DNA from: Acidobacteriota bacterium
Lineage (GTDB): Bacteria > Acidobacteriota > UBA890 > WLXD01
Assembly: GCA_012103255.1 (NCBI GenBank)
Contig: WLXD01000007.1
Location: forward strand, 124,001 to 188,000
Reading direction: 5' to 3'
Length of the DNA stretch: 64,000 nucleotides
The notes under the pieces are model-generated. The model did not search any database. It had not been told where the DNA came from and was given only the letters and a program-made list of their open reading frames with translations. A program made the position numbers and the translations under genes. This document shows, one piece after another, positions 1 through 64,000 of this stretch (position 1 is its first letter; each line of letters opens with the position of its first letter).

Positions 1-1
1 C

Positions 2-1054
2 GTCGCCGACGGTGCACTCGAGAACGCCGCAGCGCTCTTCGAGCCGCGCGACGCATGGTGGTACGTGCCCAACGAGCCAGGCCAGGCGAAGGGTCAGCCG
101 ACGCTCGGCAGCGACAGCTTCAAGACTCCCAACCCGGACTTCGGCGTGGCTTTCACCTACTTCCTGAGTGAGGTACCCAAGACCGCCGCCGAACAGCGCC
201 GCGACCGCGAAGCCGCTGCGCGGGAAACCGGCGACGATGCTCCGTTCCCCGGCTACGACCTGCTACGCGAAGAGGCGGCGGAGAGCTCACCTCGCGCGCT
301 CCTCCTGGTGCGCGATTCCAGCGGTAGCCCCGTGCGGTGGATCGAGGGACCTGCACGTGCCGGTGTACACCGCGTGAATTGGGACCTACGTCACCCCGCA
401 CCGAATCCCATCGATCTGAGCGTGCCAGGTTTCCAACCACCGTGGGCAGGCAGCCCGGTCGGACCACTTGCGGCGCCCGGCACCTACAGCGTCGAGCTGA
501 TGCTGGTGGCCGGCGGCGAAGCCCAGGCGCTGGCTGAACCTCAGATGTTCGAGGTTCGACCAGTCCCGAACATCCCCGGCCAACCCGACTTCAATGCCAT
601 CGCCGCGTTCCAGTCGGAGGTCGCGGAGGCCCGTCGCCAGGTGGCGGCTGCTGGTGCGCAGATCGGGGAGGCCCGCAACAAGCTCCGGTTCATGCGAGCC
701 GCCCTGCTGGAAACGCCCGATGCAGACGCGTCCTTGTTTGGTCGCCTCGACGGCCTGGAGCGCTCACTCACGGCACTGCAGACTCGACTGTTCGGAGATC
801 CGATCCGCGGCCAGCTCAACGAGCCCGGCGAGCCCTCGATCGCCGGCCGCATTGGCCGGGTCTACGGCAATGTCACCTCGACGCGTTTCCCGGCCACGGC
901 GACACAGCAACAGAGCTACGAGATCGGACTTGCCGCGTTCGAGACGTTCCGTGGCGACCTCGACGCGGTACTCGATGGCGATGTCGCCCAACTCGAGGCC
1001 GATCTCGAAGCAGCCGGCGCGCCATACACGCCGGGCCGGCGCGGCATGCGCTAG
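2..1054 (+). CDS. VPS10/BNR-type repeat protein, C-terminal fragment
   Basis: The reading frame is open from base 2, so only the last ~350 residues are visible and the true start lies left of the window. The fragment has the tail typical of sortilin-like (VPS10/BNR) secreted proteins. It begins with a segment reading FKTPNPDFGVAFTYFL, followed by a V/I-R-x-I-EGPA...HRVNWDLRHPAPNP segment that looks like an immunoglobulin-like beta-sandwich (about residues 110-190). A helical, coiled-coil-rich end follows (about 200-340). The C-terminal layout resembles the full-length paralogue at 51179-54460, which ends in a similar helical domain. The propeller repeats themselves are outside the window. The protein is probably extracytoplasmic and its substrate is unknown. 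The next gene begins 110 bp downstream. Confidence 0.8.
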   Translation, partial: VADGALENAAALFEPRDAWWYVPNEPGQAKGQPTLGSDSFKTPNPDFGVAFTYFLSEVPKTAAEQRRDREAAARETGDDAPFPGYDLLREEAAESSPRALLLVRDSSGSPVRWIEGPARAGVHRVNWDLRHPAPNPIDLSVPGFQPPWAGSPVGPLAAPGTYSVELMLVAGGEAQALAEPQMFEVRPVPNIPGQPDFNAIAAFQSEVAEARRQVAAAGAQIGEARNKLRFMRAALLETPDADASLFGRLDGLERSLTALQTRLFGDPIRGQLNEPGEPSIAGRIGRVYGNVTSTRFPATATQQQSYEIGLAAFETFRGDLDAVLDGDVAQLEADLEAAGAPYTPGRRGMR

Positions 1055-1088
1055 ACCCGGCTGCCTTCTACTTGCATCCGAAACTCAG

Positions 1089-1128
1089 GCTATGTAGAGT
1101 TTCACACAGCTATGTAGAGTTCCATATA
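1089..1128. promoter_or_regulatory. Tandem 20-bp direct repeat upstream of a PadR gene
   Basis: Two adjacent copies (1089-1108 and 1109-1128) share 17 of 20 bases and both begin GCTATGTAGAGTT. The second copy contains TATG-N8-CATA, the general layout of PadR operators. It lies 37-76 bp before the PadR start at 1165. It is probably an operator/promoter region for the PadR-permease pair; binding is inferred. Confidence 0.5.
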
Positions 1129-1164
1129 GACCTGCCTGAAAAGAAACCTTGCTGGAGTGCCCGG

Positions 1165-1476
1165 ATGAGCCAGCCTCGCATCACCTACCCCGGAGCCTGC
1201 GTATTGCAGGCCGTTGCCCGCGGCTGCCGGTACGGCTTCGACATCATGGATTTCGCCGGACTGCCGAGCGGCACGGTCTACCCGATCCTGCGGCGCTACG
1301 AAGCGCTCGGGCTGCTGCGTTCCGACTGGGAAGAGACTGACAACGCCCACGCGAAGGGGCGGCCACGCCGCCGCAACTACGAACTCACCCTCGATGGTGA
1401 AGCCGCGCTGCAGCGCGCCGCGGAGCGATTCGCGCTGCATCAGCGCATCTTCGCGCCCGAGGAAGCGCAGGGCTAG
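1165..1476 (+). CDS. PadR family transcriptional regulator
   Basis: A 103-residue winged-helix protein with the PadR pattern. The recognition-helix region reads GLPSGTVYPILRRYEALGLL (about residues 30-50) and is followed by a basic wing (GRPRRRNYELT). The frame is open upstream to 1072, but the ATG at 1165 (MSQPRITYPGAC) gives the usual PadR length and keeps the direct repeat outside the gene. The stop is two bases before the ADOP permease start at 1479, so the two are surely co-transcribed. By analogy with other PadR-ADOP pairs it should repress its own operon and respond to a ligand related to the permease. The effector cannot be read from the sequence. Confidence 0.85.
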   Translation: MSQPRITYPGACVLQAVARGCRYGFDIMDFAGLPSGTVYPILRRYEALGLLRSDWEETDNAHAKGRPRRRNYELTLDGEAALQRAAERFALHQRIFAPEEAQG

Positions 1477-1478
1477 CG

Positions 1479-4112
1479 ATGGATCGCCCCTTCACCTACC
1501 GCAGCCTCGGTGTCGGCCTGCGCCTGTGCGCCGCAGTCGTGCCGGCGCCGAATCGGGCTCGATGGCTCGAAGAGTGGCGCGCCGAGGTCTGGCATGCCCT
1601 GCAGCACGGAAGTAGGCCCTCCGCGGTACGGCGCGCGCTGGGTGCGCCGCGCGACGCGCTCTGGAGCCGCAGACCGACTCGACTCGACACCCCCTCCCCG
1701 CCCGGATCCCCCCGCCGAGGAATCGACGCCTTGATGCAAGACATTCGTTACGCGCTGCGGTCGTTGCTACGACGCCCGGTATTCACCCTGACAGCCATCC
1801 TGATGTTGGCTGCGGGCATCGGCGCCAACGCCGCGCTCTTCGGCGCGATCAAACATGCGCTCTTCGAGCCCCTGCCGTGGGAGGCGCCTGAGCGACTCAT
1901 CGCCCTCTACGAGAACCGGCCGCTTCAGGAAGGGCGCGACCGCAACAGCGTCTCCCTACTCGATCTCGATGACTGGCGCGACCGATCCGAGAGCTTCGAG
2001 TCGATGACGGCGTTCAGCTATCAGCGGCTTGCCTACACGGCTTCCGATACCACACCGATCAGCCTGGTCGGGGCGGAGGTCGACTGGCACTTCTTCTCGA
2101 CGCTCGGAATCCTGCCCGCGTTGGGGCGCAACTTCACCGCGTCCGACGACGAACCTGGCGCAAATCCCACCGTGATCCTGAGCCACGGCCTCTGGCAGGA
2201 ACTATTCGCGGGAGCGGCGGACGTTGTAGGCCAGGAGATGACTCTCAACGAGCTGTCGCACACGATCATCGGCGTCATGCCCGACAAGCCTGTCTATTAC
2301 TTCCAGGCCCGGGCATGGGTCACGCTGCGGGTGGATCGCCCCGAGGTTTCGCGCGGCAACCACCGATTCCGTGCGTTTGGCCGCCTGCACGAAGGCATCG
2401 GTCTCGAGGCTGCTCGTGCTGAGCTGCAGGCCATTTCGCTCGACTTGGAGGAGGAGTTTCCGGACAACAACACCGGGCACTATGCGGCAGCTCATCGCTT
2501 CGAGGACGAGCTCGCCCGCAATCTCGGCAGCGGGCTGTGGATCGTTCTTGGGCTCGCGGCGGTCGTACTGCTGATCGTCTGCGCAAACATCGCGAACATG
2601 CAGCTTGCAAGCGCGCTCGCACGACAGCGCGAGGTGGCCGTCCGACTGGCGATCGGCGCCTCGCGACGTCGCATCGTCACCATGGTCCTGGTCGAGAGCG
2701 GGATCCTGGCGCTGGTTTCGGCAACCCTCGGCCTCGGGCTCGCCCGATTGCTCGCGGATCTCGTCGTGCCGCCGCCGGCCTGGCAAGTCGGCAGTACCGT
2801 GGACGGTTCAGTGTTCGTTTTCGCGTTCGGTCTGGCGCTGGGCACCAGCATCCTATTCGGTCTGATTCCAGCAATGCGCTTAAGTCGCGGCGACGTCTTC
2901 GATGCGATTCGCGATGGTGGTCGCGCTCTGGGTTCCGGTCGCACCCGCCTTCGCGGGTTCCTCGTCGCAACGGAGGTCGCCCTGGCAGTCGTCCTCGTTG
3001 CGGGCGCTGGACTTCTGCTCCGAAGTGTCACCGCACTGGGCGAGGTTGAACTCGGCTTCGGCGAACCTGACGCCGTCGCCGCCCAGATCGATCTCCCCAT
3101 CGCCTCGTATCCAGAGCCAGAACAACGCGCTGCTTTCTTCCGTGAAGTCGTCGACGAGATGGAGTCGATCCCGGGAGTCACGGATGCCGGCACAACAGAC
3201 ACGCTACCGCTCGTGGGCTCGCGCTCGTCATCCACGTTCCGGATCGAGGGCCGGGAACAGCCGGACAACCCGGACAGCTGGTCGACATCTCGACACAGCG
3301 TCACGCCGGGCTACACAGATGCGCTCGGCATCGAACTCGTCCGTGGAAGAACCCTCCAGGACTCGGACAATGCGGACAGCGAGTTCGTCACGGTTGTCAA
3401 CGACACCTTCGTTGATCGCTTCTTCCCCGAAGGTGGCGCGATCGGCGCGCGCATCAGCTTGTGGGGCGACTGGCATCGAATTGTCGGCGTCGTCCGCGGG
3501 GTCCGCCACGACGATGTTCGTACGCCACCGGAACCCGAGGCCTACTTCCCGGCCCAGCAACTCGGCACGCCGACGTTTGCGTGGGTGGTGATGCGACGCG
3601 ACAACCCCCAACTGGATCTCGCGCCGATCGTGCGCGCGAAGATGGCAGACCTCGACCCGACATTGCCCATAGCCCGCGTCTTCGTGATTCGTGATCTGGT
3701 CGATCAATCCATGCGATCAACGCAGCGTCTCTCGCGGATCGTCACGGCGTTCGGCACCCTTGCCTTGCTGATCGCGGCGATGGGGCTGTACGGGGTCATC
3801 AGCTACGCCGTCGGCCAGCGACAGAACGAGATCGGTCTGCGAATGGCGCTCGGCAGTACCGCACGCAACGTGGTGGCGCTCGTCGTGACCCAGGGCATGA
3901 CTCTGGTCGGAGTCGGCCTGGGCTCCGGAATCGCGATCGCGCTGTTCGCCGGCCCTTTGCTAGCCGATGTGCTTTACGGCGTGGAACCGAGGGACGTGGT
4001 CTCGATGCTGAGTGCGGCAGGCACGCTGGGCCTGGTCGCATTCTTCGCAACCCTCCTTCCTGCGGTGCGCGCTGCGCGCATCGATCCGGCGGGCACGCTC
4101 CGCGGCGACTAG
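1479..4112 (+). CDS. ADOP family ABC-type permease (MacB/FtsX duplicated)
   Basis: 877 residues. The first ~85 residues are a cytoplasmic prefix with an EEWRAE motif. Next comes QDIRYALRSLLRRP and the first transmembrane helix (~100-125) leading into a MacB-type periplasmic domain. A bundle of three helices follows (~350-475; CANIANMQLA and LAIGASRRRIV mark the FtsX signature). A second periplasmic domain and a second FtsX bundle (~755-870; NEIGLRMALGS) complete the duplication. This is the ADOP layout, in which one polypeptide carries the equivalent of two MacB permeases. The family normally has no adjacent ATPase, and none is present here. A second possible start is the ATG at 1734 (MQDIRYAL), but the prefix is conserved in the family, so 1479 is preferred. 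Substrate unknown. Confidence 0.92.
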   Translation: MDRPFTYRSLGVGLRLCAAVVPAPNRARWLEEWRAEVWHALQHGSRPSAVRRALGAPRDALWSRRPTRLDTPSPPGSPRRGIDALMQDIRYALRSLLRRPVFTLTAILMLAAGIGANAALFGAIKHALFEPLPWEAPERLIALYENRPLQEGRDRNSVSLLDLDDWRDRSESFESMTAFSYQRLAYTASDTTPISLVGAEVDWHFFSTLGILPALGRNFTASDDEPGANPTVILSHGLWQELFAGAADVVGQEMTLNELSHTIIGVMPDKPVYYFQARAWVTLRVDRPEVSRGNHRFRAFGRLHEGIGLEAARAELQAISLDLEEEFPDNNTGHYAAAHRFEDELARNLGSGLWIVLGLAAVVLLIVCANIANMQLASALARQREVAVRLAIGASRRRIVTMVLVESGILALVSATLGLGLARLLADLVVPPPAWQVGSTVDGSVFVFAFGLALGTSILFGLIPAMRLSRGDVFDAIRDGGRALGSGRTRLRGFLVATEVALAVVLVAGAGLLLRSVTALGEVELGFGEPDAVAAQIDLPIASYPEPEQRAAFFREVVDEMESIPGVTDAGTTDTLPLVGSRSSSTFRIEGREQPDNPDSWSTSRHSVTPGYTDALGIELVRGRTLQDSDNADSEFVTVVNDTFVDRFFPEGGAIGARISLWGDWHRIVGVVRGVRHDDVRTPPEPEAYFPAQQLGTPTFAWVVMRRDNPQLDLAPIVRAKMADLDPTLPIARVFVIRDLVDQSMRSTQRLSRIVTAFGTLALLIAAMGLYGVISYAVGQRQNEIGLRMALGSTARNVVALVVTQGMTLVGVGLGSGIAIALFAGPLLADVLYGVEPRDVVSMLSAAGTLGLVAFFATLLPAVRAARIDPAGTLRGD

Positions 4113-4162
4113 TCTCCGGGCGCTGCTGCGGACACCCGGTAAATTGGGGGGACTTGCACTGA

Positions 4163-4197
4163 TATATCGGTGACCGATACACTCGGCCACCGATATA
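4163..4197. promoter_or_regulatory. PadR operator, interleaved inverted repeats
   Basis: TATATCGGTG (4163-4172) and CACCGATATA (4188-4197) are perfect 10-bp inverted arms. Inside them TATCGGT-G-ACCGATA (4165-4179) forms a second, tight 7-1-7 palindrome, so there are three half-sites of the word ACCGATA. The site ends 24 bp before the PadR start at 4222, the position expected for autorepression. That PadR is the ligand is inferred from position. Confidence 0.7.
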
Positions 4198-4221
4198 GCA
4201 ATCCCCCTCGAGAACCGTTCG

Positions 4222-4553
4222 ATGCCTCGGCGAACACCGCGCAAGCTCCTCACACCCGCAGCGCTTCATATCTTGCTCACGCTGGCCGATGGCGACCAGC
4301 ACGGCTACGCCATCCGTGCGGCCGTCGAGACGCGCACCGGCGGTGAACTCGAATTAGGCCCCGGAACGCTCTACGAGGCCCTGCATCGCATGGTCGAATC
4401 GGGCTGGATCCGCGCAGTCGCACCGGATGAGCGCCGCAAGGTATACGCGCTCACGGTGGCGGGCCGCGCCGAGCTCGACGACGAACTACGTCGCCTCGAC
4501 GCAATCATCACGTACGCCCGAAACAACGCGCTCCTGCCGGACGGCACGGAGTC

Positions 4554-4557
<4 letters not shown>
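4222..4557 (+). CDS. PadR family transcriptional regulator
   Basis: 111 residues beginning MPRRTPRKLLTPAALHIL. It shows the classic PadR core: LTLADGDQHGYAI, then GPGTLYEALHRMVESGWI as recognition helix, and a wing with RRKVYALT. The ATG start at 4222 fits the family length and sits just after the palindromic operator. Its stop overlaps the start of the permease at 4554 by four bases (ATGA), so translation is coupled. It most likely represses this two-gene operon through the operator at 4163-4197. Confidence 0.92.
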
Positions 4558-7235
<2,678 letters not shown>

Positions 7236-7282
7236 GCGTCGAGCAACGTGGTGCGATCGCAACCTCCACCGGGAGCAAGACC

Positions 7283-7744
7283 GTGACCGCATCGCGCACG
7301 CAGGCCCGCATGGTCGGCATCAATCATGTCGCGCTCGAGGTCGGCAACCTCGACGAGGCACTCGAGTTCTACGGCCAGTTCCTGGAGATCCGGTTCCGCA
7401 ACCGGTTCTCCAGAATGGCCTTCCTCGACATGGGCGATCAGTTCATCGCGGTTGCCCAGCACGACAACCCGAATTCCGATGAGGAACGTCACTTCGGGCT
7501 GGTCGTGGACGATATGGCGCTGGTCCGGCGACGCCTGAAGGAACTCGGCGCCGACATCCTGGACACGAGCGGACTCGAGTTCCGCGACCCTTGGGGCAAT
7601 CGGATCCAGATCGTCGAGTACGGCGATATCCAGTTCAGCAAGACCGACGCTGTACTACGCGGGCTTGCCATGGACGACTTGACGAAAACAGACGCCGCCC
7701 GCCAGGAACTCGCGGACAAGGGCATGGGCGAAGACGCCGACTAA
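7283..7744 (+). CDS. VOC (glyoxalase/bleomycin resistance) family protein
   Basis: A single VOC fold of about 130 residues opening MVGINHVALEVGNLDEALEF, with RHFGLVVDDMALVRRRL in the middle and FRDPWGNRIQIVEY at the end of the domain. This fits a small metal-binding dioxygenase or lyase-type protein. Candidate metal ligands are the early His (INHV), the His in RHFGL and the Glu in QIVEY. The frame is open further upstream inside the permease, but the GTG at 7283 has GGGAG just before it and gives a 153-residue protein; the ATG at 7310 is the alternative. A charged ~25-residue tail extends beyond the fold. Substrate unknown. Confidence 0.85.
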   Translation: MTASRTQARMVGINHVALEVGNLDEALEFYGQFLEIRFRNRFSRMAFLDMGDQFIAVAQHDNPNSDEERHFGLVVDDMALVRRRLKELGADILDTSGLEFRDPWGNRIQIVEYGDIQFSKTDAVLRGLAMDDLTKTDAARQELADKGMGEDAD

Positions 7745-7905
7745 CAGCCCGGGCGAACGGTGTTCGTCAGTCCACGGAAGACCAGGAATGCGCCGGCCAG
7801 CAGTGCGATCGCGGCCGCGGCCGTTTCCCCCTGGGTGCCTCGCCAGATGCCGAGACCAACGGCGCCGGCGCCGAGCAAAATGGCGATCAGACTCTTTATC
7901 CGCAT
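7741..7905 (-). CDS. Small two-helix membrane protein
   Basis: A 54-residue frame starting at the ATG at 7903-7905 with GGAGGG upstream (11 bases between it and the ATG). The protein begins MRIKSLIAILLGAGAVGLGI, has a short polar turn with WRGTQGE, then a second hydrophobic stretch AAAAIALLAGAFLVFRGL. The pattern of two short membrane helices with a basic N-terminus and alanine/glycine-rich faces supports a real gene. It converges on the VOC gene with a 4-base overlap of stop codons and lies downstream of the FTR1 gene on the same strand (63 bp gap), so it may be the second gene of that transcript. No family recognised. Confidence 0.55.
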   Translation of the reverse strand: MRIKSLIAILLGAGAVGLGIWRGTQGETAAAAIALLAGAFLVFRGLTNTVRPGC

Positions 7906-7968
7906 AGGATCGCGGGCCCTCCGGTTGGGGTAACAACTCGGAGTCTAGCCCAGGAAGCCGGCTGACTC

Positions 7969-8730
7969 TCAGGCGCCAGCGCGCTGGCGCGGTGGTCGCA
8001 GCGCCGCCACGGCGAGCCACGCCATCGGCAACAGCACGAGCCCATAGGTGAGCCACTGCCCGTAGCGACCGTCCGGCCCATAGGGCTCGGTCGCCCAGTG
8101 GATGGCTTCGCTGCCCGGAAACAGATTGGCCTCGCTGAGCTCATGGATGCCGTACATGAAAAGCTGCACGACGAAGACGAGCAGGAACACGGCCGTAACT
8201 TGAAAGAAGAGCCCCAGGTTGATGCGGTGCCCATAGCGCCCCCACATCAGCGCTACGCCGGCGGCGAGAAGAACGCCCGCTACCGCGCCGGTGAACAGGC
8301 TCATCGAGCCGATCTGGAAGAGAATCGTGTTCATGAGCAATGCGGTCTCGATGCCCTCGCGAGAGATCATCAACACCGTAAACCCGAACACTCCGGCGAA
8401 TGCCGCCCAGCCGCTCTTCTGAGCCGAGGCCTCGACACGATTTTCGATATCGCGCTTGATGGTCTTGGCCGCGCGCCACATGTGGATTGTCAGCGACAGC
8501 ACGAGAACCGCGGCGACGAGAGCCAGGATTCCCTCCCAGAGCGCCTGATTCTGAGCCCGTGCAAAGAGAGTCCATGCGGTCGCACTCACCACCAACGCTC
8601 CACCGATACCCCAGTAGACGGCGGGCACCAGATCGAAAGAACCTCGGCGCCGCAGATAAGCGAGAGTGATCGCGATGATCAGAAACGCCTCGAGCCCCTC
8701 GCGGAGGGTGATCACAAATGCCTGCAGCAA
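7969..8730 (-). CDS. FTR1 family iron permease
   Basis: About 253 residues with seven likely membrane helices and two FTR1 iron-binding motifs: REGLE in the first helix (~residue 10-14) and REGIE near ~119-123. These R-E-x-x-E motifs define the Ftr1/EfeU high-affinity iron permeases of the inner membrane. The frame extends to an ATG at 8874, but that would read through a perfect palindrome. The TTG at 8730 starts exactly at the family N-terminus (LLQAFVITLREGLEAFL), so it is preferred. No EfeO, EfeB or multicopper oxidase partner is next to it. A Fur-like palindrome 74 bp upstream suggests iron control. Confidence 0.88.
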   Translation of the reverse strand: MLQAFVITLREGLEAFLIIAITLAYLRRRGSFDLVPAVYWGIGGALVVSATAWTLFARAQNQALWEGILALVAAVLVLSLTIHMWRAAKTIKRDIENRVEASAQKSGWAAFAGVFGFTVLMISREGIETALLMNTILFQIGSMSLFTGAVAGVLLAAGVALMWGRYGHRINLGLFFQVTAVFLLVFVVQLFMYGIHELSEANLFPGSEAIHWATEPYGPDGRYGQWLTYGLVLLPMAWLAVAALRPPRQRAGA

Positions 8731-8803
8731 GGTGCTTCTCGCTTTCTGTCGGGGAAGGGGTGCCCAGATCCGAACACCCCCGGGGTGGGCTGAACCCCTA
8801 TCT

Positions 8804-8824
8804 AATTGAGAACCCGTCTCAATT
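8804..8824. promoter_or_regulatory. Fur-like palindrome between FTR1 and an ADOP gene
   Basis: AATTGAGA-N5-TCTCAATT is a perfect 8-5-8 inverted repeat. Its TGAGAA...TCTCA core resembles the TGAgAAT-type half-sites of Fur boxes, without matching the central bases. It sits in the 240-bp divergent region, 74 bp upstream of FTR1 and 147 bp upstream of the ADOP start at 8971, so it could control either or both. Identification as a Fur site is inferred from the neighbour. Confidence 0.5.
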
Positions 8825-8970
8825 GCAAGCCACCAAAGACTCCTCGAAACGCGGCACTCCGTCTCGGACTTCACAGCCCGATGAAACTTTCCGGCGCTGG
8901 ACCGAGTCCTTCCAGTAGGACATCACGGCCGAACCCGCGCACTGCGCACCCTTCAACGAGCACAAATTCC

Positions 8971-11520
8971 ATGGAAACGATCTGGCAGGACTGTCGCTAC
9001 GCCGCCCGCATGCTGTGGAAGAACCCCGGGTTCACGGCGATTTCCGTGCTGGTGCTCGCCCTCGGAATCGGCGCCAACACGTCCGTGTTCACACTCATGA
9101 ACACGCTGCTCCTGCGGCCCATCGTTGCCGAGGCGCCAGAAGAACTCGTGGCTCTCTACAGCCGCAACACGGTTCGCCCGGGAACCTTCAGGGGAATGTC
9201 TTTCCCGAACTTCGAGGACATCCTCGAGTCGAACCAGACGTTCACCAACGTGTTCGCGCACGAGACGACGAACGTCGGGCTGCGCGAGGGCGATGCGACG
9301 ACACGCGTATTCGCCGAGATCGTTTCGCATAGCTACTTCGATACGCTCGGTGTTACTCCGCACCAAGGTCGATTCTTCACGGCTGAAGAATCACGTCCCG
9401 ACGCCGGAATCCCGGTCGCCGTTGTGAGCTATGAGTACTGGCGTCGACGCGGCCAGGACCCGGCGATGGTCGGGTCGACGATCACCGTCGGCGGGCGCGA
9501 ACTCGAGGTCGTGGGGATCACGCCGCGGTTCTTCACGGGCCGCATCGCCCTGCTCTCACCCCCCGTCTACTTGCCGGTCGGAATTCGTGCTGCCGCCTCC
9601 GGCTTCGGCCCCTCCATGGTCTCGCTTGCCGAGCGCTCCAATGGCGCGCTCATGGCCGTGGGTCGACTCCGCCCGGGAGTTGAGCTGGAGGAGGCAAACC
9701 GTCAACTCGAAGCACTCGGCGCCCGAATGGCCGAAGCCAACCCGGAAATCAACGGCGAGTACAGCCTGATGGCCGGGCCTCTCTCGCGCATGTCCATCAG
9801 CACCGAGCCGAGTGACGACGATGGCCTCGGTTCGGTGGCCGCGCTCATGCTCGGCATGACGGGCGTCGTGTTACTCATCGCCTGCATCAATCTCGCCAAC
9901 ATGCTGCTCGCGCGTGGCGCCACGCGGCAACGCGAGTTCGCGGTCCGCGCGGCCATCGGCGGCGATCGCAGTCGAATCCTCCGACAACTCCTCACTGAGG
10001 GCCTGCTCCTCGCCACGCTCGGCGGTGCCGCCGGAATGGTCGTGGCCTACTGGTCGAACACTCTTCTCGGCGCGTCGCTGAGCGAAGCGTTGTCGCTGAA
10101 CGGCCTCGTCGCAGAAATCGTCGTTCACTCTGCACCTGACGGCCGCGTCCTCCTGGCAACCGCAGGATTCTGCCTCCTGGGCACTCTTGCCTTTGGACTG
10201 GGGCCGGCATGGCGACAGTCACGACCAGATGTCATGGATGCGTTGCGCCACGACTCAGCCGACACCGGCGGCGCCGCAGCGGGGCGTCTGCTCAGCCGTC
10301 GCAACCTCCTGGTGGTCGCCCAGATTGCACTCTCGCTGGTACTGCTCGTTTCGGCGGGCCTGTTCGTCCGCGGTGCGATGGCCGCAGCCAACGTCGACCC
10401 GGGCTTCGAGCTCGAAGGTGGGCTGGCAGTGGAGATCGACGCGAGCCTGATCGGCTATGACGAGGAAAGCAGCAAGGACATGTACCGCCAGGCGCAGGAA
10501 CGAGTTCGCGCTCTGCCCGGGGTCGCCGCGGCAAGCGTTGCCAACAACATTCCCTTCGGGACCACATCCTCCGGTCGGCGCGTCCGACGCGCCGAAGACC
10601 TTCCGCAGGTGAATGCCGCGGGAGTTGAAGAAATCGAGACCGTCAGCTCTCGCTACAACGTGATCGGAACGGACTATTTCGCAGCTCTCGGCGTGCCGAT
10701 CCTGCGTGGACGCGACTTCACCCAGGCCGAGGCCGAGACCGACGGCGGGCCCGCTGTGGCGATCATCGATGAGCACCTCGCAGAGGAGCTGTGGCCAGGG
10801 CAGGATCCGGTCGGTCGCTTCATCGGTCTGGGTTCGACCCGTGACGCCGATGGCGGAGACGAAATCGAGATCGTGGGCCTTGTGCCCACAATCCGAGATG
10901 ACCTTTTCCCGCAGGAACTCGGTCCACATCTCTATGCGCCGTTCGGTCAGAACTTCCGGACCACCGTGCATTTGCACGTGAGAATGGCTGGCGTCGTTGA
11001 TGACACTCAGCTCAGTGACGCACTGCGCGATGTCCGCGCCGAGATCATCGCGGTCGACCCGCGCTTCCCGGTGGTGAGCATGAACACGCTGCAGGGATAC
11101 ATCCAATCCAGCCCGAGTCTCTGGATTGTCCGGGTCGGAGCCGCGATCTTCGGAGCTTTCGGTGCCCTCGCGCTGTTCCTCGCTGTGATCGGTGTGTATG
11201 GCGTCAAGGCCTACGCCGTGGCTCAGCGCACGCGGGAAATCGGCATCCGGAAAGCCCTCGGAGCCACTCAGGGCGGCACCCTGCGTCTGGTTCTGCGAGA
11301 AGGCATGGCCGTGGCCGTGGCCGGTCTCGGAGTCGGCCTCATCCTGGCTTTCGGCGTCGCCAGTCTCCTGAGCAGCCTGCTCTATGAGGTCAGTGCGACC
11401 GACCCGGTGACGTTCGCCTTCGCCGTCAGCGTCCTCGCCGGCGCGGCGTTCATGGCCACCTACATCCCGGCGCGCAGAGCAGCGCGTGTAGCTCCTGTTA
11501 CCGCGTTGCGAGCCGAATAG
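8971..11520 (+). CDS. ADOP family ABC-type permease without PadR partner
   Basis: 849 residues from the ATG at 8971 (METIWQDCRYAARMLWKNP). The frame is open back to 8806, but that part has no family-like sequence and is low in hydrophobics. This copy lacks the N-terminal prefix domain found in its paralogues and starts directly at the juxtamembrane helix. Both MacB domains and both FtsX bundles are present (CINLANMLLARGATRQRE ~310; TREIGIRKALGAT ~755). It is the only ADOP gene in the window with no PadR gene beside it and is divergent from FTR1. Its tail PARRAARVAPVTALRAE is typical. Confidence 0.92.
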   Translation: METIWQDCRYAARMLWKNPGFTAISVLVLALGIGANTSVFTLMNTLLLRPIVAEAPEELVALYSRNTVRPGTFRGMSFPNFEDILESNQTFTNVFAHETTNVGLREGDATTRVFAEIVSHSYFDTLGVTPHQGRFFTAEESRPDAGIPVAVVSYEYWRRRGQDPAMVGSTITVGGRELEVVGITPRFFTGRIALLSPPVYLPVGIRAAASGFGPSMVSLAERSNGALMAVGRLRPGVELEEANRQLEALGARMAEANPEINGEYSLMAGPLSRMSISTEPSDDDGLGSVAALMLGMTGVVLLIACINLANMLLARGATRQREFAVRAAIGGDRSRILRQLLTEGLLLATLGGAAGMVVAYWSNTLLGASLSEALSLNGLVAEIVVHSAPDGRVLLATAGFCLLGTLAFGLGPAWRQSRPDVMDALRHDSADTGGAAAGRLLSRRNLLVVAQIALSLVLLVSAGLFVRGAMAAANVDPGFELEGGLAVEIDASLIGYDEESSKDMYRQAQERVRALPGVAAASVANNIPFGTTSSGRRVRRAEDLPQVNAAGVEEIETVSSRYNVIGTDYFAALGVPILRGRDFTQAEAETDGGPAVAIIDEHLAEELWPGQDPVGRFIGLGSTRDADGGDEIEIVGLVPTIRDDLFPQELGPHLYAPFGQNFRTTVHLHVRMAGVVDDTQLSDALRDVRAEIIAVDPRFPVVSMNTLQGYIQSSPSLWIVRVGAAIFGAFGALALFLAVIGVYGVKAYAVAQRTREIGIRKALGATQGGTLRLVLREGMAVAVAGLGVGLILAFGVASLLSSLLYEVSATDPVTFAFAVSVLAGAAFMATYIPARRAARVAPVTALRAE

Positions 11521-11577
11521 GACCTCAACACCGTCTGCCCGGCCATGGTCGCATCGCCTTTTCTCGAGTTCTGTTTT

Positions 11578-11603
11578 ATTTCTTGACGAGTCAGTCAAGA
11601 AAT
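11578..11603. promoter_or_regulatory. TetR operator, copy 1
   Basis: ATTTCTTGAC and GTCAAGAAAT form perfect 10-bp arms around a 6-bp centre, ending 14 bp before the TetR start. A second 26-bp site with the same spacing and most of the same bases precedes the SDR gene (12223-12248). Position and length are as expected for a TetR dimer-pair operator. Confidence 0.75.
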
Positions 11604-11617
11604 AGTAAGTTCTGCCC

Positions 11618-12199
11618 ATGCGAGGAAGACCGCGGGAATTCGACAAAGACCAGGCGCTCGGCGAAGCCATGCGTGTGTTTTGGCGTCAGGGGTTCAACGG
11701 CACGGCAGTAGCCGACCTCGAAGAGGCGATGGGCCTCGGTCGGCAGAGTATCTACAACGCCTTTGGCGACAAGGAACAACTGTTCGATGCCGCCCTCGAG
11801 CTGTACCTGGACGCCGGCATGAAACCGATCACCGAAGTTCTCGACCGTGAGGGCTCGGCGTTGGGCAACGTGCTGGACGTGCTTGAGATGTGGGAGAACC
11901 ACCATGGCGACGGCAATGGCAACGGCTGCCTGCTTGCCAATTCGATCTGCGAGCACGAGGCCATGCCGGGTGAACGAGATGCACTGTTTCGTGGTGCGGT
12001 TGAGCGTCTGGAGGGTGCGTTCGCTCGGGCTTTCGATAGGGCGCAGGAACAAGGCGAACTGAGTGCAGCGCGCGATCCCGCCGCACTCGGCCGACTGTTC
12101 GCAACGCTGGGTCAGGGCCTTTCCGTCATGAGCCGCGTCCAGAGCCCGGAATTCATGATCGGTGCCATTCAGGGCGCCCGACAGTTGATCACCGCATGA
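11618..12199 (+). CDS. TetR/AcrR family transcriptional regulator
   Basis: 193 residues. The N-terminal DNA-binding domain (~1-55) reads RGRPREFDKDQALGEAMRVF then GFNGTAVADLEEAMGLGRQS and IYNAFGDKEQLFDAALELYL, the normal TetR three-helix pattern. The ligand domain contains GCLLANSICE, a stretch conserved in one TetR subgroup that often sits next to short-chain dehydrogenases. The gene lies between two copies of the same 26-bp palindrome, which indicates that it represses itself and the following SDR-SRPBCC genes. The inducer is unknown but is likely a substrate of the neighbouring enzyme. Confidence 0.92.
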   Translation: MRGRPREFDKDQALGEAMRVFWRQGFNGTAVADLEEAMGLGRQSIYNAFGDKEQLFDAALELYLDAGMKPITEVLDREGSALGNVLDVLEMWENHHGDGNGNGCLLANSICEHEAMPGERDALFRGAVERLEGAFARAFDRAQEQGELSAARDPAALGRLFATLGQGLSVMSRVQSPEFMIGAIQGARQLITA

Positions 12200-12218
12200 A
12201 TCGGATCGGTGTTTTTTT
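12190..12218 (+). terminator. Possible weak terminator after TetR
   Basis: CACCG and CGGTG form a 5-bp stem with a 12-base loop that overlaps the TetR stop codon, followed directly by seven T residues. The stem is short, so termination would be partial at best. Confidence 0.3.
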
Positions 12219-12222
12219 GCTT

Positions 12223-12248
12223 ATTTATTGACTCGACAATCAACAAAT
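12223..12248. promoter_or_regulatory. TetR operator, copy 2
   Basis: This site aligns without gaps to the 26-bp site at 11578-11603, sharing the ATTT ends, the TTGAC arm and the TCAA/AAAT arm. Its own arms ATTTATTGA and TCAACAAAT differ at one pair. It ends 9 bp before the SDR start codon, so a bound repressor would block that promoter. Confidence 0.7.
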
Positions 12249-12257
12249 GTAGACACA

Positions 12258-13004
12258 ATGAAATTCGACAAGAAGATCGCGGTAGTGACCGGCGGTAATA
12301 GCGGCATCGGGCTCGCCTCAGCGCGCCGCCTCGTTGAGGGCGGGGCACGAGTTGTGCTCTTCGGGCGCAACCAGGAAACGCTCGACGCGGCGGTTGCGGA
12401 ACTGGGCGAGCAGGCGACAGCTGTGCGGGGCGACGTGGCCCGACTCGAAGACCTCGATCGGCTCTACGAGACGATCGCCGAGATGGGCGGCGGCATCGAC
12501 GTCCTGTTCGTGAATGCGGGCGTCGCCCGTACGGCGAACATCAACGAGGTTGACGAGCAGCTGTTCGACAGCTTGTTCGACATCAACGTGAAGGGCGCCT
12601 TCTTCACGATCAAGAAGGCTCTGCCCCTCTTCAACCAGGGCGCGTCGGTCGTCCTCACGGGATCGGTCGCCGATCAGTTGGGTACGCCAGGCATGAGCGT
12701 GTACTCGGCAACGAAGTCGGCCGTGCGGAACCTCGCCCGTTCGATGTCGGCCGAGCTGCTCGAGAGTGGCGTCCGCGTCAACGTCGTCACGCCCGGCCCG
12801 ATCGAGACACCGATCTTCGGGCGTCTCGGCCTCGAACCGGAGCAACTCGACGTCATGGCCGGCCAGATCATCGGACGGGTGCCGATGCAACGCATGGGTC
12901 AAGCAGACGAGGTGGCACGAGCTGTTGAGTTCCTGGCCTCAGCGGACTCCAGCTACATGTGCGGATCGGAAGTCGTCGTTGACGGCGGCATGTCGCAGAT
13001 CTGA
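12258..13004 (+). CDS. Short-chain dehydrogenase/reductase (SDR)
   Basis: 248 residues, the classical SDR length. The cofactor motif is VVTGGNSGIG (residues ~9-18), followed by the GRN segment after the second strand, which suggests NADP preference. NAG appears in VNAGVAR (~91-95). The catalytic Ser is in the VLTGSVADQ stretch (~138-141) and the YSATK pair at ~152-156 supplies Tyr and Lys. PGPIETPIFGRLG near ~185 and a C-terminal VVVDGGMSQI complete the family features. The ATG at 12258 is used because the frame upstream runs through the operator. It is followed after 25 bp by the SRPBCC gene in an apparent operon under TetR control. Confidence 0.93.
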   Translation: MKFDKKIAVVTGGNSGIGLASARRLVEGGARVVLFGRNQETLDAAVAELGEQATAVRGDVARLEDLDRLYETIAEMGGGIDVLFVNAGVARTANINEVDEQLFDSLFDINVKGAFFTIKKALPLFNQGASVVLTGSVADQLGTPGMSVYSATKSAVRNLARSMSAELLESGVRVNVVTPGPIETPIFGRLGLEPEQLDVMAGQIIGRVPMQRMGQADEVARAVEFLASADSSYMCGSEVVVDGGMSQI

Positions 13005-13029
13005 CTCAACAACTCCCCGGAGCATCAAC

Positions 13030-13512
13030 ATGCATGAAGTAAGTGTGCACAGAGACATCGCCGTCCCCGCAGAGACGGCCTGGGAACATCTCAGCGCATT
13101 CGGAGACGTCTACAAGATCCACCCGTTTGTCACCCGGTCGTACGTGACTGGTGAGGACGCGACTGGGCTCGGCGCCACGAGGGTGTGCGTCCTGGACGAC
13201 GGCAACGAGATCGCTGAACAGATCACCGAATACCGCGAAGGCCACGGGTACACGGTCTCGATTACCGACCCGGGACCGTTCCCACTGAGGGAGGCCGTGG
13301 CCCGTATCGATGTCGAGCCACGTGCGGCTGGCTCCCGCGTCTCGATCAACATGCGGTTTCAGCCGAAGTTCGGGCCGCTCGGTTGGCTGATGGCCAAGGC
13401 GATGATGCGGCGAGAGTTCGGTCGCCGACTTGGACTGCTTATCGAGGGTATGGAGGAGCACGCACAAACGGGACGGCCGGTGGGCGCTGCCGTGGACGAC
13501 CTGGCCGCCTAG
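13030..13512 (+). CDS. SRPBCC family (polyketide cyclase-like) protein
   Basis: 160 residues beginning MHEVSVHRDIAVPAETAWEH, the usual first strand and helix of the START/Bet v 1-like fold. GLGATRVCVLDDGNEIAEQI and GSRVSINMRFQPKFGPLGWL follow, the latter being common in SRPBCC proteins of the SoxR-reducing/polyketide-cyclase group. The fold binds hydrophobic ligands in a cavity. The product is cytoplasmic with no signal peptide. It is the last gene of the TetR-SDR-SRPBCC operon and probably handles the same hydrophobic compound as the SDR. Confidence 0.85.
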   Translation: MHEVSVHRDIAVPAETAWEHLSAFGDVYKIHPFVTRSYVTGEDATGLGATRVCVLDDGNEIAEQITEYREGHGYTVSITDPGPFPLREAVARIDVEPRAAGSRVSINMRFQPKFGPLGWLMAKAMMRREFGRRLGLLIEGMEEHAQTGRPVGAAVDDLAA

Positions 13513-13537
13513 CACCGCTGTTTATCAAGCTACAGAG

Positions 13538-13569
13538 GGGGCCGCCGGTTCACGCCGGTGGCTCCTTCT
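13538..13569 (+). terminator. Terminator of the TetR-SDR-SRPBCC operon
   Basis: An 11-bp stem, GGGGCCGCCGG paired with CCGGTGGCTCC (two G-T pairs), with a six-base loop and a short T-containing tail, starting 26 bp after the SRPBCC stop. The tail is weak but the stem is strong. Confidence 0.55.
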
Positions 13570-13622
13570 GCGTATGAGAGATTCGCCTCCAGCGAATGAA
13601 ACTCCGGCTTGGCCTCGCCGTA

Positions 13623-13663
13623 TGTATAACGATGCTATACGTTATGCCTAACGTCGCTATACA
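13623..13663. promoter_or_regulatory. Operator region of the PadR-ADOP fusion gene
   Basis: An outer imperfect inverted repeat runs from TGTATA (13623-13628) to TATACA (13658-13663). Inside it TAACG (13627-13631) and CGTTA (13640-13644) form a second repeat. The region ends 15 bp before the ATG at 13678. Its AT-rich content contrasts with the high-GC surroundings. It is the likely autoregulatory target of the PadR domain encoded next. Confidence 0.6.
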
Positions 13664-13677
13664 AACAGTGAGAAGCC

Positions 13678-16600
13678 ATGACGACCTCCGTACTGGGACA
13701 GTTCGAACACCAGGTCCTTCTGAGCATCCTGCGGCTCGGGTCCGAGTCCTACAGCGTCGCGATCGTCCTCGAACTCGAGGCACAGACGGAGCAAGAGGTC
13801 GCCACGTCGAAGGTTTTCGTGGCGCTCAAGCGCCTCAAGAGCAAGGGCATGCTCGCCGATCGCATGGTGGATCCCGGTGAGGATGGCGGACACGCACGGC
13901 GGTACTTCAAGCTCACCGACGCGGCGATCGACGCCATGCGCGCGTCGCGCAAGGCCTACCTGAACCTGTGGGACGGCGTCGAATCGCACCTGGACGAGGG
14001 CGGAAAAAAGGACATGACTAGCTCCACGCACGGATTCCCTCCCTCGATCGCCCGCCGACTGCTCACTCTGATCGTCGGCCGCGCCCAGGCGCTCCAGATC
14101 GAGCCGAGCCTCGACGAACTCTTCGCACATCGCGTGCAACGCGATGGCGTCCGCCCCGCCCGGCTCTGGTACTGGCGTCAGGTGATCGGGTTTGGCGCGC
14201 GGCGGCGAGCGCTCGAAAGCGCACGCGCGGAGGAGGTCGCCTCCGGCCTGCACGGCTCGGGGATGAAGCCTGGGGGCGGGCCCTTCTCACCGGCAACGTG
14301 GACGCGCGACATCCGCCTCGCTGTGCGGTCACTACGGCGCCAGCCGGGCTTCGCCGCGCTGGCCATCGGCACCCTTGCCCTGGGCATCGGCGCCAACACC
14401 GCGATCTTCAGTGTCTTGCACGGCTCACTCCTCCGCCCGCTGCCCTACCCTGAGCCGGATAGGATCGTGTGGCTGTCAGACTCGCATCCAAACTTTGATG
14501 GCGCCGGGGCGAACCAGTCGGTGCCGAACCTGCTCGACGTCCAAGAAGCCACAGCGCAGCTGGAGTCGCTGGCGCTCTACAAGATGCGCAGCGGCAACAT
14601 GACGACGGCCACGACGCCTGAGCGCGTGCGCATCATGTACGCCTCACACGAACTGCTCGGAGCGCTCGGCTCACCAGTGCAACTCGGACGCGACCTGCTC
14701 CCGGAGGATGACGCTGCAGGTGGCCAGCCCGTCGTGATCCTCTCGGATCGCATCTGGCGTGCGCGATTCGCCGCGGATCCCGGCATCGTGGGACAAACGG
14801 TGGAGGTCGACGCGCGCCCTGTTCTCGTCGTGGGTGTCGCCGCGCCAGACCTCTACTTCCGCGGGGATCCGCAGCTGATCATGGGCCTGCAGCACCTCGG
14901 TGAGGACTTTCATCGCGGCAACCGCGGACATTTCTCGGTCGGTCGGATGGCACCCGGAACAGACCTCGACGCGGTCAACTCGGAGTTGGCTGGAATATAC
15001 GCGGGCCTAGCGGAGGAATATCCAGACGCCAACGAGGGCTGGACCGGTGTGGCGGAGCCGCTCACGGACGTCCTGGTTGGTCGCAACCGATCTTCGCTCT
15101 ACCTCATGGCTGGAGCGGTTGGCCTGGTTCTGCTGATCGCATGCGTCAATGTCGTCAACTTGATGCTGGTGCGCGCTGAATCCCGTACGCGTGAGTTCGC
15201 CGTGCGCTATTCACTGGGAGCGACACGCAGCCGCTTGCTACCGCTCTTCCTCGGCGAGGGCGTTCTGTTGGCCGTGAGCGGAGGCGCACTCGGAATTCTC
15301 GCCGCGGTGTGGGGGGTCGACCTCCTTGTGAGCTTGTATGGCGGATCACTCGCCCGATCGGCCGACGTGCATGTCAGCACCGCAGCTCTGGGGTTCGGAC
15401 TCACCGTCTCGCTGTTCGTCGGGGTGATGATCGGACTGGTTCCCTTGCTCCGGTCGCGACCGGACCACGTCCACGAGACCCTCAAAGAAGGCGCCCGCGG
15501 TTCGTCGGCGGGCAACGGGCGCCTCGGCCGAGCGCTCGTCGTCGTGGAAGTTGCCCTCGCGGTCCTGATCGTTGCGGGCGCGGGGCTGCTCATCCACAGC
15601 GCCTGGAAGCTACAAGCGGTAGACCTGGGCCTGGACGGCGAAGAACAGGTCCTCACTTTCCGGGTATCGCTCCCGAACGCGATCTACGACAACGCGACTT
15701 CGATCGACGAATTCCACCAGGGACTCCTTGCCAGCCTGAGCCGTGTGCCCGGAGTTGCGGCCGCGGGCGTGGTGAATCGTCTGCCACTGCTCGGCGGTGA
15801 CAACCTCACGGTTCGGGCTTTCCACAATCCGGAACTCGAGGCCAACTTCACGTCATATCGGATGGTCGACGGGGAGTACTTCGAGGCCGCTGGACTTCGG
15901 TTGATATCCGGCCGCTGGCTCGACTCGACCGATCTCACGACGGCAACGCCAAGCGTTGTGATCAACGAGAATCTGGCCCGGCAGTTGTTCGCGGGCGAAG
16001 ACGCTGTGGGGCAACGTCTGGTCGACTCCATGATGCCGCCAGGTACTCCGGGAGTGTTCGAGGAAGGCCTCGAAATCGTCGGAGTCGTTTCAAGCGTAGT
16101 GAGTCGCAGCGCCGACGATCCGGCGCCCCCGGCCTACTACTACCCCTTCGCACGCGCCCTGGATATCCTGCGACGCTACCCTGAAATCCTCGCGAATGAA
16201 TCGATCGGCATGAGTGCGCTGGTGCGCACCGACCAGGATCCGAACGCGATCGTCCAGGACGTGCACCGCGCGGTGACCGCTCAGGACCCGGCCGTGCCGA
16301 TCTTCGAGATCCGTACGCTCGAGGAACTCGCGCTCGACCGTCTCGGCACGAGAGGCTTCGCCATGTCGCTCTTCGGCGTCTTCGCCGGACTCGCCTTGTT
16401 GCTCGGGGGCGTCGGGATCTACGGCGTGATGTCGTACGGGGTCGCGCAGCGTGCCCGAGAACTCGGCGTCCGGATGGCACTCGGCGCTGACCGCGCCGCC
16501 GTGATGCGCATGGTGCTTCGTGAGGGCCTTCGCCTAACCTTGCCAGGCCTTGCCGTCGGACTCCTCGGAGCTCTCGCCGCAGGCCAGGTTCTGGGCACCT

Positions 16601-16740
16601 TGCTCTTCGAGGTCAGTGCCCTCGACCCGGTGACCTACGTTGCCGTGGCCGGCGTTCTCGGGGTCGTTTGCCTCGCCGCCGCCTACGTGCCGGCGCTCCG
16701 CGCCACGCGGGTCGATCCGATCACCTCGATCCGCAGCTAG
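13678..16740 (+). CDS. PadR domain fused to ADOP permease
   Basis: 1020 residues in one frame. Residues 1-112 are a complete PadR winged helix (VLGQFEHQVLLSILRLGSES, then SKVFVALKRLKSKGML and a wing with GGHARRYFKLT). Residues ~113-210 are a permease prefix domain (SIARRLLTLIVGRAQ, ARLWYWRQ). The rest is a full ADOP permease: first helix ~220-245, FtsX bundles at ~475-610 and ~895-1010. In the window's other PadR-ADOP pairs these are two separate genes, three of them overlapping at the stop/start. Here the equivalent ATG (14014) is in frame with the PadR part and preceded by GAGGG (13996-14000). The junction contains A AAA AAG (14004-14010) in the zero frame. The product may be a membrane-tethered regulator, may be processed by frameshifting, or may reflect a homopolymer error. 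The last codons overlap the convergent S9 gene by four bases. Confidence 0.85.
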   Translation: MTTSVLGQFEHQVLLSILRLGSESYSVAIVLELEAQTEQEVATSKVFVALKRLKSKGMLADRMVDPGEDGGHARRYFKLTDAAIDAMRASRKAYLNLWDGVESHLDEGGKKDMTSSTHGFPPSIARRLLTLIVGRAQALQIEPSLDELFAHRVQRDGVRPARLWYWRQVIGFGARRRALESARAEEVASGLHGSGMKPGGGPFSPATWTRDIRLAVRSLRRQPGFAALAIGTLALGIGANTAIFSVLHGSLLRPLPYPEPDRIVWLSDSHPNFDGAGANQSVPNLLDVQEATAQLESLALYKMRSGNMTTATTPERVRIMYASHELLGALGSPVQLGRDLLPEDDAAGGQPVVILSDRIWRARFAADPGIVGQTVEVDARPVLVVGVAAPDLYFRGDPQLIMGLQHLGEDFHRGNRGHFSVGRMAPGTDLDAVNSELAGIYAGLAEEYPDANEGWTGVAEPLTDVLVGRNRSSLYLMAGAVGLVLLIACVNVVNLMLVRAESRTREFAVRYSLGATRSRLLPLFLGEGVLLAVSGGALGILAAVWGVDLLVSLYGGSLARSADVHVSTAALGFGLTVSLFVGVMIGLVPLLRSRPDHVHETLKEGARGSSAGNGRLGRALVVVEVALAVLIVAGAGLLIHSAWKLQAVDLGLDGEEQVLTFRVSLPNAIYDNATSIDEFHQGLLASLSRVPGVAAAGVVNRLPLLGGDNLTVRAFHNPELEANFTSYRMVDGEYFEAAGLRLISGRWLDSTDLTTATPSVVINENLARQLFAGEDAVGQRLVDSMMPPGTPGVFEEGLEIVGVVSSVVSRSADDPAPPAYYYPFARALDILRRYPEILANESIGMSALVRTDQDPNAIVQDVHRAVTAQDPAVPIFEIRTLEELALDRLGTRGFAMSLFGVFAGLALLLGGVGIYGVMSYGVAQRARELGVRMALGADRAAVMRMVLREGLRLTLPGLAVGLLGALAAGQVLGTLLFEVSALDPVTYVAVAGVLGVVCLAAAYVPALRATRVDPITSIRS
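14004..14010 (+). other. dnaX-type slippery heptamer at the PadR/permease junction
   Basis: The codons GGA AAA AAG place A AAA AAG in the X-XXY-YYZ register, the same heptamer that drives -1 frameshifting in Escherichia coli dnaX. A -1 shift here would meet TAG at 14019-14021 after three codons and release a free ~115-residue PadR. Loss of one A (transcriptional slippage or a sequence error) would end PadR at TGA 14015-14017, overlapping the permease ATG at 14014. Frameshifting is a prediction; only the sequence layout is seen. Confidence 0.5.
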
Positions 16741-19592
16741 CGCTCGCGGCGCCTCAACTCACGTTCCTTGTCGAGATACGAGCGCCCTTCGACCATCCAG
16801 CGTGCGGGGGTCTCATCTCGTAGATGGTGACCGAAGAACTCGCCAAGCCGCTTCTGGAAGTCGTACTGATTCTCGAACTGTCTGAGCCCGTGCCCCTCAC
16901 CCGGGTATGACAGGAAGATGATCGGCTTCGAGTTGAAGCGGAGCGCGTTGTACCACTCCGTGGCCTGCACATAACCGACGACCATGTCCTCCTCACCGTG
17001 CAGGTACAGCAGCGGCGTGTCCATGTCGCGCACCCACGTGATCGGCGACTCGTATTCGTAGATCTCCGGATCGTCGTAGGGATTGGTGCCGTAGCGCCCC
17101 TGGCCGTAGATGTCGTAGCTGTGGTTGTTGCCACCGGTTCCGAGGAACAGCTGGTTGAACTCAGACGTCAGATTGATCGGCGCCGCGCCGGAGGCAACGG
17201 CCGCGAACATATCCGAACGCGCCGCAATGTACGACGAGCCGCCGCCCGAATAGCTGTGGCCCGATAGGCCGATCGCCGAGGGCTCCGCGTAGCCCATCTC
17301 GATGACCTTCCGCGTTGCCGCCTCCACACACTCGAGCATGTCGGAGTGGGAGCTGCCGCCGCGGAAGTGAACGTCGGGCTGCATTACCAGGTAGCCGTTC
17401 GATACGTAGTCGCCGAAGTTGGGCTCGTGCCGGTAGCGCACGGTCGGGTAGCGGTGCAGATCCTGCGAGTACTTCTCGTAGAAGCGCACGACCATCGGCC
17501 GCCGCTCGCCTTCGACGTAGTCATCCGGGATCGCCAGCGTGCCCTGCAGCTTCACGCCGTCGCTGTTCTCGTAGTCGAACAGGATGCGCTTGCCCCACTT
17601 GTACTCAACGTGTTGCGGGTTCGCATCGGTGATACGCATGGCGTTGTGCGAAAACCCAGTGACGGGATCATCGCCGTTGTCATCAACATAAAGCACGTGA
17701 CCCACAGCACGATCCCAATCGGACTCGCGGTGGATTGTTGTCATCCAGTAGTCGGGGAACTGGTGGAACGCCTGCAGCGTGAAGACGTAGCGATCCGCGT
17801 CGCGCGCCTTCATCGGCCGGCCGACCATCTTGTCGGCCCAGAGCACCGGGCTCGGCGCGCCCCCACCGGCCGGCAACCGGAAATACCCGGACTTCTTGGT
17901 CCACTGCCCGTACGCGGTCAGCAGCTGGGGCTCGCTGAGATCGAACGCATCGGCATCGGGATCCGTCTGCACAAGCCGCAGTCGCACCTCGTTGGCAGCG
18001 CCGTACCCACCGGTCAGGTTCTCCCAGCCGTCAGTGCCGTGCTTCCAGATGTCGTAGCGGTGGTTCAGCAGCAGCTCGCCCTCGGTGGTCCAACCGGCAA
18101 CTCCGTAGGCCGGCTTCTCTCCGAAGTAGTCCCACTCCTCGTTCACGAAACTTACCGGCGCATCGTCGGTGAGAAGAACGCCACCGACCGCCCCCTCGTT
18201 GTCGTACAACCCAACGCTTCCCACGATAGCGCCCACCATGCCGTCGTCTCGCCAGACCAAGAACTGGCTGCCATCCGGGGAAAGGCCGTACGTGCGGAGC
18301 TGCTTCTCGGCGATCCGCGCGACCTCTCCAGTGGCCGTGTTGACCTGATAGATGTCGGCGTACCGTGGCTCCCAGTCGGACACGTAGTCGGTGTAGTCGT
18401 AGCCGATGGCGTATTGCCCGTCGTCGGCCATCTCGAAGCGCCGTAGCCGCTCGGTGCCGAGTCGCACGAAGACATCCGTGTCGAGGTTGAGCACAGACAG
18501 ATACGTGAAGTTCTTGTCCCGCTCGGCCTGAACCTTCTGAACCGACTGAATGCGCTCGTCGTTCCAGTGGAAGACGTTCACATCGGCAATCGGTTCTTCG
18601 GTCTTTTCGGGCTCGGGGGTCTGCTCCTTGATGCCGAAGAACAACTTGGTCGCGTCGTCGTTCCAGTTGAGTCGACCGCGCTCGCTGACCACGAAGTCGG
18701 CGGGGAACTCCGCCCGCGAGGACGCGTCGAACATGACCTTCTGCGGGCCATCTTCGTGACTCATGTCCGGCAACGCCACGAGCACATTGGCGCGCTCGTC
18801 CATGCCCTCCGGCTTGCTGCCGCGCAACACCGCGAGCGCATTGCCGTCCTCGCTCCAAGCGAGCTGCGAGTAGTCATCCTGCGCGTTGTCGAGCGGCCTG
18901 CGAACGCCGGAATAGAGGTCGATGACGTGCAGACCGTTGCCGTTGTTGTCGGCAGCATCGACGGTGTAGGCGAGCATCGTGCCGGTCTTGTTGAACGCGA
19001 AATGCTGCACGCTGCCGAGCAGCTCCTCGGTGCCGTTCCAGAGGTAGCGGACGATCAGATCCGTGCCGTCGTGTTCCGCGTCTTCATCAGACTTCTTGCG
19101 CTTCACGGCGAGTGCTCGCCCACCGCGCGAGAAGCTGAATCCGTCCACGTCTTCCCAGGTCCAGGTCTCGGCGGACTCAAGATCCATCAACTGCGCCTGC
19201 ACCGGCGAAGAGCCTTCGGCCTCCTCAAGCTCTTTCCACCCCAAGTGCACGCGGTATGCGGCCCATCGGCCGTCGTCGGATAGCTGCGGTCGCGTCGCAC
19301 GTTCCACCACGTGGGTTCGATCAGTCGTCAGGGACTTGATGTGCAGCTCGGGGTCCGCCTCGCGACGAGTCCCATAGCTGAACGCCGCCCACGAGCCGTC
19401 CGCCGCGAGTGTCATCCCATCGACGGTCCGCCAGCGGTTGTAGTCCTCGAGCCCGAGCACTCTGGTGCCGGGCTCGACCGCTGCGGCGATCTCGGCCACC
19501 TCTGCTTCCTGCGCACGCGCAGGCAGCGCCGCCGCCGGGATGAGAAGCAGAACAACGAACAGGGCAGCGATCGAGCGGGCGGAACGAAGCAC
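16737..19592 (-). CDS. Secreted S9 family peptidase (prolyl oligopeptidase-like)
   Basis: 951 residues with a clear signal peptide (SIAALFVVLLLIPAAALPARAQ). The first ~650 residues form a beta-propeller-like region of WD/PD40-type strands. The C-terminal ~270 residues are an alpha/beta-hydrolase with the triad: Ser780 in GLSGHSYSGGG, Asp in GEEDMVVG and His in YPGEGHGLRQF. This is the S9 arrangement in which the propeller limits access to small peptides. The GTG start at 19592 has GGAGG just upstream and begins the signal peptide directly. The gene converges on the PadR-ADOP fusion with a 4-base overlap. It is probably periplasmic or extracellular. Confidence 0.92.
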   Translation of the reverse strand: MLRSARSIAALFVVLLLIPAAALPARAQEAEVAEIAAAVEPGTRVLGLEDYNRWRTVDGMTLAADGSWAAFSYGTRREADPELHIKSLTTDRTHVVERATRPQLSDDGRWAAYRVHLGWKELEEAEGSSPVQAQLMDLESAETWTWEDVDGFSFSRGGRALAVKRKKSDEDAEHDGTDLIVRYLWNGTEELLGSVQHFAFNKTGTMLAYTVDAADNNGNGLHVIDLYSGVRRPLDNAQDDYSQLAWSEDGNALAVLRGSKPEGMDERANVLVALPDMSHEDGPQKVMFDASSRAEFPADFVVSERGRLNWNDDATKLFFGIKEQTPEPEKTEEPIADVNVFHWNDERIQSVQKVQAERDKNFTYLSVLNLDTDVFVRLGTERLRRFEMADDGQYAIGYDYTDYVSDWEPRYADIYQVNTATGEVARIAEKQLRTYGLSPDGSQFLVWRDDGMVGAIVGSVGLYDNEGAVGGVLLTDDAPVSFVNEEWDYFGEKPAYGVAGWTTEGELLLNHRYDIWKHGTDGWENLTGGYGAANEVRLRLVQTDPDADAFDLSEPQLLTAYGQWTKKSGYFRLPAGGGAPSPVLWADKMVGRPMKARDADRYVFTLQAFHQFPDYWMTTIHRESDWDRAVGHVLYVDDNGDDPVTGFSHNAMRITDANPQHVEYKWGKRILFDYENSDGVKLQGTLAIPDDYVEGERRPMVVRFYEKYSQDLHRYPTVRYRHEPNFGDYVSNGYLVMQPDVHFRGGSSHSDMLECVEAATRKVIEMGYAEPSAIGLSGHSYSGGGSSYIAARSDMFAAVASGAAPINLTSEFNQLFLGTGGNNHSYDIYGQGRYGTNPYDDPEIYEYESPITWVRDMDTPLLYLHGEEDMVVGYVQATEWYNALRFNSKPIIFLSYPGEGHGLRQFENQYDFQKRLGEFFGHHLRDETPARWMVEGRSYLDKERELRRRER

Positions 19593-19638
19593 GGCGGCCT
19601 CCGGTGGGGGACGTTCGAGAACCGCCGCGATTCTATGT

Positions 19639-20823
19639 TCAGCGCATGAGGTTCGTCACCGGCCGGATGGAAGTGCTGTCCGGAAAGATCCGATCTGTTT
19701 GCGCCGCGGTGAGGTCGAACACTCCCTCAGTGACGCTCTTGAGCACCGCCCGCGTATCCAGAGTCGGCCGAAGATCGCGCCCCTCGTAGAGATCGCGCGA
19801 GCCGAGTCCCGGCCAATCTGCCAGCACCGTGTTGCCCCGGACATTCGGTCCGATAACGAAACCAGCTCCAGCGGTGCCGTGGTCCGTGCCACCAGTTCCA
19901 TTGGGCTGGGCGGTGCGCCCGAACTCGGTCATGACCACGACCGTCGTGTCCTGCCACATCGCCCCCGCCGCCTCCCGGAACGTGGTGAGCCCACGCGCGA
20001 GCGCGCCGAAGCGCCGGTCCAGCAGCCCACCTGCCATGCCCTGGTTGGCGTGGGTGTCCCAACCGCCGAACTCGACGGCAGCGATGTTCGGGCCGCCCGG
20101 CTCTGACATCAATTTCGCCGTGGCGGTGAAGACGCCGGACTCCCGTTGTCCGTCGAGACCGGGCGAGCCAGCTCGCATATCGCCACCGCCCATCCCGGCG
20201 GCGTCAACCGTTTCCCCGAGCTGCAGCGCCGCCTCGAACCGATCGGCCAGGCGTGGGTCTTCTCGGTACAACAGGTGCAAGCGTTCAACGTACTCATCAC
20301 CAAGAACGCCGAGTTGAGTCGGCGACCAGGTGAGTACTTGTTCGGGGCCAGACAACGACCGCGGCAGGCCCGCCGCGACAGCAACTGCCGAAGTCTCGCC
20401 ACCCGAGACCTGCAGAAGCCGGTTCAGCCACCCGTCGGAAGCCCCCACGGGGCGATCGAGTCCGGTCTCCAGCACCGCTTGCCCGTCGAAGTGACTGCGC
20501 GTGCGGTAGGGAATTGCCATGGCCTGTAGAGGGACCAACTCGCCGCGCCCCCAGAAGGCATCGAGCCCGGCAAGGCCAGGAGCGAGCGCGAAGTCGCTGT
20601 TGAGCGGGCTGAGCGCATCCCGGTTGAACGCCATGCGTCCGCGAATGGACTCGTAGTCACGGTCGCCGATCGGGACTACACCCGCGAGCCCATCGAACCC
20701 GCCGCGCAGCAACACGAAGACGAGCTTCCCGCGCCCCGGCATGCGCGCGAAGCTCGCCAGCGGTGAGGCGAACGTCGCCGCTCCACCGGCGCACATGCAA
20801 CGCAAGAGCTGTCGTCTATCCAT
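19639..20823 (-). CDS. DUF1501 family protein
   Basis: 394 residues. The N-terminus MDRRQLLRCMCAGGAATFAS resembles a Tat signal (RR followed by hydrophobic residues and small residues). The mature part starts with GKLVFVLLRGGFDGLAGVVP. It also has the GWDTHANQG and TVVVMTEFGRTAQPNGTGGTDHGTAG stretches that identify DUF1501, a sulfatase-like, alkaline-phosphatase-superfamily fold. The ATG at 20823 is preceded by GGAGATAAG and lies three bases after the DUF1800 stop, so the two are co-transcribed. DUF1501 and DUF1800 are found as a pair across many phyla and are thought to be exported; their joint function is not established. Confidence 0.92.
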   Translation of the reverse strand: MDRRQLLRCMCAGGAATFASPLASFARMPGRGKLVFVLLRGGFDGLAGVVPIGDRDYESIRGRMAFNRDALSPLNSDFALAPGLAGLDAFWGRGELVPLQAMAIPYRTRSHFDGQAVLETGLDRPVGASDGWLNRLLQVSGGETSAVAVAAGLPRSLSGPEQVLTWSPTQLGVLGDEYVERLHLLYREDPRLADRFEAALQLGETVDAAGMGGGDMRAGSPGLDGQRESGVFTATAKLMSEPGGPNIAAVEFGGWDTHANQGMAGGLLDRRFGALARGLTTFREAAGAMWQDTTVVVMTEFGRTAQPNGTGGTDHGTAGAGFVIGPNVRGNTVLADWPGLGSRDLYEGRDLRPTLDTRAVLKSVTEGVFDLTAAQTDRIFPDSTSIRPVTNLMR

Positions 20824-20826
20824 GTC

Positions 20827-22298
20827 TTATCTCCACTGGAAATCAGGACCGCCGACAACGAGCGCGACGCGCTCCGCGGCCGGAATCGAGCGATCCTCCA
20901 CAAGCGTCGCGAGAGCGCCTGAGCTGACTCCGGCAACCCGGGCGAGCGTCGAGGGATCGGTACCGGAACGGGTCACCGCATCGGCGACGGTGCGCGCGAA
21001 TTCAGCGCGATTCATCAGGCTGTCGGGGTCCGCCCACGGGCCCATCGTGTCGTCGTAGCCCTTCGGCGAGGGCGGTGCCCAGAGCGCGTGTCGGAGTTCT
21101 CGCAACACACCGCCTACGCGCGGCGGCAGCGACTTCACCGCCAGGGCCCGACCCGCAGCAACGAGCCAGTCCTGCGGCGTGCGGAACTTCCGCGACTCGA
21201 GGTTCCAGGCCGACGGAAGACCGACCAGCGCCTCGCTCACGGCGAGCAGATCGCCGTCCGTCTCTGCGAAGACCGTGGCCACCGCATCGACCGCGCCGGG
21301 CGGAGGGTCGTCGGCCACGAAGTGGCGCACCAGCTTCGTCGCCAGGAAAACCGCCGTCGAAGGGTGCCGGCAAAGATCATTGATGACGCTGCGTCCAGCG
21401 GCCTCTCCCTCGCCATACTGCTTCCCCAGTACGGTCTTGCCACCGGGCTCGTGAAGCTCCGGACGGAACGCAAAACCGTAGGGAGCATCACCGCTGAACC
21501 CGGCACGTCGGAGCCCCGACTCCATCATCTGACGACGGAAGCGCTCGCCGAGACCGCTCCCCTGCTGCGGTCTGGCCGCTGCGGCCTCGGCGAGCGGCAA
21601 TCCTTGCAACGTCCAGCCGGTGAGGATCCGTGCCAGCTGTTCCACGTCCGCCTGGTCGTAGCCGCCGTTCACACCCAGCGTGTGGAGTTCGAGCAGCTCG
21701 CGCGCGTAGTTCTCGTTGAGGCCCCGCTCGCGACCACGGTCAAAACGAGCGGCGCGCTCGGCTGCCTGCGATCGCGGGCCCACCGACTGCATGTTGTCGA
21801 GGTACAGCAGCATCGCCGGATGACGCGCCGAGGCGAGAACCATGTCGCGGACTTGCCGAGTACGTGAGGCCGAATGACCTGTCGCTCGTAGAGTCCGGGC
21901 AGCGTGAGCACCCTGACCTTGCCCGCCGGCGAGACACACAGGTGATTCGACCAGAACGCGACCAGACGCTCGACAAACGGGGTGGACGTAGTGAGCCGTC
22001 GATCCAGCGCCGCGGCCTGCTCCGCCGCCACGATGTTTCGCACGCCGGCTCGGGCACCGTCAACTTCCCGCTCGGAAGGTGCCGATTCGCCTGCCGCGGC
22101 GCGCTCCTGCTGTTCGCGCCGCGAGCGGGCGAAGGCATCAGCAGCATCCTGCAACGTAGGCAGACCCTCCGCATCCAACAAGGCGGCCTCTGGCCGCAAC
22201 TGCGCCAGCAGCCATTCACGAGGGTCGCCAATGCCACCCAACTCTGCCGGCCTGGGCCCCAGACCGAACCGATTCGCCGCGTGCAGTTTCAAGTCCAT
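20827..22298 (-). pseudogene. DUF1800 family protein, frameshifted
   Basis: The N-terminal half (start ATG 22298, MDLKLHAANRFGLGPRPAEL, with AGGA upstream) runs in one frame to GLYERQVIRPHVLGK. The rest (RDMVLASARHPAMLLYLDN, GLNENYARELLELHTLGVNG, YTQADVE-like motif, ILTGWTL) continues in another frame to the stop at 20827. The break lies at about 21848-21853, where AAGTCCGCGAC lacks one base compared with the expected AAG TTC CGC GAC (K-F-R-D). All conserved DUF1800 blocks are present on both sides, so apart from one missing base the gene is intact. It is either a recent mutation or an assembly indel. It is first in the operon with DUF1501, and its combined length (~490 residues) is normal for the family. 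Confidence 0.85.
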
Positions 22299-22398
22299 GG
22301 ATGTCCTGTCGCCGTGGGACGTTGTCGCCCGCTCTTCGCTTTGGATCGTCGTTGGTTGAATCGCCGCTTCGGTTAGTAGTGGCGTGATTCCGCCGCCC

Positions 22399-22457
22399 AT
22401 ATGACAGGCGCCCCGATGGAATCGCCGGATCCAGGGACTTCCGTCGCGCTGTCATAT
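22399..22457. promoter_or_regulatory. Divergent outward-facing repeat between DUF1800 and sigma factor
   Basis: The word CTGTCATAT occurs at 22449-22457 on the plus strand, 48 bp before the sigma factor, and as its exact complement at 22399-22407, reading toward DUF1800 101 bp away. Each gene therefore has the same 9-bp word in its own direction of transcription, with 41 bp between the copies. It could be a pair of operator half-sites or a shared promoter element. No -10 element common to both sides was found. Confidence 0.4.
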
Positions 22458-22504
22458 AGCGTCAGCCCTCAATCCACACAGTCCCGATAACCCCGACCCC
22501 GTCC

Positions 22505-23017
22505 ATGGAAGGACCGGACATTCGCGCCGCTCTGGAAGAACACCACGCTGTCTGCTTCGGCTGGGCGGTGCATTGCTGTGACGGCGATCGCAATGAGGCC
22601 GAAGATGTCTTGCAAATCGCATATCTCGAGGTGCTCGAGGAGCGCGCGCAATTCAGCGGACGTTCGCAGGTTCGTACGTGGCTGTTTGGGATCATCCGGA
22701 ACATCGCGGCGAGCCGGCGGCGTCTACGCCGCGCCCTGCTGCTGCGCCGGGCCGATGACGCGCCGGTCGGTCATCCGACCGCCGACCCAACGACTGATGT
22801 ACTGGCGCAAGAGCAGGAAGCTGCCCTGCGTGACGCCCTCGAGCACCTGCCGCGCCGGCAGCGCGAAGTTATCGTCTTGACCTTCTACGAAGGGATGACG
22901 GTGGAGGCGGCCAGCGAAGTCCTCCGAATCTCGATCGGCAGCGCACGAACCCACTATCATCGCGGCAAGCAGAAGCTTCGCAGCTTGCTCCAGCACGAGA
23001 ATCGATCTGATGCGTGA
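22505..23017 (+). CDS. ECF-type RNA polymerase sigma factor
   Basis: 170 residues. Region 2 is recognised in EAEDVLQIAYLEVLEERAQF and RTWLFGIIRNIAASRRRLRR (residues ~35-80). Region 4 is seen in ALEHLPRRQREVIVLTFYEG and TVEAASEVLRISIGSARTHY (~118-160). The intervening linker is short, as in other ECF sigma factors. The ATG at 22505 lies 48 bp after a CTGTCATAT element. The next gene overlaps by eight bases and encodes a one-helix membrane protein, so the pair looks like a sigma/anti-sigma module followed by two exported proteins. Confidence 0.9.
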   Translation: MEGPDIRAALEEHHAVCFGWAVHCCDGDRNEAEDVLQIAYLEVLEERAQFSGRSQVRTWLFGIIRNIAASRRRLRRALLLRRADDAPVGHPTADPTTDVLAQEQEAALRDALEHLPRRQREVIVLTFYEGMTVEAASEVLRISIGSARTHYHRGKQKLRSLLQHENRSDA

Positions 23018-23375
23018 TGAACAACTCGAAGAGCGATTCCGCGCGATGCGCGAAAGCGACCTCGATTACGTCCCCGACTTCGAACGAACCCTTGCCAGCG
23101 CCCGCAATCGGGACGCCAACACTCGTGGCGCCAATTGGGGATGGGGGGCCATTGCGGCAGCGATGCCGGCGATGGGTGTCATCGCCCTGGTCCTGGGCGG
23201 GCTGGAAACCTCGGCGCCCGAGCGAGCTTCCGAGCCAACGCTGGAAACGTGGTCATCACCAACGACCGGCCTGGTGGCCGACCTGGGCACGCTCGAAGAT
23301 CCGCTTGCCGCGCTGGAGTCGTTCCAGTCGCCCACCGCTGCGCTTCTCGAACTGGACGACCGGAGGACACCTTGA
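23010..23375 (+). CDS. One-helix membrane protein, probable anti-sigma factor
   Basis: 121 residues: an acidic and basic cytoplasmic N-terminus (~1-45, EERFRAMRESDLDYVPDFER), one transmembrane helix (~47-68, WGAIAAAMPAMGVIALVLGG), and a short extracytoplasmic tail. No zinc-finger (HxxxCxxC) is present. Position directly after an ECF sigma factor, with overlapping frames, and the single helix suggest an anti-sigma role; sequence similarity does not prove it. The YVPDFERTLASAR segment is reminiscent of the tails of other short sigma-adjacent membrane proteins. It overlaps the next gene by the TTGA junction. Confidence 0.7.
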   Translation: MRDEQLEERFRAMRESDLDYVPDFERTLASARNRDANTRGANWGWGAIAAAMPAMGVIALVLGGLETSAPERASEPTLETWSSPTTGLVADLGTLEDPLAALESFQSPTAALLELDDRRTP

Positions 23376-23851
23376 AGCGACTCGGCATCGCCGCTGTTCT
23401 GACCACTTTGATCCTGGCCGCTCCAGCCGAAGCCCAGCAGGATCCGCTTGGACTTCGTGCGCAGGGGGGCCAACTGCGCTCCGACATGCTCGCGCGCGAC
23501 TACTTCACTGCGCGCTTCGTTATCGCGAATGCCGACGCGATTGGACTCTCCGACGAGGTGCGGCTCTTCGTGGAACTAACGGCGCGCACCGCGGCGTCTG
23601 ACTTCGTTGGGCTGCAGTTCGACCTCGACACCGAGCTCCGCCGGCTCATCGGACTCTCGAACGTCAACCCAGTCGATGAGGAGGCCGTCGTCGAGCAGCT
23701 CGAAGTCGTGCTTGGGCTGGAGCGGGAGATCAAGATCTTGCAGGTGCGAATGGCGGTACGAATCCGCAACGCGCTCTCGGTGGACCAGCAGGAACAACTG
23801 CTTACGATTCGCCGCGAAGCGCGCCTGCGCAACCAAGCACAACAGCGCTAG
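23372..23851 (+). CDS. Periplasmic Spy/CpxP-like helical protein
   Basis: 159 residues starting at TTG 23372, which overlaps the previous stop and has GGAGG eight bases before it. A longer upstream frame exists but would bypass the signal peptide. The N-terminus is a cleavable signal (KRLGIAAVLTTLILAAPAEAQ). The mature part is all helical and charged, with paired helices and an L-x-x-x-Q-Q motif (LSVDQQEQLLTIRREARLR) resembling the LTxxQ motif of Spy/CpxP chaperones and metal-sensing partners. The context of sigma factor, membrane protein, Spy-like protein and cyclophilin suggests an envelope-stress operon. Confidence 0.7.
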   Translation: MKRLGIAAVLTTLILAAPAEAQQDPLGLRAQGGQLRSDMLARDYFTARFVIANADAIGLSDEVRLFVELTARTAASDFVGLQFDLDTELRRLIGLSNVNPVDEEAVVEQLEVVLGLEREIKILQVRMAVRIRNALSVDQQEQLLTIRREARLRNQAQQR

Positions 23852-23853
23852 AT

Positions 23854-24441
23854 ATGCGGGCCTGCATTGGCGCGCTCGCCGCGGCCGTGCTGGCGCTCGG
23901 CGCCCTGCAACAGTCCGACGCGCAAGCGATCGCGCGGACACGAGTTGTGATTGCCACCGAGCTCGGCGAGATCGTGGTCGAACTGGCTGACGATGCCGCA
24001 CCCACGACCGTAGCGAATTTCCTGCGCTACGTGGACGCGGGTCAGTACGCCGGAGGCGCGTTCCACCGTGCCGTGCGCCTCGACAACCAGAACCGCAGCG
24101 ACGTACCGATCGAGGTGATCCAGGGCGGCCGGGCCCGGGCATTCCGTGGACAGGGGCCGCTCGAGCGCACCACCGACACAGGCCTTGTCCACCAAGACGG
24201 CACGATCTCGATGGCACGAGGAACGGCGACCGACTCGGGCCACTCCGACTTCTTCATCTGCATCAACGACCAGCCGGCGCTCGATCACGGAGGGGCGCGC
24301 CATCCGGACGGCCAGGGCTTCGCCGCGTTCGGCCGAGTCATCGAGGGGAGGGATGTAGTGCGCGCGATACAGGCCCGGCCTACGGAGCGCGAGCGACTCA
24401 GCGCGCCGGTGACGATTCTGCAGATGCGCCGGACCGAGTAG
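23854..24441 (+). CDS. Exported cyclophilin-type peptidyl-prolyl isomerase
   Basis: 195 residues with a signal peptide (ACIGALAAAVLALGALQQSDAQA). The cyclophilin core shows TELGEIVVELADDAAPTTVA, FLRYVDAGQYAGGAFHR, then VIQGG, DGTISMARG and SDFFICINDQPALD. The arginine of the active site falls at FHR and the Gln at VIQGG. It catalyses cis-trans isomerisation of proline bonds, here in the periplasm. It starts two bases after the Spy-like gene, so it is the fourth gene of the sigma-factor operon, which fits an envelope protein-folding stress response. It converges on the ADOP gene that ends at 24444. Confidence 0.93.
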   Translation: MRACIGALAAAVLALGALQQSDAQAIARTRVVIATELGEIVVELADDAAPTTVANFLRYVDAGQYAGGAFHRAVRLDNQNRSDVPIEVIQGGRARAFRGQGPLERTTDTGLVHQDGTISMARGTATDSGHSDFFICINDQPALDHGGARHPDGQGFAAFGRVIEGRDVVRAIQARPTERERLSAPVTILQMRRTE

Positions 24442-24443
24442 CC

Positions 24444-27113
24444 CTAGCTGTCGCGCAGAGTGACGGCCGGCTCCACGCGCAGAGCGCGACGTGTGGGCGG
24501 AACACACGCGAGCAGCGCCGCGCCGGCGACACATGCTGCTGTGATTCCGGCAACCCCGAGATCCAGTGGACCCGTTTCGAACAGGAGCCCCTGGAGTGCG
24601 CGGGTCGCCGCGAGGGCACCGATGGCCCCCGCCACCAGCCCGCCGCCGACCACGATGAGCCACTCGCGACCGAGCAATCGCACGATGCCGGTCTGCGTGC
24701 TGCCCACCGCCAACCGCAGTCCAATCTCGCGACGCCGACGGCCGACCGAGTAGGCCATCACGCCGTAGACCCCGAGCATTCCCAGGAATAGACCCAGCGA
24801 AGCGAACGCGGTGAGCACCTGCATGGGAGTCCGGCGCAGAATCAGCGTGCCATCGACGCTACCTTCCATCGTGTCTGTCCAGAACAACGGCACGGCTTCG
24901 TCGACTGAGTCGATGCGCGCGCGGAGCGCTGGCCAGATCACCGCGCGGTCACCGTCGAGGCGCGCCGCCACCCTGAAGAACCCAGACGGGTGCTGGAGCA
25001 TCGAGGTATAGATCGCGCCCGAAACGATCGCTTCATCAAGGGCATTTTGGCGAATCGGATTCACGATGCCGATCACTGTGTAGGCGTCTTCATCCGCTCC
25101 CTGTTCGGCACTGCGCCAGAGTCGCCGGCCGACGGCATCTCCCTGAGGCCAGAGCCGATCGGCCAGGGCGCGGTCGATGATCGCCACGCGAGGAGCTCCG
25201 TCGCGGTCACTCGAGCTGAACCCGCGCCCCGCGACCATGTCCATTCCCATCGTCAGGAAGTAGTCCGGTGTGACCGCGCTCCGAAATGGCAGGATCACCG
25301 CCTCGCCCGGCGCACGTGCCGCGCCCTCGGCCACCACAGGCCCTCGCGAGGCCGCGCCGGAAAACGGCAAGTGCGTGGTCAATCCAACGTTCGCGACTCC
25401 GGGCACGGTAGTAACCTCGGCCACGAGCCTTTCCATGTAGTCCACTCCGGCCTCAGGCGTTGCGTAGCTCACGTCCGGCAAGCTGATCGCGTGAACGACC
25501 ACTCCCGCAGGATCGAATCCGGGATCGACGGCGGCGAGGTTCCGCAAGCTGGTTACCAATAGCCCCGCACACATCACGAGCACGAACGCCAGCGCGATCT
25601 GCCCGCCAACCAGCAGGCTCTGCAACCCACCGGCGCCGCCCACGTTGCCACGCCGTGCGCCGAGCAACGCGCTACCGCGCCTCAGGGCAAACAGCGGCAC
25701 CGATCCGGCGATCGTCCCCAACAAGCCAGCCGCGAACACAGTCGCTACTACGACAATTGGGGTCAACGAAACGTCGTCAACCCGAGGGATCTCGTAGACC
25801 TCGAACAGCCCCAGAAGCCCCAGAAGCCCCAACGCCCACCGCGCAGCAAACAGCCCCAGTCCCGTCCCCAGTGCGGTCAGCAGGAGGCTCTCCGTGACCA
25901 GTTGGCGAAGAATCCGCTGGCGTCCGGCACCGAGCGCCATCCGTGCGGCGAGTTCGTCACGCCGGGACCGCGCCTGCACGAGCAGGATCCCCACCACGTT
26001 GGCCGCGCCAATCACCAGCAGCAGCACGACGCCCGCCCACATCAACAGGAAGGGGCCGCGGACGTTCCTCGTGATGTCATCAAGGTAACCGCGCGCCACG
26101 GTGTGGTAGCCGGCATCCGTGACGAGAGTCCGCAGATCAGCCGCGTAGCCCGCAACGAGCGCTTCGTTGAACGCATCGATTTCCGCCTGCGCCTCCTCGA
26201 CTGTGGCCCCGTCCACGAGCCGGGCCAACATGCGAAAACCGCCGGTGTGTCGCGCAGCGTCCGAGCGCTCTTCGGCAGAGAAGAACCGTGGTCGGAACAC
26301 TTGCGCATCCCAGGTCGAAAACCGGAACGACTCCGGCAGAACACCCACGATCGTCATCGGGCGTTCGTCCAGGAACGCAGTCTTGCCAACAACGTCCGGA
26401 TCCGCCGCGAAATCAGCTAGCCAGAGCTTGTGTCCGATCACGACCACATCGGGTACCGCGCCATCATCGATCTCTTCGGAAAGGAGACGTCCGAGGGCCG
26501 GGGTCGCGCGGAGTACCGAAAAGAACGACGGCGTGATGTCGAGCGCGAACGTGTGGTGCCCCTCGCCTGGTGCGCCGACGGTGTAGGAGATCTCGGTGTA
26601 GAGCGCGACATCCTCGAACGACTCAATGAAATCGCGACGGTCGAAGCGGTCGGGAACGCTATTCGAGGCCCGGGGGCGGCCGGATTCCGGGTAGGCGTTG
26701 AACACCTGCACCAGCCGGTCGGAGTCTGGAAACGGCAACGGCCGGAGCAAAATCGAATAGACGACGCCGAACATCGCACTGTTGGCGGCAATACAAACGG
26801 CAACTGTGAGCACGATCACGGCGGACGCCACCGGTCGACGACGCATCCCGCGGAACCCGTGACGAACGTCGTGCGCCAGATCCTGGAACAAGCGCACTCC
26901 GGTCTCTTCGCGAACCCGTTCTGAAGTCACGGCCTGGTTGCCGAACGCCTGGCGCGCCGCGCGCCGCGCATCCTCGGGCGTCATGCCGCGACGCTCATTG
27001 CGCGCTGCGGCCTGGTCGAGGTGAAACTGAACTTCCTCGTCGAACTCGGCTTCGAAGCGTTGACCGCGTAGAGCCCTCAAGCGCTCGCGCAAACCCGCCA
27101 GAATGCGCGCCAT
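24444..27113 (-). CDS. ADOP family ABC-type permease
   Basis: 889 residues from the ATG at 27113. The N-terminus is a helical prefix domain (LRALRGQRFEAEFDEEVQFH, EARRAARQAFGN-type stretch) different from the prefixes of the other ADOP genes here. The first membrane helix is at ~95-120 (VIVLTVAVCIAANSAMFGVV). Two MacB domains and two FtsX bundles follow; FtsX signatures are ANVVGILLVQARSRRDELAA and REIGLRLAVGSTQTG. The start overlaps the PadR stop as TGATG. The upstream frame extends to 27374 but lies inside the PadR gene. The tail reads PPTRRALRVEPAVTLRDS. Confidence 0.92.
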   Translation of the reverse strand: MARILAGLRERLRALRGQRFEAEFDEEVQFHLDQAAARNERRGMTPEDARRAARQAFGNQAVTSERVREETGVRLFQDLAHDVRHGFRGMRRRPVASAVIVLTVAVCIAANSAMFGVVYSILLRPLPFPDSDRLVQVFNAYPESGRPRASNSVPDRFDRRDFIESFEDVALYTEISYTVGAPGEGHHTFALDITPSFFSVLRATPALGRLLSEEIDDGAVPDVVVIGHKLWLADFAADPDVVGKTAFLDERPMTIVGVLPESFRFSTWDAQVFRPRFFSAEERSDAARHTGGFRMLARLVDGATVEEAQAEIDAFNEALVAGYAADLRTLVTDAGYHTVARGYLDDITRNVRGPFLLMWAGVVLLLVIGAANVVGILLVQARSRRDELAARMALGAGRQRILRQLVTESLLLTALGTGLGLFAARWALGLLGLLGLFEVYEIPRVDDVSLTPIVVVATVFAAGLLGTIAGSVPLFALRRGSALLGARRGNVGGAGGLQSLLVGGQIALAFVLVMCAGLLVTSLRNLAAVDPGFDPAGVVVHAISLPDVSYATPEAGVDYMERLVAEVTTVPGVANVGLTTHLPFSGAASRGPVVAEGAARAPGEAVILPFRSAVTPDYFLTMGMDMVAGRGFSSSDRDGAPRVAIIDRALADRLWPQGDAVGRRLWRSAEQGADEDAYTVIGIVNPIRQNALDEAIVSGAIYTSMLQHPSGFFRVAARLDGDRAVIWPALRARIDSVDEAVPLFWTDTMEGSVDGTLILRRTPMQVLTAFASLGLFLGMLGVYGVMAYSVGRRRREIGLRLAVGSTQTGIVRLLGREWLIVVGGGLVAGAIGALAATRALQGLLFETGPLDLGVAGITAACVAGAALLACVPPTRRALRVEPAVTLRDS

Positions 27114-27457
27114 CAGATGCTCTCCTCGGTGTAGTCGAGTACCCGGTTCACCGCCCCTGAAGTTCGGGCCCAGTTGGCGAGCTCCTCGCGCAGCGCCGCC
27201 CTGCCGCCGCGGGTAAGCGAGTAGTAGCGAGCGCGCCGTCCGTTCTCGGTAACCTGCCATTCGCTCTCCACCACACCGCGGCGCTTCAGGCGCTGCAGGG
27301 CAGGATAGAGCGATCCCTGGTTCACACAGAACACGCCGTCCGAGATCTCTTCGAGACGTTCGGCCAGGCCCCATCCATGCATGGGCCCGACGGCGAGCAA
27401 TTTCAGCACCAGCAGATCCAATGTCCCCAGCAGGACTTCAGAGCGAGATTCAGTCAT
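27113..27457 (-). CDS. PadR family transcriptional regulator
   Basis: 114 residues from the ATG at 27457, which has AAAGGAG five to six bases before it. The frame upstream (to 27637) overlaps the operator and is ignored. The protein has the standard PadR core, LLGTLDLLVLKLLAVGPMHG then NQGSLYPALQRLKRRGVVES and a wing with GRRARYYSLT, and a C-terminal helix. It differs from the other PadR proteins here in having the commonest subgroup signature (GTLDLLVLK). Its stop codon shares one base with the ADOP start, so the two are translationally coupled. Confidence 0.93.
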   Translation of the reverse strand: MTESRSEVLLGTLDLLVLKLLAVGPMHGWGLAERLEEISDGVFCVNQGSLYPALQRLKRRGVVESEWQVTENGRRARYYSLTRGGRAALREELANWARTSGAVNRVLDYTEESI

Positions 27458-27478
27458 TGCGTCTCCTTTTGACGTTCT

Positions 27479-27500
27479 AAAGAAGTAACAGAACTTCTTT
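27479..27500. promoter_or_regulatory. PadR operator
   Basis: AAAGAAGT (27479-27486) and ACTTCTTT (27493-27500) are perfect 8-bp arms around a 6-bp centre. The near edge is 22 bp upstream of the PadR start codon at 27457 on the minus strand. This is a likely autorepression site for the minus-strand PadR-ADOP operon. Confidence 0.65.
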
Positions 27501-27545
27501 TGGCCGTCAACAGGAAGACTTTGCGGCACCCGGGTTACAACCTTC

Positions 27546-27572
27546 TGAACGTCTCTGGCGTTTGACTGTCTA
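27546..27572 (+). promoter_or_regulatory. Candidate ECF-type promoter
   Basis: TGAAC (27546-27550), a 16-bp spacer and TGTCTA (27567-27572) match the general ECF layout of GAAC at -35 and GTC(T/A) at -10. Predicted transcription would begin near 27579, 34 bp before the sigma start at 27613, consistent with autoregulation of that sigma operon. Confidence 0.45.
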
Positions 27573-27612
27573 GAGATGGCGAGAACGGGCCGCGAGCCCA
27601 CACGGAGTACGG

Positions 27613-28146
27613 ATGGAGCCGGCCCACGGCGCGTCATCGGACAACGAACTTCTCGAGCGCGCTCGTCAGGGCGACGCGGAGGCCTTTGGTGCGATTTACG
27701 ACCGCTATTGCAACGTTCTCTACGGCACGGCGATGCGACTGGTGCGCAGCCCGGAACAAGCCGAGGACGTCGTGCAGGAGGCGTTCATGAAGCTCCATAG
27801 CCGTCCTCCGGCTCCGCCCGTCCGCAATCTCGGCGGCTGGCTCCACCGGGTAGCCAGCCACGCGGCTCTTGATCGGCTCCGGCGACGCGGGCGACGCCAG
27901 GAACATGAGCTGATCCCGGAGCGCGCGGGGTCGCGCAGCACCGAACCGGCCGCCGGCACGGACCTCGAACGAGCGCTTGGTGCACTTCCCGAGCGCGGGC
28001 GCCGAGTGTTCCTTCTTCACGACGTCGAAGGATTCCTGCACAGCGAGATCGCCGACATGCTCGGCATCAGTGCGGGCACCAGCAAGTCGCAACTCTTCAG
28101 GGCAAGGCGAATCCTCAGGCAAGAACTGGCGGGAGCGAAGTCATGA
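27613..28146 (+). CDS. ECF-type RNA polymerase sigma factor
   Basis: 177 residues. Region 2: AEAFGAIYDRYCNVLYGTAM, EQAEDVVQEAFMKLHSRPPA, and GGWLHRVASHAALDRLRRRG. Region 4: GALPERGRRVFLLHDVEGFL and HSEIADMLGISAGTSKSQLF, in which the helix-turn-helix faces the -35 element. The linker between the regions is charged. The gene is divergent from the PadR-ADOP operon. It overlaps the following membrane-protein gene by ATGA, and that gene overlaps a DUF4097 gene the same way, giving a three-gene cascade. Confidence 0.92.
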   Translation: MEPAHGASSDNELLERARQGDAEAFGAIYDRYCNVLYGTAMRLVRSPEQAEDVVQEAFMKLHSRPPAPPVRNLGGWLHRVASHAALDRLRRRGRRQEHELIPERAGSRSTEPAAGTDLERALGALPERGRRVFLLHDVEGFLHSEIADMLGISAGTSKSQLFRARRILRQELAGAKS

Positions 28147-28814
28147 GCGATCTCGAGCGCCTTCACGACCTCCTGGCAAGCGACGATCCGGCCGGCCATC
28201 GCCGTGCCGCCCAGATGGCCGCGCACGATCCGACTCTCCAGGCCGAACTCGACGCTCATGACCGCCTGCTTGCCATAGCGGAGTCATGGCGTGAGTCGAC
28301 GGTCGCCCCGCAGCACCTTCGCGCACGCGTGCTGGCGGGTGTCGAAGCGCCCGCCGCGACAGTTCTCACCGGGCGCTTCCGCAACGCTCGACGCTGGGTC
28401 AGCGGCCTGGCGGCCGCCGCGTCGATCGTGCTGGCGATCGTGTTCCTGCAACAGATCGTGCCCTCGCCCGACGTCATCTCGGTGCGCGGCCGCCTTCTGA
28501 TAAATGACGCGCTCACGGAAGCGAGCGAGGCGGAAGCGCGACACGCCGCGGCGATCGCGAAGCTCGAACGCGTCGCCGCGCCGATCCTGCAGCGCGCGAC
28601 CGACCCGAGTACCGACGCCGCCAACGCGGCCATTCTCCTCGCCTATCGCGATCGCCTCGCCGCGATCGATACCGCGATCGCCGAGGTCCGCGGATATCTG
28701 GAAGACAACCCGGGCCTGGCCAGCGCCCGCACTGTTCTGTTGGCCGCATACATCGACAAAACCCTCGTCCTCGAGGAAGTCCTCGGGACGGATGAAACGA
28801 GCGATCTAGGATGA
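28143..28814 (+). CDS. One-helix membrane protein, probable anti-sigma factor
   Basis: 223 residues. The cytoplasmic N-terminus (~1-75) contains SDLERLHDLLASDDPAGHRR and HDPTLQAELDAHDRLLAIAE, resembling anti-sigma domains without a metal site. One transmembrane helix spans ~82-104 (WVSGLAAAASIVLAIVFLQQ). The extracytoplasmic part (~105-223) is almost entirely helical and rich in Ala, Glu and Arg, so probably a coiled coil. Overlap with the sigma gene and with the DUF4097 gene by ATGA on both sides points to a sigma-control role with an envelope sensor domain. Identity as an anti-sigma factor is inferred from context. Confidence 0.75.
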   Translation: MSDLERLHDLLASDDPAGHRRAAQMAAHDPTLQAELDAHDRLLAIAESWRESTVAPQHLRARVLAGVEAPAATVLTGRFRNARRWVSGLAAAASIVLAIVFLQQIVPSPDVISVRGRLLINDALTEASEAEARHAAAIAKLERVAAPILQRATDPSTDAANAAILLAYRDRLAAIDTAIAEVRGYLEDNPGLASARTVLLAAYIDKTLVLEEVLGTDETSDLG

Positions 28815-30388
28815 AACTCAACTCCAAACTCCAGACCCTTCTGCTGCTCGGCGGCGTCGCCGCGAGCTCTGCTGCCATGGCCCAGAGCGCCGGCCCGCAA
28901 TCTCCCGTTGCGCCCCGGCCTCCGGTCCCACCCGTGGCCCCGGTCGCGGGCCCAGTTCCCCTACCGGCCTCAGTTCCGAGCGCGCCGATGCCTCCGAGTC
29001 CGGCAGTGGCGCCGCTACCGCCGACGGCACCGACCAGCGGCTATCCGAATCACCCGGAGCTGCTTCAAGAGCGCGAAACGCGCACCAAGCATGTAGCCCG
29101 CACCTTCCCTGTCAACGGCAGGGCGGTTCACCTGGAAGGTCACTCGATGAACCTGACGGTGGAGCCCACGGACGGCGATCAGGCGACCATCACGATTGAC
29201 CTGGAGTACTGGTCACGGAGCGACGAGTGGATGGATCTCGTCGACGACGAATTCGACGTGATCGTCGATGAACGCAGTCTGGTTGTCGATATCAGTGGCG
29301 CCCGGATGCCCGAGCGCGACGAGAGCTGGTGGCGACGCATCTTCGGTCGCAACCGCGAGGTGTCCTGGGCCATCGATGCCACGCTTCGCGTTCCCGCCGG
29401 CACGGAGCTTCGTATCGAAAACCGCTATGGCGATGTCGACATCGACGGCGTCGGAGGCGAACTCACCGTCGACAACTCGTCCGGCGAGGTGATCGTGCGT
29501 GACAGCGGAAACACGACGATCCACAACGCCTACAGCGCGGTTACCGTGCGTGGCAGCGGCGAGCTCCGCATTCGGGCCAGCAGTTCCGCCGTGAGCGTTG
29601 AGGACGTCGCCGGAGACGCGGACATCGAAACCTCGTACGACACCCTGACCGTGGAGAACGTCCAGGGCGACCTACGCGCTGTGGCGAACTCCGGCGAGGT
29701 TCGGGTTGCGGGCGTGTCCGGGATGGCGGAAGTGACGAACTCGTACGCGCGTGCCGAAATCCGCGCCGTCGGGTCGCTACGATTCCGCGGCTCCTCCAGT
29801 GCCGTTGAGGTGCGCGGCGTGGGTGGTGCCGCCGACATCGAGTCCTCGTACGAATCGGTCACCGTGGAGGATGTCGAAGGCCGCCTCGAGGTGAACAGCC
29901 CGAGCGGCGCCGTAACGATCGCAGGGACGCGCGGAGACATCTCTGTGACGAACTCCTACGCTCCCGTGCGCGTCTCGGATATCGGCGGCCATGCGTCGGT
30001 GGACGCATCGAGCGCGAGTGTCACCGTGACGGATGCCGCCAGCGCCGAAGTATCGACCAGCTACTCCGGCGTAGAGATCCGCGGGGTCAGCGGGCCGGTA
30101 GAGGTTCGCAACCAGAGCGGCCGGATCGAACTGGCAGGTCTACGGGGTGACGCGCTCACAGCCTCCCACTCGCTCCGCACGAGCTACGCAGACATCGAGG
30201 TTGAATGGCCTGCCGGCACCCCGCTCGCCTTGGATGCCGAAGCCACGTACGGGCAGATCCGCTCCGACTTCAGCGGCCAGCTGGAAGAGAGCAGTTCCTC
30301 GACGCGGCGGTTCGTATCCGAGGCAACTGGCGGCGGACGCATGATCCTGGTCGCGTCGAGCGGCTCGATCGTGATCAGGGGCCGATAG
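28811..30388 (+). CDS. Secreted DUF4097-type beta-solenoid protein
   Basis: 525 residues. A signal peptide (LQTLLLLGGVAASSAAMAQS) is followed by a ~65-residue proline- and valine-rich linker. The rest is a repetitive beta-strand protein. Turns of about 20 residues recur, such as SSAVSVEDVAGDADIETSYD and SGAVTIAGTRGDISVTNSYA, the pattern of DUF4097 solenoids. At least ten turns are visible between ~210 and ~470. The product is probably surface-exposed or periplasmic. As last gene of a sigma/membrane-protein operon it is the likely output or target of the sensing pathway. The function of DUF4097 proteins is not established. Confidence 0.85.
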   Translation: MKLNSKLQTLLLLGGVAASSAAMAQSAGPQSPVAPRPPVPPVAPVAGPVPLPASVPSAPMPPSPAVAPLPPTAPTSGYPNHPELLQERETRTKHVARTFPVNGRAVHLEGHSMNLTVEPTDGDQATITIDLEYWSRSDEWMDLVDDEFDVIVDERSLVVDISGARMPERDESWWRRIFGRNREVSWAIDATLRVPAGTELRIENRYGDVDIDGVGGELTVDNSSGEVIVRDSGNTTIHNAYSAVTVRGSGELRIRASSSAVSVEDVAGDADIETSYDTLTVENVQGDLRAVANSGEVRVAGVSGMAEVTNSYARAEIRAVGSLRFRGSSSAVEVRGVGGAADIESSYESVTVEDVEGRLEVNSPSGAVTIAGTRGDISVTNSYAPVRVSDIGGHASVDASSASVTVTDAASAEVSTSYSGVEIRGVSGPVEVRNQSGRIELAGLRGDALTASHSLRTSYADIEVEWPAGTPLALDAEATYGQIRSDFSGQLEESSSSTRRFVSEATGGGRMILVASSGSIVIRGR

Positions 30389-30454
30389 CACCTCGCAGCA
30401 GCGATCCCCGGCCGCCCGTCGCAAATAGTGACTTGACCAGACCGCCCGTCATCT

Positions 30455-30488
30455 ATTAAACATTGTTTAATATTAAACATTGCTTAAT
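30455..30488. promoter_or_regulatory. Two abutting 17-bp operator copies over the PadR start
   Basis: ATTAAACATTGTTTAAT (30455-30471) is directly followed by ATTAAACATTGCTTAAT (30472-30488). The first is a near-perfect palindrome; the second has one arm mismatch. The second copy covers the first two bases of the ATG at 30487, so a bound protein would block translation initiation signals as well as transcription. The likely ligand is the PadR protein encoded here. Confidence 0.75.
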
Positions 30489-30834
30489 GGGTGACGGGCA
30501 AGTGGGCAAACAGGTTCTCGGTGAGTTCGAGCAGATCGTGCTGCTCTCGGTCGTACGGCTCGGCGAGCACGCATACGGTCGTGCGGTCTTCGAGGAAATC
30601 GAACGCCTGTCGGTGACGCCGGTAACGATCACCGCGGTCTACGTCACCCTGAGCCGGCTCGAAAAGAAGAACTTCGTGGGTGTCAGCAAGGGCACCCCAC
30701 CCGGAAGTGGTCGCGAGCAGAAGCTGTTCTCCGTGCTTCCCGGCGGGAATGAGGCACTGCGTCGCTCTCGCGAGCAGCTGGCGCGCTTCTGGGACGGCGT
30801 CGAAGTAAGCGCCGGGAGCGATGCCGGGCAATGA
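30487..30834 (+). CDS. PadR family transcriptional regulator
   Basis: 115 residues from the ATG at 30487 ([20 protein letters not shown]). GTG at 30502 would give MGKQVLGEF, closer to the family start, and TTG at 30463 is possible but inside the operator; no strong ribosome-binding site favours any of them. The core reads [20 protein letters not shown], then [20 protein letters not shown] and a wing with [10 protein letters not shown]. It belongs to the same PadR subgroup as the N-terminus of the fusion at 13678 and the gene at 49574-49906. It overlaps the permease by ATGA. Confidence 0.9.
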
Positions 30835-33497
30835 GCGCTCCTGCAGTGAGGCCGCGCCCAAGCCGGCTGCTGGTTTGGCTACTACCAGCTGCAATTCGTG
30901 AGGATGTTCTCGCGGACATGCGCGACTCCTTCGCGGAAATCGCTGCGCGTCATGGCGACCCCGCCGCGCGCCGTTGGTACCGCTCGCACACCCGTGAGTC
31001 CTGCCGCGCTGCACTGCGGGCTCGCATCGAAGAACTGACCGGCCGCAACGCTGACCAACCTCTCCCCAAAGATGGTGACGGACTCATGAGCGACCTGCTG
31101 CAAGACCTGCGCTACACGGCGCGCTGGTGGCGTCACAACCCAGGCTTCACGGCGGTGGCGCTACTGACTTTGGCCCTGGGAATCGGCGCCAACACGGCGA
31201 TGTTCAGCGTCGTGTACGGCGTCCTGCTGAGCCCGTTGCCCTACCCCGATGCCGATCGCATCGTCCGCTTCTTCAACACGAATGACGAGGATCACTCGAC
31301 CCAACAGTCCCTCTCGATCGTCGAGGTGGCCGAGTACATCGAACATGCCGACATGCTCGAGGCCGTCGCCGGTATGAACATCTACGCGGTGACCCTCACG
31401 GGCGGCGACGAGCCGGCCCGGGTGCGCGCTTCGATTGTCACCGGGCAATTCTTCGACGTGTTCGGTGTACCGCCGGTTCTAGGCCGCACCTTCGGCGATG
31501 AGTCCACCGAGCCCGGGCAGGACGCCGTGGCCGTGATCAGTCACGGCCTGTGGCAGCGCGCGTTTGGAGCAGACGACGACATCGTCGGGTCGGACCTGAG
31601 AGTCGGCGGCCGCGTTCATCGGATTGCCGCCGTCATGCCTCCAGACTTCGACTACTACCCGGGCACGGATGTGTGGCTGCCGTTCGTTATCGACCGCGCG
31701 ACGCTCAACCCCGACCGGATCACGTCCCACAGTCTCGTCGCCGTCGCACGCCTGCCTGAAGGCCGTGATCTCGCCACTACCCAGGAAGCAGGAGATCGCA
31801 TGGTCGCGGGTGTTCTCGGCGAGTACCCGCAGCACCCCGACTACCATGGCGCGCTCCTCGTGCCGCTCAATGAATGGCTCACGGGTTCGGTCCGGCCGAT
31901 GCTGATCACGCTGATCGCGGCGGTTGCGTTCATGCTGTTGATCGTCTGCGCGAACGTTGCCTCACTGCTGCTGTCGCGAGCCGATAGCCGGCGCCGTGAG
32001 CTGGCGGTCCGCACGGCGCTCGGCGCGGCGCGCGGACGCCTTGTGCGCCAACTGGTAACCGAAAGCGCAGCACTCGCCCTGGTCGGCGGCGGACTCGGCA
32101 TCCTGGCCGCTGCTCTCGTTCGAGGAGCCTTGGTCACCGAACTCGCAGCCGTGCTGCCGCGCACCGGATCGATTGCGCTCAACTGGCAGGTTCTCGCCTA
32201 CTCGCTGGTGGCCAGCGCAGTCGCGGGGCTGCTCTTCGGAGTCGCTCCCGCACTTCGCAGTTCTTCGCAGGCCCCAAGCGAGACGCTTCGCGCAACCGGT
32301 AGCGGTTCATCTCCGAGTGTCCGCACACGGGGCGCTCTTGTAACGATCGAGATTGCCCTCGTTGTGGCCCTCCTGATGGGCGCGACGCTCATCGGCCAGA
32401 GTTTCTGGAACCTCATCCAGGTAGAACCGGGCATCGAGACGAGCCAGGTGGTCGCGTTCGACATCGAGTTACCGGAAACCAGCTACCCGACGCAGCCCGA
32501 CGTGGCCCGGACATTCGACTCCATCGCAAATCGGCTCTCTTCGCTGCCCGGTGTGGAGGACGTGGGCGCAGTCTCCTGGCTGCCCTTCGCCGACTTCCCC
32601 TCGCAATGGGGCGTCGAGGTGGATGGGTTCGATATGCCGGAAGAGATGGAATTGCCGGACTGGACTCTCGTGAGCGGCGACTACTTCGACGCGATCGGCA
32701 TTCCCGTGGTCCGCGGCCGCTCCTTCCTGCCTGAAGATCGCGACACCGGCGTCATCGTGACGGCCTCGGCCGCCGAACTCTACTGGGCCGACAGCGATCC
32801 GATTGGTCAACGGCTCCGTCTTGATTCAAACGCCGAGTGGCGCACGGTCGTGGGCGTGGTAGGCGACTACAAGAACCGTGGCCTGTCGGGAGAGACCCGG
32901 CACGGGCTCTACTTCCCGCACGTGATGCTGACCTTCGGCGATCCCTGGTTCCCGCGGCAGATGAGCTACACCGTACGGACGACGGGATCACCGATGCAGA
33001 CCGTCCCGAACCTGCGCGACGCCATCTGGGGCCTTGATCCGGATCTTCCGCTCTCCCGGCTTCAGCTGATGGAAGAGGTGGTTGCCGGCACGGTCGCGCA
33101 GCCACGCGTGACGCTGCTCTTCCTCGGCGGATTCGCAGCGCTCGCGCTCTTCCTCGGCGCAATCGGAATCCACGGTGTGGTCGCCCAGTCGGTCGCCGCG
33201 AGCCAACGCGAGATCGGCATCCGGATGGCTCTGGGAGCCCAGAGTCACCGCGTGCTCGGCCGCCTGATGACCGAGAGCCTCGTACGCACGGGCATCGGCC
33301 TCGCCCTCGGCCTGGTCGCCGGCTACTGGGCCACGCAAGCCATGATGAGCACGTTGCTCGTTGGAGTTTCCGCCACCGATCCGCGCATCTGGCTGACCGT
33401 GACGGCGATCCTGGGAGCGATCTCGATGCTCGCGACGTTCATCCCGGCAACACGCGCGTTGCGCATCGAACCGGTCGCGGTGCTGCGAGGCGACTAA
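30831..33497 (+). CDS. ADOP family ABC-type permease
   Basis: 888 residues. The prefix (~10-75) has [20 protein letters not shown] and an [12 protein letters not shown] motif, the same prefix type as in the permeases at 13678 and 46900. [17 protein letters not shown] leads into the first membrane helix (~102-127). Both periplasmic domains and both FtsX bundles are present ([35 protein letters not shown]). It ends with family tail [17 protein letters not shown]. It is coupled to the PadR gene by ATGA and converges on hrpB after nine bases. No ATPase partner. Confidence 0.93.
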
Positions 33498-33506
33498 GTA
33501 GCTCTT

Positions 33507-36035
33507 CTATTTCGGCCGCACCCGGCGCGTCGGCGTGGCGGTGAGCGGGTCGTCGGGCCAGTAGTGCTTCGGATAGCGCCCCTTGAGGTCTTTCTTGACT
33601 TCGAAATACCCCTCGCGCCAGAAGCTCGCAAGGTCACGGGTGACCTGGGCCGGGCGTTGTGCGGGCGACAACAGGCTCAGGGTGATCGGAACTGTTCCGC
33701 CGCCGATGCGCGGCGTCTCCAGCCAGCCGAAGACCTCCTGCAGTCGCACGGCGAGAGTCGGCGTCCCCGGGTCCGAATAGTCCACCGGGATCCGTGAGCC
33801 CGACGGAACCTCGAGATGCGTCGGCGCGATCTCATCGAGATACTCGCGCTTCTCCCAGCCCGCCAGGGTCCAGAGAATCGTGGTCACGTCGAGACGCCGC
33901 AGGTCAGCAAGTCGGTGCATCGAGACCAGGTGTGGCGCCAGCCACTGCTCCAGCGAGTCCAACAGCACTACGTCAGATACGTCGGGCCAGCCCGCGGGCT
34001 GGCTCTGGTGTGCGAACGCGAGACGTTCGCGTAGCTGGCTGGTGCGTTTCGACCACGGCAGTGCCGACAGGCCATGCGCGCGAACGCCCGCCAGCAAGCC
34101 CGCCGTGATGTGTTCCGGGTCCGGCTTCTCGATGCGAACGCGCTTCAATTCGATGGCGCCAAGACGCTCGATCCGCCAGCTCTCAGCAGCCTCGGTCTCC
34201 GGGTTCCAGCCAGTCTCCTCGACCGTCTGGACCTGGCCCTCGAACAGCTCCCGAACGGTCTCCCACTCGATCGGAGCGGCGCGGAAGATCCGCGCTTCGC
34301 CTTCCCGCTCGCCAAGGTCCGCCACCACGATCCACTCGGATTCGCCCAGCGAGTCGCCTCGCGGCAGGGCCGCGCCTCGACCATTGCGCAGCAGGTAGCG
34401 CGCACCATGCCCGGCCGTGGCGTTGCCGCGCCGGCGTCCTACTCGGTCCGGGTAGGCCAGCGCGAGGAGTTCGCCTGCTTCAGCCGCTGCACCCGTGTCG
34501 CCCCGGGCAGACTCCGGGCTCCGGCAGCGGCGCCAGCGACGGCTGTCCTCGAGCACACGATGCAGTCCGCCCCGGTGAACGCGATGGCCGAGCACTCCGC
34601 CCCGGGTTCGCGCTCGCGCCCGTTCGAGTGCCTCGAGCCGGAGGCGCATGTCCGAATCGGCCGGTGCCCCGTCGCGTTGAAGGATGTCGCGCTCACCCGC
34701 CAGCGCCGCGACGTCGGCAGCCATCGCGCCCAGCCCTCGCGCGCGCGCCGCGACGAGCAGATGTGCGAGGCGCGGATGCGCCCCGATCCGGGCCAGTTCG
34801 CGGCCATGGGCCGTGATCCCGCCGTCCGCATCGAGAGCATCGAGGCCGATGAGCAGATCACGAGCGGCAACCACCCCGGCGGCCGGCGGAGCGTCGATCC
34901 AGCGCACCTCCGCCACGGTCGCACCCCACGCCGCCAGTTCCAGTACGAGCGACGCCAGGTCCGCCTCGAGAATCTCCGGGCGAAGCGCGGGCAGAAGGGC
35001 GTGGCGTTGCCCTTCGGTCCAGAGCCGGTAGCAGACGCCCGGCGCCACGCGGCCGGCCCGGCCACGGCGCTGCTCTGCAACATCGACGGTAACCGGCACT
35101 GTGATGAGCCGCTGCATCCCCGAACCCGGGTCGAACCGGGGCACGCGCATGAGCCCCGCATCCACCACCACCCGGACGCCTTCAATCGTGAGCGAGGTCT
35201 GCGCGATGGCGGTGGCGAGCACGATCTTCCGGCGCCCCACCGGACTCGGGGCCACCGCCGCGTCCTGCTCGCTGGCGCCGAGATTGTCGAACAAAGGATG
35301 CTGGTCGACGTCCGGCGGGAGCTCGTTCTCGAGGTCTGCGGCCACGCGACGGATCTCACCGGCCCCCGGCAGGAACACCAGTACGTCGCCCGCGGTCTGA
35401 CGGATGGCGCTGCGCACTCGAGCCGCAGTCCCAGCGACCGGGTCGTCGAGTCGGCGATCGAGGTAGTGCGTCTCGACCGGATACTGCCGCCCTTCCGCGC
35501 GCACGACCGGTGCATCGTCCAGCAAGCCTGCGACCGGCCCGGTGTCCAGCGTGGCTGACATCACGAGCACACGCAGGTCGTCACGGAAGAGGCGCTGCGA
35601 CTCGAGCGTGAGTGCCAGGCCGAGATCCGAGTGGATGGACCGCTCGTGAAACTCGTCGAAGATGATCAGGCCCAGCTCATCGAGAGCCGGATCCGACTGC
35701 AGCATGCGAGTGAGCACGCCCTCGGTCACCACCTCGATGCGCGTTCGCGGGCTTACCCGGGTGTCCTGGCGGATGCGATAGCCGACCGACTCCCCCACCC
35801 GTTCGCCCAGCGTCGCGGCCATGCGCGCTGCCGCCGCACGGGTGGCGAGGCGCCTCGGCTCGAGCACCAGGATCTTGCGGCCGCCCAGCCAGTCCTCGTC
35901 GCGCAGTGCCAGCGGGACGACCGTGGTCTTGCCGGCGCCCGGTGGCGCCACCAGTACGGCTGAGTTGCGCTCCCGCAGATGCCCCCCGAGAGGGCCAAGC
36001 ACCTCCGAGACCGGCAGCTGATCAGCCTCTGGCAC
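33507..36035 (-). CDS. hrpB: ATP-dependent helicase HrpB
   Basis: About 842 residues starting at the GTG at 36035 (PEADQLPVSEVLGPL); the frame further upstream lies inside the neighbouring monooxygenase gene. Motifs in order: APPGAGKTTVVPLAL (Walker A), EPRRLATRAAA, the DEFHERS box, VMSATLD, VLATAIAQTSLTIEGVRVVV and QRRGRAGR of the DEAH/RHA helicase core. A helicase-associated region follows, then the HrpB C-terminal domain with TLAGWEKREYLDEIAPTHLE and FWREGYFEVKKDLKGRYPKHYWPDDPL. The final block is diagnostic of HrpB. It is an RNA-type helicase of unclear cellular target. It is most frequent in Proteobacteria, which bears on the identity of the organism. Confidence 0.95.
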   Translation of the reverse strand: MPEADQLPVSEVLGPLGGHLRERNSAVLVAPPGAGKTTVVPLALRDEDWLGGRKILVLEPRRLATRAAAARMAATLGERVGESVGYRIRQDTRVSPRTRIEVVTEGVLTRMLQSDPALDELGLIIFDEFHERSIHSDLGLALTLESQRLFRDDLRVLVMSATLDTGPVAGLLDDAPVVRAEGRQYPVETHYLDRRLDDPVAGTAARVRSAIRQTAGDVLVFLPGAGEIRRVAADLENELPPDVDQHPLFDNLGASEQDAAVAPSPVGRRKIVLATAIAQTSLTIEGVRVVVDAGLMRVPRFDPGSGMQRLITVPVTVDVAEQRRGRAGRVAPGVCYRLWTEGQRHALLPALRPEILEADLASLVLELAAWGATVAEVRWIDAPPAAGVVAARDLLIGLDALDADGGITAHGRELARIGAHPRLAHLLVAARARGLGAMAADVAALAGERDILQRDGAPADSDMRLRLEALERARARTRGGVLGHRVHRGGLHRVLEDSRRWRRCRSPESARGDTGAAAEAGELLALAYPDRVGRRRGNATAGHGARYLLRNGRGAALPRGDSLGESEWIVVADLGEREGEARIFRAAPIEWETVRELFEGQVQTVEETGWNPETEAAESWRIERLGAIELKRVRIEKPDPEHITAGLLAGVRAHGLSALPWSKRTSQLRERLAFAHQSQPAGWPDVSDVVLLDSLEQWLAPHLVSMHRLADLRRLDVTTILWTLAGWEKREYLDEIAPTHLEVPSGSRIPVDYSDPGTPTLAVRLQEVFGWLETPRIGGGTVPITLSLLSPAQRPAQVTRDLASFWREGYFEVKKDLKGRYPKHYWPDDPLTATPTRRVRPK

Positions 36036-36040
36036 GACGA

Positions 36041-36343
36041 CTAGAGAATGACCTCGAAGCCCTCGAAGTCCGGATGGCTCAGGTACGTCCCCTGCGGCGC
36101 CCGCGCTTGTGAGTGCGCCTTCTGGAAGGCCTCGGACTCGGTCCACGCGTCAAACGCGTCCCGGTTGGCCCATGTCGAGTGCGACGAATAGAGGGTGTAT
36201 TCGTCGTTGGCGGGACCCTTGAGCAGGTTGAAGGTCTTGAATCCGGGAACATCGTCGAGATAGGAGTCGCGGTTACGCCACATCTCCTCGAAAACCTCTT
36301 CACTCCCGCGGGCCACCTTGAAACGGTTCATGGCGATGAACAT
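36041..36343 (-). CDS. Antibiotic biosynthesis monooxygenase (ABM) domain protein
   Basis: 100 residues from the ATG at 36343, which has GGAG six bases before it. The sequence MFIAMNRFKVARGSEEVFEE...FKTFNLLKG...YTLYSSHSTWANRDAFDAW has the one-domain ferredoxin-like ABM fold used by small haem-degrading or quinol oxygenases (IsdG/HmoB type). The final segment after SEAFQKAHS is short. It ends six bases before the hrpB start, so the two genes may share a message. Whether it binds haem cannot be told from these residues. Confidence 0.85.
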   Translation of the reverse strand: MFIAMNRFKVARGSEEVFEEMWRNRDSYLDDVPGFKTFNLLKGPANDEYTLYSSHSTWANRDAFDAWTESEAFQKAHSQARAPQGTYLSHPDFEGFEVIL

Positions 36344-36461
36344 GGAGACTCCGTTCAGGGTTCGTCGTGTGTCGGAAATCGTTCGCCGAGCCACGAGGCG
36401 ACCGGCAGCGCACCCAGCTTCCCATGAACCGCCGGCCGTGGCCGACGCACCGAACAGAGAC

Positions 36462-36490
36462 GGGCCGCCGAGGGTTCTCCCCGGCGGCCC
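36462..36490 (-). terminator. Terminator of the M56 operon
   Basis: GGGCCGCCG (36462-36470) pairs with CGGCGGCCC (36482-36490), and an inner GGG/CCC extends the stem across a single-base bulge. The hairpin begins 20 bases after the stop of the minus-strand gene at 36511 and is followed by a modestly U-rich stretch. Confidence 0.55.
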
Positions 36491-36510
36491 GCAATTGCGC
36501 CCGAAGTGAT

Positions 36511-37164
36511 CTACCGCAGCGCGTCCCGGATGGCGCCGACGTAGTCGGGACTTACCCCGTGAATCCGCATCTTGATCAGGTCTTCCGGCTCGATCGACTC
36601 GTAGCCGAGATCGTTCATCGCGCGGATGTATTCCGGGCGGACGCCGTGGATCGCGAACTTCCAGAGGTCGGCCTCATCGAGGCTGTCGCTCCGATAGCCA
36701 AGGCGGTGCAGCTCCTGGACGAACTCCGTCGAGACGTCCTGTAGCGCGAAGGAGTACACGCGCTTGTCGGATAGCCCGGGATACCCCAGTCCCGCCATGG
36801 TGCGGATGTAGTCGGGATCGGGCTCGAATGTGAAGAACCCGGTACCGCGATCGTTGCGGAAGTCACCTTCAAACGTCACCGTCCCGGCGTCCCGTTCCAG
36901 TCGGAAGACTACGTCCTCGGCATCGCCGCCCATCGACCCGGCGTCGAACCACAGGTCCGACACGGCGACAGAGAAGCCGTTCTGCCAATTGTCGCGATCC
37001 GAGTCCATGCGCATGCTGAGCTGAATGCGCTCCCCGCGGTCGCGTTCATGGGGACGGGCTTCCCACGTGCCCGTGATCTCCTGGGCGACCGCAGCCACCG
37101 GCGTCGAAATGACCCCGACAATCAGGAGCGTGACTGCGAGCGACAGCGTCCGGGCTCGAGTCAT
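36511..37164 (-). CDS. Secreted protein with RIHGVSP-type repeats
   Basis: 217 residues. A signal peptide (SLAVTLLIVGVISTPVAAVA) is followed by a beta-rich domain (~28-115, EITGTWEAR...FRNDRGTGFFTFEPDPDYIRTM). The C-terminal ~105 residues contain four helical units ending in D-Y-I or E-F-V words, the last two reading AIHGVRPEYI and MRIHGVSPDYV. These match the repeats at the C-terminus of the adjacent M56 protein. The gene overlaps that one by four bases (ATGA). Sharing the same uncommon repeat in two coupled genes suggests direct interaction, such as ligand or partner for the sensor. No function is known for the repeat. Confidence 0.8.
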   Translation of the reverse strand: MTRARTLSLAVTLLIVGVISTPVAAVAQEITGTWEARPHERDRGERIQLSMRMDSDRDNWQNGFSVAVSDLWFDAGSMGGDAEDVVFRLERDAGTVTFEGDFRNDRGTGFFTFEPDPDYIRTMAGLGYPGLSDKRVYSFALQDVSTEFVQELHRLGYRSDSLDEADLWKFAIHGVRPEYIRAMNDLGYESIEPEDLIKMRIHGVSPDYVGAIRDALR

Positions 37165-39110
37165 CGTGCACCTCCATCACGGCGCCGCAGAATGCGATCG
37201 ATGCCGTGGATTCGCATCTTGACGAGTTCTTCCGACGTCAGGTCGTTGATGCCGCGATCCTGCAGGTCGCGAACCATGCCAGCGCTGACACCGTGGATTC
37301 GCATCTGCACCAGGTCGGACACGTCGAGGGTCTCGTCGGGCAGCAGTTCCTTCATCTCGCGGACGAAATCGGTGCTGGCGCCGTGAATCCGCATCTGCAC
37401 GACATCGCGAACCGCGAGCGTCTCGTGCGAGAACAGCCCCTGCATGGTGCGCACGTAATCGCTGCTGGCGCCATGGATGCGCATCTGCACGAGATCCTTG
37501 AACGCAACGTCGCTACCGAACTGGTCGCCGGCAGCGCGGGCGAGCTCCGGCGACACGCCGTGAATCCGGCCCTGCACCAACTGCTGCAGGGTGAGCGTCT
37601 CGCCGAGCGCGTCAAACATCTCCTCGGCGTAGTCCGGGCTCACGCCATGGATGCGTAGCTGCACGAGCGTGGCCACGTCGAGGTCTTCCTCGTACTGCGA
37701 CATGGCCTCGACAAAGTCGGGCGACACGCCGTGAATGCGCATCCTGACGAGTTCGTCGATCGTCGGCATGCCCTGTTGAGGCAGGACCGCGGGCGCGGCG
37801 CTATTGGACGAAGTGGAGGCTGGAGGGCCTTCGATTGGCCCGGCCTCCGGTGCTGCACTGGCCACCGGCACGCCGGCGGCGATCGGCAACAAGGCGACCA
37901 GGGAAAGAGTGGTAGCGAACACGAGAGTTCTCCGAGTGGGGGATTCGCGGACGAGTTCAGGATTGAGGACCGCGCGGAGGCGATCAGGAAGTTGGCGGCG
38001 ACGCAGGAACGGCGCGGCCGCGGCGGGTACCGGAGAGCCCGGCAACCGCGCGAGTTCGATCAGGTGCGTCGCGTAGCTCGATGGCAGGAAACCAGCACGC
38101 AGAACATGGTCATCGCAGGCGCGTTCCCGCTCGACCCAGAGGCGGCGCAGAGCAACCCATGCCATCGGGTTGGGCCAGTGCAGAGCCACCACTACGCGGG
38201 CCACTAGCTGCACCCAGGTGTCGAAGCGTTGCAGATGCGCGAGCTCGTGCAGCAGCACCGCCTTGCGCCGTTCGGACGGCCACGTCACGAAGTCAGCCGG
38301 CACCAGAATCATCGGTTCGCTGAGGTGCAGCGCCATCGGGAGCGTCGCCTCGGTCGAAACGCGCAGCGACGGCACGCGGGCCCCGGCGCGCCGCGCCAGC
38401 TCGCGCAGCTCCTCGGTCACGGTGGCGGAGACTTCGCAGGAAGTGACCTGCAGGCGGTAGGCGGCCAGCCATCCCTTGCCCACGCGGAGCAGAAGCACCG
38501 CCATGCCGAGAATCCAGATTGTCGCAGCGGTGGCAGTCAGTACTCCACTCATGGAGACGCCGCCCAGATCGAAAGAGGCCGTCTCGGGTCGGGTCGTCGG
38601 CGAGGAACTCTGCGGCGCCGAGCCGGTTGATGTAGTCGACGGGGCATCGTTCCGGTTGCTCGCGATCGAGGCGGAGTCGGCCAGGCGCGCTTCCGCGGGC
38701 GCCGGCAGGGCTTCAGTGTCCGTGCCGCGAGCGCGCGACACGGGCGCCTCTTCGACACCACGCGAGACCGGCTCGGGGGCCGGGGCAGGTGACGTGATGC
38801 GGGTCGCCGTATTGCCGGAGGGCTCCTCGTTCGACCTGGTCGGAATCCGGTCGGCCGCTGCCGAACGCGCAGGCTTGAACTCGACCGGGCGACTTGCCGG
38901 TTCGGCTGTGGGCGCCGCCGGAAGAACTGGTAACTCCCATGTTGGCGAGACGGCGCCGATCCACGGCAGCACGCCTAACGCCCCGAGGGTGACAGTCCAG
39001 ATCAGGGCGCGGTGGGCGGCCGGCCGGCCACGCATCGCCACGGCGGCGATACAGCCCACCGCACAGACCAGAAGGCCGCGGACGAACATCCCGATCAGAT
39101 AGGTCGTCAT
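37161..39110 (-). CDS. M56 (BlaR1-like) membrane metallopeptidase with C-terminal RIHG repeats
   Basis: 649 residues from the ATG at 39110. Four membrane helices are expected; the first is at ~1-22 and another near ~180-205. A long Pro/Ala/Ser-rich loop (~55-165) lies between them. The zinc motif is H288-ELA-H292, followed by ERACDDHVL, which supplies the third ligand. This is the BlaR1/MecR1 peptidase domain, which cleaves a BlaI-type repressor. No penicillin-binding sensor domain follows the last helix (~400-420). Instead seven units of 28-30 residues with the word RIHG(V/A)S are found. The gene starts one base after the BlaI stop, so the pair is a sensor-repressor module. Confidence 0.88.
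   Translation of the reverse strand: MTTYLIGMFVRGLLVCAVGCIAAVAMRGRPAAHRALIWTVTLGALGVLPWIGAVSPTWELPVLPAAPTAEPASRPVEFKPARSAAADRIPTRSNEEPSGNTATRITSPAPAPEPVSRGVEEAPVSRARGTDTEALPAPAEARLADSASIASNRNDAPSTTSTGSAPQSSSPTTRPETASFDLGGVSMSGVLTATAATIWILGMAVLLLRVGKGWLAAYRLQVTSCEVSATVTEELRELARRAGARVPSLRVSTEATLPMALHLSEPMILVPADFVTWPSERRKAVLLHELAHLQRFDTWVQLVARVVVALHWPNPMAWVALRRLWVERERACDDHVLRAGFLPSSYATHLIELARLPGSPVPAAAAPFLRRRQLPDRLRAVLNPELVRESPTRRTLVFATTLSLVALLPIAAGVPVASAAPEAGPIEGPPASTSSNSAAPAVLPQQGMPTIDELVRMRIHGVSPDFVEAMSQYEEDLDVATLVQLRIHGVSPDYAEEMFDALGETLTLQQLVQGRIHGVSPELARAAGDQFGSDVAFKDLVQMRIHGASSDYVRTMQGLFSHETLAVRDVVQMRIHGASTDFVREMKELLPDETLDVSDLVQMRIHGVSAGMVRDLQDRGINDLTSEELVKMRIHGIDRILRRRDGGAR
37201..37743 (-). 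repeat. Seven-unit RIHG(V/A)SPDxV peptide repeat
   Basis: The C-terminal part of the M56 protein has units of 28, 29, 29, 30, 30 and 29 residues plus a partial last one. Each unit starts with MRIHG or LRIHG and then V/A-S-P/S/T-x, and ends with a D/E-x-L-V-Q-x segment. At DNA level the recurring word encodes M-R-I-H-G with varying codons, so divergence between units is old. The repeat is predicted to be helical and extracytoplasmic. Confidence 0.85.
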
Positions 39111-39111
39111 C

Positions 39112-39498
39112 TCAACGGCCCTCCTTCCGTGCGGCATCGATCAGGGCCTGCAATTCGGCCAACTCGTCAGGCTCGAGCGCGTCGGCCTCTTCGAGCAGCG
39201 CGGCGACAGCCTGTGACGGCGAGCCGGCGAAGAAGGTGTCGAGAAGACGCCGGGCCTCGGCCTTCTGTACTTCTGATGCGGGAGATGTCGGCGTATAGAC
39301 GTAGCTGTGCGACTTGCGGGCATGAGTCACGTGCCCCTTCTCGGCCAGCACCCGCATCGCGGCGCGCACCGCCGAATAGCTCGGCGGGTCGGGAATCTCT
39401 GCATGTACCGCGGCAACGGTAGCGCTGCCGTGCCGGTACAGGATGTCCATGATCTGACGCTCGCGTCGGCTGAGCGTGCTGCCTGTTTGGTCGCCCAT
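39112..39498 (-). CDS. BlaI/MecI family transcriptional repressor
   Basis: 128 residues from the ATG at 39498 (MGDQTGSTLSRRERQIMDIL); the frame continues upstream to 39561 across a palindrome and is not used. The winged helix reads GSATVAAVHAEIPDPPSYSA, then VRAAMRVLAEKGHVTH and SHSYVYTPTSP. The C-terminal dimerisation part includes LLDTFFAGSPSQAVAALLEE. BlaI repressors are cleaved by the M56 peptidase encoded next in the same transcript. Two palindromes upstream are candidate operators. In this unit the regulated genes are probably the operon itself. Confidence 0.9.
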   Translation of the reverse strand: MGDQTGSTLSRRERQIMDILYRHGSATVAAVHAEIPDPPSYSAVRAAMRVLAEKGHVTHARKSHSYVYTPTSPASEVQKAEARRLLDTFFAGSPSQAVAALLEEADALEPDELAELQALIDAARKEGR

Positions 39499-39531
39499 CA
39501 GGTGCCCTGGGTTCGAGGTACTTTCAAGAAG

Positions 39532-39593
39532 TGCTGGAAAACTAGCATTTCCAGCAGGCACCCGTCCAGGGAGAATGCTGTTTTTTCAGCATT
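39532..39593. promoter_or_regulatory. Two palindromes upstream of BlaI
   Basis: TGCTGGAAA (39532-39540) and TTTCCAGCA (39548-39556) form perfect 9-bp arms with a 7-bp centre. AATGCTG (39574-39580) and CAGCATT (39587-39593) form perfect 7-bp arms around six T residues. Both contain TGCTG...CAGCA, and their centres are about 40 bp apart, close to four helical turns. They are the likely BlaI operators. Confidence 0.6.
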
Positions 39594-39648
39594 TTCTTCG
39601 CGAACTCCGTCACCGCCCCATCGGGATGGGTTGAGCGGCCCGGGCGGC

Positions 39649-40986
39649 CTAGGCTTCCTCGGCCTGGATCTCCGCAGCGATGCGCTGCACATCGTCGAGG
39701 ACACGCAGCAGGTTGCCGCTCCAGAGCATCCCGATCTCTTCCTCGGTGTAGCCGCGGCGCACGAGCTCCAACGTGACGTTGAACGTCTCCGAGGCGTCGT
39801 CCCAGCCGTAGACACCACCACCGCCATCGAAGTCGGAACTGATGCCGACGTGCTCGAGGTCGATGAGGTTCACCAGGTAGTCGATGTGATCGACGAAATC
39901 CGAGACATCCACCGGAGGCGCCGTGTCGGAGACCTCATCTGCGCGCTCGTTCGCCCGCGACCTGATGTCCATCAACTGGCCGAAGTAGGCATTCCGTTCG
40001 TCATCGGGCAGAGCCATCATGGCGGCACGATCGAGCATCTCGAAGCCCATCTCGGCAGCGATCTCTTCCTGGATCGAGCGCATCGCGGCGCTGTGTGCGC
40101 CGGCCTTTTCGCTGTTCACGTAGCTGGCAAACGCGACGGTCTGCACCACGCCGCCATTCGCCTTCAGCGCCATCAATTCCTCGTCGTCGAGGTTGCGGCT
40201 CACGTCGTTCAAGGCACGTGCGGTCGAGTGCGAGGCAATCACCGGCGCGCGGGTTAGCTCGAGCGTCTCCATGTTGGATGCCTTCGACGGATGCGACAGG
40301 TCGAGCATGATGCCCCACTTGTTGGCCTCCGCGATGGCCTGACGACCCAGGTCGCTCAGCCCGCCATGCAGCCAGACGTCGTCGCGCTCGCCCGTGTTGG
40401 AATCGGCGAACTGCGAGTGCCCGTTGTGCGACAGCGACATGTAGCGCGCCCCGCGCTCGGCGAAATCGCGGATGTTGTCGAGATCGAGCCCAACCGGGTA
40501 GGCGTTCTCGATGCCGATCATCGCGACCTTCTTGCCGGCAGCATCGATGCGCCGCACGTCGTCGGAGGTCAGCGCGAGTTCGATCCGGTCCGGTGCCGCT
40601 TCGCTCGTGAGCCAGTGGATGGCGTCGAACTTGGCGATCGCGTTCTCGTACGCGGCCGCGTAACCGGCGTCATCGAGATCGCCCTGCCCCGTGTAGACCA
40701 CAAGCCAGGCCACATCGAGACCGCCCGCTTCCATCTTCGGCAGGTTCACCTGGTTGCCGAGATCATCGTTGTAGTTCCGCTCGGGCGTGAAGTTCGCCAC
40801 GCTGATGTCGTCGTGGGTATCCAGCGTGATCACGCGCTCGTGAATCCCCTGTGCACGTTCTACCAACTGCGCTTCAGTCTCCTCTGCGGCCGGCTCAGGA
40901 GCCTCCTCAGCGGGCGCACAGGCGGCGAGGGTGACGACCGCAAGAGCGGCGAAAGAAGCGATCCATCGGGTCCAGGGCTTGTGCAT
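39649..40986 (-). CDS. Membrane dipeptidase (M19) lipoprotein
   Basis: 445 residues from the ATG at 40986. A lipoprotein signal ends in the lipobox LAAC (~residue 22), after which an acidic spacer (EEAPEPAAEETEA) leads to the enzyme. The M19 zinc site is seen in LDTHDDIS (H-x-D), the Glu in GIENAYPVG, and two later His in DLSHPSKASNMETLELTRAP and ASHSTARALND; ISSDFDGGGGV is the last signature. These enzymes hydrolyse dipeptides, using both a bridging Glu and His ligands. The protein is anchored to the periplasmic face of a membrane. The gene is divergent from recQ. Confidence 0.92.
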   Translation of the reverse strand: MHKPWTRWIASFAALAVVTLAACAPAEEAPEPAAEETEAQLVERAQGIHERVITLDTHDDISVANFTPERNYNDDLGNQVNLPKMEAGGLDVAWLVVYTGQGDLDDAGYAAAYENAIAKFDAIHWLTSEAAPDRIELALTSDDVRRIDAAGKKVAMIGIENAYPVGLDLDNIRDFAERGARYMSLSHNGHSQFADSNTGERDDVWLHGGLSDLGRQAIAEANKWGIMLDLSHPSKASNMETLELTRAPVIASHSTARALNDVSRNLDDEELMALKANGGVVQTVAFASYVNSEKAGAHSAAMRSIQEEIAAEMGFEMLDRAAMMALPDDERNAYFGQLMDIRSRANERADEVSDTAPPVDVSDFVDHIDYLVNLIDLEHVGISSDFDGGGGVYGWDDASETFNVTLELVRRGYTEEEIGMLWSGNLLRVLDDVQRIAAEIQAEEA

Positions 40987-41166
40987 ATCGGCCTCAAAAC
41001 ATCGGGCTGGTAGGGGGCATAAAGCAGTCGCCAGACGCGGAAAGTACCATCCACCCGAGTCAGATTCGAATGATCGAGCGTCCGCAGCGCGAATCACCCC
41101 CGCACGCGGACGTCTCGGAGGCCACAGAGAGACCTCGAACCCGAGCCCCGCGGCCGTTAGTGAACG

Positions 41167-43014
41167 ATGGACCAACTCATTCCCTTCGACATCGGCAGCA
41201 GCACCGAGGACGTGCTCGAAGTGGTGCGTCGGTACTGGGGATTCGACGAGCTACGGCCCCTCCAGCACGACGCGATTCGGGCGGGGATGGACCAACGCGA
41301 CTCGCTCGTGGTTCTGCCGACCGGGGGCGGGAAATCGCTCTGCTACCAGGTCCCGCCCTTGCTCACCGGGCGCACCGACATCGTCGTATCACCATTGATT
41401 TCGCTGATGAAGGATCAGGTCGACGGCCTGCGCACTAACGGCTATCCGGCAGCGGCGCTGCATAGCGGCCTCGATCCACAGAACCGCTCGGAAGCAGAGG
41501 ACTTCATCGCGTCCGGCGACTGTCGACTCGTGTTCGTCTCTCCCGAGAGGTTGGTAACGCCCTGGTTTCTCAACACTGTCGAAAAGCTCGGCGTATCGAC
41601 CTTCGCCGTCGATGAAGCCCACTGCATCAGCCACTGGGGACACGACTTCCGACCGGAGTACCGACAGCTGGCGGTGCTGAAGGAGCGTGTTCCCGGCGCC
41701 AGCATCCACGCCTACACCGCCACGGCGACCGAGCGGGTGCGGGACGACATCTGCGCGCAACTCGCTCTCGTCGACCCGACCGTACTGGTAGGTAACTTCG
41801 ATCGCCCCAACCTGCTCTACCGGCTCGTCCCCCGTCTCGACCTCCGCGGCCAGGTGCGCGAGGTGTTGCACAGGCATGAGAACGAAGCCGTGATCATCTA
41901 CTGCATCAGTCGCAAGGAGACCGAGCGACTCGCTGGGCACCTCCAGGACGAGGGGCACCAGGCCGCCTACTACCACGCCGGGATGGACGCGGCCCCACGC
42001 CGTCAGACGCAGGAGCGCTTCGCCAACGAAGAACTGGACGTGATCGTCGCGACAGTCGCCTTCGGCATGGGTATCGATCGCAGCAACGTGCGATGCGTCG
42101 TCCACATCGCGACGCCCAAGTCGATCGAGCACTACCAGCAGGAGACGGGGCGCGCAGGCCGTGACGGTCTTGAAGCCGAATGCGTGCTGCTGCACTCACC
42201 GGCGGACACCATGCGCTGGCAGACGCTCATGGAACGCAGCGCCGCCGAAGGCGACGGCGGCGGCCTCGCCGGCTCGCTCGCGCTGCTCGACGAAATACGC
42301 CGCTACTGCGCGCCCGGCAAGTGCCGTCACCAGGCTCTGGTGGAGCACTTCGGGCAGGCCTACGACGCCCCGGGCGATGCCGGGTGTGGCGCCTGCGATG
42401 TCTGTCTCGGAGAAACCGAGGGCCTGGTGGAGGCCACCAAGGACGCGCAGATGATCCTGTCGTGCGTCGCCCGACTACAGCAGTCCTACGGAATGGGCCA
42501 CGTTGCGGATGTACTGCGCGGCGCGAAGACCGAACGCATCCGGAGCCTCGCCCATGACGAGCTGAGCACCTACGGGCTCATGGAGGGCAAAGCTCAGAAA
42601 CAGATTATGAACCTGATCTTTCAACTGCTCGATCAGGAACTCCTGACTCGCAGCCCTGGCGAATATCCGGTGCTGCTCCTGAACGATGCGTCCCTGGAAG
42701 TCATGCGCGGTGAGCGGACGGTGCACCTCGTGCCGGCCAAGGCCCAGCGCGTCCGTAAGAGCAGCCGTGACTCCGCGTCATGGGAAGGCGTCGACATGGA
42801 GCTGTTCGAACGCCTGCGCGGACTCCGGACGGAGCTTGCTCGCGAACGCGACGTACCGCCATATCTGATCTTCGGCGACGCCAGTTTGCGCGACATGGCC
42901 GCGAGCAAGCCGTCGAACGAAACCGAGTTCCTTGCCGTGCACGGCGTGGGCGAGAAGAAACTGAAAGACCTCGGCGAGGTGTTCTTGGCAGCCATCGCGA
43001 GCCACGGGGACTGA
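41167..43014 (+). CDS. recQ: ATP-dependent DNA helicase RecQ
   Basis: 615 residues. Helicase core: GFDELRPLQHDAIRAGMD (motif 0), VVLPTGGGKSLCYQVP (Walker A), SPLISLMKDQV, the DEAHCISHWGHDFRPEY box, TATATERVRDDI and QQETGRAGRDG. The RecQ zinc site has four Cys (RRYCAPGKCRH and GCGACDVC). A winged-helix RQC domain follows, and the C-terminus (~540-615) is an HRDC domain ending LAVHGVGEKKLKDLGEVFLA. The length and order are those of standard bacterial RecQ, which unwinds DNA in the RecF pathway. The ATG at 41167 has only a weak ribosome-binding site. Confidence 0.96.
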   Translation: MDQLIPFDIGSSTEDVLEVVRRYWGFDELRPLQHDAIRAGMDQRDSLVVLPTGGGKSLCYQVPPLLTGRTDIVVSPLISLMKDQVDGLRTNGYPAAALHSGLDPQNRSEAEDFIASGDCRLVFVSPERLVTPWFLNTVEKLGVSTFAVDEAHCISHWGHDFRPEYRQLAVLKERVPGASIHAYTATATERVRDDICAQLALVDPTVLVGNFDRPNLLYRLVPRLDLRGQVREVLHRHENEAVIIYCISRKETERLAGHLQDEGHQAAYYHAGMDAAPRRQTQERFANEELDVIVATVAFGMGIDRSNVRCVVHIATPKSIEHYQQETGRAGRDGLEAECVLLHSPADTMRWQTLMERSAAEGDGGGLAGSLALLDEIRRYCAPGKCRHQALVEHFGQAYDAPGDAGCGACDVCLGETEGLVEATKDAQMILSCVARLQQSYGMGHVADVLRGAKTERIRSLAHDELSTYGLMEGKAQKQIMNLIFQLLDQELLTRSPGEYPVLLLNDASLEVMRGERTVHLVPAKAQRVRKSSRDSASWEGVDMELFERLRGLRTELARERDVPPYLIFGDASLRDMAASKPSNETEFLAVHGVGEKKLKDLGEVFLAAIASHGD

Positions 43015-43097
43015 GTCCCCGGACCGCGCATCGCGGTCGACGGATCGTGGTCATCAGCGTAATGTCCGGACGCATGAATCCCCACTCGGAGCCAGCC

Positions 43098-43923
43098 ATG
43101 TCTCGATCCCGCCTTCTCGTCACCGCGCTCGCCCTCATTGCGGTCTCCGCCGCCGCAACAGCCCAGGAATGGACTCCGGACAAGCCCGGCAGCGACAACA
43201 TCACGGTTGTAGCGCACATGCCGCTTGGTGCTCCGCTGAGCGTGGCTGATATTGAGATCGAGCAGGAACTTGATCGCCCGTACGTCTACGTCGCGCGCGA
43301 GGTGTTCGGCGAGTACGGCGAAAAAGGCATGGACGTCATCGACATCCGTGATCCGGAGAACCCCAAGCTCATCCACGAGTGGCGGATCGAGAACCAGGAT
43401 CTGCACGCGGGCGCCGGTAGCAAGGACATCAAGTACTTCGTCTGGAACGAGCGGTACTACGTGCTCCTGTCGGTCCAGTTCGGCCAGGGCGGACCGAATC
43501 CGGATCTTCGATCTCCAGCCGGCCCTGGACGGTGAAACGAAGAACATCCGGTCGCCGATCGCTGCCTGGACGGCGGACTGGCAAAACCTCGTGCACAACC
43601 ATGAGGTGCGCTGGCCCTTCGTGTTCGTGTCGGGCTACGTCGACGGGCTGCAGGTGTTCACGATGATGGATCCGCAGAACCCGCGCACGGTGGCCTACTA
43701 CGACACGTTCCTCGGGCCCGACCCAAGCGACGAAGGCGGTCAGCTGTTCGACGGCGCCTGGGGCGTGGACGTACGCAACGCGGACGGCCTGATCGTGATC
43801 AGCGACATGACCACCGGTTTCTGGGCTTTTCGAATGGAGGGCTTCAACGGCTGGAGCGGCGAAGAGTGGGGCTACCCGGACGTCTCGAGTGCTCAGCCGC
43901 TCGGACCACGGGCGCCCCAGTAG
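43098..43923 (+). pseudogene. LVIVD-type secreted repeat protein, frameshifted
   Basis: The first part, from the ATG at 43098 with GGAG upstream, has a signal peptide (LLVTALALIAVSAAATAQ). It then shows a strand-rich region, SDNITVVAHMPLGAPLSVAD and GEKGMDVIDIRDPENPKLIH, typical of LVIVD/choice-of-anchor repeat proteins. The frame is lost near 43489-43495 (GQGGPN). The rest (RIRIFDLQPALDG, VFVSGYVDGLQVFTMMDPQN, VISDMTTGFWAFRMEGF) continues in another frame to 43923. One inserted base restores FGQGGDRIRIFDLQ, so the break is a single missing base. Both halves carry the repeat pattern. It may be a real mutation or an assembly indel. Confidence 0.8.
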
Positions 43924-44007
43924 GTCGACGGCAACAGCCAGAACCCGGGAAATCGATCGCCGCATGCGATACCTTCGCCCTGCCGGCCCCGCATCCTGAG
44001 GATTCCT

Positions 44008-45474
44008 ATGTCCAGGTATCGTCGTGCGTCGTTCGCACTCGGTCTGATCGCTGCCGGTGTCGCGGCCACTGCCGCTCTCACACCCGGGGCGTCGACAACG
44101 TCTTCCCAGTACCCGGACTTCCTTCAGCCGTGTACGGCACCCGGAATGCCGCGTGACGGCCTCTGCGGAACCTACGAGGTCTGGGAGGATCGCCAAGCCC
44201 GGACCGGCCGCCGCATCGGACTGAACGTCGTGGTGATCCCGGCCCACGATCCGCAGCCCGAACTCGGAGCCTGGACCTACCTCATGGGTGGCCCGGGAGG
44301 CGCGGCGACACCGTCGGCGCAGGGCCTGGCCAACGGCTGGCAGCGCGAAAGCATGGACATTCTGCTGGTGGACCAACGTGGCACCGGCGATTCCAATCCG
44401 CTGATGTGTGACCTGTCGCGACCGGACGACACAGCACAGTCCTACCTCGACGCGCCCTTCGGGCGTATCGACGAGATCCGAGCGTGTGCCGACGAGCTCG
44501 GGCAGGAGGCCGACCTGCGCCTCTACACCACGCCGATCGCGGCCGATGACCTCAACGAGATCCGCGAGGCGCTCGGCTACGAGTACCTGAACGTGAACGG
44601 CGGCTCGTACGGATCGCGCGCGGCGTTGGTGTACATGCGGCGACACCCGGAGACGGTGCGTACCGCGATTATCAGCGGCATTGCGCCGATCAAGTTCACC
44701 AACCCGCTCTACCACTCGAGCGAGGCTCAGAAGGCGCTCGAGACGACGCTCGCGGAGTGCGCTGCGACGCCGGAATGCGCCGAGGCCTTTCCCGATCTGC
44801 GCGGCAAGTTCAACGAACTGATCGGGCGACTCGACCGCGCGCCCGTAGAGGTCGAGATTCAGGATCCCGACACAGGGCTCCCAACCACTGTGATGCTGGA
44901 CAAAGCGGGCTTCGCCGAGGCGCTCCGCGTATTCATGTACTACATGCCGCGCGCCCGCCGCGTTCCGCTGCTCATCCACCGCGCGTGGGAAGGCGACTTC
45001 ACTCCGTTCGTGGACGCGGGCGTGAGCAGCAACCGCGGAATTCGCGGCCTCCTTGCCCTGGGCATGCTGATGTCCGTCGTCTGTGCAGAGGACATCCCGA
45101 GGATCGATCCGGGGATGATCGACGCCGTCACCAGTGACACCTTCCTCGGTGATGAGCGCGTGCGCACGCAGATGGCAGCATGCGAGACGTGGCCGCGCGG
45201 CGCTGTTCCGGACAACTACGGCGAACCTGTGGACGTGGACGTGCAGACCTTGATTCTGTCGGGAACGCTCGACCCGGTTACAGGGCCCGACTGGGGTGAC
45301 GAGGTCGCCGCCAACCTACCCAACAGCGTGCACCTCGTGGTCCCCGGCGCACATGGCGTCACCGGCGCGTGCGTGCAGTCCGTGACACAGAACTTCGTCG
45401 CCGCGGGGAGCGTCGAAGGGCTAGACCTATCCTGCGCGGCGGACGTCGAGTTGCCGCCGTTCGCGCTACGGTAG
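44008..45474 (+). CDS. Secreted alpha/beta hydrolase, TAP-like (tripeptidyl aminopeptidase type)
   Basis: 488 residues with a signal peptide (ASFALGLIAAGVAATAAL). The oxyanion loop is YLMGGPGGAAT and ILLVDQRGTGDSNPLMCD precedes the nucleophile Ser200 in NVNGGSYGSRAALVY. The acid and base are likely in SGTLDPVTGPDWGDEVA and VPGAHGVTG near the C-terminus, which is the TAP-like domain. Six or more cysteines in the mature part suggest disulfides and an extracytoplasmic site. These enzymes cleave amino-terminal peptides or esters; the exact substrate is unknown. Confidence 0.88.
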   Translation: MSRYRRASFALGLIAAGVAATAALTPGASTTSSQYPDFLQPCTAPGMPRDGLCGTYEVWEDRQARTGRRIGLNVVVIPAHDPQPELGAWTYLMGGPGGAATPSAQGLANGWQRESMDILLVDQRGTGDSNPLMCDLSRPDDTAQSYLDAPFGRIDEIRACADELGQEADLRLYTTPIAADDLNEIREALGYEYLNVNGGSYGSRAALVYMRRHPETVRTAIISGIAPIKFTNPLYHSSEAQKALETTLAECAATPECAEAFPDLRGKFNELIGRLDRAPVEVEIQDPDTGLPTTVMLDKAGFAEALRVFMYYMPRARRVPLLIHRAWEGDFTPFVDAGVSSNRGIRGLLALGMLMSVVCAEDIPRIDPGMIDAVTSDTFLGDERVRTQMAACETWPRGAVPDNYGEPVDVDVQTLILSGTLDPVTGPDWGDEVAANLPNSVHLVVPGAHGVTGACVQSVTQNFVAAGSVEGLDLSCAADVELPPFALR

Positions 45475-45528
45475 TCGCGACTTCCGACCGGACGGCCTTG
45501 CGGAGCCGTCCCTCGAACGAGAGATGCC

Positions 45529-46881
45529 ATGATGAAGAACCACAGGCTCGCCGTAGTTGCAGCGGTCATCGCCCTTCTCGCGCTCGCCCCCGCACCGGAA
45601 CTGCTTGCGCAGGATGATGCGGACCAGATTCGCACGGTGCGCGAGGCTTCCAACGCAGCGATCGCCAGCCGCGATATCGACGCCCTGCGTTCCACGTGGA
45701 TCGAGGACTTCAACGTGACCGGCAGCAGCGGTCGCGTGTACGCCGGCGACGCCGAGATGACGGCCGGGTTCCAGAGCAGTTTCGAGGACCCCGAGTTCAC
45801 GACGTACGTGCGGACGCCCGAGACGGTGCAGGTGAGCGCCAACGGAGCGTTCGGTGCGGAAGAGGGAGCGTGGGTCGGCACCTGGGACCGTGCGGACGGC
45901 ACCATGCGTCTTCGAGGAACCTACCTGGCGCAGTGGCAGAACCGTAGCGGCGAGTGGAAGCTGGCCTCGGAGGTCTTCGTCGCCCTCTCCTGCGGCGGCA
46001 GCACAGGCTGCGCTGAGGTCTTGCCGAACCACCGCGACACCACGGCAGCCAAGCTCCAGGAGTCTCACTGGTCGCCCGACGCGATGCTCGTCGGCGAAAT
46101 CGAAGAGAGCGACCTTCGCGAGGCGCCCTTCGATGAGTGGTATGTCGAGCGCTACGACGCCTACTCTCCCGACGCCGCGGCAGTCGAGGGCCTCGGTGCG
46201 CTCGACGATGAGACGCAGATCGAAGTTTTCTTCGGCACGTGGTGCGGCGACTCCAAGCGCGAAGTACCGCGCTTGATGCGCTCACTCGACGAGGCCGGAT
46301 TCCCGCGTGACCGCGTGCGCATCGTCGCCCTCTCCGATCACCCGGGGGTCTTCAAGATGAGCCCGGCAGGCAGCGAACACGCGTTCCTGATTCATCGGAC
46401 GCCGACCATCGTCGTGCATCGCGACGGCGATGAACTCGGCAGGATCGTGGAACGGCCCGCCGGACAGGTCGAGCAGGACCTCGCGGCGATCGTCGCGGGC
46501 GATCGGCCGGCGAGGCCATATGGTGCCGAGTCCGCACTGCACACGATGTTCTACGAGGGCGACACCGATGCCGTGCAGACGCCGACAAGCGCGTTCCTCG
46601 AGCACCTGCGGGAACTCGGCGACACCGAGTCGCTCTGGCACTACGCCTACTACGACCTGCTCCTCAACGGCCGACCGGCCGATGCCGCCGACGTGCTGCG
46701 TGTCTTCCTGACGCTCCACCCCGATTCCGTGCGGGGGCACCGCTTCCTGGCCTCGGCACACCGTGAGCTGGGCGAGGTCGGCGAGGCTCTCTACGCCGTG
46801 CGACGCGCTCTGGCGCTCGACCCGGAAGATCGAGGGAGCCTCCGACTCGAACGCGAACTGCTCGGCGAAGAAAACAACTAG
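45529..46881 (+). CDS. Secreted NTF2-like / thioredoxin-like / TPR fusion protein
   Basis: 450 residues. Signal peptide ~1-28 (LAVVAAVIALLALAPAPELLAQ). Residues ~30-155 form a SnoaL/DUF4440-type NTF2-like domain (EASNAAIASRDIDALRSTWI, then GEWKLASEVFVAL). Residues ~195-325 are thioredoxin-like with FFGTWCGDSKREVPRLMRSL, where the usual C-x-x-C is C239-G-D-S, so only one Cys remains. A cis-Pro follows in RTPTIVVHRDGDELGRI. The last ~100 residues include two TPR-like helical pairs (LLLNGRPADAADVLRVFLTL, SAHRELGEVGEALYAVRRAL). The fused architecture suggests a periplasmic protein with binding and redox-like or scaffold parts. Confidence 0.8.
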   Translation: MMKNHRLAVVAAVIALLALAPAPELLAQDDADQIRTVREASNAAIASRDIDALRSTWIEDFNVTGSSGRVYAGDAEMTAGFQSSFEDPEFTTYVRTPETVQVSANGAFGAEEGAWVGTWDRADGTMRLRGTYLAQWQNRSGEWKLASEVFVALSCGGSTGCAEVLPNHRDTTAAKLQESHWSPDAMLVGEIEESDLREAPFDEWYVERYDAYSPDAAAVEGLGALDDETQIEVFFGTWCGDSKREVPRLMRSLDEAGFPRDRVRIVALSDHPGVFKMSPAGSEHAFLIHRTPTIVVHRDGDELGRIVERPAGQVEQDLAAIVAGDRPARPYGAESALHTMFYEGDTDAVQTPTSAFLEHLRELGDTESLWHYAYYDLLLNGRPADAADVLRVFLTLHPDSVRGHRFLASAHRELGEVGEALYAVRRALALDPEDRGSLRLERELLGEENN

Positions 46882-46899
46882 GAGCCGGCTAGCTCTCGC

Positions 46900-49584
46900 C
46901 TAGTCGGCGCGCAGCGTGATCAACGGATCGACTCGCGTGGCCCGTCGAGCCGGCAACCACGAAGCGAGCGCAGCAACCGCCGTGAGCAGCAGCCCCATCG
47001 ACATCGGCACGATGAAGGGAATTCCCGGGTCACCCAGAGCGCTCGTGAGCACCGCGATGAGCCCGAAGATCGCGAGCACCCCAACGATCGCACCGGCTGC
47101 GACGATTCCTGCGGCGGAGCGCATGATGACGCCGACAATGTTTCCGGTGCTCGCCCCGATGGCCATGCGAACGCCAATCTCATGCGTACGCTGCGCCACG
47201 GCATAGGCCGCCACGCCGTACACACCGAGCGCAGCCAGCAGAACGGCGAATACACCGAACCCGGAAAGCAGGTTCCGCACCGTCACGATCGGCTGGAATG
47301 CCTGCGTGACGATCCCCTGCATCGTGCGCACGTTCTCCGTCGGCAGATTGGGGTCCAACCGAGCGATCTCCGCTCGTGCCGCCTCGATCGACTGCGCCAT
47401 GTCGCCGGTAGCTCGCATGGTCATGAAACCACCGCGCGTCGCGGCTTGAGCCGCGGGTAGGAACACCTGAGGCCCCATGCCGTTTAGCGCAATGCCCCCG
47501 AGACTGTCTTCGACCACGCCGACCACAGTGGCCTCACGTTCCTCGCCACCGAAAGTCACCACCAATGTTTCCCCTGTCACCGCCTCGCCCGACCACAGCG
47601 TGTCCGCGAGCAGGGTGTTCACTACGACCACGCTCGCCGCGTCACGCTGATCACGAGCGTCGAACTCGCGCCCCTGCCGCACGGCAATTCCCATACTCGC
47701 GAAGTAGCCTGGCCCGACGGACGATCGATCGGCGCGACGCTGCGTCTCTTCGTTCTCCGCCGTCTCTTCCGGCAACCGATAGAGCGTGGAGCTCGTGGCG
47801 AAATCTAGCGGCAGGCGATCGATCCAACCGGTGGCCTCAACGCCGGGCAATCGATCGAGTCCCTCCTGGGCCTGCTGCTGGAACGCAATGATCTCGGCCA
47901 CCGACGGGTAGTCCGCCCGAGGCAAGGACATCCCGATGGTCACCACTCCCTCGGGCTCAAAGCCGAGCTCCTGATTGCTGAAGTCCCGCACAATGCCCAC
48001 AGAGACAGCCGCAGCGCCGCAGAGGAATGTGGCCACCACGACCTGCCCGAAGATGAGAGCCGTGCTGAATCGTCGGGTGGCCTTGCCCGCCGAACCCGGT
48101 CGGCTCTCCTTGAGCGTCTCGGTGAGGCTCACCCTCGATGCGCGCAGGGCCGGAACCAGGCCGAAAGTCAGCGCGGTGGCCGCAGCGAGCACAACGGAGA
48201 AAATTACCGCGGGCAGATCCACCTCGATCTGGCCCACGCGATAGAGGGCCGCCGGGACCACAGGCGCGACGAGACCAATACCCGCGCGCGCCGCACCAAT
48301 ACCTGCGATGGCGGCGATGAACGCCAGCAGCGAATTCTCCGTGAGCAATTGGCGCACAATGCGGCCACGCCCAGCGCCGAGCGCCCCACGCACCGCCACG
48401 TCGCGACGTCGCACACTGGACCAGGCCAGCATCAGGTTGGCCACGTTGGCGCAAACGATCAGAAGGATCAGGCCGGCGCCGACAAGCAACGCCAGCATCA
48501 TCGCGCGCAACTCATCGTGGAAGAACACGAGTGCCCGACGCAGTTCGGTGACACGGACCGAGCGCCCCTCCATGGCATCCGGGTACTGCCGCGCCAACTG
48601 CTCGTGAATCGCACCAAGCTCAGCCGTCGCCGTCTCATGAGTTACGCCGTCCCTCAGCCGACCCATCGTGAGAATTCCCTGCGCCGCTGGCCCCCAACGC
48701 TCCGGATCAAAACCGGCGGGCCTCCACATGCGGATCTCGCCGTACGGAAAGTTGAACCCGGGATCCATGACCCCGACGACAACGTGCGGTGTTCCATCCA
48801 CGAAAACCTGCGTTCCAACCACCGCGGGGTCGGCGCCGAACTGTGTGCGCCAGACCGAGTCCGAAAGGATCACTACCTGGTTGTTGCCCGGGACATCTTC
48901 CGCCGCGGCAAAGTTGCGCCCGAGCGCGGGTTCAACGCCGAGCAGCGGGAAGAGATTGGCCGTGACGAAACCCGTCTCGACACCGCGCGCATCGCCATTC
49001 TGAGGCCGGACCGCGGTCGGCCCGTAGTAGTAGGCGGCCACGTCCTCGAAGCTGTCTGCCTCGCGCCAAGCCTCGTAGGTGCTAAGCGACTGTCTTAGCT
49101 GGTCCCAGCCGAACTCGCCGAGCGACACGTCAGTTTCGAACATGTGGACGAGTCGCTCGGGCTCCTCATACGGCAAAGCGCGTAGCAGAATTGGATTGAT
49201 CAGGCTGAAGATCGCCGTGTTGGCCGCAATGCCCAGCGCGAGGATCGCGATCACGAGAAGCGACATCACGGGCTGTGAAGCCAGGCCGCGCAGGCCGCTG
49301 CGCACGTCATGCAGGAAGGTCGTCACAACAGACTCCATCAGGGATTCCGGGGAGAGATTGCGTACGGCGAGGCGCGCTCGACGCGCCAGTAGCCACGGCG
49401 ATGAGCGCAGTACCTGTTGCCGATACCACCGGCGGGCGGCTCTGGCGTTGGTCGCAAGACGCTCGGAGTACTCCTCGCCGAGGTCGTCGAGCATGGGCGC
49501 ACGATCGGCGGGAGGGGCCACGGCAGCGGCCAGCAGGCGCCACGGAAGCGGGCCGACGGCAACGGCTTGTCGGCTACTCGGCAT
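46900..49584 (-). CDS. ADOP family ABC-type permease
   Basis: 894 residues from the ATG at 49584, inside the last codons of the PadR gene (11-base overlap). The prefix (~8-65) contains LLAAAVAPPADRAPMLDDLG and ARRWYRQQVLRSSP, the same type as in the permeases at 13678 and 30831. The first membrane helix is at ~110-133. Both MacB domains and FtsX bundles follow (ANVANLMLAWSSVRRRDVAV; THEIGVRMAIGASTGN). The frame upstream to 49650 belongs to the PadR gene and is not used. It ends PARRATRVDPLITLRAD and converges on the thioredoxin-like gene. Confidence 0.93.
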   Translation of the reverse strand: MPSSRQAVAVGPLPWRLLAAAVAPPADRAPMLDDLGEEYSERLATNARAARRWYRQQVLRSSPWLLARRARLAVRNLSPESLMESVVTTFLHDVRSGLRGLASQPVMSLLVIAILALGIAANTAIFSLINPILLRALPYEEPERLVHMFETDVSLGEFGWDQLRQSLSTYEAWREADSFEDVAAYYYGPTAVRPQNGDARGVETGFVTANLFPLLGVEPALGRNFAAAEDVPGNNQVVILSDSVWRTQFGADPAVVGTQVFVDGTPHVVVGVMDPGFNFPYGEIRMWRPAGFDPERWGPAAQGILTMGRLRDGVTHETATAELGAIHEQLARQYPDAMEGRSVRVTELRRALVFFHDELRAMMLALLVGAGLILLIVCANVANLMLAWSSVRRRDVAVRGALGAGRGRIVRQLLTENSLLAFIAAIAGIGAARAGIGLVAPVVPAALYRVGQIEVDLPAVIFSVVLAAATALTFGLVPALRASRVSLTETLKESRPGSAGKATRRFSTALIFGQVVVATFLCGAAAVSVGIVRDFSNQELGFEPEGVVTIGMSLPRADYPSVAEIIAFQQQAQEGLDRLPGVEATGWIDRLPLDFATSSTLYRLPEETAENEETQRRADRSSVGPGYFASMGIAVRQGREFDARDQRDAASVVVVNTLLADTLWSGEAVTGETLVVTFGGEEREATVVGVVEDSLGGIALNGMGPQVFLPAAQAATRGGFMTMRATGDMAQSIEAARAEIARLDPNLPTENVRTMQGIVTQAFQPIVTVRNLLSGFGVFAVLLAALGVYGVAAYAVAQRTHEIGVRMAIGASTGNIVGVIMRSAAGIVAAGAIVGVLAIFGLIAVLTSALGDPGIPFIVPMSMGLLLTAVAALASWLPARRATRVDPLITLRAD

Positions 49585-49906
49585 CACTTCCCAACTCGAG
49601 ACCATCGAGCATTCGCGACAGCATGCCGACCGTGTGGCGCAGCGTCTCATCGCCGTGTGGGGTCAGTCGGAAGTGCTTGCGCGAGCGACCGCCGCGAACC
49701 GGCAGAGGGTCGGACATCCAGCTCTCGACCAGCTCCTTGTCTGCCAACCGGCCCAGCGTGGCGTACACGGCACCAATGGATACAGGGCGGCTTGTTCGCT
49801 CCTCAATCTCGCGCCGGATTGCGGCGCCGTAGGCCTCGTCGCCGAGCCTAACGAGTGACAGAAGTACGTACTGCTCGAACTCGGCGAGGTGTTGTCCCTT
49901 GGGCAT
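49574..49906 (-). CDS. PadR family transcriptional regulator
   Basis: 110 residues starting MPKGQHLAEFEQYVLLSLVR at the ATG at 49906. The core continues LGDEAYGAAIRREIEERTSR, then GAVYATLGRLADKELVESWM and a basic wing GGRSRKHFRLT. This is the same subgroup as the PadR genes at 13678 (fused) and 30487, whose permeases also share a prefix type. Its stop overlaps the permease start by 11 bases. It is preceded by a cluster of AGATATCT palindromes at 49908-49955, so autorepression is likely. Confidence 0.93.
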   Translation of the reverse strand: MPKGQHLAEFEQYVLLSLVRLGDEAYGAAIRREIEERTSRPVSIGAVYATLGRLADKELVESWMSDPLPVRGGRSRKHFRLTPHGDETLRHTVGMLSRMLDGLELGSDAE

Positions 49907-49907
49907 C

Positions 49908-49955
49908 TAGATATCTCTTACAAGTGAATAGATATCTATCTTATACAAAAAGATA
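49908..49955. promoter_or_regulatory. PadR operator cluster
   Basis: AGATATCT occurs at 49909-49916 and again inside ATAGATATCTAT (49928-49939), with centres 21 bp apart, two helical turns on one face. A third repeat, TATCTT (49937-49942) with AAGATA (49950-49955), lies beyond. The nearest copy is three bases from the ATG at 49906, so binding would block both transcription and translation initiation. Confidence 0.7.
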
Positions 49956-49995
49956 CATATGGAGCGCAAGCCTGCGCACCGTTTCGCGTCGATCT

Positions 49996-51075
49996 CTAGC
50001 GCGCCAGTAGCAGCGTGAACGACGGCTCGCCTTCGTTGGCTACCGCCACGTCCGCGCGCCCGTCGCCGTCGAAGTCGGCGAGGGCGATCTGGTGCGGCTG
50101 GGTGCCAACCGGATGGGCTGCGCCGCGCGCGAAGCCCCCTGATCCGTCGTTGAGCAGTTCGTGCACCTGATTGGCCGCATAGTCAACGACGAGCAGGTCG
50201 AGGTCGCCGTCGCCGTCCAGATCGAGCGGCGCCACATCCCAGGGCGCCACGCCCACCAGCGTTGGCAGCGGATCCGCCCCGACGTCGCCCGCAGCGAAGG
50301 TTAGGAGCTCGGCTGATCCCGAACTCGTGACGAGGAGGTCGACGATGCCGTCGCCATCCACGTCCGCCACTGCGGGAATGTGATGACGCGCTCCCACGGT
50401 GATGCTACCGGCAGCAACGAAGTTGCCATCGCCGGGGTTGTCGTATCGAGTCACGATCCCCGCGCTGAAGGTCGGCACGGCGAAGTCCTGATCGCCGTCC
50501 GCGTCGAAGTCCCCCACCGCAACCCTCTCAGCCCCAGGTGCGGCAGCGAGAGTCTGCGCGACGGCGAACGCACCGTCCGTGTTGCGGAGCACCGCGACTG
50601 TCGCTCCGCTGAACGCGCTCACGAGCAGGTCGTCGTCCCCGTCGCCATCAATGTCTGCAGCGACGACCGCGTGCGGGCTCGCGTCCACGGCTATGACCTG
50701 AAGGTGTTCGAAGCCGGCCCGGCCATCGTTGGCGTAGATGACCACCTCATCGGCGCCGGCATTGGTGATGGCGAGATCCACGTCGCCATCCATGTCGAAG
50801 TCGCCGGCGGCCAACGCTTCAGGTCGTGCCAGGCCGTCGATCGCAGTGACCTCCTCGAACTCAGCGCCCCCTCGATTCAGAACAACGAGAGCCTGGTTCG
50901 TGGTGCGAGCCACGCCCGCGACGTCAACGCGGCCGTCGCCGTTCAGGTCCGCGGCCACGAGGTTGTACGGCGGTGCCGACAGCGGCACGTCGACCCGCTC
51001 CCATTCGGCCGGCGCCAGCCCAACTACCAGTACGCCAACCGAAACGAGTGTCAGGCGTGCAGCTGCGTTGTTCAT
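49996..51075 (-). CDS. Secreted FG-GAP/VCBS repeat beta-propeller
   Basis: 359 residues with a signal peptide (LTLVSVGVLVVGLAPA). Seven repeats of ~45 residues each carry a calcium-binding loop of the D-x-D-G-D-x-x-D type: DLNGDGRVDVAG, DFDMDGDVDLAI, DIDGDGDDDLLV, DFDADGDQDFAV, DVDGDGIVDLLV, DLDGDGDLDLLV and DFDGDGRADVAV. Seven units correspond to one complete integrin-like propeller with no extra domain. It is extracytoplasmic; partners unknown. The gene follows the VPS10 gene on the same strand after a likely terminator. Confidence 0.92.
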   Translation of the reverse strand: MNNAAARLTLVSVGVLVVGLAPAEWERVDVPLSAPPYNLVAADLNGDGRVDVAGVARTTNQALVVLNRGGAEFEEVTAIDGLARPEALAAGDFDMDGDVDLAITNAGADEVVIYANDGRAGFEHLQVIAVDASPHAVVAADIDGDGDDDLLVSAFSGATVAVLRNTDGAFAVAQTLAAAPGAERVAVGDFDADGDQDFAVPTFSAGIVTRYDNPGDGNFVAAGSITVGARHHIPAVADVDGDGIVDLLVTSSGSAELLTFAAGDVGADPLPTLVGVAPWDVAPLDLDGDGDLDLLVVDYAANQVHELLNDGSGGFARGAAHPVGTQPHQIALADFDGDGRADVAVANEGEPSFTLLLAR

Positions 51076-51113
51076 TGCGCTCTCCGTCGGGAATCAAAGC
51101 CTCACAAAGGAAA

Positions 51114-51155
51114 GCGGGCGAGGCGCGGTGCATCCAGTGCACCGTCCTCGCCCGC
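51114..51155 (-). terminator. Terminator of the VPS10/BNR gene
   Basis: A long hairpin: GCGGGCGAGG (51114-51123) with CCTCGCCCGC (51146-51155), and inner GGTGCA/TGCACC around a 5-base loop. It lies 24 bases after the stop of the minus-strand gene that ends at 51179. On the minus strand it is followed by CTTTCCTTTG, a moderately U-rich tail. Confidence 0.65.
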
Positions 51156-51178
51156 GTATTCCGAAGTACGACCGAGAC

Positions 51179-54100
51179 TTACTCGTCGGTGGCGTCCTCT
51201 TCCTTCTTAAGGAGCACGCGCATTCCGTTGGCACCGACAAGCTCGTTGAACGCCGTCAGGTCGGCCGCGTAGATCTCGTGGATCTGCGCGATCAACGGCG
51301 CGAGCGTCGGCTCGAGATCGGCCCAGCGTTCCTTCACGCCCGAGCCCATCGGGGCTTGACCACCGGAGATGGCGCCGTAGAGACCATTGAACTGCTGGTC
51401 GAGTCGGCCCGGGAAGTTCAGCGAGTCCTGCCCGCCTTCGCCCTGGAGCTGCGTCAGCTCGCCTTCGACTGCGGTCAGTTTCTCGTTCAGAGCCGACGCC
51501 GCGGTGGACGCCTCGTCTCCATAGCCGGCTTCCGAGAGCATCCGACCAATGCCGGTTGCCTGCGTCTTCACCGATCGCAACTGCAAGACCTCGTCGTAGA
51601 GGAGCTTGGCTGCCGCGCCAACCTCATTGGCCATCGCCAGCTGCTCGGCATAGTCAGCCGCAGTTGCGGTCGAGTTCGGATTCGGCGCCCACTCGAACAT
51701 CTCGGTGGCGCTGTAGTCGCCCATCGACAGCGTCACGGTGTAGGCCCCCGGAACCGCAGCCGGTCCGATGCCTCCACCGAATGCCCACTGCACCGTGCCA
51801 TCCGGGATGTCGTAGATCGACGGCCAGCGACCCGAGAATCCCTGCGTGTTGAGCCCCGGCTTGACGTTCAGCGCGTCGCCGCTGCCGCGGAAGACCGACA
51901 GGTCCATGCCCATAATGGTGTCGCCGCGCTTCACGGCCTCGATGAACTGCTCGCGGAACTCCTCGGGCACGAACGACGGCACGCGGATGTCCTCGTCACC
52001 GCCGGCGCCCTCTGCCGGGATCCCTTGCTTGTCGAAGAAGACCTCGCCATCAGGACCGGTGATCACCATCTGCACCGGCGTCTGCGACACCTGGTTCACC
52101 ATGTAGGCGATGCTCGGGTTGGTGCCGCTGCCCATCGTGCCGCTGGTCGGCGGCAGGAGGGTAATCGGAGCTTCGAGCACCTCGGGCGTGAGGGCCGAAA
52201 GTACCGAGAAGTCGTCGAGAACATAGAAAGCGCGCCCCTGAGTGGAGAGCACGAGATCGCTGTCCTTGATCACCATGTCGGTGACAGGTACCGCCGGCAG
52301 GTTCAACTGGAACGACTGCCAATGCACACCGTCATCGAACGATGCGTACATGCCGAACTCAGTACCTGCGAACAGCATTCCGCGGCGGTTCGGATCCTCG
52401 CGGACGACCCTCACGAAGTGGTTGTCCGGAATCCCGTTCATGCCATCGGTAAGCAGCGTCCAGTTCTGGCCGTAGTCGTTGGTCTGGAAGATGTACGGCA
52501 GGTAGTTCTGCTCGCGATATTGGTAGACGGCAATGTGAGCGCGACCGGGATCGTGCGCCGACAGGTCGATCATGTTGACCGTGCCGCCCTGCGGGATATT
52601 CGCTGGCGTGATGTCGTTCCACGTACCGCCGTTGTCCTGCGAGATGTGGACCATCCCGTCGTCACTGCCGGCCCAGAGCAACCCCGCGGTCTGCGGTGAC
52701 TCTTCGAAGGCGAAGATCGTCGTGTAGACCTCGACGCCAGTGTTGTCCTGGGTGATGCCGGTGCTGCCGGAATAGCCCTGCATCTCCGCGTTGTTGGTCG
52801 TCAGGTCGGGGCTGATGATCTCCCAGTCGAGCCCGGCGTTGTTCGTCCGGTGCACATACTGCGACGTGTGGTAGACAACGTCCGGGTCATGCGGCGAGAT
52901 CCGGATCGGAGCGTTCCACTGGAAGCGGTACTTCATGTCCGAAGCCTGCTGCCCGGTGGGTGCGTCCTCGTAGGCGCGGATGTTCCGCGTCTCGCCGGTC
53001 GACCGGTCGCGACGCGTGATCGCGCCACCGTAGCTGCCGGCATAGATGATGTTGTTGTCGCGCGGGTCGACTGCGATGTGGCCGCTCTCGCCACCGCCAA
53101 CCTCGAAGAACTGCGCGCCACCGAAGCCGAAAAGGCCGGCACCACCGCTGGCCGCGTTCATGGCCGCGGTGCTGTTGTCCTGCTGGGCACCGTAGACGTT
53201 GTACGGCGTCGCGTTGTCTACCGTCACTCGATAGAACTCTGCAGTCGGCTGGTTCATCTGCTCGGAGAACGTCTCTCCGCCGTTGAGCGACACATTCGCG
53301 CCGCCGTCATTGCCGTTGATGAGCCACTGCGGGTTCTCGGGGTTCAACCAGAGATCATGGTTGTCGCCGTGCCGCGGCTGGAGCGCGGTCGGGAACGTCG
53401 CACCGCCGTCGATCGACTTGAAGAAGCCGGTGTTCAGTGAGTACACCGTGTCGGGGTCAACCGGGTCCGCGATGATGTGGATGTAGTACCAGGCACGCTG
53501 CAGCAGCTTGCGGTCCTTGGCCATCGGACGCCAGCTGTCACCGCCGTCGTCGGAGCGGTAGACACCGCCCTGAGCACCCGGCGCCTCGACAAGCGCCCAG
53601 ACGCGCTCGGGCATCGGGGGCGAAACCGTCACGTCGATCTTGCCGACCACGCCACCCGGCAATCCGCCGCCGAGCTTTTCCCAGGTGTCGCCGCCATCCT
53701 TGCTGCGCCACACGCCGCCCTCTTCGCTGCCCGAGTGAATCGTCCACGGGTTGCGGTACACCGTCCACGCGGTCGCGTAGAGGATCCGCGGGTTCGACGG
53801 GTCCATCTCGATGTCGTTGAACCCGGTCTGATCGGAGATGTAGAGAATCTTCTCCCACGTGAGGCCGCCGTCGGTGGTCTTGTAGAGACCGCGCTCTTCG
53901 TTGGGGCCAAAGATGTCACCCAGCACCGCGGCGAAGACCACGTCGGGGTTGTCGGGGTGCACCACCATTTCCGGGATCTGCACGAAGCCGGGATTCCAGA
54001 TGTGGTCCCACGTCTTGCCCGCATCGGTCGACTTGTAGATGCCATCGCCAACCGAGATGTTGCCGCGTGGGCAGCCTGAGCCGGTGCCGACGTAGATGAC

Positions 54101-54460
54101 ATTCGGGTCGGACGGTGCGATCTTGATGTCGCCGATAGAGGCTACGTTGAAGAACTCGTCCGAGACGTTGTTCCAGGTCGTGCCCGCATCATGCGTGTGC
54201 CAGACACCGCCGCCGGTGTACCCGGCGAAATACTGCAGCGGGTCACCAGGGACTCCCACAACGGCAGTCGAGCGACCGCCACGAGCGAAGCCGGTGTGGC
54301 GGTATTCGAGCCCGTCGAAGTACTTCGGGTCCATCGTGACGTTGGGATCCGCCGGCGCTTCCGCCTCCGACTCCGCCTCCTGGGCGGGCACGGGCATGGC
54401 AACGAGGCCAAGCAGCAGGGTCAGGACGAGGGACAGGACGCCAAAGCGATTGCTCTTCAA
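51179..54460 (-). CDS. Secreted VPS10/BNR repeat protein (sortilin-like)
   Basis: About 1093 residues from a TTG at 54460 preceded by GGAGG (spacing six). This start opens directly onto a signal peptide (FGVLSLVLTLLLGLVAMPVPAQ); GTG 54484 is a less likely alternative. At least nine BNR/Asp-box words are seen: STDAGKTW, TTDGGLTW, SKDGGDTW, SDDGGDSW, SIDGGATF, SLNGGETF, SQDNGGTW, TNDYGQNW and SFDDGVHW. These form two propellers (~45-400 and ~400-740). After ~745 comes a beta-sandwich-like part and a helical C-terminus (~940-1090). The C-terminal layout matches the partial gene at 2-1054. It is probably cell-surface; substrate unknown. Confidence 0.93.
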   Translation of the reverse strand: MKSNRFGVLSLVLTLLLGLVAMPVPAQEAESEAEAPADPNVTMDPKYFDGLEYRHTGFARGGRSTAVVGVPGDPLQYFAGYTGGGVWHTHDAGTTWNNVSDEFFNVASIGDIKIAPSDPNVIYVGTGSGCPRGNISVGDGIYKSTDAGKTWDHIWNPGFVQIPEMVVHPDNPDVVFAAVLGDIFGPNEERGLYKTTDGGLTWEKILYISDQTGFNDIEMDPSNPRILYATAWTVYRNPWTIHSGSEEGGVWRSKDGGDTWEKLGGGLPGGVVGKIDVTVSPPMPERVWALVEAPGAQGGVYRSDDGGDSWRPMAKDRKLLQRAWYYIHIIADPVDPDTVYSLNTGFFKSIDGGATFPTALQPRHGDNHDLWLNPENPQWLINGNDGGANVSLNGGETFSEQMNQPTAEFYRVTVDNATPYNVYGAQQDNSTAAMNAASGGAGLFGFGGAQFFEVGGGESGHIAVDPRDNNIIYAGSYGGAITRRDRSTGETRNIRAYEDAPTGQQASDMKYRFQWNAPIRISPHDPDVVYHTSQYVHRTNNAGLDWEIISPDLTTNNAEMQGYSGSTGITQDNTGVEVYTTIFAFEESPQTAGLLWAGSDDGMVHISQDNGGTWNDITPANIPQGGTVNMIDLSAHDPGRAHIAVYQYREQNYLPYIFQTNDYGQNWTLLTDGMNGIPDNHFVRVVREDPNRRGMLFAGTEFGMYASFDDGVHWQSFQLNLPAVPVTDMVIKDSDLVLSTQGRAFYVLDDFSVLSALTPEVLEAPITLLPPTSGTMGSGTNPSIAYMVNQVSQTPVQMVITGPDGEVFFDKQGIPAEGAGGDEDIRVPSFVPEEFREQFIEAVKRGDTIMGMDLSVFRGSGDALNVKPGLNTQGFSGRWPSIYDIPDGTVQWAFGGGIGPAAVPGAYTVTLSMGDYSATEMFEWAPNPNSTATAADYAEQLAMANEVGAAAKLLYDEVLQLRSVKTQATGIGRMLSEAGYGDEASTAASALNEKLTAVEGELTQLQGEGGQDSLNFPGRLDQQFNGLYGAISGGQAPMGSGVKERWADLEPTLAPLIAQIHEIYAADLTAFNELVGANGMRVLLKKEEDATDE

Positions 54461-54612
54461 GGAGAGCCTCCGTCGTTGCGGCACCGGAGGATGAGGGGGC
54501 GCGCGGTGGGGTGGTGCCGCCAGGCGGCACTCTGAGTCCGATCGAGGGCCGAATTTACACCGGCGCCGCGGGCACGGCCAGCAACGCCGACCGAGAGCCC
54601 CGCGCCAACACG

Positions 54613-55262
54613 TCAGAAGCCGATGCTCATGAGCAGACTGATCGTGCCCCAGCGGAACTTCACCTGGTCGGACTCCACGAAGAAGGAGGACATGCCCAGG
54701 TTGTAGCGGCCCTCGAATCCGATCTTTCCGAACGACAGGCCTGCCCCGACAACGGCCCCGAAGTCAGTGCCGTTGGTCTGCTCTTTGATGTCTTCTTCGG
54801 GCGCTTCCTCGCCGACCTGGGCGATGGACTTGGCGTTCATGCGGAACGAAACCGCGGGCCCTCCGAACAGCACGAGGCCACCGCCGCCCGAACCAAGCTT
54901 CCACCTGAGAAGCAGCGGCACCTCGATGTAGTCGGCCTCGATGAAGTTCTCGATCTCGCTGTCCACAGGGGCGTCCACGAACTGGATGCCGGAACGCCGC
55001 TTCTGGTAGATGCCCTCGAATTGAAGCGAGAAACCGACTGCCAGAGGGATCCCGTAGTAGATGCCACCGGAGAGAGTTCGCTTTCTCGGTCGAACGAGGC
55101 CACATTGAGATCGATGTCGCTGTTCACCGTCGTCCGCAGGCTCGCCATCGCGAAGCCGCCCTTGATACCGAATCCTTGGGCCGTCGCCTGGCCGGGCGCC
55201 AGCAGGGTCAACACGACCCCAAACAGCAGCGCACCTATTCCCTCGTTCAACTCGCATCCCAC
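54613..55262 (-). pseudogene. Outer-membrane beta-barrel protein, frameshifted
   Basis: The N-terminal part has a signal-like stretch (GALLFGVVLTLLAPGQATAQ), then GFGIKGGFAMASLRTTVNSD, but only in the frame opened by GTG 55262 or TTG 55250. That frame stops making sense near 55075-55085. From there the frame ending at 54613 gives TLSGGIYYGIPLAVGFSLQF, ADYIEVPLLLRWKL and a final YNLGMSSFFVES...WGTISLLMSIGF. These strands, ending in a Phe, are typical of PorT/OmpA-like barrels with about 8 strands. A single-base slip joins them. An ATG at 55257 with a good GGAGGG site is in the second frame. This could be decay or an assembly error; the start is uncertain. Confidence 0.7.
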
Positions 55263-55284
55263 CCTCCAGATTTCCTTGGCCAGC

Positions 55285-57453
55285 TCAGCGCGTGGCCGAC
55301 AGAACCGTCACGGACACCGACGAATCGGTGCTCTGATAAGTCGCCAGATCGGTCGCCTGGACCACCAGATCCCAGGTCCCGCTTGGCAGATCTTCCGGTA
55401 GCCACATCTGGACGCCGAGGCGCATCGCCCCGTCCTCCGGACTCCGTTCCCACACCACTCCACCAAACCGCTCGATAAACCTGAAATCACCCGCGCTGTT
55501 GCGGAGCGCTACGTCCAGACCGGCTCGCGGATCCTCGGAGGGATCCGGCGTCGTCAGGTCGTAAACCAGCGCGAAAAGCTCGACCCGCTGGCCGGCGGAA
55601 AGTATCGACGTCAGATCCGGAGTGAGATCGCGTTCCATGATCTGGAATGGGTAGCTCACTGGCAGGTCGGCACGGTGCGCCGGTTGCTCACCGAAGCGCA
55701 CGCCGTTCACGATGCCGTCGCCCGCCTTCACAATCACCGGGCCACTCATCCGCAGCGTGACATCAGGCGCTTCCGGCACCTCGAACGCCAATCGCCGCGA
55801 TGCGATCCGACCGGTTCCAATCTCCTGCACGACCACGCGAATGTGATAGCGACCAGGAGGAACCACGACCATGTTGTAGTAGCGGAACGGCAATTCGGAG
55901 CCAGCGGAATTGGAGTCCGCACGCGTCCGGAAGAAGTCGCGGACCTCGCCACGAGAATCGATCGCCTGTCCGATCATCTCGAACTCGAGCTTGTCGTCCT
56001 CACGCAGAGCACGCAGCGCGTCCAGTTCCCTGGTATCGATCTGCAGCACGAGGGCCGCACGGCCGTATCCGTTGCGCACCGACACCGGCAGCGCGCGCAC
56101 GTCCATCCGGATGTCCGCGCGATCAGCGGCGGATTCGAGCGCGCTCGCAAGCTCGAGTCGACTCTGCAGCGGGGTGCGCCGCGAGTTGGAACCCATGACC
56201 TCGAGTTCCTCGGGCGCCCAGGCGATCTCCAGCCCGTCACGAACCCGGACGTCGACATCCACTCGATCCCGCTCGGCCTCGCGCATCCGGAAAGCCAGCA
56301 CGTAGAAGGAACGCGTGGACGCCTCGACTTCGGTAAGGCCCTTCCCCAGATCTGAGCGATAGAAGGTCGCAGTTCCCCCGGTCTCGTCCGGGAGGAAGCG
56401 CATGACGTCGCGTTCGCCGAACTGACTACCGAGGCCAGTCATCGGATCCCAGGTACGCGGGTCCGCCCCGCCGATCACATCGGAGCTCGCGTCGTCGAAG
56501 TTCGTCACCGTTACGGAGTCCGGCATGAACGTGTGGACCACGGTGTCTGTGCCCACGGCGGCGTGGATCATGTCGCCGGCCTCGTCGCGGAAACGCCCCT
56601 GCGTGAACACCTCGTTGGGTAAGCCGTTTGAGAAGAACAACAGGTGCTTGCGACCCTGCTCGGGTGCCATCGCGTCGAACAGGAGCCCGAGTCCACGGAG
56701 CATGTCCTCGGCGTTCCGCACCATACGCTCGGCGCCGCCAGCGGCGGCAAAGGCGTCCATGGCGGCCAGGTTGAACATGCCGTTGAGCGGCTCGAAGCGC
56801 TCTCGAATGCTGTTCGAAGCCACCGCGGTCCGCGCCGCGGAATCGAGACCGCTGCCGCCAGGATCTACGCCCTCGATCGACCGGCCCGGTGCAAAGGCAT
56901 CCAGAACCTCCTCGACGCGTCGGGGATTCGTCGTGAATGCGACCGGGACCTGGAGACCCTGCCTCGGACTGTAGGTCGCCAAGCCGAGCACATCGCTCGG
57001 GAGCACCGTGTTCTGAACAAACTCGAGCGCAGCCTCGCGCGTGTAGCGCAGCGAGCGCATGTTCGCGACAGTGAGATCGAAAAAGAGAAGGAAATGACGT
57101 CGCGCCGCGCCCGGCAATCGAGGAGAGGGAACCTCGGCCGCCATGAACTGATCTGGAGGAACGATGGACGGATCGGCGGGAAGCAACGATTCATCCACCC
57201 GCGTCGCATCGCTGACCTCGAGGGCATCGACAAGCGTGCGCGACTCCCCGTCAATCAGAACCTCGAAGTCGTCAACACCGAGTCCGGAAACGAACTGGCC
57301 TGATGTGTTGTTGACCCCAACGTGGAACCGCATGACCTCGATCGACGAGGCGAACTGGACCGGCGTGCCGCTCTGCGCCGCCCCCGTGGCCGGGAGCACG
57401 ACGAGCAGCGTTGCAGCGAAGAACCCGACTCGGAGCACGGTATGACTGCGCAA
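55285..57453 (-). CDS. Secreted VWFA-related domain protein
   Basis: About 722 residues. TTG 57453 with AAGG upstream starts a clean signal peptide (VLRVGFFAATLLVVLPATGAAQ). The frame extends to 57582 (GTG), but that part is basic and lacks a signal. The next segment, VMRFHVGVNNTSGQFVSGLG then DDFEVLIDGESRTL, is the usual lead-in of the Acidobacteria-type VWFA-related proteins. RRHFLLFFDLTVANMRSLRY is the von Willebrand A strand; D-x-T-x-x-N replaces the standard D-x-S-x-S metal site. C-terminal beta domains (~530-700) follow. It lies directly upstream of the beta-barrel gene on the same strand. Confidence 0.85.
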   Translation of the reverse strand: MRSHTVLRVGFFAATLLVVLPATGAAQSGTPVQFASSIEVMRFHVGVNNTSGQFVSGLGVDDFEVLIDGESRTLVDALEVSDATRVDESLLPADPSIVPPDQFMAAEVPSPRLPGAARRHFLLFFDLTVANMRSLRYTREAALEFVQNTVLPSDVLGLATYSPRQGLQVPVAFTTNPRRVEEVLDAFAPGRSIEGVDPGGSGLDSAARTAVASNSIRERFEPLNGMFNLAAMDAFAAAGGAERMVRNAEDMLRGLGLLFDAMAPEQGRKHLLFFSNGLPNEVFTQGRFRDEAGDMIHAAVGTDTVVHTFMPDSVTVTNFDDASSDVIGGADPRTWDPMTGLGSQFGERDVMRFLPDETGGTATFYRSDLGKGLTEVEASTRSFYVLAFRMREAERDRVDVDVRVRDGLEIAWAPEELEVMGSNSRRTPLQSRLELASALESAADRADIRMDVRALPVSVRNGYGRAALVLQIDTRELDALRALREDDKLEFEMIGQAIDSRGEVRDFFRTRADSNSAGSELPFRYYNMVVVPPGRYHIRVVVQEIGTGRIASRRLAFEVPEAPDVTLRMSGPVIVKAGDGIVNGVRFGEQPAHRADLPVSYPFQIMERDLTPDLTSILSAGQRVELFALVYDLTTPDPSEDPRAGLDVALRNSAGDFRFIERFGGVVWERSPEDGAMRLGVQMWLPEDLPSGTWDLVVQATDLATYQSTDSSVSVTVLSATR

Positions 57454-57673
57454 GGCAAACCTTGAGCGACGGGGACGAAACCGGGGGACCACTCCATCGG
57501 CGATGAAGTTGCCTGAGCGTAGCACCAGCGGCGTCGACTGAACACCAGGCGTCGCGGTCCGTCTGACGGTCGCGGCCGCCACATGCGGTGATTGAGCAGG
57601 GGATGAATCTGTCTATTCCATCTGATGTAATAGACGAATCCGCGTTCAGCCTTCCCCGCCGAGAAATCACGCC

Positions 57674-59044
57674 ATGAAGAATGTCGCACTGCGACTCGCC
57701 GGGACGGTCGTCACGCTCGGCCTGGTGCTGACCTACGCCGCCGCCGCGCGGCCCGCCGACGAACCCACGCCAACCGCAGTCGATCGCACCGCGGCGCTCG
57801 ACGAACTAGAGCGCTGGCTCGACAACGAACAGAGCTTCAGCGGCGCGACGCGTAGTGAAGCAGAACGATTGCTACGCGAATACCGGGACACCGCGCACGC
57901 CATGAGCGAGCCCGCGTTCTACATGGCCGTGCGCCGACTGGTGGCTCTCGCCGAGAACGGCCACTCCAATGTCAGCACCGGCACGATCTACTCCCGCTTC
58001 GGACTCGTGCCCTTGCGGACGTACTGGTTCTCTGACGGGTTGTTCATCGTCCGCGCTCATCGGCTGCATCGGGACCTGATCGGTTTGCAGATCCGGGCGA
58101 TCAACGGGCACGACATCGAAACGGTTGAGCGTCGACTCATGGACTTTCACGGCGGCAGCCGCGAGATGTTCCGACGCTACGCCGCGCTACCCCTGTTCCT
58201 CTCACCGGCAGTGCTCCACGCGGCCGGGCTCGGCGAGCGCGAGGACGTTCTGACCCTCACCCTCTCGACGCCCTACGGTGGGGCCCGCAATGTGGAAGTC
58301 AAACTCGATGCCGCCCTCGGCGGAACCCGTACGGGGACTCCGTTCCGGTTGCTTCTTTCCGATCAACTACCGGGCGAGGATGACTGGCTCGTCGCCACGC
58401 CGGGCAGCGGCCGCACGCCTCTCCGCCTGCGCGATCCGCAGCAGCGCTTCCGTCATGTCGACCTGGACGACGTCGCCTACATCCAGTTCCGCGCCAACAT
58501 CGCCCCCAGACGCGGCCTTGAGGACTTCGCCGAGCGAACCCAAGAGCGGCTCGAGCGAAGCCGGCCCAGCGCGATCATCTTCGACAACCGCGACAATGGC
58601 GGCGGCGACCTCACACGCGCAGCAGCGTTCGCACTCGCCCTGCCAGACCTCGTGGCGCCCGGCGGCAAGGTGTACGTCCTCACCGACCACGCCACGTTCT
58701 CAGCGGGCATCTACAGTTCCTTCTTCCCGGAGTCCGCCGCGCCCGACCGCACGTTGATCGTCGGCGCGCTCGTGGGTGACTTCACCCGCTTCTGGGCTGA
58801 ATCAAACCAACGCTTCCAGTTGCCTGGCACCGACATCAGTATCGGCTCGGCGCTGCAGCTGCACGACATCGGTGTGGGCTGCCCCGACTCCTCCGTCTGC
58901 CACATGACCCGGTACCCGGCCGCGTGGAATATCGCTATCGGGTCACTAGAGCCCGAGATCCCGATCGGTACGACCTTCGCCGACTTCTCGGCCGGTCGCG
59001 ACCCAGTACTCGCCTGGGCGTTAGAAGACGCGGCTTCGCGCTAG
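57674..59044 (+). CDS. Exported S41-like (tail-specific type) peptidase
   Basis: 456 residues with a signal peptide (LAGTVVTLGLVLTYAAAARP). AENGHSNV (~94-101) corresponds to the D-G-H-T region of S41 enzymes. The catalytic fold shows YIQFRANIAP, AIIFDNRDNGGGDLTRAAAF and VLTDHATFSAGIYSSFF, where Ser343 is the likely nucleophile. PDZ-like sequence (LIGLQIRAINGHDIETVERR) appears at ~133-155. The general S41 Ser-Lys pair is not obvious after Ser343; the base may be a different residue. The protein is probably periplasmic. ATG 57674 is used; it is divergent from the VWFA gene. Confidence 0.78.
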   Translation: MKNVALRLAGTVVTLGLVLTYAAAARPADEPTPTAVDRTAALDELERWLDNEQSFSGATRSEAERLLREYRDTAHAMSEPAFYMAVRRLVALAENGHSNVSTGTIYSRFGLVPLRTYWFSDGLFIVRAHRLHRDLIGLQIRAINGHDIETVERRLMDFHGGSREMFRRYAALPLFLSPAVLHAAGLGEREDVLTLTLSTPYGGARNVEVKLDAALGGTRTGTPFRLLLSDQLPGEDDWLVATPGSGRTPLRLRDPQQRFRHVDLDDVAYIQFRANIAPRRGLEDFAERTQERLERSRPSAIIFDNRDNGGGDLTRAAAFALALPDLVAPGGKVYVLTDHATFSAGIYSSFFPESAAPDRTLIVGALVGDFTRFWAESNQRFQLPGTDISIGSALQLHDIGVGCPDSSVCHMTRYPAAWNIAIGSLEPEIPIGTTFADFSAGRDPVLAWALEDAASR

Positions 59045-59168
59045 CGGCGGATTGTTCGGAGCGGCACCGGCGCTCCCCGACCCTCGCGACGCCGCCCCTG
59101 CTTTTTTTCGCGTGGGATTGAGCGGCTTTCGTGCGTCTTGTTAGGTGAACGTCATCCCCGACGAGAGC

Positions 59169-59669
59169 ATGATGAGCGAGAGCGAGTTTCTCCATATCTA
59201 CCGCGACACGGTCGGCCCGCTGTACGGCACGGTCGTGGGCTGGACGCACGACCGGCAGCTGGCCGAGGACATCGTCCAGGAAACGTTTCTGCGCGCCGTG
59301 AAGAACTGGCCGCGCAAGGGCGTGCCCGACACGCCGATCGCGTGGCTGCGAACGGTGGCGCGCAATGCCTGGATCAGTGCACAGCGTGCCAAGCGCCCTG
59401 AAGCCGCCAGCGACACAGTCGCCGCCGCGCCGGACAACGAACCGGATATTCCCGAAGATCGGCTGGCGCTCCGACACGGCATCGCCGCGCTCGAGAACGG
59501 CCACGCCCGAATCCTGACCGCCTTCCACCTCGAGGGTCGCACGATGCGTGATATCGCTGCGCATGAAGGCATCACCGAACGCGCCGTCGAAGGACGCCTA
59601 CGCCGGGCCCGCGAGGCCCTTCGCGCCGCGATGACCACAACCGAACCCCAGCCCGAGACCAACCCATGA
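59169..59669 (+). CDS. ECF-type RNA polymerase sigma factor
   Basis: 166 residues from ATG 59169 (MMSESEFLHIYRDTVGPLYG). The frame opens at GTG 59145, but a CGTCTT word at 59134-59139 could be a -10 element, which would put transcription start near 59145 and favour the later ATG. Region 2: DRQLAEDIVQETFLRAVKNW and IAWLRTVARNAWISAQRAKR. Region 4: ALENGHARILTAFHLEGRTM and RDIAAHEGITERAVEGRLRR. It overlaps the next gene by ATGA; that gene encodes a one-helix membrane protein with a long coiled coil. Confidence 0.88.
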   Translation: MMSESEFLHIYRDTVGPLYGTVVGWTHDRQLAEDIVQETFLRAVKNWPRKGVPDTPIAWLRTVARNAWISAQRAKRPEAASDTVAAAPDNEPDIPEDRLALRHGIAALENGHARILTAFHLEGRTMRDIAAHEGITERAVEGRLRRAREALRAAMTTTEPQPETNP

Positions 59670-60592
59670 ACGACCTGAACGACACCGCGCTCCCTGATCC
59701 GAAGTTCGTCGAGCACCTTGAGTGGCAACTCCGCTCGGAATACCGGCGAGAGCAGCGGCTCTCGCAGCAACCGCCACCCTGGTGGCGACGCACCGGCTGG
59801 CGGGCCGCCGCCCTGGCATCCGTCTCGCTGCTCGTCGGCTTCGGTGGCGCAACGGCTGCGCAGGCGACCAACGAACGGCTACAGGAAAGACTCATCGAGG
59901 CCGAGGCGCGCCTCCAGCTCGAGATGGCCCGTCAGAACCTGATGTTCACTGAGGAGCAGCTCGCGCTGACCCTGACCAGACAGGAGGTCGGGACGGCGTC
60001 GGACGAAGAGCTGGCGAACGCTCGCCTGCAGCGTGCGATGGTGCAGCGCGAACTCGAACTGATGCGACTGGAACTGGCGTACCAGGAGCGTACCGGCGAA
60101 CGACCGCGCCACGACCTCGCCGCACCCACGATCGACGGCCGTGACATCGTCTCGGCGCGGCTCGAGTTGCAGCGCGAAAACCTCAACGACCAGCTCACTC
60201 AGATGGCTTTCGAGCTGGAACAGTTGATGACGCGGGCGCAGGCCGGCGCTGTGGACGAGTTTCAGGTGATGGCGGCAACCTTCGCGCAGCAGTCCTTGAT
60301 GGCCGAGCTTGATCTGGCCGAGAGGCTGGTGCGACTCCGGCGCGACTTTCTCGACGGCGAGATCACCGCGGCGGACCTCGAGGTCCGCGAGGAGTTCCTG
60401 CGAGCGAGGGCGGAAGCGGATCGCTCCACGGGTCATCTCAGCCTTGCACAAGCCCATCTGGACCGGGTGACACGTGCTCCCGGAATGCACGAGGAAATCG
60501 AGATCCGAGCTGCCGAACACCAGGTCTCGATGGCCCAGTTGCAAGCCGAGATGGCGTCGCTACGACTCCGGTTGCTCCGCCAGCGCGAGTAA
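59666..60592 (+). CDS. Membrane-anchored coiled-coil protein, probable anti-sigma factor
   Basis: 308 residues. A short cytoplasmic part (~1-45; LPDPKFVEHLEWQLRSEYRR) is followed by one transmembrane helix (~46-66, AAALASVSLLVGFGGATAAQ). The remaining ~240 residues are an almost continuous coiled coil with heptad-like L/A/M spacing and many Glu, Arg and Gln. HLEWQLRSEYRREQR has some resemblance to anti-sigma tips. Direct ATGA coupling to the ECF sigma gene suggests sigma control with a long extracytoplasmic rod as sensor. No catalytic motif. It converges with the permease that ends at 60598. Confidence 0.75.
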   Translation: MNDLNDTALPDPKFVEHLEWQLRSEYRREQRLSQQPPPWWRRTGWRAAALASVSLLVGFGGATAAQATNERLQERLIEAEARLQLEMARQNLMFTEEQLALTLTRQEVGTASDEELANARLQRAMVQRELELMRLELAYQERTGERPRHDLAAPTIDGRDIVSARLELQRENLNDQLTQMAFELEQLMTRAQAGAVDEFQVMAATFAQQSLMAELDLAERLVRLRRDFLDGEITAADLEVREEFLRARAEADRSTGHLSLAQAHLDRVTRAPGMHEEIEIRAAEHQVSMAQLQAEMASLRLRLLRQRE

Positions 60593-60597
60593 CTCGC

Positions 60598-61872
60598 TCA
60601 GGCGTGCCGCAGCGCCTCGACGGGATCGAGGGCTGCGGCGCGTCGCGCCGGCAGATAGCCCGCCAGGATTCCGGTGAGGCACGACGAGACCAGGCCGAAC
60701 GCCACTGCCCAGGCCGGGAGCACAGGTAGGAATCCGGGAACGAACAACGTCAGTAGCGCCGTGAGTCCAGCGGCGACGGTCAGGCCAGCAACACCGCCGG
60801 CAAGCGACAACAGGGCCGACTCGATGAGGAACTGGCGCTGCACTTCCGCACGCCGGGCGCCCACGGCGAGGCGGACGCCGATTTCGCGGGTTCGCTCGGT
60901 GACCGCGATCACCATCACGTTGGCGATTCCGATACCGCCGATGAGAAGGCTGACCGCGGCCAGCCCCACGGTCGCGGCCGCGATGCCAGCACCCACTTGG
61001 TCGAAGGTGCCGATGATCTGCTCCGACGTGGACAGCGTGAAGTCGTCGTCCTCCTCAACGGACAGTTGCCGCAGCCGTCGCAAAACAGCCTGCGCGTCCA
61101 CCTGAGCCTGTTCCAACTGACCAGGCTCGGAGCGCATGTAGAGCAGCACGTTCTCTGCCTCGGGGAAGCGCCTCACCACGGCGCCCGCGGAGATGCTCAT
61201 CGCGCTGTCCTGGCGATTCTCGCCGAAGAAGCCGCCGCGGCGTGGCGCCACCACACCGACCACGGTGTAGGACTCGCCGCCAAACAAGATCGTCCGGCCC
61301 AACGCAGTCGCACCTGCCTGGGAGCCAAACAAAGCCTCCGACAGGCTACTCCCGAGCACCGCGACACGGGCGCCGGCGCGATCCTCGAGTTCCGTAATCG
61401 GTCGACCGTAGGCGAACTCGGCACCCACTACGTCGAAGTAGTTGGCGGAGACGCCTTCGGGCAGGACGTTGTCCGATACGTTGCTGCCCGAGCGCGCGCT
61501 GAGCGGCTGCCCATTCGAAATCGTCGGCACACGAATCTGCACCGCGACTTGGCTGATCGAGGGCGCTTCGCGCGCGATCACGTCAGCAAATTCCCGCTCA
61601 AGCGGTAGACGGTTGGCCTCGTCCTGCGACGGCGGCGAGGAGGGGTCGCCAGTCAGGTGATAGGCGAAAACGTTATCGGTGCCGAGTTCGCGAAAGAGGA
61701 TCGCGATCTGGTTGCGCACGTTCGCGAGCACCGTCGACACGAGCACGACTGTCACGATGCCGATCACAATGCCGGTGATGGCCAGGCCACTGCGTGCAGG
61801 ATTGGCGCGCACCGACTCCGTTGCGAGGCCCGCCGAGAGTCGGAACTGTTCTGCCCAGCGCCGGCCGATCAT
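60598..61872 (-). CDS. MacB-type ABC transporter permease
   Basis: 424 residues from the ATG at 61872, overlapping the upstream permease by ATGA. One N-terminal membrane helix (~30-55) and a MacB periplasmic domain (VFAYHLTGDPSS...) precede a C-terminal FtsX-type bundle of three helices with GIGIANVMVIAVTERTREIG and RLAVGARRAEVQRQFL. It ends PARRAAALDPVEALRHA. This is a single permease unit, unlike the ADOP genes. Together with 61869-63113 and the HlyD gene it forms a tripartite-efflux operon. No ATPase is encoded between them; it may lie right of the window. Confidence 0.92.
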   Translation of the reverse strand: MIGRRWAEQFRLSAGLATESVRANPARSGLAITGIVIGIVTVVLVSTVLANVRNQIAILFRELGTDNVFAYHLTGDPSSPPSQDEANRLPLEREFADVIAREAPSISQVAVQIRVPTISNGQPLSARSGSNVSDNVLPEGVSANYFDVVGAEFAYGRPITELEDRAGARVAVLGSSLSEALFGSQAGATALGRTILFGGESYTVVGVVAPRRGGFFGENRQDSAMSISAGAVVRRFPEAENVLLYMRSEPGQLEQAQVDAQAVLRRLRQLSVEEDDDFTLSTSEQIIGTFDQVGAGIAAATVGLAAVSLLIGGIGIANVMVIAVTERTREIGVRLAVGARRAEVQRQFLIESALLSLAGGVAGLTVAAGLTALLTLFVPGFLPVLPAWAVAFGLVSSCLTGILAGYLPARRAAALDPVEALRHA

Positions 61873-63113
61873 TCGGACCTCAGTGCATCGACAACATCGA
61901 TGCGGGTCGCGCGCCGCGCCGGATACCAACCCGCGACGATGCCGCTCAGGCTAGCCGCGACCAGGCTCGTCAACGCCGTAGATGCCTGGAGCTCAACCTC
62001 GAGACCGGCCGCCCGAGCCACCGGCACCAGCACGTAGACCATCCCCAGCCCGACGGCGCCACCGAAGACTCCGATGAAGAGCGATTCTGCGAGGACCTCG
62101 GCCATGATCTGTGCTCGGCTCGCGCCGACCGCCCGACGAATACCGATCTCGTTGGTCCGCTGGGTCACCGAGACGAGAATCGTGTTGGTGACGACGATGA
62201 CTGCCGCCAGAAGGGCCATCGCCGAGATTGGGGCCGCGGCCACGCCCACTCTCTCAGAGAGCGACTGGACGAAGCTGCGCGCGGCTTCCGGCGAGAGGAT
62301 GTCGAAGTTGTCGGCGTCGCCCGGTTGCAACTGTCGCCGCGCACGCATCGAGATCCGGGCGTGATCTTCTGCCCGACGCACCTGGGCCGTGCTGGTCGCC
62401 TCGGGCGGCTTGGCCAGGAGTTGCAACGTCGCGGGAGCCCCGAACAGTCGCTCCGAGGCCCGCAGAGGAATCCACACGTTGCGATCCAGCGAGACACCGC
62501 TGATGTTCCCCTGCCGTTCCTGCACACCGATCACCCGGAAGCCGCGCCCCGCAATGCGAATCGTACGGCCCAGTGGGTCGACGTTGGGATACAAGGTGTC
62601 GACGATGGTCGCCCCGATCACCGCAACGAATGCAGCGCGATCGGCCTCCTCACGCGTGAAGAACCGACCACTTTCGAAAGCGAGGTCGCGGAGTCCGGCG
62701 AGCGTCGCCGTCGCACCGATCAATGACGCGCCCGGGTATTTCTCGGAACCGGCGGCCACTTCGACGGCGCGATTGACCGTGGCGCCATAGACGACTCGGT
62801 TGTCCGCGTACCGCTCCATGAAGCGTAGGTCGCTGCGCTCGATGTTCGGATTGCGTTCTTGCTTCAGGGCAAGTTCACGACGGCTGAGCTGGCCAACGGA
62901 AGCGATCTTCGCCATCACAAAGGTGTCGCTTCCGAATGCGCGCGCGGCATTGACGCGGGCGAAGTTCTCGATCGCATCGAGAGTGACGACAACCGTGGCC
63001 AACGTGGCCACTGCGGCAGCGATCGCAACGCCAGCGAGCGCTGCTCTTAGCGGGTGGCTCCGCGCAGCGCCGATGCCCTCCGCGGCAGCGTCGAGTAGAA
63101 GCGCGACTCGCAC
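61869..63113 (-). CDS. MacB-type ABC transporter permease
   Basis: 414 residues from a GTG at 63113. The N-terminal helix (~20-48, LRAALAGVAIAAAVATLATV) precedes the periplasmic domain (VFVMAKIASVG-like region, IGATIVDTLYPNVDPLGRTI). The C-terminal FtsX bundle contains MALLAAVIVVTNTILVSVTQ, then RTNEIGIRRAVGASRAQIMA and PARRATRIDVVDALRSE. It starts five bases after the HlyD stop and overlaps the next permease by ATGA, so all three are one operon. The two permeases probably work as a heterodimer exporting an unknown substrate. Confidence 0.92.
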   Translation of the reverse strand: MRVALLLDAAAEGIGAARSHPLRAALAGVAIAAAVATLATVVVTLDAIENFARVNAARAFGSDTFVMAKIASVGQLSRRELALKQERNPNIERSDLRFMERYADNRVVYGATVNRAVEVAAGSEKYPGASLIGATATLAGLRDLAFESGRFFTREEADRAAFVAVIGATIVDTLYPNVDPLGRTIRIAGRGFRVIGVQERQGNISGVSLDRNVWIPLRASERLFGAPATLQLLAKPPEATSTAQVRRAEDHARISMRARRQLQPGDADNFDILSPEAARSFVQSLSERVGVAAAPISAMALLAAVIVVTNTILVSVTQRTNEIGIRRAVGASRAQIMAEVLAESLFIGVFGGAVGLGMVYVLVPVARAAGLEVELQASTALTSLVAASLSGIVAGWYPARRATRIDVVDALRSE

Positions 63114-63118
63114 GGGGC

Positions 63119-64000
63119 CTACTGGGGGCGAACGGCGTCGCCGTCCTGCAGATCGCGCAGCACCTGATAGGGGCCGATGATCACCTCGGTGCCGGCATCG
63201 AGGCCGCCGATACCGATGTCCAGGCCACCGATGATCCCTGTCTCGACCTCACGAAACTGAGCCTGACCGTCCTGGACGACGAACACGCCACGCCGGTCGG
63301 TGCCGTCCTCGGCTGGTCGCAAGACGACTGCCTGCAGCGGCACCGTGGCCACGTTCGCTTCCTCGCCAACGAGAATCTCGGCGTCGCATGTGAGCCCCGG
63401 ACGCATGCCTTCGATGTGATCGTCGATCCGGACTTCCACGCGAAACTCGCGTGCCGCAGCTCCAGCGCCTTCCTGCGGCAGTGCGCTCGCGCCAACTTCG
63501 GTGACCCGGCCCGTGAACGTGCGGCCGGGCAAAGCCTCCAAAGTTATCGTGGCGGGCTGCCCGACCGCGACGCGCAGGACGTCGGCCTCGGCGACCTTCA
63601 CGTCCGCGTTGAGTTCGCTCAAATCCGACACCGTCATCAGAACCGTGCCAGGCTGATTCTGGATGCCAATCACCACCATCTCGTCCTGCCGCACCTGTAG
63701 GCGCGATACCACGCCATCGATCGGCGACACGATAGACGTCTTCGAGAGCTGATCTTCAGCGCGCGCCGCCTGCGCCTCGGCCTGAGCTACCCGGCGCTCG
63801 GCTGCACTGGCCGAACCCACGACACGAGCCACCGCGGCCTCCGCTGAGGCCACCTGTGCCCGTGCAGTCTCGAGGGCTGCCACCGCGGTATCGAGTTCGG
63901 CGCGCGACACGAGTTCTTGCTCGTGCAGGCGATCGGTTCGGTTGAAGTTAGCCTCAGCCTCGCGGGCGCGCGCCTCGGCGAGTTGCAGGTCTGCGCGCGC
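63119..64000 (-). CDS. HlyD/MacA-type periplasmic adaptor, partial
   Basis: The frame is open at the right edge, so the N-terminus (signal and first strands) is outside the window. Visible: a coiled-coil hairpin (ARADLQLAEARAREAEANFN...AELDTAVAALETARAQVASA), the lipoyl domain return (KTSIVSPIDGVVSRLQVRQD), barrel strands (GQPATITLEALPGRTFTGRV) and a C-terminal membrane-proximal domain (RRGVFVVQDGQAQFREVETG). This is the MacA-type adaptor that bridges inner-membrane permeases to an outer-membrane channel. The stop is five bases before the first permease. Confidence 0.93.
   Translation of the reverse strand, partial: ARADLQLAEARAREAEANFNRTDRLHEQELVSRAELDTAVAALETARAQVASAEAAVARVVGSASAAERRVAQAEAQAARAEDQLSKTSIVSPIDGVVSRLQVRQDEMVVIGIQNQPGTVLMTVSDLSELNADVKVAEADVLRVAVGQPATITLEALPGRTFTGRVTEVGASALPQEGAGAAAREFRVEVRIDDHIEGMRPGLTCDAEILVGEEANVATVPLQAVVLRPAEDGTDRRGVFVVQDGQAQFREVETGIIGGLDIGIGGLDAGTEVIIGPYQVLRDLQDGDAVRPQ

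Follow-up and report, generated by a model that had tools for sequence, protein, structure and literature searches.

The PadR-permease junction

The window, the whole stretch of 64,000 nt analysed here, contains on its forward strand a single open reading frame of 1020 aa (13678-16740) in which a PadR regulator is joined to a permease of the ADOP family (Table 1). The permease part belongs to this family according to its match to TIGR03434 over aa 210-1019 (807.8 bits, curated cut-off 622.3). The segment of the PadR part matching PF03551 scored 26.2 bits, just below the gathering cut-off of 27 bits, and PDB PadR chains matched this part at E about 1e-4. With 17.4 bits against padR_acidobact TIGR03433 it stays below the curated cut-off of that family (101.8 bits). 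An orthologue search covering 60 genomes found orthologues, 65% identical, in two further genomes of the genus. The PadR of a congener orthologue reached 40.3 bits against PF03551, and compared to the congeners PadR is strongly conserved, with a dN/dS of about 0.12-0.15.

Table 1. Features at the PadR-permease locus; positions refer to the window
Feature	Position	Strand	Basis or remark
Operator dyad 1, TATAACGATGCTATA, putative PadR site	13625..13639	+	exact match to TATARCGNYGYTATA; kept in both congeners
Operator dyad 2, CCTAACGTCGCTATA	13647..13661	+	2 mismatches; perfect in both congeners
PadR regulator part of fused frame	13678..14013	+	Pfam PadR aa 14-82; PDB PadR chains
GAGGG, Shine-Dalgarno-like	13996..14000	+	3 nt 5' of heptamer, 13 nt 5' of permease ATG
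A AAA AAG heptamer; A6 run fuses frames	14004..14010	+	sequence; absent from both congeners
ADOP-family permease from ancestral start codon	14014..16740	+	TIGR03434; congener alignment of start and N-terminus
TGA stop, +1 frame, overlaps permease ATG	14015..14017	+	sequence
TAG stop, -1 frame	14019..14021	+	sequence

At the junction, the codons read GAC GAG GGC GGA AAA AAG GAC ATG ACT. The run of six adenosines (A6, 14004-14009) places the heptamer in the 0-frame slippery register (GGA AAA AAG), and an internal in-frame ATG follows at 14014-14016. The fused frame, the register of the heptamer, the -1 stop, this ATG and the GAGGG element were all found as described in the first-pass annotation. 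Pairing with the anti-Shine-Dalgarno sequence in the stretch upstream of the permease ATG is about equal to that at neighbouring permeases.

The two frames are joined only when the run has six A's or differs from six by three. With five, PadR would end at the TGA (present numbering) that overlaps the permease ATG, and with seven at the -1 TAG. Either length restores a layout in use in this genome, an NTGA overlap for A5 and an ATGNNTRA overlap for A7. The proposal that one A fewer would give the layout of coupled pairs in the window was borne out, as the pairs 4222-4557/4554-7235 and 30463-30834/30831-33497 show ATGA overlaps. PadR-ADOP pairs number dozens in the window and the genome, mostly with start-stop overlaps. 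At least 66 ADOP permeases and 150 PadR-like matches in 4.8 Mb of this genome point to an extreme paralogous expansion.

Orthologues and other PadR-permease pairs

Both congener loci are syntenic with the present one, sharing the same upstream permease and, in one case, the same downstream peptidase. In both, PadR and permease are separate genes: PadR ends in HLDESGT or HLDESGS followed by TGA, and after 4 nt the permease starts with ATG. Neither of the two carries an A run or the heptamer at the junction, and the distance from GAG to ATG is 16 nt in both versus 15 nt here. The start codon and the N-terminus of the permease align with both congeners; hence, the internal ATG, proposed earlier as a permease start, is regarded as the ancestral one and the two-gene state is taken as ancestral. 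Separate genes lacking the heptamer in relatives had been named beforehand as the outcome that would speak against a programmed fusion, and this is the arrangement in both congeners, the only two available. A scan of genome contigs gave one distant relative only.

Between the upstream permease and padR, the window contains genes for a TetR regulator, a short-chain dehydrogenase and a polyketide-cyclase-like protein (11521-13560). In one congener (L147) about 140 bp lie between the two matches, which indicates either a lineage-specific insertion here or a loss in the congener.

We scored 86 distinct PadR-permease junctions from the source genome and its relatives. The permease was offset by an NTGA-type overlap in 55 and otherwise in 19, whereas the remaining 12 were in phase. 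An in-frame stop was present in 11 of these 12, leaving the junction in the window as the sole intact stop-free one (genes apart in 85 of 86). A phylum-wide search was performed with a profile made from P0001 and in-frame PadR-stop-permease pairs; among the 395 genomes with matches, with two candidates scored in each, in-phase pairs were found only with a stop between them, and a conserved fusion was dropped as an explanation. A literature search on PadR-permease fusions yielded nothing relevant.

Pairs in the same frame, separated only by the stop and 0-9, rarely more, bases, occur at several loci (L014, L045, L048, L100, L106, L121, L124, L127, L133 and loci from the phylum search). The in-frame stop was TAG in 10 of 11 cases in the first survey, which suggested stop readthrough. 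This idea was abandoned because TAG, TGA or TAA are used phylum-wide and the query itself had been built from TAG cases.

The survey of PadR proteins in the same genome revealed a second stop-free PadR-permease frame of 1017 aa (C6:253282 in the survey; C6:253192-256242; L145:693-3743). Its padR is frameshifted internally: the C-terminal half is read in a different frame as far as a TGATGA at the start of the permease, and the N-terminal half is by chance in phase with the permease. This second fusion looks like the accident of an indel.

Proposed frameshifting at the heptamer and the length of the A6 run

According to the first-pass annotation, a dnaX-type -1 shift at A AAA AAG would set the ratio between a tethered regulator, a free regulator and a free permease. 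The heptamer does conform to the slippery pattern X XXY YYZ, the -1 stop is close by, and the start codon that lies 5 nt ahead of this stop could allow reinitiation. However, several other features argue against such a device. A conserved site is among the features of programmed frameshifts, while singletons are treated as likely indel mutations or errors (PMC3711429), and the heptamer is missing from both congener orthologues. The search for a downstream stem that had been recommended returned none: the stretch 14004-14060 has a folding energy of -2.7 kcal/mol (z +2.6), and each of 200 shuffles folded at least as well, which makes this stretch unusually unstructured; of the four stretches folded, none was better than its shuffles. 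In dnaX-type sites, an upstream Shine-Dalgarno sequence is located about 10 nt before the slippery site. No such sequence was found at about 10 nt before the heptamer here, the only similar element being GAGGG at the wrong spacing of 3 nt.

The genome encodes tRNA-Lys(CUU) (C1:325426) in addition to tRNA-Lys(UUU) (C7:101068), and AAG therefore has a cognate decoder. E. coli has tRNA-Lys(UUU) alone, a condition that favours such frameshifting but is not strictly required. A second lysine tRNA should lower frameshifting, yet some IS elements rely on motifs of this kind in genomes that have both tRNAs (PMC4066793). The organism's own dnaX was considered as proof that the heptamer is used, and was discarded because A runs of at least five are missing from the dnaX locus. 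AAAAAAG occurs in 43 copies on both strands of 4.81 Mb, compared to 54 for the reversed control; hence, the heptamer is rare locally and not enriched in the genome. ARAGORN located a tRNA-SeC with the anticodon TCA on contig C8 (L164:895-992), and the organism may therefore read some TGA codons as selenocysteine.

Frameshifting at dnaX amounts to about 50% (PMC5009743), whereas those E. coli heptamers without stimulators that were classed as shifty reached only 2.1-10 times the background, itself about 0.055% (PMC4066793). With no stimulators, a tRNA-Lys(CUU), no heptamer in the congeners and no intact fusion elsewhere, a dnaX-type programmed frameshift yielding three products is not supported, and we consider it very improbable.

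The length of the A6 run was assessed from 70 sampled exact A6/T6 runs, for which coding frames were called with a codon-usage model and indel rates were derived from the sampled loci. Clearly intact coding frames contained 22 of the 70 runs, compared to one run breaking a gene. Moreover, 69 ADOP frames of the same genome (178.7 kb) were uninterrupted over their matched part, and within these 178.7 kb no A run of at least five occurred. Because most A6/T6 runs and ADOP frames are intact, the assembly appears mostly accurate and the A6 may be real.

Single-base frame breaks in otherwise intact genes do exist elsewhere in the assembly, the padR of the second stop-free frame being one case. A gene for a purine permease (Xan_ur_permease, C7:380185-381379), otherwise intact, falls into two frames, the break being exactly at a T6 run. 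Two ADOP genes (C1:1422600-1423500 and C2:615600-616600) have a frame break near the 3' end, beyond which the conserved C-terminus is read in the next frame; a G5 run lies near one of these breaks and a G4 run near the other. These breaks could be errors or, alternatively, mutations and real pseudogenes. Considering how rare true fusions are on the one hand and the indel rate of the assembly on the other, we give a little better than even chances to an assembly error at the junction, the true run being A5 or A7, and a little less than even chances to a real recent indel; in our judgement, the assembly error is slightly ahead.

Proposed operon regulation and comparison with known systems

Just upstream of padR, the two dyads of Table 1 follow each other at a spacing of 22 nt. 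No exact match to TATARCGNYGYTATA was found in 299 of 305 loci, exact matches being confined to the present locus and its orthologues. The restriction of the double dyad to these loci suggests autoregulation, with PadR repressing its own promoter via this putative operator. We envisage a small PadR repressor and a duplicated MacB/FtsX-type permease, encoded by two genes in the ancestral layout. A PadR dimer would sit on the two dyads and repress its own promoter; once repression is lifted, the operon would be transcribed and the permease translated through coupling to PadR termination. In the assembled sequence, the junction differs from the ancestral one: its A6 run puts the two frames in phase, and the length of this run is a singleton event of one base.

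Thus, the locus is, with high confidence, an ordinary PadR-ADOP operon, autoregulated and translationally coupled, which differs by one base at the junction and has no programmed frameshift device. Since the close relatives keep the genes separate, a recent mutation of one base or an error of the assembly most likely accounts for the fusion, and not a designed switch. The first-pass annotation had offered a recent mutation or homopolymer error as its fallback, and the two-gene congeners together with the indels elsewhere in the assembly favour this reading.

If the A6 run is correct, termination coupling would be lost and most ribosomes would make a lineage-specific fusion, a membrane-tethered PadR-permease that could sense the state of transport and, by binding the operator from the membrane, control its own promoter, while basal slippage on the A6 would free only a trace of PadR. 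The frame is open, PadR and the operator are still conserved, and most A6 runs of the assembly lie in frame. The fusion could also be fixed in a lineage beyond the two congeners compared, at 65% identity. Against it, neither the 86-junction survey nor the phylum search returned another intact fusion, both congeners have the ancestral permease start and the two-gene state, and the permease ATG is still present here; therefore, we regard a real fusion as unlikely. Even less probable is a contingency locus, in which slippage during replication or transcription on the A6 would toggle the operon between fused and separate forms. Loss or gain of one base in the run would each switch the layout, but the run is short and the tract is absent in the congeners. 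Many genomes show selection against slippage at runs of about nine A/T, and transcriptional slippage on six A's is unlikely (PMC1088944); the minimum run length used by GeneTack for phase variation is 7 nt (PMC3711429).

The reading as an ordinary operon implies that at a start-stop overlap one base readily suffices to make a regulator and the transporter coupled to it look fused; automatically annotated fusions of this kind should therefore be backed by relatives or reads. If real, the fusion would mean that a coupled repressor and transporter had been converted naturally into a membrane regulator made in one piece, and it would offer a clean test case for whether an ADOP permease can act as a transport-coupled membrane regulator.

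Membrane-tethered one-component regulators are known, such as those of the ToxR/CadC type. A real fusion would resemble them in its cytoplasmic winged-helix DNA-binding domain preceding membrane segments, whereas a whole duplicated permease would form its membrane portion. With the E. coli dnaX frameshift the junction shares A AAA AAG in the slippery register and a near -1 stop; it differs by the lack of a stem, of a correctly spaced Shine-Dalgarno sequence and of conservation, and by a second lysine tRNA for AAG. In gene order, strand, families and permease start, the locus matches PadR-ADOP pairs (PF03551/TIGR03433 beside TIGR03434), except that here the length of an A run joins the two frames. 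It is also similar to the singleton frame transitions classified by GeneTack as indel mutations or sequencing errors (PMC3711429), being unconserved and located at a homopolymer with intact relatives, but the indel here joins two genes rather than breaking one.
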